From a virus: a DNA stretch of 32,548 nucleotides. The notes below the pieces were generated by a model that made no database searches, had not been told where the DNA came from, and worked only from the letters and a program-made list of their open reading frames with translations. How positions within the stretch are numbered: position 1 is the stretch's first letter; every line of letters starts with the position of its first letter. Shown here one piece after another: positions 1 through 32,548 of the stretch. The DNA lies in the IMG/VR virus record IMGVR_UViG_3300045999_001001, positions 1 through 32,548 of that record; one strand, written 5' to 3'. Both the position numbers and the translations under genes were made by a program.

Positions 1-1
1 C

Positions 2-274
2 GTGAATTCTGCGTTTAGGTCAAAAGCCGTAAATGATGCAGTGGGTTCAAAAGATTCCAGTCAACATCGGCGTGGGTGTGCGGCTGATATTCGAGTGCCA
101 GGCATGAAACCAGATGAGGTGGTCAGGGCGATTATTGAAGCTGGATTGCCTTATGACCAAGTTATCAGGGAGTTTGACCGCTGGACCCATGTCAGCATAC
201 CTAATGCAGGGGATATTAAGCCTAGAGAAATGGCCTTGATTATTGACAAATCAGGGACAAGGGCGTTTGCTTAA
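2..274 (+). CDS. Endolysin, M15-type D-Ala-D-Ala peptidase domain (5' truncated)
   Basis: C-terminal part of a peptidoglycan endopeptidase of the M15/VanY-like group, which cleaves cell-wall peptides at lysis. The zinc-site pattern is visible: His22 in SSQHRRG, Asp29 in AADI and His63 in WTHVSI, with the usual spacing. The sequence opens at NSAFRS, normally preceded in this family by about 60-70 residues, so the GTG at position 2 is probably an internal codon and the gene runs off the left edge. Its stop overlaps the stop of the convergent 30-aa ORF on the other strand. The domain call is family knowledge applied to visible motifs; only the length is inferred. Confidence 0.85.
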   Translation: MNSAFRSKAVNDAVGSKDSSQHRRGCAADIRVPGMKPDEVVRAIIEAGLPYDQVIREFDRWTHVSIPNAGDIKPREMALIIDKSGTRAFA

Positions 275-363
275 TCGGCGTAAAAATGCAGCATTGCCAA
301 TAAAACGCCAATGCCGATGATTGCGCCAATAAACAAAATTGCGATGGTTATGAGGACTTCCAT
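271..363 (-). CDS. 30-aa single-span membrane microprotein
   Basis: A short ORF starting MEVLITIAILFIG with a continuous hydrophobic stretch over residues 3-26, so a single membrane span. A good Shine-Dalgarno (AGGAGA) lies about 10 nt upstream, inside the end of the preceding gene, and the two genes overlap by 16 bp. It is the last gene of the leftward operon and its stop codon overlaps that of the endolysin. No family recognised. A holin-like or other lysis role would suit a small membrane protein beside an endolysin, but that rests on position only. Confidence 0.6.
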   Translation of the reverse strand: MEVLITIAILFIGAIIGIGVLLAMLHFYAD

Positions 364-548
364 TTTTTGCACATCTCCTGTACTTTTTGGGACTTTTTCT
401 TTTTATCACAAATATTGCTGAGTTGTTTCAATTTGTACTGCATTTGCATTTGTGCTGGAGTTGGTGGAAGTGGTGGGTCTTTCGGCAATAAACCCGCCAC
501 GCCCAGCCAACAGCACACAGCGCCAACAAGTAGTCGGTCAAATATCAT
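348..548 (-). CDS. Small protein with hydrophobic N-terminus and basic C-terminus
   Basis: 66 aa. Residues 5-21 are hydrophobic (signal anchor or signal peptide), followed by a Pro-rich turn (DPPLPPTP) and a Lys-rich tail with two Cys. There is no clean lipobox: the VGAVCC stretch lacks the small residue expected before Cys. ATGA overlap with the upstream gene and a purine-rich GAGGGCGAAGA before the start support translation. The topology (anchor, Pro-rich linker, charged tail) resembles small spanin subunits, and it lies close to an endolysin, but I see no homology proving this. Function unknown. Confidence 0.65.
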   Translation of the reverse strand: MIFDRLLVGAVCCWLGVAGLLPKDPPLPPTPAQMQMQYKLKQLSNICDKKKKSQKVQEMCKKWKSS

Positions 549-757
549 TCTTCGCCCTCATGTTCTTTGAGCCTGCGCTGTAACCGACCGATGCGTTCTA
601 CGTTGTAAGTGACGATAGAGGCCGCGTACTCAACTGCCGACTCAGCCTCCAGCTTCTTGATAACCGCCTCTCGCAGTTCCTTGGCGATGATTTCGTTGAT
701 GGTCTTTGGCCTAGTCAACTCTTTAAGGTATTTCAGCGTTGGGTCAATCAAGTTCAT
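545..757 (-). CDS. Hypothetical helical protein
   Basis: 70 aa, mostly charged and helix-prone (TINEIIAKELREAVIKKLEA), no Cys and no membrane segment. Residues 16-60 could form an amphipathic helix or short coiled coil. It overlaps the genes on both sides by 4 bp (ATGA type), the signature of a translationally coupled operon. Not recognised; no function proposed. Confidence 0.7.
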   Translation of the reverse strand: MNLIDPTLKYLKELTRPKTINEIIAKELREAVIKKLEAESAVEYAASIVTYNVERIGRLQRRLKEHEGEE

Positions 758-948
758 TTAAGCGCCCTAATAAAAATAGCAAAGCTGTGCAGTGTGTCCT
801 GACCAAAACCCTCCATTTTCTCGATATGCTGTGCAACCTCCTCAATAACTTGGTCTCGGTAAGGGTTGGTTGACACGTTTTGCACGGCACGTTTACGCCA
901 CAGGCTTTGGCGTTCCAGTTCATTGAATGCTTCATCTTCTTCAGTCAT
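754..948 (-). CDS. Hypothetical acidic small protein
   Basis: 64 aa, beginning MTEEDEAFNELERQS. The start at 948 is preferred over the longer frame beginning at 981 because it is preceded by GGGAG and forms an ATGA overlap with the upstream stop, as elsewhere in this operon. The N-terminus (EDEAFNELERQ, then a basic WRKRA) resembles a small conserved phage protein I have seen unannotated in other phages, but no function is known to me. The C-terminus is mildly hydrophobic (HSFAIFIRALK). Confidence 0.7.
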   Translation of the reverse strand: MTEEDEAFNELERQSLWRKRAVQNVSTNPYRDQVIEEVAQHIEKMEGFGQDTLHSFAIFIRALK

Positions 949-1259
949 ATCAACTCCCGCTGTATAGGCACGAAACACCATTCACGTTCTGCTCTGCCTG
1001 ACTTGGACTTGGTGACTCGACCAGTTAACTCAACCAAGCCTATCTTGGCCAACTCAGGCAACCGCCTTGCGACTTGATTGCCATCCAGCCCAGTCAGTTC
1101 AGCGATGCCATCTTTGCCCCGTGCGCCAAAACGCTGGAGGCAACCCACTATTAAGTCAAAGTGCTGCCGAGCCAAATCTTGTGCTTGGTCTGCGGCGGCG
1201 TGGCTGGTGGCCGGGTCAAGAGACCTTGCCAGATTAAAATGGGATTGTTGTATCGTCAT
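945..1259 (-). CDS. Winged-helix-like DNA-binding protein
   Basis: 104 aa. Residues 30-80 read like a winged helix: a helix (HFDLIVGCLQRFG), then GIAELTGLDGNQVARRLPEL as the helix-turn-helix, and LVELTGRVTKS followed by a hydrophobic WCFVP strand as the wing. This resembles MarR/replication-terminator-type folds. The start at 1259 has GGGAG 8 nt upstream and overlaps the previous gene by 26 bp; the longer frame from 1322 lacks this. It may regulate transcription or act in replication; its place beside recombination genes does not decide between them. Confidence 0.7.
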   Translation of the reverse strand: MTIQQSHFNLARSLDPATSHAAADQAQDLARQHFDLIVGCLQRFGARGKDGIAELTGLDGNQVARRLPELAKIGLVELTGRVTKSKSGRAEREWCFVPIQRELI

Positions 1260-1479
1260 TGTCAAACTCCCGAGGCTGTTGGCGTTCAGTTGGCTTGAGG
1301 TCGTAACAGTTTGCCCAACCATCCCAACCGCCCTTGGGCAGCGGCATCACATCCAGTTTGATTTTAAGATTGCCGTTATCTTCAAACACCGAGCCGATGT
1401 TTTGATAGCGTTTCTTTTCCTCGCCCATCTTATTGACGTATGAGCCAGTAACCACAGTGATGTCTTTAATCTTTTTCAT
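1234..1479 (-). CDS. Small protein with SSB-like acidic C-terminal tip
   Basis: 81 aa. The N-terminal 50 residues look beta-rich (KKIKDITVVTGSYVNKMG, then KKRYQNIGSVFE and LKIKLDVMPL). The extreme C-terminus reads DNDDTTIPF, strikingly like the DDDIPF tip by which bacterial SSB recruits DNA-repair proteins. It lies directly downstream of the exonuclease (ATGA overlap) and the annealing protein. I infer a minimal ssDNA-binding protein or a mimic of the SSB tail. The body is shorter than a canonical SSB (about 110 aa of OB fold), so an OB fold is not shown. The start has only a weak SD and probably depends on translational coupling. Confidence 0.65.
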   Translation of the reverse strand: MKKIKDITVVTGSYVNKMGEEKKRYQNIGSVFEDNGNLKIKLDVMPLPKGGWDGWANCYDLKPTERQQPREFDNDDTTIPF

Positions 1480-2081
1480 GCAAGGCTTTCAAGTTGTTGG
1501 ATTTTCAGGTCTACATCACCCAGAAATTGGATGACTGAATTCTCAAGCGAATCAACCAGTTGTTTGTCAAAGTTGATGCGTTTGATGAATAGTTGGTATT
1601 TTTCTGGCATCCGTGGGTCAAAGGATACAAAGTCGCACCACGGGCGTTCTGTGCAGGCCATTTGCCACATCATTTGAGTGATGTACTTTTCGGGCACTTT
1701 TTGGTCAAGCAGGGTTGCAATGTGGGTTGCGGTATTGGGGCATTTGATTTCCACCAAACCATCACCCGCCAAGCCATCAGGAGACGCACCAGACATCGTG
1801 ATAGATGGGTGGGTAATGAACCCTACCTCAGATACCAAAATGTCCACCTTGGCCTCGTAAGCGGCTCGGGCAAATGGTTCGGTATCTGTACCCCACTGCA
1901 TTGCTGAGTTGCTGAATGACTCGGCAGGCTTGCCTGTCATGCGTTCGCACACGAGCTGGGCCATGTAATTGTCCCTGCTGGTGCTGTAACCCGTCTTGGT
2001 CTTGGCGATGATGTCCGCAACCCTGCTGGCGGTGACCTTGCCACATCTGGCGGCAAACCATTCTGTTGTACCTTGGTCCAT
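1476..2081 (-). CDS. YqaJ/lambda-exonuclease-type recombinase nuclease
   Basis: 201 aa. Makes 3' single strands from double-strand ends for recombination by the partner annealing protein. Motifs of the YqaJ (PF09588-type) PD-(D/E)XK nuclease are in order: an N-terminal TEWFAARCGKVTASR segment (residues 6-20), GTDTEPFAR (64-72, Glu68), SPDGL (100-104, Asp102), VEIKCP (110-115, Glu111 and Lys113) and Gln136 in TQMMWQMACT. Length is normal for phage members. Its start overlaps the Erf-like stop as TAATG, so the two are probably made together. All expected catalytic residues are present, so I expect an active enzyme. Confidence 0.93.
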   Translation of the reverse strand: MDQGTTEWFAARCGKVTASRVADIIAKTKTGYSTSRDNYMAQLVCERMTGKPAESFSNSAMQWGTDTEPFARAAYEAKVDILVSEVGFITHPSITMSGASPDGLAGDGLVEIKCPNTATHIATLLDQKVPEKYITQMMWQMACTERPWCDFVSFDPRMPEKYQLFIKRINFDKQLVDSLENSVIQFLGDVDLKIQQLESLA

Positions 2082-2650
2082 TATTTAGCCCCTTCCAGCA
2101 AAGCCTTTTTAGCGTCTTTTTTGGCGATGACCTTGGTAACCCATGCCTGTTCGCCTTTGGTGGCTGTATAGGCCGTTTTATAGGTTTTCTGCAACTCTGC
2201 AATGGTGGTGACTTCATCCATTGCAGCCAGCAAATCAGCCATTTGGTTCTCGTTAACCTCGGACTTAACCTCAGTGCGTCTGCTGGCGCTGTTGCCATCG
2301 TCATCCTCTGGTGCAATACCGCAGGCAGCCATCAAACTGTACCGCCTGGCATAAGTCAGGGCAGACCCAAACCCTTGCGGGTCTTGTTTGGCGGCTGGAA
2401 CGTGCAGGGTGCCGCACTCGAGCATTTCACCCGATTCGTGCAGGAATACAGTTTCAACCATAACCCCATCGTTGCAGTCGTAATTCTTTTGAATCAGGGC
2501 AATGCCGTTGTCGTTCAGCCCTTGGATGACTGCCTCAACGCAGGCGGCAAGGTCGGCATAGCGGCTTTTGAAGTGCGGGTTGGTAGAAGATTTCAGGGCA
2601 GGGCCAAAGGCTTTTTGTGCTTTGACCAGTGCGGTTGCGATGTTTTTCAT
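2081..2650 (-). CDS. erf: Erf-family single-strand annealing protein
   Basis: 189 aa. Anneals complementary single strands during phage recombination and genome circularisation. The Erf-family core (PF04404-type) is evident: an N-terminal KAFGPALKSSTNPHFKSRYADL stretch (residues 14-34) and the hallmark GFGSALTYARRYSLMAACG (93-111) followed by an acidic EDDDGN. The C-terminal third is more variable and helical. The start at 2650 is chosen over 2686 because AGGAG lies 8 nt upstream and the product then opens MKNIATALVKAQ, as in relatives. It pairs with the exonuclease immediately downstream as a Red-like two-component system. Confidence 0.93.
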   Translation of the reverse strand: MKNIATALVKAQKAFGPALKSSTNPHFKSRYADLAACVEAVIQGLNDNGIALIQKNYDCNDGVMVETVFLHESGEMLECGTLHVPAAKQDPQGFGSALTYARRYSLMAACGIAPEDDDGNSASRRTEVKSEVNENQMADLLAAMDEVTTIAELQKTYKTAYTATKGEQAWVTKVIAKKDAKKALLEGAK

Positions 2651-2664
2651 TTTGAGACTCCTGT

Positions 2665-2928
2665 TTATTTGTAACGTGGGCCGCAAGTCACATCAACAAC
2701 CGTTTCAGCGGAGTATCCGTTTATCTTGCGTTTTGCATAAATTGGAATTGCACGAAGTCCTGCGGTTTCGCACTGTTTAATTCCATCGATCACTTCATTT
2801 CTACCCATCGACTGAATGTGTTTATCCATGACCAGTTCTTGCATGGTGGTCTCGCCCCGTGTTTCTACGGATGCTGGTGTTTTGCTGGCACAACCGACCA
2901 AAGCCAAAAGTAAAAAAATGTATTTCAT
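2665..2928 (-). CDS. Putative lipoprotein
   Basis: 87 aa. MKYIFLLLALVGC is a classic lipoprotein signal: two charged or polar residues, a hydrophobic core, and lipobox LVGC with lipidated Cys13. The mature part is about 75 residues with Cys at residues 54 and 82, possibly a disulfide. AAGGAG lies 8 nt before the ATG; the longer frame starting at 3162 belongs to no plausible protein. Phage lipoproteins in early operons can alter the host surface (for example superinfection exclusion), which is a guess here. No specific family recognised. Confidence 0.75.
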   Translation of the reverse strand: MKYIFLLLALVGCASKTPASVETRGETTMQELVMDKHIQSMGRNEVIDGIKQCETAGLRAIPIYAKRKINGYSAETVVDVTCGPRYK

Positions 2929-2938
2929 TGTTTGCTCC

Positions 2939-3208
2939 TTAAAAAGTTTTGTTGAAATGTGCATTGATTGCCCGACCCACACGCTGGCGACTTGGCGGCT
3001 CGTAACCAGCGTATTCTTTGACCTCTTGCTCAATCCATTGGAAGTGCAGCTTGGGCAAGTCGTAAGTGATGTCGACACCATCTTTGAAAACAAAGATGTC
3101 AAAGTGACCATCGGCATAGCAATCTTCATCTTCATACCAAGTCCACTTGACTGTGACTTCATCCCAAATCAGGAAAGTGGTGAATTCGCCTTCTTCTTCG
3201 TCATACAT
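2939..3208 (-). CDS. Hypothetical acidic, aromatic-rich protein
   Basis: 89 aa, strongly acidic N-terminal half (MYDEEEGEFTTFLIWDE) rich in Trp, Tyr and Phe with alternating beta-like residues, and a more basic C-terminal end (PPSRQRVGRAINAHFNKTF). GGAG lies 9 nt upstream of the ATG, overlapping the end of the preceding 38-aa ORF. The very acidic surface could suit DNA mimicry or binding of a basic partner, but nothing in the sequence proves it. Confidence 0.7.
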   Translation of the reverse strand: MYDEEEGEFTTFLIWDEVTVKWTWYEDEDCYADGHFDIFVFKDGVDITYDLPKLHFQWIEQEVKEYAGYEPPSRQRVGRAINAHFNKTF

Positions 3209-3210
3209 GA

Positions 3211-3327
3211 TTAAGGTCTCCAGTACAGAACATCAAGAATGACCACCACGATGGCGGCAACGGATACAAACCAGAGGGCAACATTTGCCCAGTTGGTTGG
3301 TTTTTTGTAGTGTTCAATGTCAAACAT
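3211..3327 (-). CDS. 38-aa membrane microprotein
   Basis: An ORF opening MFDIEHYKKPTNWANVAL with one membrane span (about residues 15-34, rich in V, A, I and L) and a short C-terminal LYWRP. AAGGA lies about 7 nt before the ATG. It fills the gap between the zinc-ribbon gene and the acidic protein gene in the leftward operon, and its stop nearly abuts the next start. The charged N-terminus suggests cytoplasmic N-in orientation. Function unknown. Confidence 0.65.
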   Translation of the reverse strand: MFDIEHYKKPTNWANVALWFVSVAAIVVVILDVLYWRP

Positions 3328-3341
3328 GGTTTTTCCTTTGT

Positions 3342-3355
3342 GGGGCTTGCGCCCC
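3342..3355 (-). other. GC hairpin with GNRA-type loop between two leftward genes
   Basis: On the leftward transcript this reads GGGGC-GCAA-GCCCC, a perfect 5-bp stem closed by a GCAA tetraloop. It sits just after the stop of the first operon gene and just before the SD of the 38-aa ORF. No U-run follows, so it is more likely an mRNA stability or processing element, or a weak pause, than a terminator. Confidence 0.5.
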
Positions 3356-3362
3356 GTTTGGT

Positions 3363-3812
3363 TTACTTAACAATTTCAATTAATGCTGTGCCGTGGTATT
3401 TATCGGCAACTTCAGTCATTGCCTTGATAAATTCTTGGCCTGCTCTTGCGCGATTGCGATAGGCCCATTCCAGATTGGTTTTGGCGGCTGCTTGTTGGCG
3501 AAGGTCACCTTGCTCAAAAGGGATTTCTTCTTTGCTCATCATCCGAACTTTTACAGTTTTAGGAGTAAGTTCACCAGACTTTACTTTTTCAGCCTTGGCA
3601 ATCAATTCAGGTATTTCTGCGCTAATGTTAGAAATAATTTTGTCTGTCATGGTGCGGCTTACTTGGACTGGTGGGAAGTTGCGACCAGAGCAAACACCAG
3701 AAAACCAGCCTTCTTTTACTGTGTAACCATGCTTGGACATTAAGCCACCAACAACAGCTTGTTGGCGACCGCAGCATTGGCAATTGCCGCGAATTTGTTT
3801 AGTTACATTCAT
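3363..3812 (-). CDS. Zinc-ribbon-containing phage protein of unknown function
   Basis: 149 aa and the first gene of the leftward operon. Residues 8-45 carry CQCCGRQ, then SKHGYTVKEGWFSGVCSG and PPVQVSR, a pattern (CxxC, HGY, G-x-C-x-G, PP) that recurs in many phage proteins without known function and looks like a metal-binding ribbon. The rest is helical and charged. The start at 3812 has AAGGA about 10 nt upstream and lies about 40 nt from the predicted transcription start; the longer frame to 3884 would run into the promoter. As the first early-left product it may be a regulator, but this is inference. Confidence 0.75.
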   Translation of the reverse strand: MNVTKQIRGNCQCCGRQQAVVGGLMSKHGYTVKEGWFSGVCSGRNFPPVQVSRTMTDKIISNISAEIPELIAKAEKVKSGELTPKTVKVRMMSKEEIPFEQGDLRQQAAAKTNLEWAYRNRARAGQEFIKAMTEVADKYHGTALIEIVK

Positions 3813-3860
3813 CTTGCTTTTCCTTAAAGACCCTGTGCGGAATTGCTGGGGCATGGGTGC

Positions 3861-3889
3861 ATTATTAAGTAAAGTTAACCCCATGTAAA
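3861..3889 (-). promoter_or_regulatory. Leftward promoter of the recombination operon
   Basis: On the minus strand TTTACA (3889-3884) is followed after 17 nt by AATAAT (3866-3861), close to the sigma-70 consensus. Predicted start of transcription is near 3854, about 40 nt before the ATG at 3812. An AAGTTA box lies in the spacer (3872-3877). Confidence 0.6.
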
Positions 3890-3899
3890 GGGTTTTTTA

Positions 3900-3914
3900 T
3901 AGGGACTTTCCCTA
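3900..3914. promoter_or_regulatory. Inverted repeat, candidate operator
   Basis: TAGGGA-CTT-TCCCTA is a perfect 6-bp inverted repeat with a 3-nt centre, midway between the two divergent promoters. Its position fits a repressor site controlling both directions; the binder is unknown, the adjacent Cro-like protein being the obvious candidate. Confidence 0.45.
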
Positions 3915-3917
3915 GTG

Positions 3918-3945
3918 TTGCTTTTAAGTTAATCCAAGTTACAAT
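3918..3945 (+). promoter_or_regulatory. Rightward promoter; nearly leaderless cro-like transcript
   Basis: TTGCTT (3918-3923), a 16-nt spacer and TACAAT (3940-3945). Transcription would begin about 6-7 nt later, at or next to the ATG at 3952, so the repressor mRNA would have no leader, and indeed no SD is present. Two AAGTTA boxes lie in or against the spacer. Confidence 0.55.
3926..3941. repeat. Two AAGTTA boxes spaced 10 bp
   Basis: AAGTTA at 3926-3931 and 3936-3941 are one helical turn apart within the rightward promoter, and a third copy at 3872-3877 lies in the leftward promoter spacer. Such a set could be half-sites for the YdaS/Cro-like protein, but they are short and A/T-rich. Confidence 0.35.
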
Positions 3946-3951
3946 GGCGCA

Positions 3952-4119
3952 ATGACAAAAGAACAGCTTATCAAATTGGCAGGGTCACAGAGTGAGCTTG
4001 CAAGGCTTTTGGGCATCAGCAAGCCTGCGGTCTGCCAGTGGAAGGCACAAATCCCTGAGTTGCGTTTGCGCCAGCTCAAGGACTTGAAGCCTGAGTGGTT
4101 TTTAACGGAGGAAACATGA
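3952..4119 (+). CDS. YdaS/Cro-like helix-turn-helix repressor
   Basis: 55 aa. A compact helix-turn-helix protein: GSQSELARLLGISKPAVCQW (residues 11-30) is a textbook Cro/YdaS motif, and the PELRLRQLKDLKP part supplies the final helices. Phage members bind operators between divergent early promoters and choose early or late transcription or lysogeny, which suits its position. An earlier ATG at 3944 reads into a stop after three codons, so 3952 is the start. No SD; the promoter at 3918-3945 predicts leaderless translation. No CI-type partner or integrase is visible here, so lysogeny cannot be judged. Confidence 0.85.
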   Translation: MTKEQLIKLAGSQSELARLLGISKPAVCQWKAQIPELRLRQLKDLKPEWFLTEET

Positions 4120-4265
4120 AAAAAGCACTGATTGCAATTTGGATTGCAGTATCAACCACAACAGTCTGGGCGGCTTGCTCAACGCACACTTACTATGCCA
4201 ATGGAAGGTATGTCACCTGCACCACCTGCTGTTATGGAAATAATTGCAACACAAGCTGTTATTGA
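4116..4265 (+). CDS. Secreted Cys-rich 49-aa peptide
   Basis: MKKALIAIWIAVSTTTVWA is a clear Sec signal peptide with a probable signal-peptidase cut after WAA or WA. The mature part is about 29 residues with six Cys (CSTH, CTTCCYGNNC, SCY) and several Tyr, suggesting disulfide bonding in the periplasm. The ATGA overlap with the repressor stop and GGAGG before the ATG show coupling. Similar signal-plus-Cys-rich short peptides occur in other phages without known roles. Being in the immediate-early operon, a surface or envelope effect early in infection is plausible. Confidence 0.7.
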   Translation: MKKALIAIWIAVSTTTVWAACSTHTYYANGRYVTCTTCCYGNNCNTSCY

Positions 4266-4280
4266 GTTAAAATAAAAAAA

Positions 4281-4392
4281 AGACGCTTGGCGGCGTTTCA
4301 CAGTGGGGCTACCCCTGATGTCTGCTGGTACTGTGCCAGTCCGCCAACACCCGCAAGGGTGAGACCTCAGGGTTAGCCCTTTTTTTTGGGCT
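4281..4392 (+). promoter_or_regulatory. Structured RNA leader upstream of the replication gene (three-way junction with long-range pairing)
   Basis: Base pairing read by eye. A long stem joins 4306-4323 to 4362-4379 (6 bp, 1x1 mismatch, 6 bp, 1x1 mismatch, 4 bp). It encloses hairpin CTGG/CCAG (4325-4328 with 4336-4339) and hairpin CACCC-GCAA-GGGTG (4348-4361). The joiner CCGCCAA (4341-4347) is perfectly complementary to TTGGCGG (4287-4293), which sits in the loop of an upstream hairpin (4281-4286 with 4293-4298). The 3' strand ends at a T8 tract, and AGCCC (4375-4379) can instead pair with GGGCT (4388-4392), 3 nt before the ATG. The order of pairings resembles nested double pseudoknots (HDV-like topology), but I see no ribozyme signature. 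A regulatory switch or attenuator is inferred. Confidence 0.6.
4306..4387 (+). terminator. Intrinsic-terminator-like stem plus T8 in tR1 position
   Basis: The 16-pair stem ending in GGGTTAGCCC runs straight into eight T residues, the shape of a rho-independent terminator although its loop carries two further hairpins. It separates the cro-like/secreted-peptide genes from the replication genes, as tR1 does in lambda, so early transcription could be gated here. Confidence 0.55.
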
Positions 4393-4395
4393 TTT

Positions 4396-5127
4396 ATGCA
4401 CTATTACAAACGAAACCTTGGCGACTATGCAAAGAAAGCTGGTCGGCTAACTATGCTTCAGCACGGTTCGTACACGCTTCTTATTGATTCGTGCTATGAC
4501 CGTGAAGTATTCCCCACATTAGAGCAGGCACTTGAATGGACTTGGGCATCGACAGAAGCAGAGGTCGAGGCTGTAAAGTTTGTTTTATCTAGGTTTTTCA
4601 CGCTGGATAAAGATGGCTGCTATGTGCAAGACAGAATCCTGCAAGAGTTGCTTGAATACCATGCTAAAGCAGACACGAATAAACGTATCGCCATTGAAAG
4701 AGAAACGAAGCGTAGGGAAAAAAGCACGAACCGTGAACAAAGCGTAAACGAACCTCCACCTAACCATAAACCAATAACCAATAACCATAAACCAATAAAA
4801 GAAAGAGCAACTAGCGTTGCTTGCCCTCCTGATGTAAACGAACAGGTTTGGCAAGATTGGCTGCAACTGCGGAAATCAAAAAAGGCATCAGTCACCGAAA
4901 CCGTGGTTAAGGGCGCACGGGCTGAAGCTGCCAAGTTGGGGTGGGAATTAGAAAAGTTTTTGGTTGAATGGTGTACCAGAGGTAGCCAAGGCTTAAAAGC
5001 TGAATGGATTACTGAAAAACAAACACAAAATGGCCTGACAAAAACAGGGCAGCGCAATGCCACTGTCCTGCAAGGCTTAACTCGTGGGTTACTTGGAGGG
5101 CAAAGCAATGTCCAATTACTCAAATAA
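4396..5127 (+). CDS. DUF1376 (YdaU-like) replication initiator, lambda-O analogue
   Basis: 243 aa. The N-terminus (MHYYKRNLGDYAKKAGRLT, then HGSYTLLIDSCYDRE and a helix to about residue 90) is the DUF1376 domain found in phage replication proteins of the O type. A polar linker (about 100-140) contains NHKPI twice, encoded by the heptad repeat array. The C-terminal part (QVWQDWLQLRKSKKASVT to WITEK, about 150-215) resembles the helical tail common to phage replisome-organiser proteins. There is no convincing SD before the ATG, which follows a T8 tract and a possible hairpin; translation may be controlled by the upstream RNA. Followed by the P-like gene with a 20-bp overlap. Confidence 0.8.
   Translation: MHYYKRNLGDYAKKAGRLTMLQHGSYTLLIDSCYDREVFPTLEQALEWTWASTEAEVEAVKFVLSRFFTLDKDGCYVQDRILQELLEYHAKADTNKRIAIERETKRREKSTNREQSVNEPPPNHKPITNNHKPIKERATSVACPPDVNEQVWQDWLQLRKSKKASVTETVVKGARAEAAKLGWELEKFLVEWCTRGSQGLKAEWITEKQTQNGLTKTGQRNATVLQGLTRGLLGGQSNVQLLK
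4762..4796 (+). repeat. Five tandem 7-bp iterons, candidate replication origin
   Basis: AACCATA, AACCAAT, AACCAAT, AACCATA, AACCAAT: five perfectly adjacent heptads inside the linker-coding part of the replication initiator gene. Lambda and relatives carry origin iterons in the same place within O. The unit is not a multiple of 3, so protein repetition alone does not explain the exact phase. Confidence 0.55.
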
Positions 5128-5479
5128 CGAATGCACTCAGGATGAAGGGCTGGACTACATTTTTGGCCGCATGAGTGCAATTTACGGGGCAGCATTTTTG
5201 CGGCACTGGGAGGGCGTTGACCTCGAGCTGGTGCGGCAAGAATGGCAAAAGCAGCTTGGCAACTTTTTGACTTATCGCCCAAGCATGGACTACGCCATTG
5301 ACCGTTGCCATGCTGATTACCCGCCAAGCGCAATTAAGTTCCGAGAATTCTGCAATGCAGGGCCAAACATTCCGCGAAACCAAGCCCAGATTGAATACAA
5401 CCCAAAGCCTGTTGACCCTGAAGTTATTGCCGAGGCCAAACGCAAACTTGCTGAGTTAAGGTCAAGATGGACGAATTAG
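5108..5479 (+). CDS. Lambda P-like replication protein (putative helicase loader)
   Basis: 123 aa. The pattern FGRMSAIYGAAFLRHW, then W-x-x-x-L in VRQEWQKQLGNF, then DYPPSAIKFREFCNAGP (about residues 18-80) is that of phage P-type proteins, which bring the host DnaB helicase to the initiator. The tail (residues 95-123) is charged and helical. Start 5108 has GGAGG 10 nt upstream; the in-frame ATG at 5084 lacks this. It follows the O-like gene directly, which strengthens the call. P-family sequences are divergent, so the assignment relies partly on position. Confidence 0.7.
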   Translation: MSNYSNNECTQDEGLDYIFGRMSAIYGAAFLRHWEGVDLELVRQEWQKQLGNFLTYRPSMDYAIDRCHADYPPSAIKFREFCNAGPNIPRNQAQIEYNPKPVDPEVIAEAKRKLAELRSRWTN

Positions 5480-5661
5480 AAAAATTAATGTGCAGTGCGC
5501 CTGGTTGCCAGAAACGCTGGTCTGTCCACATAAATGGACAAAAGCCAATGTGCTCAGAGCACCAATGGTCGGACAAAAAGCCTGCAACCAAGCGGGATAT
5601 TGCAGTCGCAACATTTACGCAACCACCAGCCCAGCACTGGCAAGATGATGAGATTTTTTAA
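5467..5661 (+). CDS. Small Cys/His protein
   Basis: 64 aa. Cys9, Cys14, Cys29 and His32 (CSAPGC and CSEH) could bind one zinc. The end, HWQDDEIF, is an acidic-hydrophobic tip recalling SSB tails, less convincingly than the one at 1234-1479. The start overlaps the P-like stop by 13 bp with AAGG upstream. Likely a replication accessory by context only. Confidence 0.7.
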   Translation: MDELEKLMCSAPGCQKRWSVHINGQKPMCSEHQWSDKKPATKRDIAVATFTQPPAQHWQDDEIF

Positions 5662-5664
5662 TGC

Positions 5665-5940
5665 ATGACCACAAATCCCTACTGGACAGAAGACGGGAAG
5701 GCCAAGAATTTAGCCTTGCTGACATCAACCGAGCGTTGCAAGATGCTGGAGACCTTGCGCCAGACCGAAGCAAGAGACTGGATTCGCCGATACCGACTGA
5801 AAGCAAAACAACTGGGGGCACTAGCAGCACAGGCATGGTGGGAGGGTGTCAAATTGAGCCTAAAGAAGCGGCGTGGCCAGGCTGGTCTCGATACCTTGAT
5901 TGCAGAAATGGAGAGACAACGTGATGTCAATCGTCTTTGA
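5665..5940 (+). CDS. Hypothetical phage protein, helical and basic
   Basis: 91 aa, opening MTTNPYWTEDGKAKNLALL. It is helical and basic with a Trp-rich segment (AAQAWWEGVKLSLKKRRG, about residues 53-71). An alternative frame from 5661 has a TAATG link with the previous stop but gives an unlikely Gly/Ser/Pro-rich product, so frame 5665 is preferred. The stop overlaps the rusA start region by 17 bp. I recall similar unnamed proteins beside rusA in other phages; function unknown. Confidence 0.7.
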   Translation: MTTNPYWTEDGKAKNLALLTSTERCKMLETLRQTEARDWIRRYRLKAKQLGALAAQAWWEGVKLSLKKRRGQAGLDTLIAEMERQRDVNRL

Positions 5941-6343
5941 TGTGCCGCTTGAACCCAAGGGCAAAGGCAGGCCGAGGTTTTCCCGACATGGGAAGTTCAC
6001 CAAGGTTTACACCGACCAAGCAACACTTGATTACGAAACCGCAATCCAACTGTGCGCCAGCAAAGCAATGGGGGTAAGCAAGCCCATAGAAACGCCTGTG
6101 AGTGTTTATTTGTACATCAGGGTATCAATTCCTAAGTCGTACTCAAAAAAGCGCACAGAGGCTTGTTTAAGCGGTTCTGAGCGCCCAGCAAAGAAGCCAG
6201 ATATTGACAATATTGCAAAAGCATTTTTGGACGCAATGAACGGTACGGTTTACCTTGACGATACTCAAGTGGTTGACTTGAACATCAAAAAGATTTACTC
6301 AGCGGTGGCTGGGGTGGATGTAGCAATTATGGAGGCTGCATGA
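5924..6343 (+). CDS. rusA: RusA-type Holliday junction resolvase
   Basis: 139 aa. Cuts four-way DNA junctions so branched replication products can be packaged. The N-terminal VPLEPKGKGRPRFSR (residues 7-21) and the acidic cluster KPDIDNIAKAFLDAMNG then VYLDDTQVV (91-117) give Asp93, Asp95, Asn96, Asp103, Asp112 and Asp113, matching the RusA metal-binding pattern. Length is typical (E. coli RusA about 120). The start at 5924 has GGAG about 11 nt upstream. Its stop overlaps the next start (ATGA). Confidence 0.94.
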   Translation: MSIVFDVPLEPKGKGRPRFSRHGKFTKVYTDQATLDYETAIQLCASKAMGVSKPIETPVSVYLYIRVSIPKSYSKKRTEACLSGSERPAKKPDIDNIAKAFLDAMNGTVYLDDTQVVDLNIKKIYSAVAGVDVAIMEAA

Positions 6344-7134
6344 ACCCTTACAAAATAACCGAACCAACGTGCATCAGTTTTAGCGGTGGGCGCACAAGTG
6401 CCTATATGTTGTATAAAGTATTAGAAGCTGGGGGGGGGCAACTGCCAAGCGAGGCTGTTGTTTGCTTTGCCAATACTGGCAAGGAAGATGAGGCCACATT
6501 GAAGTTTGTACAAGCCTGCTCTAACAATTGGAATGTCCCTATCGTTTGGCTTGAGTTTGCTAAAAACCCGCAGAAATTTGTTGAAGTTGACTTTAAAGCA
6601 GCATCCAGAGATGGTGAACCCTTTGCCGAGATGATTCAACAAAAGCAGTTTTTGCCAAACTCAGTTATGCGATTCTGTACAACAGAACTCAAGATTCACC
6701 CGATAACTCGCTTCATGAAGTCAAAAGGGTTTGATGAATTTCAGACTTTTGCAGGGATTCGGGCTGATGAACCAAGGCGAGTCAGTAAATTGCGGCAAAC
6801 AGTCCATGCACCCTTGGCCTTGGCTGGTGTCACCCAAACCCATGTCCAGCAGTTTTGGAAAGAAAACGATTTCGATCTTGGTCTTCAGTTTGTGGACAAG
6901 ATAACACCGCTTGGAAACTGTGATTTGTGCTTTATGAAGGGCGCACATCAACTAATGTCCATCATTCAGCATGAGCCTAATCGGGCTATTTGGTGGGCAA
7001 AGCAAGAGGAAATCATTGGCGGCAGATTTTCAAAAGACCGCCCGACCTATGCTTCAATGAGCCAATTTGGAAAAGACCAAATAGATTTGTTTGACGCAAC
7101 AGAGGAAACAATAGCTTGTTTTTGTGGAGATTAA
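6340..7134 (+). CDS. PP-loop enzyme, PAPS reductase/DndC-like family
   Basis: 264 aa. Belongs to the adenine-nucleotide alpha-hydrolase (PP-loop) superfamily: SGGRTS (residues 15-20) binds ATP pyrophosphate, FANTGKEDEATL follows the second strand, and RFCTTELKIHP (111-121) plus GIRADEPRR (139-147) are typical of PAPS-reductase-like proteins. Cys113, the CDLC pair (Cys194, Cys197) and the C-terminal CFC (Cys260, Cys262) could hold an Fe-S cluster or zinc. Phage relatives are common but their substrates are mostly unknown: sulfur insertion into a nucleic acid, sulfate reduction or host-defence roles are all possible. GGAGG precedes the ATG. The gene contains a run of nine G at 6430-6438. Confidence 0.88.
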   Translation: MNPYKITEPTCISFSGGRTSAYMLYKVLEAGGGQLPSEAVVCFANTGKEDEATLKFVQACSNNWNVPIVWLEFAKNPQKFVEVDFKAASRDGEPFAEMIQQKQFLPNSVMRFCTTELKIHPITRFMKSKGFDEFQTFAGIRADEPRRVSKLRQTVHAPLALAGVTQTHVQQFWKENDFDLGLQFVDKITPLGNCDLCFMKGAHQLMSIIQHEPNRAIWWAKQEEIIGGRFSKDRPTYASMSQFGKDQIDLFDATEETIACFCGD

Positions 7135-7464
7135 ATGAGACCAGAAGATGCGGCGCAAGCCATCAGAGATAAAGCCCCAGCATTTGGGGAAGCCAAAGCC
7201 CAACGGGTTTACCTTGAGGAATTCCGCAAATCCAAAAAAGCCCTGCTGATGAAAGATGCCTTAACATTGGGCATTGAAGCGGCAAACGCACAGGAGCGGG
7301 AAGCATATGCCCACCCAAGTTATCAACAGCTTATCCGGGGGTTGGCTGAAGCTATTGAAAAAGAGGAAACGCTGAAATGGGAGATTGAGGCGGCACGGCT
7401 GGACATTGAGATTTGGCGTTCACGTGAAGCAACCAACAGAAACCAAGACAGGGCGCACCAGTGA
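7135..7464 (+). CDS. Hypothetical helical phage protein
   Basis: 109 aa, nearly all helix, charged, opening MRPEDAAQAIRDKAPAFGEA. The middle (EEFRKSKKALLMKDAL and AQEREAYAHPSYQQLIRGL) and the end (KWEIEAARLDIEIWRSREAT) resemble a conserved small protein seen near replication and recombination genes of many phages; I know no function. GGAG lies 5 nt before the ATG, directly after the PP-loop gene. Confidence 0.78.
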   Translation: MRPEDAAQAIRDKAPAFGEAKAQRVYLEEFRKSKKALLMKDALTLGIEAANAQEREAYAHPSYQQLIRGLAEAIEKEETLKWEIEAARLDIEIWRSREATNRNQDRAHQ

Positions 7465-7646
7465 AATGCCCAGTTTGTGGAACATGGACAATCGTCAAAG
7501 AGACCCGAACATCAACAGGCAACACGAGGCGCAGGCGCATGGAATGTGCAAATGAGCACAGGTTTACAACACTGGAGACAATCGTTGATAGAAAAACACC
7601 AATACATCAGAAGCAAAAAACTGCTGAAGATGGTGGCAAGTCTTGA
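7461..7646 (+). CDS. NrdR/Ogr-like zinc-ribbon microprotein
   Basis: 61 aa, starting with GTG in a GTGA overlap. CPVCGTWTIVKETRTS, a basic turn (RRRR) and ECANEHRFTTLE match the zinc-ribbon of NrdR-type and small phage activator proteins, with Cys3, Cys6, Cys29 and His32 as ligands. No ATP-cone follows, so it is not NrdR itself. It may act as a small transcription or DNA-binding factor. The next gene overlaps it in another frame. Confidence 0.72.
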   Translation: MKCPVCGTWTIVKETRTSTGNTRRRRMECANEHRFTTLETIVDRKTPIHQKQKTAEDGGKS

Positions 7647-7899
7647 CTGCCAAGCCTGCGGGTCGGGTCACATGGTCCAAGCCGCACACACAAACTGGGG
7701 CGGTGGTAAGGGCAGAGGAATCAAAGCGGATGACAATCTGGTGGCGGCTTTATGCTTGAAATGCCATTACGAGATTGACCAAGGGAAAACACTAAGCAAA
7801 CAGGAAAGGCAAGATTTATGGCAAAAGGCGCATATTGCAACCATTGCGGCTCTCGCAGAAGATTGGCCTGTGGATGTTCCCAAACCGATGGAGACTTAA
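7585..7899 (+). CDS. DUF1364-like HNH-type nuclease
   Basis: 104 aa from the TTG at 7585. IRSKKLLKMVASLDCQACG, QAAHTN, the Gly-rich GGGKGRG, KADDNLVAALCLKCHYEID and a helical tail resemble the DUF1364/HNH-type phage endonucleases. Ligands are Cys22, Cys25, Cys57 and Cys60, with His35 and His61. The start is uncertain: the TTG has GGAG 7 nt upstream and gives the usual N-terminus, while in-frame ATGs at 7552 and 7477 lack a good SD and would overlap the zinc-ribbon gene further. The role would be DNA processing late in replication or before packaging. Confidence 0.75.
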   Translation: MIEKHQYIRSKKLLKMVASLDCQACGSGHMVQAAHTNWGGGKGRGIKADDNLVAALCLKCHYEIDQGKTLSKQERQDLWQKAHIATIAALAEDWPVDVPKPMET

Positions 7900-8337
7900 A
7901 TGAAAACCGTCAACAAACCCAAAACTAAACCAAAAAGCCCAGACAGAACAGAACTAGCCGAATTGGTATTTGCGGGTATGCGAAACGGTCTAAGCGCCCA
8001 CCAAGCCTGCAAACAAATCGGCCTGCCTCAAAGTACATTTAACCACTGGCTTAATGATGACTCTAAAATGGCGGCAGAGTACGCGCGCGCGAGGGAAGAC
8101 TTAATCGAACACATAGCCTCGGAGACCTTAAGAATTGCTGATACTCCTGTTGGAAGTACAGACAGCGGCGCAACCGATTCGGGCGCAGTGCAAAAACAGA
8201 GATTGCAGGTTGACACTAGAAAATGGCTTTTGTCTAAGTTAGCCCCGAAAAAATGGGGCGATAAGTTAGAGCTTTCCAGTGACCCAGAAAACCCGCTGTT
8301 TGAAAAACTTGAACGTGTTGTAGTCAAAAATGGGTAA
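7900..8337 (+). CDS. terS: Terminase small subunit
   Basis: 145 aa. Recognises the packaging site and delivers DNA to the large subunit. The N-terminus has a helix-turn-helix (NGLSAHQACKQIGLPQSTFNHW, residues 30-51), and the C-terminus carries the family's RLQVDTRKWLLSKLAPKKWGDK (about 105-126). Position directly before terL with an 8-bp overlap supports the call. GGAG lies 9 nt upstream. A CGCGCGCGCG stretch in the middle falls in a helical region and keeps the frame. Confidence 0.87.
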   Translation: MKTVNKPKTKPKSPDRTELAELVFAGMRNGLSAHQACKQIGLPQSTFNHWLNDDSKMAAEYARAREDLIEHIASETLRIADTPVGSTDSGATDSGAVQKQRLQVDTRKWLLSKLAPKKWGDKLELSSDPENPLFEKLERVVVKNG

Positions 8338-9556
8338 AACCCTGCAAATCCACACTCCAGAATGGTGCTTGCCATTGCTTGAGCCAGCCCGATACAAGGG
8401 CGCATGGGGTGGTCGGGGCAGCGGTAAGTCCCATGCCTTTGCCGAGCTGATGATTGAGGAACACATCATCGACCCCAAGCGCAGAAGCGTTTGCGTGCGT
8501 GAAATACAGAAGTCCCTTAACCAATCGGTCAAACGCCTGCTGGAGACCAAGATTGAGGCCATGAATGCGGGGGCGTACTTTGAAGTACAGGATTCGGTCA
8601 TCAAGTCCAAAAAGGGCGATGGGGCGATTATTTTCCAAGGGATGCAGAACCACACCGCCGACTCGATTAAATCGCTGGAAGGGTACGACTGCGCTTGGGT
8701 TGAGGAAGCCCAGTCATTAAGCCAAACCAGCCTTGACCTACTGAGACCAACAATCCGCAAGCCCAACAGCGAACTGTGGTTTACATGGAATCCTCGCCAA
8801 GAATCCGACCCAGTGGATTTTTTACTGCGGGGACCAGAACCGCCAGCCAGTGCAACGGTCATCAAGGTGAATTTTGGGGAAAACCCGTGGTTTCCTGATG
8901 TCCTGCGGGAAGAGATGGAGTACGACAAACGGCGTGACCCTGACAAATACCAGCACGTTTGGATGGGTCAGTACCTACGAAACAGCAACAGCCGGGTATT
9001 CAGAAACTGGAAGGTTGAAGATTTTGATGCCCCACAAGAAGCAATCCACCGACTGGGTGCGGACTGGGGATTCTCTGTTGACCCAACAGTTTTGGTGCGA
9101 TGCCACATTATTGGGCGAACCCTGTACATTGATTACGAGGCTTACATGGTGGGGTGTGAGATTGTCAACACGCCTGAACTGTTCATGCAAGTGCCAGAGG
9201 CTGAGAAGTGGCCTATCGTTGCCGACTCAGCCCGACCAGAGACCATCAGCCACATGAAGCGCAATGGCTTTCCAAAAATCATGACTGCGGTCAAAGGGCC
9301 AAAGTCGGTCGAGGAGGGCATCGAGTTCTTGAAGAATTATGACATTGTGGTTCATCCTCGCTGTATTCACACCATTGACGAACTGAGTCTGTACAGTTAT
9401 AAATCAGACCCATTGACGGGGCGAATCCTGCCCCAGCTTGAGGACAAAAAGAATCATGTGATTGATGCTTTGCGGTATGCGTGTGAGGGTATCAGGCGGT
9501 CAGCGGTCACAAAACCAGCTACATTTACGCCATTGCCCAATGTCAAACGCTGGTAG
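8330..9556 (+). CDS. terL: Terminase large subunit (ATPase and nuclease)
   Basis: 408 aa. Motor that packages DNA into the prohead and cuts the concatemer. Walker A GGRGSGKS (residues 27-34), Walker B CAWVEE (121-126) and the nuclease acids Asp245 (ADWGFSVDPT), Asp299 (ADSARPE) and Asp379 (HVIDALRYA) are all present, matching the Terminase_3/3C family. Length is normal. No SD is obvious; the start lies within the end of the small-subunit gene, so translation is probably coupled. All key residues are intact. Confidence 0.97.
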   Translation: MGKTLQIHTPEWCLPLLEPARYKGAWGGRGSGKSHAFAELMIEEHIIDPKRRSVCVREIQKSLNQSVKRLLETKIEAMNAGAYFEVQDSVIKSKKGDGAIIFQGMQNHTADSIKSLEGYDCAWVEEAQSLSQTSLDLLRPTIRKPNSELWFTWNPRQESDPVDFLLRGPEPPASATVIKVNFGENPWFPDVLREEMEYDKRRDPDKYQHVWMGQYLRNSNSRVFRNWKVEDFDAPQEAIHRLGADWGFSVDPTVLVRCHIIGRTLYIDYEAYMVGCEIVNTPELFMQVPEAEKWPIVADSARPETISHMKRNGFPKIMTAVKGPKSVEEGIEFLKNYDIVVHPRCIHTIDELSLYSYKSDPLTGRILPQLEDKKNHVIDALRYACEGIRRSAVTKPATFTPLPNVKRW

Positions 9557-9578
9557 ATAATCGCTTCAAAGGACAAAT

Positions 9579-11657
9579 ATGGCACGAATACCCAATGACC
9601 AACGCCTTGCCAATCTGCACGCTGAAGCACTGCGGCAGTTCAACGATATACAAACTGCATTGCGGGATGAACGCCTGCAATGCCTGCAAGACAGACGGTT
9701 TTATTCTCTCTGCGGCGCACAGTGGGAAGGCCCATTGTGGGATCAGTACGAAAACAAACCCAAGTTTGAGGTCAACAAAATCATGTTGGCGGTCATTCGC
9801 ATCGTCAATGAATATCGCAATAACCGCATCACCGTTGACTATGTAAGCAAAGACGGGACTGAAAACGACAGACTGGCAGAAGTCTGTGATGGTCTGTATC
9901 GTGCTGATGAACAGGCATCGGTTGCTGATGAGGCTTACGACAACGCCTTTGAGGAAGCCGTGGGCGGTGGCATTGGCGCATGGCGCTTACGGACTGTCTA
10001 CGAGGACGAGGAAGACCCAGAGAACGAGCGCCAGCGCATCAGGTTCGAGCCAATCTTTGATGCTGACTCCAGCGTGTTCTTTGACCTAAATGCCAAGCGA
10101 CAAGACAAGTCGGACGCTAAGTATTGCTTTGTGGTCACCAGCATGACCCGTGAAAGCTACAAAGAAACCTACAACGATGACCCAACGGACTGGCCAAAAA
10201 TCATCCATCAATACGAGTTTGACTGGGCAACACCAGACGTAGTGTTTGTGGCTGAGTACTACAAGGTTGAGGAAAAGACCGAGGTTATCCGCATATTCCA
10301 AGCGATTGATGGGACTGAGGAACGCTATACCCAGACGGACTTTGCGAACGATGAGGCGCTAGAGGAAACCCTGATGGCAATCGGCACTCGCGAGGTGCGC
10401 CAAAAGCGTATCAAGCGGATGCGAGTTCGCAAATACATCATGTCGGGCGGCAAGGTGCTCGAGGACGCAGGCTACATTGCAGGCCGAAACATTCCCATTG
10501 TGGTGGTCTACGGCAAGCGGTGGTTTGTGGACAACATTGAGCGTTGCATGGGTGCTGTGCGCCTAGCTAAAGATGCCCAACGCCTTAAGAATATGCAACT
10601 GTCCAAGCTGGGCGAGATAAGCGCACTGTCTAGTATCGAAAAGCCCATCATGACCCCTGAGCAAGTAGCAGGGCATCAAGTGATGTGGGCTGAAGACAAT
10701 CTGCGGGATTACCCTTATCTGCTGGTCAACCCAATCACTGGGCCAGATGGCAACACTCAAGTGACTGGGCCATTGGCTTACACCAAGTCGGCAGCAATCC
10801 CGCCTGCAATGGCGGCACTGTTGCAGATTACCGAGCAGGATATGCAGGACATTTTGGGCAACCCACAAGGGGCTGACAAGATGGTTTCAGGCGTATCAGG
10901 CAAAGCGGTAGAGATGATTCAAACCCGTGTGGATATGCAGACCTTCATCTACATGAGCAACTTCGCCAAGGGTATGAAGCGATGCGGCGAGATATGGCTT
11001 GGCATGGCAAAGGAAATCTACACCGAGGACAAGCGCAAGATGAAAACCATTGCCCCAACTGGTGAGGCTGGCATGGTCGAACTGATGCAACCCACGATTG
11101 ACACCGAGACTGGTGCTGTGGTGATGGCAAATGACCTGTCCAGCGCCACATTTGATGTGGTTGCCGAGGTTGGACCATCATCCAGCAGTAAACGTGCGGC
11201 CACGGTCAGAGCGTTGACAGGAATGCTTCAAATCACCCAAGACCCTGAGACCCAGCAAGTTCTGACTGCAATGGCGATGATGAACATGGAAGGCGAGGGC
11301 GTTGGGGATGCAAATGCTTATTTCCGCAAGAAGTTACTGCGGATGGGTGTTGTACAGGCAACCGAAGATGAAGCACAGGAAATGATGGTAGAGATACAGG
11401 GTCAGCCTCAAGACCCCAATGCCGTATTCCTGCAAGCAGCGGCTGAAGAGGCAATGGCTAAGGCGGCTAAAGCCAGAGCCGATACCGTGGACACAATCGC
11501 CGATGCCGAATACAAACGTGCCAAGACTGTTGAAACGCTGGCAAAAGTGGACATGGATTCGCAAGAACGTGCTATGCGGATGATGGAGACGGTTGTCCCG
11601 CCTGGCCAGATTGAACCAACACCAGGCACACGGGTTATGGTCGAGCCAGGGGTTTAA
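9579..11657 (+). CDS. Portal protein, P22-type
   Basis: 692 aa, close to P22 gp1 (725). Twelve copies form the ring through which DNA enters and leaves. The N-terminal FYSLCGAQWEGPLWDQYENKP region (about residues 42-62), followed by VNEYRNNRITVDYVSKDG, is characteristic of P22-like portals. The C-terminal part (from about residue 600) is a long Ala/Glu/Lys helix (ADAEYKRAKTVETLAKVD) like the barrel helix. AAGGA precedes the ATG. It follows terL, as expected. Confidence 0.95.
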   Translation: MARIPNDQRLANLHAEALRQFNDIQTALRDERLQCLQDRRFYSLCGAQWEGPLWDQYENKPKFEVNKIMLAVIRIVNEYRNNRITVDYVSKDGTENDRLAEVCDGLYRADEQASVADEAYDNAFEEAVGGGIGAWRLRTVYEDEEDPENERQRIRFEPIFDADSSVFFDLNAKRQDKSDAKYCFVVTSMTRESYKETYNDDPTDWPKIIHQYEFDWATPDVVFVAEYYKVEEKTEVIRIFQAIDGTEERYTQTDFANDEALEETLMAIGTREVRQKRIKRMRVRKYIMSGGKVLEDAGYIAGRNIPIVVVYGKRWFVDNIERCMGAVRLAKDAQRLKNMQLSKLGEISALSSIEKPIMTPEQVAGHQVMWAEDNLRDYPYLLVNPITGPDGNTQVTGPLAYTKSAAIPPAMAALLQITEQDMQDILGNPQGADKMVSGVSGKAVEMIQTRVDMQTFIYMSNFAKGMKRCGEIWLGMAKEIYTEDKRKMKTIAPTGEAGMVELMQPTIDTETGAVVMANDLSSATFDVVAEVGPSSSSKRAATVRALTGMLQITQDPETQQVLTAMAMMNMEGEGVGDANAYFRKKLLRMGVVQATEDEAQEMMVEIQGQPQDPNAVFLQAAAEEAMAKAAKARADTVDTIADAEYKRAKTVETLAKVDMDSQERAMRMMETVVPPGQIEPTPGTRVMVEPGV

Positions 11658-11660
11658 GAC

Positions 11661-13757
11661 ATGGCTGATTTGCGAGAATCTGCCAGAGACCCCCGTGGGG
11701 ACTTTATGCAGGCAACCCCTAGAGAGCCAATCTCAGGGTTTTTGTCTGACTTGACGGCATCACTTTACAGCCCAGAGCGAACCCAAACCCTGCAAGGCAT
11801 AGCACGGTTTTTTGATGTGCCAGAGTTGAGCCGAACTTTGAACAGGTATTCTTACGGACAGCCAATCACCAATATTGGCAAAGCAAACGTGCCGCTGATA
11901 CCTGATGACACAGCGGCGGCGGCGTTATTGGTCGCACCATTGGCTACTAAAGGAACACAGTTTGGCGCAAAGGCTGGTCGTCTTGGTGTCAAAGTTATCG
12001 GTCAAGAGATTGCAGACAGGGTGGCTACACGCCAACCTATGATGCCAAGTGCTTTTTCGGTTGGGGCTGATGCGACAATGTTGCAAGGCCAAACCCCCTT
12101 GTCAAAACCAAAAACATGGGATGCGACTGCGGCACAAAAAGCAAAAATGCTTGCAGACATAGGAACAGACCCAAAAACTATTTGGGAACAGACTGGAACT
12201 TGGAAAGGCCCAGATGGTAAGTGGCGGCAGGAACTTATGCCAGAAAAAATCAACATTGAGGAAAGTTTATATGAAACAGCCCAAGAAGGCCCGTTCTTCC
12301 GAGTTCAGCCAAAAACTTTTGCCGCAACTGGACAAAAAAATCGCGGAATACGAGAAGAAATACAGCAACCCGACATTGTCGGAGGAACAAATGGAAGCAA
12401 TGTTCCGCAATCAATATCGGACGAAACGGTCGATCAATTCGTAAACACGCCAAATAATTTTGTTCGCCAAATAGCTGATGAGTTTACTCAAAGAACATCT
12501 GGGCAAAAATATGAATTACCCAAAATGCCCCCATCAAGTTTGGCTAAACAATCAGCGATAGGACGCACGTTTCAATTAGCGTCTGAAGGCGATGAGCTTT
12601 ATAAAAATACTGTATTTGAAGAATATGGTAAAAAATTCCCACAATTAATTGAATCAACTGGCGCTAAAAATTATGACCAACTTTTAGAAGCCTCATATTT
12701 ACAACTTGCAAAAGAAACACAAGACCAGTTTTATTCCTTGCCAGTTAGTTTGTCCTATCACAGGACGGGGGAGGGTAGTTATTCCAGCAGTAAAGAAATG
12801 CTTAAAGATGTTTATGGTAATAAGCATTTGTATGTTTATCAAGGGGGTGACCCACATGACTTTTTAAATGCGGTTGACCCACAAACAAAACTTAACACGA
12901 ATGAGATGTTTCGTGCAGTACACGATTTTTATGGCCATGCAGTGCATGGAAATCAATTTGGGGCAAAAGGTGAAGAAATTGCATACGGCGCACATTCACA
13001 AATGTTTTCCCCATTAGCGCGAATTGCAATGGCAAGTGAAACAAGAGGGCAAAACTCTTTTGTTAACTACACGCCAATAAATGCAGAATTAAAAGCAAGA
13101 ATTAACAAACTCAACGGTATACGTTATGAGGCAAATAGAAGCGGCAAATTAGATGATGTAGTTGAAATTGATAAACTACTTGGCGAAGCATGGCAAAACT
13201 TCCAATTTGCCCCGCAAAAAAGCGTTTTGTTGCCGCCAGAGTTTTTAGACATATCTTTTACGGGGGGTATGCCAAAATATATACAGCCTTTAATAAAACC
13301 AGAACTAGGCACAACTTTTTCTGAAACTTTGACGCATTTTAGCAATAGACCTGATTTGACATTCCTTGACCCTAGCCGTTATGGGCAAGGTATCAAGGGC
13401 AGAGAAATGGAAAGGCTATTAGGTACAGAAAATCCAGTTCTGGAAAGGTCGTATGCATATATTGGAGACCCCTCAAAAGTGCGTGCTGAACCAGGTTTAG
13501 GCATTTATAAATACGGCGCAGAAAGCAAAGGCTTATATAACCTTTTCGCTGACCCGTTGGCATTTAGAACTTTGGCGATGGAGTCAAGTCGCACGCCATT
13601 TACATCAAAATACAACCAAGGAATTCCTGATACTGGGCAAGCATTTACTGATGTTGAGCGAATGGCTAAAGAGTATGGTTATGAAGGCGCTGCAAACCCA
13701 GAGCAAGGAACTGCAATTTTGTTTGGCCCAACCGCTGTTAAGAGAGCGCCACCATGA
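11661..13757 (+). CDS. Large polyvalent protein with HDxxGH domain and ADP-ribosyltransferase-like C-terminus
   Basis: 698 aa between portal and scaffold, where P22 has no such gene. Residues 1-60 look like a virion-protein anchor. A region at about 416-473 (MFRAVHDFYGHAVHGNQFG to MASETRGQN) is conserved in phage polyproteins as I recall and holds His421, Asp422, His426, Glu438, His445, Glu460 and Arg462, a plausible metal or catalytic site. The C-terminal part (LTHFSNRPDLTFLDPSRYG with His559, then ERSYAYIGDP) resembles the ART domain of polyvalent proteins. The protein may be ejected with DNA to modify host targets. Its second half is visibly more A/T-rich than the portal gene, suggesting acquisition. 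AGGGG precedes the ATG. Confidence 0.65.
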   Translation: MADLRESARDPRGDFMQATPREPISGFLSDLTASLYSPERTQTLQGIARFFDVPELSRTLNRYSYGQPITNIGKANVPLIPDDTAAAALLVAPLATKGTQFGAKAGRLGVKVIGQEIADRVATRQPMMPSAFSVGADATMLQGQTPLSKPKTWDATAAQKAKMLADIGTDPKTIWEQTGTWKGPDGKWRQELMPEKINIEESLYETAQEGPFFRVQPKTFAATGQKNRGIREEIQQPDIVGGTNGSNVPQSISDETVDQFVNTPNNFVRQIADEFTQRTSGQKYELPKMPPSSLAKQSAIGRTFQLASEGDELYKNTVFEEYGKKFPQLIESTGAKNYDQLLEASYLQLAKETQDQFYSLPVSLSYHRTGEGSYSSSKEMLKDVYGNKHLYVYQGGDPHDFLNAVDPQTKLNTNEMFRAVHDFYGHAVHGNQFGAKGEEIAYGAHSQMFSPLARIAMASETRGQNSFVNYTPINAELKARINKLNGIRYEANRSGKLDDVVEIDKLLGEAWQNFQFAPQKSVLLPPEFLDISFTGGMPKYIQPLIKPELGTTFSETLTHFSNRPDLTFLDPSRYGQGIKGREMERLLGTENPVLERSYAYIGDPSKVRAEPGLGIYKYGAESKGLYNLFADPLAFRTLAMESSRTPFTSKYNQGIPDTGQAFTDVERMAKEYGYEGAANPEQGTAILFGPTAVKRAPP

Positions 13758-13832
13758 CATTGCCAACAAGTTAAAAAAGTACGACAATCAAAACAACGGT
13801 TACCACCCAGCCGTTCAAAGTGGGTGAGTTGA

Positions 13833-14678
13833 ATGGGGTCAAAGATGAATCAAAAGGCAGTAATTGAAGACAATGAACCTGATGTAGAAGAAGAGGAAAT
13901 CGAAGTCAACGAACCCGTTGACGAGATTGAACCAGAAGATACCGAGGAAGTTGTTGTCAGTATTGGTGAGGAAGCGCCACCTCCCGAAGAACATACTCCT
14001 GCGCCTGAATGGGTAAAAGAGTTGCGTAAGACGAACCGAGAACTGCAACGGCAGAATCGTGAATTGCAAGGCAGGCTACAAGCCGCACCACCTGAGACCA
14101 AACCAGTGGTGATTGGAAATAAGCCAAAGCTGGAAGATCACGACTATGACGCTGACAAGTACGAGGAAGCATTGACAGACTGGTTTGACAGAAAACGTCA
14201 AGCCGATGATGTCAACGCCAAGCAAGAAGCTGAAGTTATGAATCAGCAGAAAGCATGGCAAGCCAAGTTGGATGGTTATGGCAAGGCGAAAGCCGAACTA
14301 AGAGTAAAGGACTTTGAAGATGCTGAAGAAGTTGCTCAACAAGTTTTTTCTATCACCCAGCAAGGCGTTTTGCTGCAAGGTGCAGATAATCCTGCACTCG
14401 TTGTTTACGCACTTGGTAAGAACCCTGCAAAGGCTAAAGAGTTGGCTGAAATCAAAGACCCCGTAAAGTTTGCTTTTGCGGTAGCAAAACTGGAGAAAGA
14501 CTTGAAAGTTACAAACCGTAGGCAAGCACCCGCACCCGAAAGAATCATCAGTGGAACTGGTCGTTCATCTGGTGCGGTGGACTCAACACTTGAACGGCTG
14601 CGAGCAGATGCAGAACGTACGGGAAACATGACGAAAGTCATAGCGTACAAAGCGCAAAAACGAGCAGCATCCAAATAA
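13833..14678 (+). CDS. Capsid scaffolding protein
   Basis: 281 aa (P22 gp8 is 303). Very acidic N-terminus (residues 10-50), a helical middle with coiled-coil character (TNRELQRQNRELQGRLQAA, about 67-85) and a basic C-terminal end (IAYKAQKRAASK) that would contact the coat protein. Position between portal and coat is that of scaffolds. Two in-frame ATGs (13833 and 13845) are possible; 13845 has GGGG upstream, so the true product may be four residues shorter. Confidence 0.85.
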   Translation: MGSKMNQKAVIEDNEPDVEEEEIEVNEPVDEIEPEDTEEVVVSIGEEAPPPEEHTPAPEWVKELRKTNRELQRQNRELQGRLQAAPPETKPVVIGNKPKLEDHDYDADKYEEALTDWFDRKRQADDVNAKQEAEVMNQQKAWQAKLDGYGKAKAELRVKDFEDAEEVAQQVFSITQQGVLLQGADNPALVVYALGKNPAKAKELAEIKDPVKFAFAVAKLEKDLKVTNRRQAPAPERIISGTGRSSGAVDSTLERLRADAERTGNMTKVIAYKAQKRAASK

Positions 14679-14695
14679 ATCACTAGGAGCTTTTC

Positions 14696-15985
14696 ATGAG
14701 TAATTCATTCAGTAAGGAAGAACGCGTAGCGTTTGAGGACATTCTTGAGGGCTTTAATGATGCCCTAGTTTTGTCCCGCAACGTATCCATCTACAACACA
14801 GATAGTTCGATGATGGAACGCACCAACAACGTTATCTATCGTCCACAGCCCTACATCGCTCAGTCGTATGATGGCATGGACCAGACCAACAACTTCACCG
14901 CATACACACAGCTTTCAGTACCAGCGACACTCGGCTTTCAAAAGTCTGTGCCGTTCATTCTGGACGCTTTGGAATTGCGTGATGCACTGCAAGAGGGTCG
15001 CTTGGGCGAAGCCGCAAAGCAGAAACTTGCATCCGACATCAACATCGCCATCATGAACACTGCCGCAAACCTCGGTTCGTTGGTGGTCACTGTCAGCACA
15101 GCCGCTGGTGACTATGACGATATCGCTTTGTGCGACAGCATCATGAACGAGCAGGGTGTTCAATCTTTTGACCGTTACATGGCTTTGTCTAGTCGTGACT
15201 ACAACGGCATCGCTGGCAATATTGCTGGTGGCGCTGGTGGCGCATCTGTGTCACGTAGTTTTGCTGGTAACAAGTCAAACAATGCGTTTGAGCGTTCTTA
15301 TGTTGGTATGGTCGCAGGCTTTGAGACCTACAAACTTGACTATGCAAACCGTATTGCTGCGGCAACTGGTTCTGACCCAACGATGAGCACTTTGGCTGCG
15401 GCTTTGAACTACTATGTTCCTGTTGCAACCTCAACTGCTGTCACTGGTGAAACTGGCAACGTGGACAATCGTTTCCAAACGATTACCGTGTCCAGCACAA
15501 CCGACTTGCCAGCAGGAACTGCCATCGAAATCGAAGGCGTTGAAGCTGTGCATCACATCACCAAACAAGGTACTGGATTCTCCAAGACCTTCCGTGTGGT
15601 GAGCGTTACCAATGCAACTACTTGCGTTATCACACCTCCAATCATTTCCGCACAAGGTGGAACTGATGCCGAGTTGCAGTATCAAAACTGTATCGTGACT
15701 GCCGCTTCTGGTCGCACCATCAACCGCTTGAATACCGATGCCGCACCTATCAACTGCTTCTGGCAGAAAGATGCGCTGGAGATTCTGCCTGGTCGTTACG
15801 CTGTCCCGTCCGATGCTGGTGTCGCAGTGATGCGTGCCTCCACCGATCAAGGCATCGAGCTGGTCATGCAGAAGCAATACGATGTAAACACCATGAAAAC
15901 CAAGTATCGCCTTGATACCTTGTTTGGCGTGGTTAATAAACAGCCAGAGATGTCCGGCATCCTGTTGTTCAACCAAACACCTTGA
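14696..15985 (+). CDS. Major capsid (coat) protein, P22-type
   Basis: 429 aa, practically the same as P22 gp5 (430). The N-terminus (EDILEGFNDALVLSRNVSIYN) and QSYDGMDQTNNFTAYTQLSVPATLGFQKSVPF carry the P22-coat pattern, and residues about 250-350 (IEIEGVEAVHHITKQGTGF) correspond to the inserted domain region. A strong AGGAG precedes the ATG. It follows the scaffold with a 17-nt gap. Confidence 0.95.
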   Translation: MSNSFSKEERVAFEDILEGFNDALVLSRNVSIYNTDSSMMERTNNVIYRPQPYIAQSYDGMDQTNNFTAYTQLSVPATLGFQKSVPFILDALELRDALQEGRLGEAAKQKLASDINIAIMNTAANLGSLVVTVSTAAGDYDDIALCDSIMNEQGVQSFDRYMALSSRDYNGIAGNIAGGAGGASVSRSFAGNKSNNAFERSYVGMVAGFETYKLDYANRIAAATGSDPTMSTLAAALNYYVPVATSTAVTGETGNVDNRFQTITVSSTTDLPAGTAIEIEGVEAVHHITKQGTGFSKTFRVVSVTNATTCVITPPIISAQGGTDAELQYQNCIVTAASGRTINRLNTDAAPINCFWQKDALEILPGRYAVPSDAGVAVMRASTDQGIELVMQKQYDVNTMKTKYRLDTLFGVVNKQPEMSGILLFNQTP

Positions 15986-15994
15986 GGAAAAATC

Positions 15995-16609
15995 ATGAGT
16001 TACAACGTAATCTTTGCACAAGGCACGGCTACCGTTACTGTGCCAGCAGGCGAGAAAATCGCCGTTCAAGCCTACTCGCCAGCAAGTGTGTTTCAAGAAG
16101 TTGGTTACCCCAATTTCCCTGAATCACAGGACTTGCTGACCGTAGTCGACAACACCACTTATGTATCAGGCGCATTCACTAATGCTACCAGCGTGACTAT
16201 CCAAGCTGGTGCATCGGGTGCGTACTACTCAATTGGTGTAGCACCTGACATCAGCAACAATGGCAACTGGCAGCCTCAGGGTGCGCCAGCCAACATTGCT
16301 GATGGCGGAACGATGATTGCCACAGCAGCTAATGTGCTGACTGGCATCATTACTGCGACTCCAACTCAAGCCCGTGATATTCAACTGCCAACAGGTGCAA
16401 ACCTTGACTTGGCAACTGAGTGGGCTATCGGTGATTCGTTTGACTTCAGCGTCATCACTTTGGCTGCATTTGCTTTGACCCTTACGGTCAATACAGGTGT
16501 GACTATCGTGGGTGCTGCGGCAACTGCGGCTACGGCTGGTGCTGCTGCACGATTCCGTTGCCGTAAGACTGCGGCTGATACCTTTGTCGTCTACCGTATT
16601 GGTGGTTAA
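15995..16609 (+). CDS. Putative head decoration or capsid-associated protein
   Basis: 204 aa, almost entirely beta-type with Ala/Thr/Gly-rich strands (GEKIAVQAYSPASVFQEVGYP; TPTQARDIQLPTGANLDLATEW). The C-terminal GDSFDFSVITLAAFALTLTVNTGVTIVG resembles a beta-sandwich repeat seen in capsid- or tail-attached proteins. Located directly after the coat gene with a GAGG SD, which suggests high expression and a head decoration role; no specific family identified. Confidence 0.65.
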   Translation: MSYNVIFAQGTATVTVPAGEKIAVQAYSPASVFQEVGYPNFPESQDLLTVVDNTTYVSGAFTNATSVTIQAGASGAYYSIGVAPDISNNGNWQPQGAPANIADGGTMIATAANVLTGIITATPTQARDIQLPTGANLDLATEWAIGDSFDFSVITLAAFALTLTVNTGVTIVGAAATAATAGAAARFRCRKTAADTFVVYRIGG

Positions 16610-16613
16610 ACCT

Positions 16614-16641
16614 AACAGGCCAGCAGAGATGTTGGCCTGTT
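16614..16641 (+). terminator. Perfect 9-bp hairpin after capsid genes
   Basis: AACAGGCCA (16614-16622) pairs with TGGCCTGTT (16633-16641) around a 10-nt loop, just after the stop of the decoration-like gene. Only three T follow, so it is a weak terminator or a 3' mRNA-stabilising end that could raise coat expression relative to downstream genes. Confidence 0.5.
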
Positions 16642-16657
16642 TCACATGGAGATTGAA

Positions 16658-16825
16658 ATGCCAATGAAACAAGGTTATTCAAAAAAGACCATCGGTAAGA
16701 ATATTGCGATGGAAATGAAGTCAGGCAAGCCCCAAAAGCAAGCCGTTGCAATGGCACTTGGTATGGCAAGCAAGTCGGCAAAAGCCGCTGGCAAGCCTAG
16801 CAAAGCACCAATGAAAAAGAAATGA
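16658..16825 (+). CDS. 55-aa basic microprotein (DUF6496-like)
   Basis: MPMKQGYSKKTIGKNIAMEM followed by a Lys/Ala-rich tail matches a short, very basic protein family often found in phage structural clusters. GGAG lies 7 nt before the ATG, and the stop overlaps the next start (ATGA). A nucleic-acid-binding or DNA-condensing role inside the head would fit the charge, but is not shown. Confidence 0.78.
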   Translation: MPMKQGYSKKTIGKNIAMEMKSGKPQKQAVAMALGMASKSAKAAGKPSKAPMKKK

Positions 16826-17163
16826 TCAAGTCAGCCGCAATCGTCAAGACCAAGACTCTTTCCCCGTGGAAGGAGTTGCGGTTACAAAAGCGCAAGCTGA
16901 AAAAGTCTCAGGCCGCAGAGCGTAAAGCAAACAAGCAGGTTCACCCATCGCCGATTGGCAAACGGGTTGCGCCTATTGAAACGCCTGAAGTTATTGAAAC
17001 TCCCATTGAGGAAACTTCTGTTGAGGACACCGCACCGACCCGTGAGGAAATGTTGCAACAGGCAGAGTTGATGGGCTTGAAGGTTGACAAACGCTGGTCA
17101 GATGCGACACTTCTGAAACACATTGAGGAATCAGCATGGGCTACACAAAACGACAATTCATAA
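16822..17163 (+). CDS. Hypothetical protein with HeH/SAP-like C-terminus
   Basis: 113 aa. Basic helical N-terminus (WKELRLQKRKLKKSQAAERK), acidic middle, and residues 72-104 (TREEMLQQAELMGLKVDKR then WSDATLLKHIEES) that read as a helix-extended-loop-helix unit common in small phage proteins. It overlaps the microprotein before it and the gp4-like gene after it by 4 and 28 bp. Role unknown. Confidence 0.72.
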   Translation: MIKSAAIVKTKTLSPWKELRLQKRKLKKSQAAERKANKQVHPSPIGKRVAPIETPEVIETPIEETSVEDTAPTREEMLQQAELMGLKVDKRWSDATLLKHIEESAWATQNDNS

Positions 17164-17618
17164 GCGCAGCTTTTGAGGAAATCGGACTTGCGTCTTACGT
17201 CTTTGACTTGCAACCCGAACAGTTGCAATCTGCCTTGCGCCGTCTTGACGCAATGATGGCAGACTGGAACGCCAAGGGCATCCGCTTGGGTTACCCTTTG
17301 CCATCCAGCCCACAAGACAGCGACTTGGACGAAGAAACCCTTGTGCCTGACTCGGCTTATGAAGCAATCATTTGTAGTCTGGCTATTCGAATTGCCCCAA
17401 GTTTTGGCAAGACTGTGATGATTGAGACGAAGACCACGGCAAAGCAGGGGTACGACATCCTATTGCAAAGAGCCACATTCCCGCTTGAACAGCAACTGCC
17501 TGCAACGATGCCTGCTGGTGCTGGTAACAAGCCTTGGAGGGTCTACGATAATCCGTTTATCAGACCACCAGCCAACCCAGTCACTGCTGGCCCTGATGGG
17601 CCTATTGAATATTACTAA
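17136..17618 (+). CDS. Head completion/tail adaptor, P22 gp4-like
   Basis: 160 aa (P22 gp4 is 166). In P22 this protein joins the portal and tail hub after packaging. KRQFISAAFEEIGLASYVFD, ALRRLDAMMADWNAKGIRLGYPLP, and PDSAYEAIICSLAIRIAPSFGK (about residues 72-93) follow the gp4 family pattern. Position after coat and before the gp10-like gene is consistent. GAGG precedes the ATG. Confidence 0.9.
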   Translation: MGYTKRQFISAAFEEIGLASYVFDLQPEQLQSALRRLDAMMADWNAKGIRLGYPLPSSPQDSDLDEETLVPDSAYEAIICSLAIRIAPSFGKTVMIETKTTAKQGYDILLQRATFPLEQQLPATMPAGAGNKPWRVYDNPFIRPPANPVTAGPDGPIEYY

Positions 17619-17626
17619 GGACAATC

Positions 17627-18802
17627 ATGCCAACGATCAATCAACTGCCAGTTTTGAATGTCATTTCAAGTGGCGATCAGTTACCTGTTTATTCGCCCAA
17701 CAATGGTGATGCAAGACGCACATCAATCGGCAGTTTGTTGACTTTCTTTCAGCAGAGTTTTGCATCGCCAACACTGTCAGTAAATCTTTTTGTGCCCGGC
17801 TCTGGGTTCAACATCACAGTTCCCACGCCTGTCAGCAATGACCAATGGATGCTTTTGCAACCCGCTGGAACGCTGGCAACTGGCACGATTACCCTGCCTT
17901 TGAACACTGGTGTGCCTGATGGCACTACGGTGCTGATTACCACCACTCAAGAGATTACATCGCTGACAATTGCACTTAATGGTGCATCTGCTATTTATGG
18001 TGGCGTGACTTCATTGGCGGCTGGAACTGCAACAGCAATTCGTTTCTATCAACCAACAAATTCGTGGTATCAGATCAATGCTGAAACCGTTTATGCGGCT
18101 GGTGTGCAAAACTGGATGTCGACCCCATCAAGTGCCAATCTACAGGCGGCAATGACTGACGAAACAGGCACAGGGCTGTTGGTATTTGCAACCAGCCCGA
18201 CTTTGACAACCCCGATTCTTGGTACACCAACATCGGGAACACTTACCAACTGCACAGGCTTGCCGATTACAACTGGTGTTGCTGGTTTGGCTGCGAATGT
18301 GGCAACCTTTCTGGCAACCCCATCGAGCGCAAACTTGGCGGCAGCACTGACAGATGAAACTGGAACAGGGGCGGCAGTATTTGCCAACACGCCCACATTG
18401 GTAACACCAAATATCGGTGCAGCCACAGGTACAAGTTTGACTGCCACAGGTTTGATTAAATCAAGTGGAACGGCTGGTGTGGGTTATGCAACTGGCGCAG
18501 GCGGTGCAGTAACACAGCTTACAAGTCGCACCACAGGCGTGACGCTGGACAAAACCACTGGTGCAATCACGCTATTCAGCGCGGCAGGCTCGGCAACCGC
18601 TGCAACTTTCACCGTAACCAACAGCACCGTGGCGGCAACCGATGTCATTATCCTAAACCAAAAGTCAGGCACAGACCTTTACGACTTGATGGTCACTGCG
18701 GTAGCGGCTGGTAGTTTCAATATCAGTTTCCGCACCACTGGCGGCACGACAACTGAACAGCCAGTGTTTAACTTTGCAGTTATCAAAGGCGTGGCGGCGT
18801 AA
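17627..18802 (+). CDS. Putative tail/virion protein with duplicated module
   Basis: 391 aa, beta-rich. The N-terminus (INQLPVLNVISSGDQLPVYS; SIGSLLTFFQQSFASP) is a familiar virion-attachment start in related phages. Two copies of a module of about 48 residues occur: TPSSANLQAAMTDETGTG and TPSSANLAAALTDETGTG (near residues 166 and 227), each followed by a PTL-TP segment. AAGGA precedes the ATG. Probably a tail accessory or fibre-like protein; the exact place in the virion is unclear. Confidence 0.65.
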   Translation: MPTINQLPVLNVISSGDQLPVYSPNNGDARRTSIGSLLTFFQQSFASPTLSVNLFVPGSGFNITVPTPVSNDQWMLLQPAGTLATGTITLPLNTGVPDGTTVLITTTQEITSLTIALNGASAIYGGVTSLAAGTATAIRFYQPTNSWYQINAETVYAAGVQNWMSTPSSANLQAAMTDETGTGLLVFATSPTLTTPILGTPTSGTLTNCTGLPITTGVAGLAANVATFLATPSSANLAAALTDETGTGAAVFANTPTLVTPNIGAATGTSLTATGLIKSSGTAGVGYATGAGGAVTQLTSRTTGVTLDKTTGAITLFSAAGSATAATFTVTNSTVAATDVIILNQKSGTDLYDLMVTAVAAGSFNISFRTTGGTTTEQPVFNFAVIKGVAA

Positions 18803-18981
18803 TGGCAACCAAGTCCTCTGTTAACAAGGCTGGCAACTATACGAAGCCAACCATGCGTAAGCGTCTCTTTGAGGAAATCAAAGGTTCTGCTGTGCAAGGG
18901 ACTGCGGCTGGTGAATGGTCGGCTCGCAAAGCCCAACTGTTGGCAAAGAAGTACAAAGAAAAAGGTGGCGGTTATAAATGA
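18802..18981 (+). CDS. 59-aa basic microprotein
   Basis: Opens MATKSSVNKAGNYTKPTMRK and is Lys/Arg-rich with a central EEIKGSAVQGTAAGEWSARK and a Gly-Lys tail. Linked to the gene before it by TAATG and to the next by ATGA. I recall such a protein next to DUF5872-type genes in phage structural clusters. Function unknown; a nucleic-acid-binding or DNA-packing role is speculative. Confidence 0.75.
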   Translation: MATKSSVNKAGNYTKPTMRKRLFEEIKGSAVQGTAAGEWSARKAQLLAKKYKEKGGGYK

Positions 18982-19211
18982 AAGCCACACAAAAAAGCCT
19001 CAAAGACTGGGGTACGCAGAAGTGGCGCACCAAGTCAGGCAAACCATCGTCTCAGACTGGCGAGAGGTATCTGCCTGAGAAAGCCATCAAAGCCCTAACA
19101 GCGGCTGAGTATGCGGCAACCACAAGGGCAAAGCGTGAGGCTACTGCCAAGGGTAAGCAGTTTGCCAAGCAGCCTAAAAAGATTGCCGAAAAGATTAAAG
19201 GGTTCAGATGA
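18978..19211 (+). CDS. DUF5872-like basic small protein
   Basis: 77 aa. KATQKSLKDWGTQKWRTKSG, GERYLPEKAIKALTAAEYAA and GKQFAKQPKKIAEKIK form a recognisable small basic family (DUF5872 type) common in phages. No function assigned in the family. Very high Lys/Arg content; begins inside the previous gene's stop and its own stop overlaps the next start. Confidence 0.78.
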   Translation: MKATQKSLKDWGTQKWRTKSGKPSSQTGERYLPEKAIKALTAAEYAATTRAKREATAKGKQFAKQPKKIAEKIKGFR

Positions 19212-19501
19212 AAACGCCAGCTTATGCACGCAAGGAAGGTCAGAACCCAAAGGGCGGTTTAAACGCCAAGGGTAGGGCTGCGGCAAAGGCTGAAGGCATG
19301 GACCTAAAGCCACCAGTCAAGTCAGGCGACAATCCCCGCAGAGCATCGTTTCTAGCCCGTATGGGTGGCAATGCTGGCCCTGAATACAAAGACGGTGAGC
19401 CTACCCGCTTGCTGTTGAGCTTGAGGGCTTGGGGGGCTACTTCAAAGGCAGATGCTCAAGCCAAAGCAAAAAAAATATCTGCCCGAAACAAGGCCAAGTA
19501 A
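19208..19501 (+). CDS. DUF6321-like basic small protein
   Basis: 97 aa. YARKEGQNPKGGLNAKGRAA, then NPRRASFLARMGGNAGPEYK and LLLSLRAWGATSKADAQAKAK is the pattern of a small basic phage family (DUF6321 type) with conserved Gly-Gly-Leu-Asn and NPRR motifs. No reaction known. Third in the run of basic microproteins before the gp10-like gene. Confidence 0.78.
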   Translation: MKTPAYARKEGQNPKGGLNAKGRAAAKAEGMDLKPPVKSGDNPRRASFLARMGGNAGPEYKDGEPTRLLLSLRAWGATSKADAQAKAKKISARNKAK

Positions 19502-20908
19502 ATGCAAATACCTATCCTGAACGGTATTTACACCGACAACACACCTGAACTGCGTACGGCGTACCCAGTGAATCTTGTGCCCGTGCCAAAGCAGTCAGGC
19601 ATCAGCAGTGAGTTTTTGCGACCAGGCGATGGCATTGTTTCCAACGGGACAGGTGTTGGCATTGACCGTGGCGGCGTGAACTGGCAGGGCGAACTGTATC
19701 GGGTGATGGGTACGAAGCTGGTGGAGATTAATAGCGCAGGCGCAGTAACCGTGCTGGGCGATGTGGGTGGCCCAACAGATCAACTGGTGACCTTTGATTA
19801 CAGCTTTGACCAACTGGCGATTGCATCAGGTGGGAGACTGTATTACTGGAACGGCACAACGCTGACCCAAGTGACTGACCCTGACTTGGGTGTGGTGCTG
19901 GATGTGGTGTGGGTGGATGGGTACTTCATGACCACAGATGGCGAGTTCTTGGTGGTGACTGAGTTATCAGACCCGACTCAAGTTAATCCTCTCAAATACG
20001 GCAGTTCAGAGGTTGACCCTGACCCAGTGGTAGCGTTGCTGAAGCTGCGAAATGAGGTTTATGCGCTGAACCGCAACACGATTGAGGTATTTGACAACGT
20101 GGGGGGGGACTTATTTCCATTTGCAAGAATTGATGGCGCACAGATACAAAAAGGCGTTGTCGGTACATTTGCTTGCTGTGTGTTTATTGAGCGCATAGCG
20201 TTTTTGGGTAGCGGTAGAAACGAAGCCCCAAGTATTTATGTGGGTGCATCAGCAGTTGCAGAAAAAATCAGCACACAGGAAATTGACACTTTATTGCTTC
20301 AATACACCGAGGCGCAATTGGCTTTGGTCAAACTGGAAGCAAGGAACGACAAAAACCACCAGCATCTTTATGTCCACTTACCAGACCGCACGATTGTTTT
20401 TGATTCACAGGCATCTGCTGCAATGCAAACGCCAGTCTGGTTTACCCTGACAACAGCACTGGTTGGGTTTTCACAATACCGAGCCAGAAACATGGTTTGG
20501 GTGTATGACAAGTGGATGGTGGGCGACCCACAGTCCAGCAATATCGGCTACTTAGTGCAGGACACGGGTTACCACTGGGGCGAGCGGGTGCGCTGGGAGT
20601 TTGGCACATTGATTGTGTACAACGAAGGCAACGGAGCATTGTTTAACGAGTTGGAGCTTGTAAGCCTGACTGGTAGCGTTGCACTTGGTACAAATCCTTT
20701 CATTAGCACCAGTTACTCATTAGATGGCCGTTCGTTCAGCCAAGACAAGTTCATTGCAGTCGGCACGATTGGAAACAGGAAAAAGCGTTTGGCTTGGTTT
20801 CAACAGGGGCACATGAGGAACTGGCGCATCCAGCGTTTCCGTGGAGACAGTGATGCCCATGTGTCTTTTGTGCGCTTAGAGGCACAGATTGAAGCATTGG
20901 CATACTGA
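19502..20908 (+). CDS. Packaged-DNA stabilisation/tail hub protein, P22 gp10-like
   Basis: 468 aa (P22 gp10 is 472). In P22, gp10 builds the hub that holds needle and tailspikes. IPILNGIYTDNTPELRTAYPVN at the N-terminus and long beta-rich blades (VVWVDGYFMTTDGEFLVVTE; RNEVYALNRNTIEVFDNVGG; DRTIVFDSQASAA) match this family. A run of eight G at 20101-20108 lies in the codons for Val-Gly-Gly-Asp and keeps the frame. AAGG precedes the start. Order after gp4-like is that of P22. Confidence 0.92.
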   Translation: MQIPILNGIYTDNTPELRTAYPVNLVPVPKQSGISSEFLRPGDGIVSNGTGVGIDRGGVNWQGELYRVMGTKLVEINSAGAVTVLGDVGGPTDQLVTFDYSFDQLAIASGGRLYYWNGTTLTQVTDPDLGVVLDVVWVDGYFMTTDGEFLVVTELSDPTQVNPLKYGSSEVDPDPVVALLKLRNEVYALNRNTIEVFDNVGGDLFPFARIDGAQIQKGVVGTFACCVFIERIAFLGSGRNEAPSIYVGASAVAEKISTQEIDTLLLQYTEAQLALVKLEARNDKNHQHLYVHLPDRTIVFDSQASAAMQTPVWFTLTTALVGFSQYRARNMVWVYDKWMVGDPQSSNIGYLVQDTGYHWGERVRWEFGTLIVYNEGNGALFNELELVSLTGSVALGTNPFISTSYSLDGRSFSQDKFIAVGTIGNRKKRLAWFQQGHMRNWRIQRFRGDSDAHVSFVRLEAQIEALAY

Positions 20909-22935
20909 TGGCAACCGCACCAGTTTCCCGCAAGCTGAACCTAACCCGTGACCAGCTTGCTACATTCCTGACCGACCAACAGCAAATTAAACAATTTGAA
21001 AATTTGTTTTCTCTTGCGAATCAAATTGAGCCGCCTGCTGACAACTTCAACATTGAAGTTCAGGCTGGCAACAGTCAAGCCGTTGCAAATGAAGCGTTGG
21101 CTCAAATTGTCAGCTTGGCCAAAGATGTGGCTATCAACGCAGGCAACGCAGACCAGAGAGCAATGCAGGCGCTTGACACACTCAGCCGCATTGCCAACTC
21201 TCTAGAAATGCTGGCTACTGCGCCTGTTATTCAGAACAACAACTCGTTGGTGACAGACTATATTGACCTTCCAGAAATTGGCCCACACGTCACACAGCCT
21301 CGGCGCGTGCAGTGGAACCCAGACGATGGAACAATGGATGTTGGACTTTACGGTGGCAGCGTGTTGCAAGTCGGCCAAGAGCTGATGTTCTACGCCAAAA
21401 ACACCAGCGGGTCGCTCATCCCCAATGGCACGCCTGTAATGTTCACTGGAACCGTTGGTGCATCCGGCAAACTGACATTTGGTTTGGCAGTGGCCGACGG
21501 TTCAGTTCCAGCCGATTACATGATGGGCGTGACCACACAGGACATTGCCAAAAATGACTTTGGCTACGTCACCAACTTTGGCCTGGTGCGCGGGTTCAAC
21601 ACCACAGGCGCTCCGTATGGCGAATCTTGGAACGACGGCGACTTGCTTTATTTTGGGGCGGCTGCTCCCGGCACATGGACAAAGGTTCAACCGATTGCAC
21701 CGCGCATCGATGTGCCTGTAGCTGTTGTTGTCAATGCTGGTGCTGGCGGCTCTGGCTCCATCTTCGTTCGTATGACGGTTGCTGAATCTTTGAGCCGTTT
21801 GCAAGACGTTTACATCACCGGACTTCTCAACGGCAACATTCTGGTGTACGACAGCGCAGACCAGCGCTGGGAAAACAGAGCACAGTCCAGCCTTGTCGTA
21901 GGCCGTGCCGACAACTTGTCCGGTGGTTTGGCTGGCTCGGTGCCGTATCAGACAGCGGTCAACACAACCGCCATGCTCGGCATCGGTGCCGCAAATCAAG
22001 TTCTTACGTCATCTGGCACAGCGCCTCAGTGGTCAACTGGTTTAGCTTTGACAAGTGCTTCATCTGTTGTTGTCACAGATAACACAAATCCAGCACTTCG
22101 GATTACGCAGATTGGAACAGGCAATGCGCTGGTTGTTGAGGATGAAGCCAACCCTGACGCAACGCCATTTGTCATTGATGCTGACGGAAAAGTTTTGATC
22201 GGCTATGGCACATCGTTATCTGCAACAACCAACACACCAACATTGCAAAAAATTGGTGCGACTTTGGGTGATGCTTCCATTTTGCAAGCGTTGTTCAATA
22301 ACTCAGCAACCAACGCTGGCGCGTTGTACCAAACTAGAGGGCGTGGAAGCATTGCCTCTCCTTCTGCGGTTCAATCGTCGGATGCTTTGGGTGGTCTTAT
22401 TGCAGAGGGTTATGACTCAAACGTTGTCTTGCGTAGAGCAACCGCAATCCAATCTTTTGTAGATGCCGCACCGGGCTCTGGCTCTATGCCAGGTCGTTTG
22501 GTATTCAGCACAACACCGTCCGGTAGCGCCACTCCTGTTGAGCGTTTGCGCATCGACAGCGCAGGGAAAATACTAGCCGCAGCAGGAACAAATTGGGTTG
22601 GGACTGTATCTCAAAGCGGAACAAGCTCAATCATCGAGAGCGGAAGCAATGCCAACGGCGAGTTTGTAAAGTATGCGGATGGAACGATGATGTGTTCTCT
22701 TTCTGTCAACAACAATCGTTCAACTACTGGTGTAATTACTACTGCGGTCACATTGCCAGCCACCTTTATAAACTCCAGTTGGACAATGGGGAGCACTGCA
22801 AACACCAGTAGACCGGACATTCAATCTTCACTCTCCTATCTTTCCAAAACGACAAGTTCGTTTACAGGATATGACAACAGGACAAACACAACAGCCAACA
22901 CATTCGACATGGTTGTACTTGGCCGATGGTACTGA
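20908..22935 (+). CDS. Large putative tail fibre or tail accessory protein
   Basis: 675 aa. The N-terminal 100 residues are helical (a coiled-coil-like LNLTRDQLATFLTDQQQI region), then beta-rich domains (about 150-300) with GNILVYDSADQRWENRAQ, a segment common in virion proteins, and VLIGYGTSLSATTNT to RLRIDSAGKIL (about 430-560) that reads like a repetitive fibre shaft. The C-terminus (WTMGSTANT to VVLGRWY) may be a receptor-facing tip. It occupies the slot of the P22 tail-needle gene but is far larger, so its role is probably fibre-like; no family proven. Confidence 0.65.
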   Translation: MATAPVSRKLNLTRDQLATFLTDQQQIKQFENLFSLANQIEPPADNFNIEVQAGNSQAVANEALAQIVSLAKDVAINAGNADQRAMQALDTLSRIANSLEMLATAPVIQNNNSLVTDYIDLPEIGPHVTQPRRVQWNPDDGTMDVGLYGGSVLQVGQELMFYAKNTSGSLIPNGTPVMFTGTVGASGKLTFGLAVADGSVPADYMMGVTTQDIAKNDFGYVTNFGLVRGFNTTGAPYGESWNDGDLLYFGAAAPGTWTKVQPIAPRIDVPVAVVVNAGAGGSGSIFVRMTVAESLSRLQDVYITGLLNGNILVYDSADQRWENRAQSSLVVGRADNLSGGLAGSVPYQTAVNTTAMLGIGAANQVLTSSGTAPQWSTGLALTSASSVVVTDNTNPALRITQIGTGNALVVEDEANPDATPFVIDADGKVLIGYGTSLSATTNTPTLQKIGATLGDASILQALFNNSATNAGALYQTRGRGSIASPSAVQSSDALGGLIAEGYDSNVVLRRATAIQSFVDAAPGSGSMPGRLVFSTTPSGSATPVERLRIDSAGKILAAAGTNWVGTVSQSGTSSIIESGSNANGEFVKYADGTMMCSLSVNNNRSTTGVITTAVTLPATFINSSWTMGSTANTSRPDIQSSLSYLSKTTSSFTGYDNRTNTTANTFDMVVLGRWY

Positions 22936-22944
22936 GGAATAAAA

Positions 22945-23250
22945 ATGAAAATTGTTCTTTCACCCATCGCAAGCAGCCGTACCACGAATGTCACAGTGAA
23001 CGGCCTTGTCATAACCATTGATGGTCAACCCATCGACTTGTCCGTTATTCCTGACGGCGGTTATGCAGAGCCTGATGAGGACAGTCCATTTATCGGCAAC
23101 GTGACTCGTGACAAAGTAACCGTGCGCTATCACTATGAATCGCTCAAGGCCAAGCCAAACCAGTCAAGCAATTGGGGTGATTACACTTTTGAGGTTGCCG
23201 ATGGTGTAGTGCCATGCCCAATAGTTTGGAAGGATGCAGACAATGTTTAA
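22945..23250 (+). CDS. Hypothetical tail-region protein
   Basis: 101 aa, beta-rich, opening MKIVLSPIASSRTTNVTVNG, with a Pro/Asp/Glu-rich middle and RDKVTVRYHYESLKAKPNQS near the end. The start has GAGGA at a good distance. The combination with the next gene resembles the small protein pairs placed after fibre genes in other phages (fibre-associated or assembly-chaperone regions). No function assigned. Confidence 0.68.
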   Translation: MKIVLSPIASSRTTNVTVNGLVITIDGQPIDLSVIPDGGYAEPDEDSPFIGNVTRDKVTVRYHYESLKAKPNQSSNWGDYTFEVADGVVPCPIVWKDADNV

Positions 23251-23443
23251 AACCATAAAAACATCGCAAGACCATCTAGTCGAAAAAAACCAGCAAGTCA
23301 AAGACCAGCGTATTGCTGAACTTAAACACTTGTTGGCTGAAAGCGACTACAAGGTTTTGCCTGACTACGACAACCATAACGAGGCCGTCAAAGCACAGCG
23401 TCAATTATGGCGAGATGAAATCCGTGCGTTAAAGTCACTTTGA
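23243..23443 (+). CDS. Phage tail assembly chaperone-like small protein
   Basis: 66 aa. LLAESDYKVLPDYDNHNEAVKAQ then WRDEIRAL fits the short conserved pattern (SDW-x-x-LPD followed by YRQ-x-LRD) of tail assembly chaperone-type proteins, though only the core is present. The start at 23243 is preferred to 23234 because GGAAGG then lies 9 nt upstream. It overlaps the previous gene by 8 bp. A fibre/tail assembly role is by family resemblance only. Confidence 0.7.
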   Translation: MFKTIKTSQDHLVEKNQQVKDQRIAELKHLLAESDYKVLPDYDNHNEAVKAQRQLWRDEIRALKSL

Positions 23444-23480
23444 TGGTGACAGTTGTTAAACCCAATACAGAAAGAACAAA

Positions 23481-23813
23481 ATGACAGTATCTGCAAAACC
23501 ATTAATCGGCTCCAAAGAAATGGAATCTGCACAAACAACGCAGTACACAGCCGTCAACTGTACGGCGATTATTGACAAGTTTACAGCTACCAACACTAGC
23601 GGCAGCAATGCTTTAATCAGTGTTAACTTGGTGAGTGTTGGTGGTAGCGCAGGCCCGGCCAATTTAATCGTGGACAACAGAGCAATTGCACCGGACGAAA
23701 CCTACACCTTTCCCGAGCTGGTTGGCCAAGTGCTGGCTGCTGGTGGGTTTATTTCCACTGCCGGAACAGCCACAGCGCTGACCATCCGCGCATCAGGCCG
23801 CGAAATCACATAA
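23481..23813 (+). CDS. Hypothetical beta-rich virion protein
   Basis: 110 aa, all beta-type (IDKFTATNTSGSNALISVNL; VDNRAIAPDETYTFPELVGQ; GFISTAGTATALTIRASG). This layout resembles small trimer-forming or head-fibre proteins found among phage late genes. Weak SD (AGAAAGAAC). No family named. Confidence 0.65.
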   Translation: MTVSAKPLIGSKEMESAQTTQYTAVNCTAIIDKFTATNTSGSNALISVNLVSVGGSAGPANLIVDNRAIAPDETYTFPELVGQVLAAGGFISTAGTATALTIRASGREIT

Positions 23814-23823
23814 GGAGCACAGC

Positions 23824-24219
23824 ATGGACAAGTTTATGGTTATCCCCAAAGGCTTTATGGGCCTACCCACCGATGATGAGTTTCTGACTACGGCAGAAAA
23901 CAAAAAGAACTACGTCATCGCAGTGCAAGATTGGAACTACGGGCCAGAAATGCCCACCAATGAGCCAGGGGCCAACAAAGAGTTCTACGCAGGTCTGGCC
24001 GAGGCCATGCAGTGCGATGAGAAGGACGCACGGCGCAAGCACTGTTCTAACTGCGAATATTACGACAACAGCCTGATGGCGCAGGTGCGTATTGAGCGCA
24101 TCCCGATGGCTGCATACGACAAGGGCGCAGGGTTCAGGGGTCACTGCGAAAAGCTGAACTTTATCTGCAACGATATGCGGGTTTGTCAGGCTTGGGAAGA
24201 CGAAAAATATGAGGATTGA
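23824..24219 (+). CDS. Cys-rich protein, possible metal-binding
   Basis: 131 aa. HCSNCEYYDNS, then GHCEKLNFICNDMRVCQAWE (C-terminal third) gives Cys74, Cys77, Cys108, Cys114 and Cys120, spaced like a small metal or Fe-S site reminiscent of high-potential iron-sulfur proteins. The N-terminal half (GFMGLPTDDEF; NYVIAVQDWNYGPEMPTNEP) is polar. AAGGAG precedes the ATG. An unusual product among tail genes; role unknown. Confidence 0.68.
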   Translation: MDKFMVIPKGFMGLPTDDEFLTTAENKKNYVIAVQDWNYGPEMPTNEPGANKEFYAGLAEAMQCDEKDARRKHCSNCEYYDNSLMAQVRIERIPMAAYDKGAGFRGHCEKLNFICNDMRVCQAWEDEKYED

Positions 24220-24294
24220 CCTTTTGTCAATTTGTGCGAAAATTCAGTCGCTGAGTTCTGGCATCCAGCGGCCTGCCCTATATAGGAGTTGTGC

Positions 24295-24738
24295 ATGACC
24301 GATGGACTGCGAGAGAACCTGACAAAGGTTTTTATGCTTCCCCAACCAGCCGTTGAGTGGCTGGTAATGGTCTATGACGCAATCCAAGTCTTTGATGACG
24401 TAGCAGATGGCGACCCAGTAGCACGAGAAGACCTGAATGCGGCCATTTGGAACACGCTGGTGGGTATGCACCAGAACGCATTTTTTATCGGCAACAGCAC
24501 CCATTTAACGCCCTTGCTGGCGACAATGATTCTCAAGTGGCAAGCCTCAGACACGGCAGAGCGCAATAAACGAGCTGATGCTAAGTCGTTCATGTGGCGA
24601 GCTGGGTATTACGATTTGATTTTGATGGCGGTCTCGCTGGTGCATGGGGCTGGTTTTGCTACCAAGCACGGTCATCATGTGATGGCTTTGTATGGCGAAA
24701 CGCTAGAAGATTATTTAAAGGAGTTCGGCGATGCCTGA
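24295..24738 (+). CDS. Hypothetical helical protein preceding ejection genes
   Basis: 147 aa, helical (VFMLPQPAVEWLVMVYDAIQ; DVADGDPVAREDLNAAIWNT; WRAGYYDLILMAVSLVHGAG). The start at 24295 has AGGAG 8 nt upstream. It occupies the place of P22 gp14 before gp7, but I see no sequence signature of gp14, so the equivalence is positional. Its stop overlaps the next gene. Confidence 0.7.
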   Translation: MTDGLRENLTKVFMLPQPAVEWLVMVYDAIQVFDDVADGDPVAREDLNAAIWNTLVGMHQNAFFIGNSTHLTPLLATMILKWQASDTAERNKRADAKSFMWRAGYYDLILMAVSLVHGAGFATKHGHHVMALYGETLEDYLKEFGDA

Positions 24739-25408
24739 TCCAATTACAGGTCTATCCATTGGGGCATCCCTGCTTGGTAGTTCAATGCAGGCAGATGCCG
24801 CAAGTTCTGCGGCATCTGCACAAGTTGAATCAGCAAGAATGGGTATCGAGGAACAGCGCAGGCAATTTGATGCGTTACAAGCCTTGTTAAAGCCTTATAC
24901 AGAAGTTGGTGTTCCTGCCATTGAGGCACAACAAGCGTTTCTTGGGATGAAAGGGCCAGAAGCAGAGCAAGCTGCCATTGAACGCATTCGTGGCGGTGAG
25001 ACTTTTAAAACACTTGCACAACAGGGTGAGGAAGCATTATTGCAAAGGGCATCGGCCACTGGTGGGCTACGCGGCGGCAATATTCAAGGGGCATTGGCTC
25101 AATTCAGGCCAGAACTTTTGTCCAGCTTAATTGATCAACAATATGGGCGTTTGGGTGGTTTGGCAAAAATTGGTCAATCATCAGCCGCAGGTGTTGGTGC
25201 TAGCGGGATGGAAACAGGGACAAATATTGCAAATTTGCTTGCACAGCAAGGTGCGGCACGAGCTGGCGGTATTCGTGGCGAAGCCACTGCTTATGGCAAA
25301 TTATTGAATGCACCTTTTCAATTAGCTGGGTTTCAGTCAGGCGGCGGTTTAAGTGGCCCAATGAATTTTGATCCGTTCAATCAAATTGGCGGGGGGATGT
25401 TTTTCTAA
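24731..25408 (+). CDS. DNA ejection protein, P22 gp7-like
   Basis: 225 aa (P22 gp7 is 229). Released into the host with the DNA to form the channel across the envelope. Pattern: a Gly/Ala-rich N-terminus (GLSIGASLLGSSMQADAASS), EEQRRQFDALQALLKPYTEVG, GEEALLQRASATGGLRGGNI and RPELLSSLIDQQYGRLGGLA (about 118-147), a signature of gp7-type and related internal virion proteins. A strong AAGGAG is present. First of three ejection genes. Confidence 0.9.
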   Translation: MPDPITGLSIGASLLGSSMQADAASSAASAQVESARMGIEEQRRQFDALQALLKPYTEVGVPAIEAQQAFLGMKGPEAEQAAIERIRGGETFKTLAQQGEEALLQRASATGGLRGGNIQGALAQFRPELLSSLIDQQYGRLGGLAKIGQSSAAGVGASGMETGTNIANLLAQQGAARAGGIRGEATAYGKLLNAPFQLAGFQSGGGLSGPMNFDPFNQIGGGMFF

Positions 25409-26961
25409 TGGCAACAATTAGCGCAAACCTACCACAACCGATAGATTATTCTATTGACGTAAAAATGCCTTTTGAGGCCTCTTTGGAAGGCTTTAAATTA
25501 GGCTCGGATGTAGCAACAATTCAAGCTGCACAGCAGAAGCGTTTACTTGAACAGCAAGCAATGCAACAAACACAAGCACGGCAAGCTGAACTAGGTACAA
25601 GACTCAAAAGTTTTTATAACAAAAAACCAGAGGAAAGAAACTTTGAGGAAATTGAGCAGTTATTTGCATTTGCAGGAAACAAAGACCAGCTAGATGCTTT
25701 GAAGTTAATGGCTGAAGGTACGGATAAAAGACGGCTTGATGCTGATAAGCGTTTTTATGCTCAAGTCATGCTTGGGTTGGAATCAGAGCCAACTGTTGCA
25801 TTCAAGTTGTTAGATGACAAGATTTTGGCAGAAAAAGACCCAGCACAAAAAGCCGCATTAGAAACAATTAAAAGAACCGCTCAAACTGTCAACCCAGCCG
25901 CCGCAGTAAATTTGATTGAACCATATACAGCCTCAATATTCGGAAAAGACTGGTATGCAGGCTTAAAAGAGGCTCGTGTTGAAAGACGAGCACAAGACCT
26001 TGCGCCATCTGCACTACAAAAATCGATTGCTGATGCTGATGAAGCCGTGGCTAAAGCTGAAACTGCACAAGCCACAGCCAAAAACGCAGATGAAAAAGCT
26101 GCCGCTGATGCTGCAAAAGCAAAAGCTGATGCAGACAAAGCTAAAGTGGAAGCGAAGTTTGCAGAACGGCAACAACTTGCCACACTTGAGAAAAGTAACT
26201 GGGATGTCAAAAATCTGAAAAGCCAGATAAGTGACAGATCACAACAACTTAATTTAAGAAGCCAAGAAGTTGCCGCAACTGTTGCTGAAAAATTGGCATC
26301 TGCTGGCGCAAAATTAAATGAAGTCCCTGCGGATACAAAAAAACTTATAAATGAATCTGCTGTTGCAGCGGCGACATCTAAACAATCTGCAGGTCAATTT
26401 AATGACTTGGCAAAACGCCTTGAAGCAGAGGGCGGTGGTTATGGTGTTTTTTCAAGCGCATCAGATTACTTGAAAAAAGGTGTAGGTTTCCAAGGCGGCA
26501 TGACTCAATTGCGCCAAGAATACATACGACTGAGAAATACGGCGGCCATAAAATCATTACCACCAGGCCCAGCAACAGACAGAGACATTGCATTGGCGTT
26601 GCGTGGTTTTCCAGGCGATAACGCATCAGCATCAGACTTGGCGAGTTTTTTGCGTGGCATGGCAAAGTTACAAGACATTGATGCTTCAATCAATAATGCC
26701 AAAACAGATTGGTTGACCAACAATAATGGGTCTTTGGCTAGAGCAAAAAATACTTTTATTGCAGGTGATTACGCTGCAAAAGCAGGTGAAAATTTCAATG
26801 ATTTTTCAACACGAATCATTGATGATGTGACAAAGAAATACGACCCAAGGGCGCAATCGTCAATAGTAGATCAGATACCCACTGATAGAAACCCAAGGCC
26901 AATGGCGACACAAAATAACGTGCGGTTAGCGGCAGATGCAATTTTGCGTGGAGGCCAATAA
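25408..26961 (+). CDS. Internal virion/ejection protein, P22 gp20-position
   Basis: 517 aa (P22 gp20 is 471). N-terminal helices, then a long Ala/Lys/Glu coiled coil at about residues 205-260 (ADEAVAKAETAQATAKNADE) and a C-terminal half with SLPPGPATDRDIALALRGFP, a motif shared by ejection proteins. It is linked to the previous gene by TAATG. Its base composition is more A/T-rich than the capsid genes. Function as an ejected periplasm-spanning component is inferred from order and domain style. Confidence 0.82.
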   Translation: MATISANLPQPIDYSIDVKMPFEASLEGFKLGSDVATIQAAQQKRLLEQQAMQQTQARQAELGTRLKSFYNKKPEERNFEEIEQLFAFAGNKDQLDALKLMAEGTDKRRLDADKRFYAQVMLGLESEPTVAFKLLDDKILAEKDPAQKAALETIKRTAQTVNPAAAVNLIEPYTASIFGKDWYAGLKEARVERRAQDLAPSALQKSIADADEAVAKAETAQATAKNADEKAAADAAKAKADADKAKVEAKFAERQQLATLEKSNWDVKNLKSQISDRSQQLNLRSQEVAATVAEKLASAGAKLNEVPADTKKLINESAVAAATSKQSAGQFNDLAKRLEAEGGGYGVFSSASDYLKKGVGFQGGMTQLRQEYIRLRNTAAIKSLPPGPATDRDIALALRGFPGDNASASDLASFLRGMAKLQDIDASINNAKTDWLTNNNGSLARAKNTFIAGDYAAKAGENFNDFSTRIIDDVTKKYDPRAQSSIVDQIPTDRNPRPMATQNNVRLAADAILRGGQ

Positions 26962-28887
26962 ATGGCAACCGCAGACGAATACGCAGCTTGGATTGTAAAA
27001 AACTCGGCCAAACGGGGTACGCCTGAATTTGATACGGTGGCACAAGCCTATGAAATTGCGAAAGCTGAAGAAACCACCGCTAGGACACAGCAACAACTTG
27101 CTCCTGCACCTCAACCCCCAAGTGCGCTAGATCAACTTATCGGGGCTGGTGAAACTGCTCTAACGCTAGGCACTGCCTTAACAGGCGGGACATTAGGGAC
27201 AATTGTTGGTACTGGTAAAGGTTTGGCGCAACAAATTTTATCTGGTGAATTTGGTACGCCTGAGGCTGTGCGTGAGATTGAAAAAGCTGCTGTAGAAGGC
27301 GCTCAGGCATTGACTTATCAACCAAGAGGTCAAGCTGGCCAAGAAATGGTGCAGGCAACAGGTCAATTTTTAGGTGAAGTTTTGCCGCCTGTTTTGCCAG
27401 TTATTGCATCACCTACTGCGACCGTGCAAGCAATTAGAAGTGCAACCCCAATTATGCAGGCCACAGCCCAGCGTGGTACAGCGGCAGCACGTCAAGCGGC
27501 ACAAGCGACTGGAGAGGCCATTGCAAAACCTGTACAAGCGGCTACAACAGTCGTTCGTGAGGCTTTGGGTATGGAGACCCCTGCTACCACAACAACGACT
27601 GGTGGGCGTGCTTCTGTTGGTGCGGCAGCAACACCAGCAGACCTACAAAGAGTAACGACTGCCGAACAATTGGGTTTTGTCGGTCCTGCTGGCTTAACTG
27701 CTGGACAGAGGACTAGGAATTTTGCAGACCTTCAGTTTGAAAAAGAGACTGCCAAATTAGGTGAAGTAGGCGCACCTCTGCGGGAACGGGTAAGTAATCA
27801 AACGGCAAATTTAATTCAGCAATTTGATGCAATGGTTGATCGTACTGAACCGATGCTAGTAGATGCAAGAGACATTGGCAAAGCCGTAGATAAAGCCGTG
27901 GTCAATAAAGCTGAAGTTTCACGCAGAAAAGTTCGTAATGCTTATACAAAAGCCGAAGAAGATGGTTCTATGCTTGAGCCTGTCACCTTAAATGAGTTGG
28001 CAACCACTGCGGTAGACGTACAGCGTTTTGAAGGCGTTGCACCAAATGTGGCCCCAATCCGTAAAGAAGCTATTCGACTTGGCATCTTGACAGAGGATGC
28101 CGATGGCAACCTAATTGCACAAGCAAAACCTATTGCTGACACCGAATTATTAAGACAATTTACCAACGAAGTTACTGACTGGACTGACAAGAGACAGTCT
28201 TTGATGGCAAGAAAAATTAATTCAGCAATTGATACTGGCACTGAAGGTAAAGGTGGCGAATCTTACAAAGCAGCCCGTAAACTTCGTCAGGATTTTGCCA
28301 ATGAGTTTGAAAACGTAGGATTGACAGCAAAACTTTTGTCAACCAAGCGTGGCACAGATGAGCGCACCATCGCTTTTGATGACATTTTTGACAAGATCAT
28401 AATTAACGCACCACTTGAAGAGATGAACAAAGTCAGAAAAACTTTGCTCACAGCAGGACCAGAAGGTAAGCAGGCTTGGAATGAATTGAAGTCCAACACA
28501 ATTCGTTACATTATCAATAAATCCTTGTCAACAGCCCAAAGGGATGAGCGTGGTCAGCCACTGGTTTCTCCTGACAAACTTAATAGCGTCATTAGGTCTT
28601 TGGACAGGGAAGGCAAGCTAGAAGGTTTGTATGGTAAAAAACAGGCACAGCAAATTCGAGACCTTGGCGAAATTGCAATTGATATTTACACAGCACCACC
28701 AGGCGCAATAAATTTTTCAAACACAGCATCAGCTTTGCAAGTTGCTTTAGACTCGGTTATGACCTTTGGGTTGACTGGGATACCAGCCCCTGCAGTCACG
28801 GCTTTGAGAGAAGCATCTAAATACCTTAAAAATCGTGAAGTCAGAAACAGGGTTCGACAGTCTTTGCAACCTTTGGGAGAACAATAA
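26962..28887 (+). CDS. DNA ejection protein, P22 gp16-position
   Basis: 641 aa (P22 gp16 is 609). The N-terminus (YAAWIVKNSAKRGTPEFDTVAQAYEIAK) is a short repeat-like start seen in phage internal virion proteins. Residues about 58-90 form a Gly-rich hydrophobic segment (GTALTGGTLGTIVGTG) that could insert in the membrane. The rest is helical and charged. GGAGG precedes the ATG. It is the largest of the ejection set and directly precedes the tailspike, as in P22-like order. Confidence 0.85.
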   Translation: MATADEYAAWIVKNSAKRGTPEFDTVAQAYEIAKAEETTARTQQQLAPAPQPPSALDQLIGAGETALTLGTALTGGTLGTIVGTGKGLAQQILSGEFGTPEAVREIEKAAVEGAQALTYQPRGQAGQEMVQATGQFLGEVLPPVLPVIASPTATVQAIRSATPIMQATAQRGTAAARQAAQATGEAIAKPVQAATTVVREALGMETPATTTTTGGRASVGAAATPADLQRVTTAEQLGFVGPAGLTAGQRTRNFADLQFEKETAKLGEVGAPLRERVSNQTANLIQQFDAMVDRTEPMLVDARDIGKAVDKAVVNKAEVSRRKVRNAYTKAEEDGSMLEPVTLNELATTAVDVQRFEGVAPNVAPIRKEAIRLGILTEDADGNLIAQAKPIADTELLRQFTNEVTDWTDKRQSLMARKINSAIDTGTEGKGGESYKAARKLRQDFANEFENVGLTAKLLSTKRGTDERTIAFDDIFDKIIINAPLEEMNKVRKTLLTAGPEGKQAWNELKSNTIRYIINKSLSTAQRDERGQPLVSPDKLNSVIRSLDREGKLEGLYGKKQAQQIRDLGEIAIDIYTAPPGAINFSNTASALQVALDSVMTFGLTGIPAPAVTALREASKYLKNREVRNRVRQSLQPLGEQ

Positions 28888-31515
28888 ATGTCAGCACTAT
28901 CAATCAGCGTACCGTACCCAGTCTTTTCAGGGCAGGACGGGTTGCCTTTGGACAATGGTTATGTGTGGATTGGTACGGCAAATCTGTACCCCATAACCAA
29001 TCCGATTGCTGTTTATTTTGACGAGGCGTTGACTATTCAAGCAACCCAGCCGCTACGCACAATCAATGGCTTTATCTCTAACGCTGGCACACCAGCCAGG
29101 CTATATGTTAACGCCGCACAATACAGCATACAAGTGCTTGATAAAAATGGCAGTCTTGTTTACTCTTCGCAAAATGGTGCAGATGGCATTACCGCAAGCA
29201 CAATTTCTTTTATCGGGTTCAAAGGTCAAGTTGGAGATGTTTCTAATTTAGCAGGTGATGATGGAGCAGACTGGATTGGTTTTGAACCAAACAATTTTGG
29301 CTCTGGCGCTGTTGCCATGTCTGTGCAAGATAAGTTGCGTGAATCAGTATCTGTTACAGACTATGGAGCCTCGCCAAGCGCAACCGCTGCGGTTAATACT
29401 GTTGCGATTCAGTCGGCCTTAAATAATGCCGCTGGAAAGTTTCGTGTTTACATTCCAAGTGGTTTGTACGTGGTTAATGCGACTATTCGCATTCCATCCA
29501 ACACATATTTCTATGGCGATGGTGAGTCTTCAATCATTAAAATGGTTGGCACCGAAGGCCGAAACACAACGGTTGTATTGACTGGCAGTCGCGATGACAA
29601 GCGAGAGAACATCGTTATTGAAAGCATCCAGATTGACTTCAACCGAGATCGTTGGACTGTTGAGGGCGGCACTCAACTTGTGGACTCGCTCTATGGTGAG
29701 TTTCAAGATAACGATGAAAACGCTCTAAGCATTTGCTACAGCGAAAATGTTTTAATTTCTAACGTCAGTTGCATTGACGCTTACAAGCACAACTTTGATG
29801 TGCTTGCACCAAAATACGTATCTAATACATCTGGCACTGAGTACGATCCGCAGCCATCGCGCTTTGTTCGAATTGAGAACTGCTACGCCTATGGCGCAGG
29901 CGATGATAACTTCACCACACACTTTTCTTCAGATATTTGGGTTGTTGATTGCCGTTCCGAAAACCCATCTGGCGTAAGGGTTCCATCGAACTCCAACTGC
30001 TTTGAAGTTGACGATGGCTCAAGAAACGTCATTTTGTCTAATGTTGTCGGTATTGGTGGTGCAACTGGTATTCAGATTAAGGGCCATGACTATGCGCCTG
30101 CGCCTTATAACGTAATTGTCAACGGAGCACGCATTGCTAACTGTGCTTCAGGTTTAGACATTCGACATTTTGGTTTTTACAGCGGAAATAGCCCAACAGC
30201 AAGAAACGTCAGTGTTTCTGATGTAATGATTGTTGCCCCAAAAGCATGGACGGCATTCAATGGCAATGTGATTGCTGCCGATTATGGCGTTCAAATCACA
30301 TCCTACGAAAATGTCAACCTAACAAACATCACTATAAATGATGGCAGTGAAGACTTGGGTGGTATTTACGAAGCTGGAACAACCTTGACCGAGGCTGTTG
30401 TGCGTCTGTACAACGGCGCAAGAAACGTCTTAATTCAAAATCTTTCAATCTACGGCTTTGATAGTGCAACGTATGGTTTGTGGATAACTAGCACATTTCT
30501 TGGAAAAGCAACCATTGACGGCTTTACCTATACCGCAAACACGACGGGTATTGAGTATCCTGTTCGTTTTCAAGACAGCGGCAGCACATACACAGCTTTT
30601 CTTGACAAGTATCAAATCACGGGCAGCAGGGCTGAGTCAACAGCCATCTACACAACAAACCCCAATGTTAATGTTGGCACTGGTTACATTACTGGCTACG
30701 GCATACCTGTTTATCCGGGAACAAAAGGCCTTGAGTTTTCTCGGGAGGCTATTTCTTCTGGTGATGGCGCAGTTGTGCCACAAGAAATTTTGTCGTTTAC
30801 TTGGGTAGAAAGACCTTCACCTGCTATCGACTTGGGCATCGGTGAAGGTTTAAAAATAAGCTGGAAAGCACAGCTTTTTAATGACACGTCTGCAAAAGAG
30901 TTTGGTTACGTTGGTTTTGAGAAAGCATCTAGCACTGACAACAGAATTTCTAATTTTGTTGTTGGCAACTCGGCAGATGGTGGAACAACAGCCCCAAGCG
31001 ATTATTTCGTGGTGGAGGCTGCTGGACCAACTCGACCCGGCACAGATAACAACAAGAGCTTGGGCACTGCCAGCTTTCGTTGGTCGGTAGTGTTTGCCGG
31101 TAACGGAACAATCAACACGTCAGATGCCCGTGAAAAGCAGCAAATCCGCGAATTATCGGATGTTGAGCGAGCTGTAGCGTTGCGTTGCAAACAATTGATT
31201 AGAGCTTTTAAGTTCAATGATGCAGTTGAAGAAAAAGGCGATGGGGCAAGAACTCATTTTGGAGTTATCGCTCAAGAGGTGAAATCTGCATTTGAGCAAG
31301 AAGGCTTAGACCCATTCGCCTACGGCATTTTGTGCCTTGACGCTTGGGATCAGCAATCTGAAGCAGTCACGAAAAAAATCATCACCATTGATGAAAATGA
31401 AAAAGAAACCATTGAACATCAGTTGACTGATGAAATCAAAATTGTGCGAGAAGCTGGAGAGCGATACGGGATTCGCTACGAGCAACTTTTGATATTCATT
31501 ATTTCGGCAATGTAA
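28888..31515 (+). CDS. Tailspike: P22-like head-binding domain, beta-helix, S74 chaperone
   Basis: 875 aa. The N-terminus (ISVPYPVFSGQDGLPLDNGYVW, then YFDEALTIQATQPLRTINGF) is the head-binding domain of P22-type tailspikes. VTDYGASPSATAAVNTVAIQ starts a right-handed beta-helix (about 155-640) that binds and probably cleaves surface polysaccharide. The C-terminus holds a peptidase-S74 intramolecular chaperone: TSDAREK (Ser745 and Lys750 as the self-cleavage dyad), then FGVIAQEV. After folding and trimerisation this part should be cut off. Because receptor specificity lies in the beta-helix, this gene decides host range. GGGAG precedes the ATG. Confidence 0.92.
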   Translation: MSALSISVPYPVFSGQDGLPLDNGYVWIGTANLYPITNPIAVYFDEALTIQATQPLRTINGFISNAGTPARLYVNAAQYSIQVLDKNGSLVYSSQNGADGITASTISFIGFKGQVGDVSNLAGDDGADWIGFEPNNFGSGAVAMSVQDKLRESVSVTDYGASPSATAAVNTVAIQSALNNAAGKFRVYIPSGLYVVNATIRIPSNTYFYGDGESSIIKMVGTEGRNTTVVLTGSRDDKRENIVIESIQIDFNRDRWTVEGGTQLVDSLYGEFQDNDENALSICYSENVLISNVSCIDAYKHNFDVLAPKYVSNTSGTEYDPQPSRFVRIENCYAYGAGDDNFTTHFSSDIWVVDCRSENPSGVRVPSNSNCFEVDDGSRNVILSNVVGIGGATGIQIKGHDYAPAPYNVIVNGARIANCASGLDIRHFGFYSGNSPTARNVSVSDVMIVAPKAWTAFNGNVIAADYGVQITSYENVNLTNITINDGSEDLGGIYEAGTTLTEAVVRLYNGARNVLIQNLSIYGFDSATYGLWITSTFLGKATIDGFTYTANTTGIEYPVRFQDSGSTYTAFLDKYQITGSRAESTAIYTTNPNVNVGTGYITGYGIPVYPGTKGLEFSREAISSGDGAVVPQEILSFTWVERPSPAIDLGIGEGLKISWKAQLFNDTSAKEFGYVGFEKASSTDNRISNFVVGNSADGGTTAPSDYFVVEAAGPTRPGTDNNKSLGTASFRWSVVFAGNGTINTSDAREKQQIRELSDVERAVALRCKQLIRAFKFNDAVEEKGDGARTHFGVIAQEVKSAFEQEGLDPFAYGILCLDAWDQQSEAVTKKIITIDENEKETIEHQLTDEIKIVREAGERYGIRYEQLLIFIISAM

Positions 31516-31527
31516 TAGGAGCAACTC

Positions 31528-31641
31528 GTGTCTTTTGAAAACGGTAAAATTGATTCAGTAAAGTTCGGCGTTCTTTGCGAGCGCCAAACCTATTTGTATT
31601 TGAAAACATTGCCAGAATTTTCTGGTGCTGAAGACTGCTAA
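31528..31641 (+). CDS. 37-aa microprotein with GTG start
   Basis: MSFENGKIDSVKFGVLCERQ, ending GAEDC, from a GTG with AGGAG 7 nt upstream directly after the tailspike stop. One internal and one C-terminal Cys. The next gene's SD (AAGGA) overlaps its stop. No similarity recognised; the clean SD and snug spacing are the evidence for translation. Confidence 0.55.
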   Translation: MSFENGKIDSVKFGVLCERQTYLYLKTLPEFSGAEDC

Positions 31642-31651
31642 AGGAAAAATC

Positions 31652-32005
31652 ATGGCAACTAATTCACAAATTGCATTTGCCCCACTTGGCAATACGGTTG
31701 TTGTTGCTGCTGCATCAAGTGCCCCTACAGGCGTTCAGGCGCTGGTTAATGGCAGACTGGATGCACAGGGTACTGGACAATACCGAATCATAAATTCAAG
31801 CGCAAATCTAGTGTTTTTGGGTGTAGGTCCAACAGCAGCGATTGCTACAGCCAACGCAGTGGCTCCGGTCGCTGGCACACCAACGGATGCGATTGTGCTT
31901 CTGCCTAATTCTGTGCATATTTTGCGCTTTGGGCGTGATTCATTCTTTAGTGGCTTGGCATCATCATCGTCTACTGTCTACATCGTGCAGGGTGAGGGCA
32001 TCTGA
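31652..32005 (+). CDS. Hypothetical beta-rich virion-type protein
   Basis: 117 aa. NSQIAFAPLGNTVVVAAASS, GTGQYRIINSSANLVFLGVG and SSSSTVYIVQGEGI suggest a small beta-sandwich protein of the kind found beside tail or capsid genes. AAGGA lies 8 nt upstream of the ATG at 31652; an earlier in-frame ATG at 31625 lies inside the preceding ORF. Late location between tailspike and lysis genes. Function unknown. Confidence 0.68.
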   Translation: MATNSQIAFAPLGNTVVVAAASSAPTGVQALVNGRLDAQGTGQYRIINSSANLVFLGVGPTAAIATANAVAPVAGTPTDAIVLLPNSVHILRFGRDSFFSGLASSSSTVYIVQGEGI

Positions 32006-32202
32006 TGGCTGGGGAAACCGACACACGGCTGGCGGTACATGAGGCGGTTTGCGCTGAAAGATACGCCGCTATCGAAAAGTCGTTTGTCTCGGGTTCACAA
32101 CGCATGACCCGCATTGAGTATTTGCTTTATGTGGTGATTGCGGCTGTGTTGCTGGGGCCAGGCTTCGCTGGTGAGTTGGTCAAAAAAATACTGGGGCTGT
32201 AA
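32005..32202 (+). CDS. One-TM small protein, holin/XhlA-like candidate
   Basis: 65 aa. A polar helical N-terminus (ETDTRLAVHEAVCAERYAAI), then a single membrane span at about residues 40-58 (LLYVVIAAVLLGPGFAGEL) and a short basic tail (KKILGL). The arrangement (N-terminal coil, one TM, charged end) is shared by XhlA-like and other lysis proteins. Position in the late region and the presence of an endolysin at the other end of the window support a holin-like role, not proven. ATGA link to the preceding gene. Confidence 0.6.
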   Translation: MAGETDTRLAVHEAVCAERYAAIEKSFVSGSQRMTRIEYLLYVVIAAVLLGPGFAGELVKKILGL

Positions 32203-32548
32203 ATTGACCCGATCAGCATTTGTCTGCTTGCCGCAGGACTTGTTAAGCAAATACAAGCTGGGTGTGAGCTGTACAAACAGGCAAAAGAATCTTTTGTTGA
32301 GATTAAGCAGACTGCTGATGAGGTTATTGCCATTGGCAAAGAGATGCATGGATTTTGGGGTCAATTACTTGCGTTTTTCAAACCCAAGCCCCAAACGTCA
32401 AAGCCTGTGGCAAAAAAGAAGTCAACCTATGTCGCAGTTGACGAGACGCAAGTCAAAATCGACATTGTTAAAAATCTGACGGAGTTTTTCAGACTGCAAG
32501 AGCAGTTGGCGGCACACATCAGAGAAGAGGAAGAGAAAAGCCTGACAG
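32203..32548 (+). CDS. Phage helical protein, ATT start, cut by the right edge
   Basis: Open frame of 115 codons plus one base. It reads DPISICLLAAGLVKQIQAGC, then ELYKQAKESFVEIKQTADEV, a Lys/Pro-rich middle, and VKNLTEFFRLQEQLAAHIRE; I recall this protein type from other phages, where it normally starts MDP. Here the M position is ATT directly after the preceding TAA, with GGGG 6 nt upstream. Either ATT is used, a sequencing error hides an ATG, or translation starts internally at 32347 (ATG CAT GGA). The end is outside the window. Role unknown. Confidence 0.65.
   Translation, partial: MDPISICLLAAGLVKQIQAGCELYKQAKESFVEIKQTADEVIAIGKEMHGFWGQLLAFFKPKPQTSKPVAKKKSTYVAVDETQVKIDIVKNLTEFFRLQEQLAAHIREEEEKSLT

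What the first reader, a model, noticed from the sequence alone, without database searches (positions are those of the whole stretch)
11661..13757. Polyvalent, possibly ejected enzyme between portal and scaffold
A 698-aa protein inserted in an otherwise P22-like order carries an HDFYGH-containing domain (about 416-473) with several conserved-looking His, Asp and Glu residues and an ART-like C-terminus (His559). It could be packaged and injected to modify host proteins. The gene's second half is distinctly more A/T-rich than the portal gene.
Basis: partly seen in the sequence, partly recalled or inferred. Interest (0 to 1): 0.62.

Follow-up and report, generated by a model that had tools for sequence, protein, structure and literature searches.

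The report
Probable injected two-enzyme phage effector
A virus of bacteria carries, inserted between two of its head-building genes, a protein that probably travels in the virus particle and enters the cell with the DNA, and that joins an ADP-ribosyltransferase-like domain to an unstudied enzyme-like domain that some soil bacteria also keep on their own chromosomes beside CRISPR immunity genes.

Summary
Window 11661-13757 is an intact 698-aa gene inserted between a P22-type portal and scaffold; the three nearest annotated sister phages lack it. It is a mosaic 'polyvalent' protein: (1) an exchangeable N-terminal module, found in other phages on unrelated large proteins; (2) an LPD23 domain; (3) domain A (255-548), a confidently modelled domain with no Pfam family, whose HDFYGH, GEE, H445 and ETRGQ residues are virtually invariant in 106 relatives; (4) domain B (540-698), an ART fold closest to the anti-CRISPR ADP-ribosyltransferase AcrIF11. 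Domains A and B are under strong purifying selection (dN/dS about 0.05). 'Injected' is well founded but unproven. Domain A's chemistry is unknown; its motif and best structural neighbours hint at aromatic amino acid hydroxylases, but that fails significance. Best reading: a virion-delivered effector with an ART and a probably metal-dependent enzyme, acting on host defence or takeover targets at entry.

The parts
11661..13757 (+). 698-aa polyvalent effector gene inserted between portal and scaffold
11694..11969 (+). exchangeable N-terminal module (about residues 12-103); the same module heads or interrupts other 555-1863 aa phage proteins that lack domains A and B
12114..12236 (+). LPD23, large polyvalent protein associated domain 23 (residues 152-192)
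   Evidence: Pfam PF18838, E 7.7e-8, 32.4 bits against cut-off 27
12423..13304 (+). domain A (residues 255-548): mostly helical enzyme-like domain, no Pfam family; part of it (372-471) matches phrog_3170 (unknown function)
   Evidence: AF2 pLDDT 95.4, pTM 0.91
12921..12938 (+). HDFYGH motif (residues 421-426), candidate metal ligands H421 and H426
   Evidence: invariant in 106/106 relatives
12972..12995 (+). GEE...H segment, E438 and H445, further invariant polar residues
13038..13055 (+). ETRGQN motif (residues 460-465), candidate third ligand E460; D in most of the T7-like solo relatives
13278..13754 (+). domain B (residues 540-698): ADP-ribosyltransferase fold, AcrIF11-like
   Evidence: AF2 pLDDT 92; Foldseek 6kyf E 0.0067 prob 0.98; VIA Z 7.0 and mostly ARTs below; hhalign to ART-PolyVal E 7e-7
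13335..13337 (+). His559, first residue of the H-Y-acid ART signature
   Evidence: 41/41 relatives
13452..13454 (+). Tyr598, second residue of the signature
   Evidence: 39/41 relatives
13683..13685 (+). Glu675, candidate catalytic acid; aligns with the D of ART-PolyVal
   Evidence: E or D in 15/41 relatives; alignment
9579..11657 (+). P22-type portal (context)
   Evidence: PF16510 E 2e-151
13833..14678 (+). head scaffolding protein (context)
   Evidence: phrog_648 E 1e-53
14696..15985 (+). P22-type coat protein (context)
   Evidence: PF11651 E 1e-82
24731..25408 (+). DNA ejection protein, P22 gp7-like (context)
   Evidence: phrog_598 E 8e-36
26962..28887 (+). 641-aa protein in the position of P22 gp16; residues 53-209 are homologous to the N-terminus of the related effector in L039
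   Evidence: blastp 32% identity, E 2e-13

Best explanation
The gene encodes a virion-packaged effector of the polyvalent-protein kind. It is made late with the head proteins, enclosed in the procapsid, and released into the cell with the first DNA. Its N-terminal module is the exchangeable delivery or assembly part; the cargo is two enzymes in tandem. Domain B is an ART that uses NAD+ to modify one or a few host macromolecules, most simply a defence protein, as AcrIF11 does with Cas8f/Csy1. Domain A is a second enzyme, probably metal-dependent with HDxxGH plus Glu ligands, and acts on the same target set or pathway at entry. Shown: the architecture, the insertion, the ART fold, the invariant polar cluster, the purifying selection, the recurrence of domain A in an early T7-like gene family and in a cellular CRISPR neighbourhood. 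Inferred: packaging, ejection, catalysis, metal, targets.
For: LPD23 and mosaic fusion; head-gene position kept in P22-like relatives L002, L003, L036-L038 and absent in sister phages; the N-terminus of the related L039 effector shared with the protein in the gp16 position, and the L014 N-terminus with a phage transglycosylase family; ART fold, with an ART-like stretch also in a solved cyanophage pre-ejectosome chain, 9k3a, VIA Z 4.7; the literature places ARTs beside head genes and in virions (PMC9503650, PMC5512222); dN/dS 0.04-0.05 in both domains against 0.28 in the N-terminus; invariant H421 D422 H426 E438 H445 Q464 and near-invariant E460; domain A homology to the early solo family of LKA1 and phi15 (hhalign E 1e-6, 0/100 shuffled decoys), encoded before the RNA polymerase gene in phi15 and Haage; the cellular solo form next to methylase (25/28), kinase (24), UvrD-like helicase (20), Cas3 (20) and CRISPR-like arrays (15 of 29 loci).
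Against: No virion proteomics and no activity data. The ART's third acid is not conserved in the family. Domain A has no significant match to any solved enzyme, so 'metal-dependent enzyme' rests on residue pattern and model quality. Synteny with Cas3 in Micromonosporaceae may be inherited neighbourhood rather than function. The L039 N-terminal homology to the gp16-position protein is not shared by this protein's own N-terminus.
Confidence: 0.6

Rival explanations
1. Domain A is a distant aromatic amino acid hydroxylase: a non-haem Fe(II) enzyme (2-His-1-carboxylate, H421, H426, E460) that hydroxylates a host protein or nucleotide.
For: 14 of the first 15 Foldseek rows among 350,542 PDB chains are tryptophan or phenylalanine hydroxylases; the HxxxxH motif HD(F/V)(Y/F)GH aligns with HD(V/L)FGH of bacterial phenylalanine hydroxylase and only 1 of 300 shuffled profiles scores as high; helix-HxxxxH, helix, helix-E order in the model; 2OG-Fe(II) oxygenase or prolyl-hydroxylase genes near two T7-like solo copies.
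Against: Foldseek E 0.1 to 0.5, TM 0.11-0.13, rmsd about 18; the hhalign match is only the 11-residue motif at probability 4%; no PF00351 match; most T7-like solo relatives have HDxGH with one residue less and no profile match to the hydroxylases.
Confidence: 0.2
2. Domain A is a metal-dependent hydrolase (for example a nuclease, phosphodiesterase or peptidase) of a new family.
For: HD plus several invariant His, Glu and Asp residues on successive helices; the cellular neighbourhood is one of DNA-processing defence genes.
Against: No match to any hydrolase family or fold in Pfam, NCBIfam, PADLOC or PDB.
Confidence: 0.35
3. The protein stays in the particle as a structural or assembly factor (a portal-scaffold accessory), and its enzyme-like domains are relics.
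For: Position between portal and scaffold; the ART acid varies.
Against: Sister phages do without it; domains A and B are the most constrained parts while the N-terminus drifts; relatives outside P22-like phages carry the same cargo on other N-termini.
Confidence: 0.1
4. The gene is not packaged; it is a late-expressed moron that acts in the producing cell (for example superinfection exclusion or host shutdown).
For: No direct packaging evidence; the late operon position fits this too.
Against: Modular N-termini shared with virion-type proteins; an ART-like stretch in a solved pre-ejectosome chain; the published pattern that ARTs lie beside head genes and are carried in heads.
Confidence: 0.25

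Closest known systems
Polyvalent proteins of phages (Burroughs et al. 2017, PMC5512222)
   Same: fusion of an LPD domain, an ART-type domain and another enzyme-like domain; head-gene location; mosaic modules
   Different: domain A matches no Pfam LPD family; the protein is short for the class (698 aa, while many exceed 2,000)
AcrIF11 anti-CRISPR ADP-ribosyltransferase (6kyf; PMC12421852)
   Same: closest solved fold of domain B (Foldseek E 0.0067, VIA Z 7.0); H-Y-acid signature
   Different: here fused to other domains and probably virion-borne; target unknown; third acid not conserved in the family
ART-PolyVal (PF18760) / Tox-ART-HYD2 clade
   Same: profile match over 129 columns, E 7e-7; His and Tyr conserved; GYEG aligns with GHDG
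   Different: no PF18760 match in Pfam; E instead of D in this protein, variable in relatives
phrog_3170 (mycobacteriophage Bxz1 group gp100, Gordonia phage Skog gp166) and phrog_7806 (phage LKA1 gp7, phi15 ORF2), both unknown function
   Same: domain A homologues as stand-alone proteins
   Different: no ART and no polyvalent fusion; phrog_7806 members have a shortened HDxGH and mostly DTxxQ
Aromatic amino acid hydroxylases
   Same: HxxxxH motif and top Foldseek ranks for domain A
   Different: no significant sequence or fold match; spacing to the carboxylate is 34 residues here against about 41 in bacterial phenylalanine hydroxylase (which Glu is the ligand there is from memory)

Membership tests
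Phage polyvalent proteins | contains a large polyvalent protein associated domain | tested here: met
   LPD23 above gathering score
Phage polyvalent proteins | several separable globular domains fused in one polypeptide | tested here: met
   domains A, B and the N-terminal module each occur in proteins of other make-up
Phage polyvalent proteins | encoded with head and packaging genes in a portal-terminase phage | tested here: met
Phage polyvalent proteins | packaged in the virion and delivered | not testable with these tools
   only indirect support
ADP-ribosyltransferase superfamily | ART fold | tested here: met
ART HYD2 / ART-PolyVal type | His in strand 1 | tested here: met
   H559 in 41/41
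ART HYD2 / ART-PolyVal type | Tyr in strand 2 | tested here: met
   Y598 in 39/41
ART HYD2 / ART-PolyVal type | Asp in strand 5 | tested here: inconclusive
   E675 in this protein; E or D in 15/41 relatives
ART HYD2 / ART-PolyVal type | match to the Pfam ART-PolyVal model PF18760 | tested here: not met
   no match; related at profile level only; therefore filed as a relative, not a member
ADP-ribosyltransferase superfamily | NAD+-dependent ADP-ribosyl transfer | not testable with these tools
   no assay
Aromatic amino acid hydroxylase | PF00351 profile match | tested here: not met
Aromatic amino acid hydroxylase | catalytic-domain fold | tested here: inconclusive
   top Foldseek ranks but E 0.1-0.5 and TM 0.12; none among the 50 VIA rows shown
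Aromatic amino acid hydroxylase | HxxxxH plus downstream Glu (facial triad) | tested here: inconclusive
   HxxxxH and a conserved Glu present; geometry not measurable here

The most novel reading that the evidence does not exclude
Domain A is an undescribed enzyme family used on both sides of the phage-host conflict: delivered in virions as part of polyvalent effectors, made early in infection by T7-like phages, and kept by Micromonosporaceae as a component of a CRISPR-Cas3, methylase and kinase defence locus.
Probability: 0.4. Interest if true: 0.8.

Novelty: new variant of a known kind. Interest (0 to 1): 0.6.

Why it matters
Proteins that phages inject with their DNA decide the first minutes of infection, and few of their enzymes are understood. 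This one couples an anti-CRISPR-like ART to a widespread, highly conserved domain with no assigned function. The same domain as a small stand-alone protein in easily handled phages (phi15, LKA1) and in culturable actinomycetes beside Cas3 makes its biochemistry directly testable, and it would be an unusual case of one enzyme family used for both attack and defence.

Tried and rejected
Searching P0001 and the domain profiles against PDB sequences gave nothing. VIA-align for domain A was filled by a helical hairpin (model residues 217-262) and says nothing on the core; no aromatic amino acid hydroxylase was among the rows shown. Filing domain A as an aromatic amino acid hydroxylase was considered first and set aside: Foldseek ranks and motif are suggestive, but profile comparison covers only the motif and Pfam does not match. 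NCBIfam and PADLOC gave no family. A first scan of bacterial genomes with the window's own family found no relative; the broader profile did. The 710-aa ORF in L350 is probably read in a poor frame; the intact methylase is read in L353. The 471-aa plus-strand frame next to domain A in L350 is probably antisense to a protein kinase gene by codon-position GC. No paper held mentions phrog_3170 or phrog_7806, and none found describes the Micromonosporaceae locus.

Full report
What was checked. The reading frame is real and exact: 11661-13757, 698 aa, starting 4 nt after the portal stop. Profile searches give terS, terL, P22-type portal, this gene, scaffold, P22-type coat, Ad3, Hc3, tail genes, a gp7-like ejection protein, two proteins in the gp20 and gp16 positions and a tail spike. 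The three nearest annotated phages by portal (69, 62 and 48% identity) have no gene between portal and scaffold, so this is an insertion. Part of the gene is AT-rich (38-39% GC in residues 191-548 against 52.5% in the portal); near relatives L002, L003, L036, L037 and L039 show it too, so it came with the cargo, whereas in distant relatives the cargo mostly follows the local GC.

Architecture. Pfam finds LPD23 at 152-192 and PHROGs finds phrog_3170, unknown function, at 372-471. Alignment of relatives shows that residues of about 190-695 form a stable cargo carried on different N-termini, with further C-terminal domains in some (for example a canonical ART-PolyVal in L016). The protein's own N-terminal module (about 12-103) recurs in some 20 viral contigs on proteins of 555 to 1863 aa that lack domains A and B. 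Selection differs by part: dN/dS against L002 is 0.28 in the N-terminal part, 0.042 in domain A and 0.050 in domain B.

Domain B. An AF2 model on 41 homologues has pLDDT 92. Foldseek's first match in PDB is AcrIF11, an anti-CRISPR ADP-ribosyltransferase (E 0.0067, probability 0.98); the second-look aligner gives AcrIF11 Z 7.0, then MbcT, NatT, ParT, part of a cyanophage A4 pre-ejectosome chain, PARPs and other ARTs. Several Z values are modest, but the list is almost wholly one superfamily. Profile comparison with ART-PolyVal domains taken from the fetched loci gives E 7e-7 (score 44, best of 150 shuffled decoys 16) and pairs His559 with the strand-1 His and GYEG with GHDG. His559 is invariant, Tyr598 nearly so, but the acid at 675 is E or D in only 15 of 41. 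Published polyvalent ARTs use H, Y and D (PMC5512222), and AcrIF11 needs H20/Y46 and D146/E147 or D115 (PMC12421852). So this protein could be an H-Y-E ART, while many relatives must work otherwise or only bind NAD+.

Domain A. The model on 65 homologues is excellent (pLDDT 95.4, pTM 0.91), mostly helical, with HDFYGH, GEE...H and ETRGQ on three successive helices. Across 106 phage and cellular sequences R418, H421, D422, H426, E438, H445, Q464 and Q356 are invariant and E460 is 105/106 (the set includes near-duplicates and was gathered with models of this family). No Pfam, NCBIfam or PADLOC family matches. In PDB, 14 of Foldseek's first 15 rows are aromatic amino acid hydroxylases, but at E 0.1-0.5 and TM 0.12, and the profile comparison finds only the shared HDxFGH motif. 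I treat this as a lead.

Where else domain A occurs. (i) In at least 585 viral stretches, including large phage proteins and the solo proteins of Gordonia phage Skog and mycobacteriophages of the Bxz1 group, next to a DUF7178 protein. (ii) In phages LKA1, phi15, shl2 and others as a 145-190 aa protein; relatedness to domain A is supported by Foldseek against viral models and by profile comparison (E 1e-6, 0 of 100 decoys). It lies in the early region, upstream of the RNA polymerase gene in phi15 and as the first annotated gene in Haage. (iii) In bacterial genomes: parts of large prophage-like proteins in Proteobacteria, and a solo protein of about 230 aa in some 28 actinomycete genomes, nearly all Micromonosporaceae. 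There it stands divergently to an HsdM-like adenine methylase (25 of 28 loci), then a protein kinase (24), a UvrD-like helicase (20) and Cas3 (20); 15 of the 29 loci examined hold CRISPR-like arrays. Conserved synteny alone does not prove a joint function.

Delivery. Direct proof is lacking. Indirect evidence: head-gene position kept in P22-like relatives, separable N-termini, homology of the N-terminus of the L039 effector to the protein in the gp16 position of this window (E 2e-13) and of the L014 N-terminus to a phage transglycosylase family, an ART-like stretch in a solved pre-ejectosome chain, and the published pattern of head-associated ARTs (PMC9503650). An enzyme family found both in virion-type proteins and among early genes fits a job in the first minutes of infection.

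Verdict. A real, constrained, mosaic effector of the polyvalent kind with an AcrIF11-like ART and a new, widespread enzyme-like domain.

Noticed in passing
L335-L363: Solo domain A gene in a conserved Micromonosporaceae neighbourhood of adenine methylase, protein kinase, UvrD-like helicase, Cas3 and CRISPR-like arrays.
   Followed up: partly
L286 1329-1820; L287 623-1123; L273 3662-4228: Shortened domain A homologues (HDxGH, DTxxQ) in the early region of T7-like Pseudomonas phages; 2OG-Fe(II) oxygenase or prolyl-hydroxylase genes lie nearby in Haage (L287) and Phylax-28 (L291).
   Followed up: partly
window 26962-28887 and L039 3449-7719: The protein in the gp16 position shares residues 53-209 with the N-termini of two adjacent large proteins in L039, a possible delivery module.
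   Followed up: partly
L294-L315: The N-terminal module of the effector is fused to other large phage proteins, including PcfJ-like and LPD23-bearing ones, some with an ART-like stretch.
   Followed up: partly
window 6340-7134: A phosphoadenosine phosphosulfate reductase-like gene in the early or middle part of the phage genome.
   Followed up: no
L111 1501-3603; L112 1717-3519: DUF7178 protein encoded next to the solo domain A protein in Gordonia and mycobacteriophages, a possible functional partner.
   Followed up: no
window 25408-26961: Protein in the gp20 position without any PHROG or Pfam match.
   Followed up: no

Follow-up and report, generated by a model that had tools for sequence, protein, structure and literature searches.

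The window analysed in this study is the whole of IMG/VR virus record IMGVR_UViG_3300045999_001001, which is 32,548 bases long. The features of concern lie at its 3′ end, all on the plus strand. An ORF of 65 amino acids with one hydrophobic stretch (32005-32202) ends in a TAA at 32200-32202 that directly adjoins an ATT at 32203-32205, and a GGGG at 32193-32196, likely a Shine-Dalgarno element, stands where relatives have AGGAG or AAGGA. The sequence thus bears out this part of the original prediction. The ATT is the inferred start codon of a frame-0 gene that stays open to the end of the record, by which it is truncated (32203-32548). The first in-frame ATG of this gene is at 32344 (codon 48), and the TAA directly before the ATT is in frame, which leaves no alternative in-frame start upstream. 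A TTG at 32204-32206 overlaps the ATT in frame +1 and is the putative start of a second, Leu/Arg-rich frame of 91 codons plus a stop (32204-32479), a candidate overlapping gene. Elsewhere in the window, 28888-31515 encodes a long tail-fibre-like protein, the end of which, we presume, resembles a self-cleaving intramolecular chaperone domain.

In relatives, the full-length frame-0 protein is mostly approximately 228-235 amino acids long and has a hydrophobic C-terminal segment. The 229-residue protein from one related locus (L001) was predicted by AlphaFold2 to be all-helical, with a mean pLDDT of 77 and a pTM of 0.57. Neither the frame-0 nor the +1 protein gave a useful match in Pfam or PHROG, and the upstream 65-residue ORF had no Pfam match and PHROG matches at E 0.026 or worse. 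Comparison of the frame-0 protein with PDB sequences gave weak matches (best E 0.038), and its model matched no PDB fold at E 0.001 or better. A BFVD search with the same model returned six matches at or below 0.001, all of which are uncharacterised phage proteins.

The genes downstream in L001 are, in order, a small membrane protein, an ORF of unknown function matching phrog_25359, an Rz spanin (4340-4807), a Rz1-like spanin ORF embedded within it in a different frame (4518-4793), and an M15-type endolysin (4804-5232). The ATT-start gene therefore stands at the head of a lysis cassette, and this position is the one pointer to a possible role in lysis. The only bacterial locus found comes from the metagenome-assembled genome of a beta-proteobacterium, and it does not fix the host of the window phage.

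Start codons and ribosome-binding sites among relatives

The first codon was compared in several sets of relatives. Among the best 80 of at least 581 relatives of the window gene, it is ATT in 62 and GTG in 18. A pattern scan, combined with the loci already collected, gave at least 122 distinct sites (ATT 104, GTG 18), with no ATG or TTG among the matches listed. Of 41 distant loci reached via GenBank record MW202484, 39 could be counted (GTG 31, ATT 7, ATA 1); the other two, L201 and L230, lack the 5′ end. These sets were pooled with the results of two more relative queries (best 80 of 505 and best 80 of 119), after which we dropped duplicates, hits without the first residues or without 40 upstream bases, coding stretches below 450 bases, and sequences with no Asp-Pro near the start. 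The remaining 289 rows have ATT (146), GTG (89), ATG (39), GTG one codon earlier (12), and ATC, ATA and TTG (one each).

Each pooled row was assigned to the clade of its best-matching query, with three queries taken together as the far clades. In the near clade, to which the window belongs, all 137 rows begin with ATT (117) or GTG (20). The L240 clade (45 rows) has ATT in 22, GTG in 22 and ATC in one, and the far clades (36 rows) have GTG in 31, ATT in four and ATA in one. The L083 clade comprises 30 rows; the L269 clade comprises 41 and contains all 39 ATG rows, so that ATG as the first codon is confined to one distant sub-branch of the pooled rows. In a FastTree tree, the start codon changed at least 34 times, and changes between ATG and non-ATG occurred only twice. 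Other genes of the same loci served as a control: ATG is the start codon of the next gene in 145 of 145 distinct sites, of Rz in 116 of 125, and of the endolysin in 89 of 108. Non-ATG initiation is therefore a trait of the ATT-start gene rather than of these phages. The same control was unusable with the 4017-4343 query, the first Met not being the aligned start in most relatives.

The ATT had been proposed to be either a real low-level start or a sequencing error for ATG. The alignment of homologues at the first codon gives ATT or GTG far beyond chance and supports the former, while none of the 218 non-redundant near, L240 and far rows (ATT 143, GTG 73, ATC 1, ATA 1) has ATG there. The conserved N-terminus that had been suspected after the ATT also holds up, in that residues 2-30 are conserved among relatives with free third positions. 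On these comparative grounds, we regard the ATT start of the window gene as real and conserved and a sequencing error at this codon as excluded; an internal start for the frame-0 gene is very unlikely.

Several individual sequences deserve mention. In L199 (2495-2506), an in-frame ATG lies directly before the ATT; it is the sole sequence seen with this arrangement, and its +1 frame closes after six codons. The ATA of L209 and the ATC of L336, both at 2501-2503, have no overlapping +1 start, and the +1 frame is closed in both. Two GenBank proteins are annotated too short: the annotated CDS starts 21 bases downstream of the conserved GTG in MW202484 (L082, 4001-4726) and 27 bases downstream of it in MW202462 (L083, 2498-3190).

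In the near clade, 77% of 79 distinct ATT contexts have a Shine-Dalgarno score of at least 10, compared with 40% of shuffles, and 56 of the 61 high-scoring contexts have an aligned spacing of 8-9. No Shine-Dalgarno signal was detected in near GTG contexts (n = 13; 8% versus 56% of shuffles) or far GTG contexts (n = 28; 14% versus 31%), and the L240 ATT contexts (n = 19) showed no enrichment (21% versus 35%). Near ATT genes thus combine a strong site with a very weak codon, whereas near and far GTG genes have a better codon behind a poor site. In the window itself, the Shine-Dalgarno-like element is only GGGG. Among 1,157 control ATG ORFs in the same loci, 507 score at least 12, with a modal spacing of 9. 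A spacing of 8-9 to the ATT corresponds to 9-10 to the TTG one base on, close to the control mode; therefore, both codons fit the ribosome-site distance.

The overlapping start and the open +1 frame

The original prediction overlooked that the ATT overlaps a +1 TTG whose frame is itself selected to stay open. Together with the conserved Asp codon (GAY), ATT reads A-TTG-AY, which places a TTG one base downstream in frame +1; because the Asp codon makes this TTG unavoidable, it does not count as evidence in itself. The GTG relatives mostly read AT-GTG, which places an ATG in the same +1 frame. This form is found in 32 of 32 far and 13 of 20 near GTG rows (45 of 52 together), and at 19 of 19 distinct GTG sites in the L240 query set. 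Two start codons therefore overlap in different frames at ribosome-site distance, which is the arrangement of ambiguous two-frame start sites. The window starts lie in frames 0 and +1 and not in one frame, as they would in a dual start of the lambda S holin type.

The overlapping start and the open frame go together in the pooled rows. In every one of the 164 rows with at least 75 open +1 codons, a frame +1 ATG, GTG or TTG lies at position +1, -2 or -5, and the 57 rows that lack such a codon are all closed in +1; the double start is present with a closed +1 frame in 68 rows, and as the rows are related by descent, the Fisher value of this table is not a probability. For 28 of the 117 near ATT rows, the TTG is the only +1 start available, because a +1 stop occurs within the 30 bases upstream. 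Another NTG lies between the upstream stop and the TTG in four of the others, and 85 have no stop within 30 bases. Avoidance of stops begins by codon 4, which places the entry into frame +1 at the start codon or close to it.

The +1 frame is open for at least 80 codons in 102 of 104 near ATT rows. Stops were counted against synonymous shuffles in coding stretches of at least 600 bases. In the first 90 codons, 115 near sequences have 0.18 +1 stops per sequence where 3.00 are expected, and 37 far sequences have 0.76 where 2.93 are expected. A segment analysis limited this depletion to codons 0-90 and to frame +1. Among 17 other genes of the window, the longest open run reached p < 0.05 in none of 34 frame tests. 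The avoidance ends sharply at codon 91-92: the usage of stop-making codons is 1.4% in 16 columns up to codon 90 (20% expected) and 44% in 13 columns beyond codon 92 (29% expected; p = 1.5e-4 against the earlier columns, with column 92 excluded). Codon choice within codons 2-91 depends on the following base, xTA being used in 28 of 1936 cases before A or G versus 127 of 687 before C or T, and xTG in 0 of 505 cases before A versus 272 of 1337 otherwise.

The same pattern was obtained when changes were counted on a tree of 130 near sequences, in which a stop is involved in 17 of the 188 third-position changes within codons 2-91 and in 91 of the 188 within codons 92-185 (Fisher 7e-18). The signal in the far clades is weaker (11/52 versus 25/72), and no tree-count signal was seen in L240 (15/35 versus 39/83), L083 (43/81 versus 33/58) or L269 (32/80 versus 20/45). 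Cell counts agree with the tree counts, apart from a somewhat low use of xTG before A in L269 (20/189 versus 137/369 otherwise) and L240 (21/101 versus 150/417) as well. These results indicate that the +1 frame in the window's clade is kept stop-free by selection for approximately 91 codons. There is no support for an antisense gene behind the shortage of +1 stops, as antisense frame 0 is only mildly low in the near clade (1.62 versus 2.54) and the other two antisense frames are not. General avoidance of stop trinucleotides is ruled out, frame +2 not being depleted in the same codons.

The amino acid sequence of the predicted +1 peptide appears barely constrained, and its length varies among relatives. 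It has no family match in Pfam or PHROG. Fourfold third-position diversity is 0.494 in codons 2-91 and 0.613 further on (p = 0.07). The Leu content in the near clade is 21.0 per 85 codons versus 14.8 in shuffles that also avoid stops. NCN codons ending in T encode Leu in frame +1; within codons 2-91 they are enriched in the near (0.50 versus 0.32) and far (0.31 versus 0.11) clades and show no enrichment in L240 (0.17 versus 0.21) or L083 (0.29 versus 0.39); the enrichment is thus found only in clades with an open +1 frame.

A proposed two-frame start site and its alternatives

We propose, with moderate confidence and on the basis of sequence comparison, that the gene heading the lysis cassette truly begins at the ATT, a weak start, and that this codon belongs to an overlapping double start (AUUG or AUGUG), which would open two frames from one site. 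One ribosome-binding site would serve the AUU for frame 0, yielding the conserved, approximately 229-residue helical protein with a hydrophobic C-terminus, and also the UUG one base downstream for frame +1, yielding a Leu/Arg-rich peptide of approximately 91 codons. The AUGUG relatives would achieve the same effect, with AUG entering frame +1 and GUG entering frame 0. Both frames are presumably translated, and the dose of frame 0 may be kept low both by competition with the out-of-frame start and by its own near-cognate start, which is presumably sensitive to IF3. Before the conserved GAY, an ATG or TTG in frame 0 could not overlap a +1 start in this manner, and this partly accounts for the restriction to ATT and GTG of clades whose +1 frame is open. 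In L240, ATT and ATGTG persist despite early closure of the +1 frame, so the retention of ATT there does not depend on a long +1 frame. Weak initiation is therefore probably selected in its own right, and we abandoned the +1 ORF as the lone reason for the missing ATG on this evidence. Taken together, the observations are accounted for most economically by a weak two-frame start site whose second frame is under selection in the window's clade.

Another possible but less probable explanation is that ATT, like ATC, ATA or GTG under an AUG decoy, is a conserved weak start for a low frame-0 level, with the out-of-frame start serving purely as a decoy. The avoidance of +1 stops in some clades would then reflect heavy ribosome traffic in that frame, which might for instance keep the messenger covered, and not the function of a peptide. 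The L240 rows with a closed +1 frame, the ATC of L336 and ATA of L209 with no overlapping +1 start, and the slight constraint on the +1 peptide are all consistent with this, as is E. coli narQ, where a decoy start lowers the GUG frame according to the excerpted text of PMC9841429. The sharp end of stop avoidance at codon 91-92 and the restriction of T-ending NCN enrichment to open-frame clades argue against it. It might also be that ribosomes initiate solely on the +1 NTG and immediately slip one base backwards, with AUU not acting as an initiator. The distance of one base between UUG and AUU, both at a normal Shine-Dalgarno distance, would allow this, but we consider it improbable: a +1 start is missing from L209 (ATA, with an immediate +1 TAG) and L336, the +1 frame of the ATT loci L243 and L265 closes after three codons, and the AUG in AUGUG would have no good codon to slip back to. 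These four loci disfavour slippage from frame +1 as the sole route to frame 0.

A sequencing error for ATG or an internal start, such as the ATG at 32344, is the least probable of these explanations and very improbable. The presence of that next in-frame ATG and the downstream annotation of MW202484 speak for it. Against it, 117 of the 137 near rows, drawn from many contigs, have ATT and not one has ATG, and residues 2-30 are strongly conserved in the protein, with free third positions; codon 48 is Met in only some relatives. Stop readthrough from the upstream gene is ruled out, as the upstream genes and their frames differ among relatives.

The proposed weak two-frame start site can be compared with several known systems. 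The suggested analogy with infC, the E. coli gene encoding IF3, holds for the codon type: infC has an AUU start with a Shine-Dalgarno element, conserved in its family, and IF3 represses non-canonical starts, as described in the excerpted text of PMC5472188. It does not extend further, as infC encodes an autoregulated IF3, whereas the window gene encodes a phage membrane-type protein, its ATT alternates with GTG, and, unlike that of infC, it overlaps a +1 TTG with a conserved open frame. A closer parallel is given by the AUGUG and GUGUG sites of E. coli (pqiA, tamA and narQ), where overlapping starts at one ribosome site can initiate both frames (Kohl et al. 2022, PMC9841429, in excerpt); the GTG relatives here are exactly AUGUG. 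The window differs in its AUUG form with near-cognate AUU, which is absent from the excerpted text of that paper, and the second frames named there are 15 and 10 amino acids long, whereas the frame described here has approximately 91 codons with stop avoidance in many phages. The lambda S dual-start holin/antiholin also has two very close starts in a phage lysis region (PMC9841429, in excerpt), but these are in one frame, two residues apart. Rz/Rz1 spanins, which are present downstream in L001, likewise overlap in different frames within the lysis cassette, but Rz1 starts inside Rz, whereas the two frames of the window start at the same place. A search of open-licence papers (titles and abstract openings) for AUU/ATT phage starts or overlapping phage starts found no such phage gene.

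More tentatively, AUUG may be a conserved two-frame switch, in which one site yields two unrelated proteins in a ratio set by initiation fidelity, AUU being IF3-sensitive and UUG less so. The phage would thereby couple the translation state of the host to the dose of two lysis-region proteins, and a Leu/Arg-rich gene of approximately 91 codons would be unannotated across many phages. Gene finders generally allow just ATG, GTG and TTG; they would cut or miss the ATT gene and be blind to the second frame. Should both frames be produced, this locus would be a conserved case of a near-cognate start kept for its overlap with another start, and would link rare start codons to overlapping genes.
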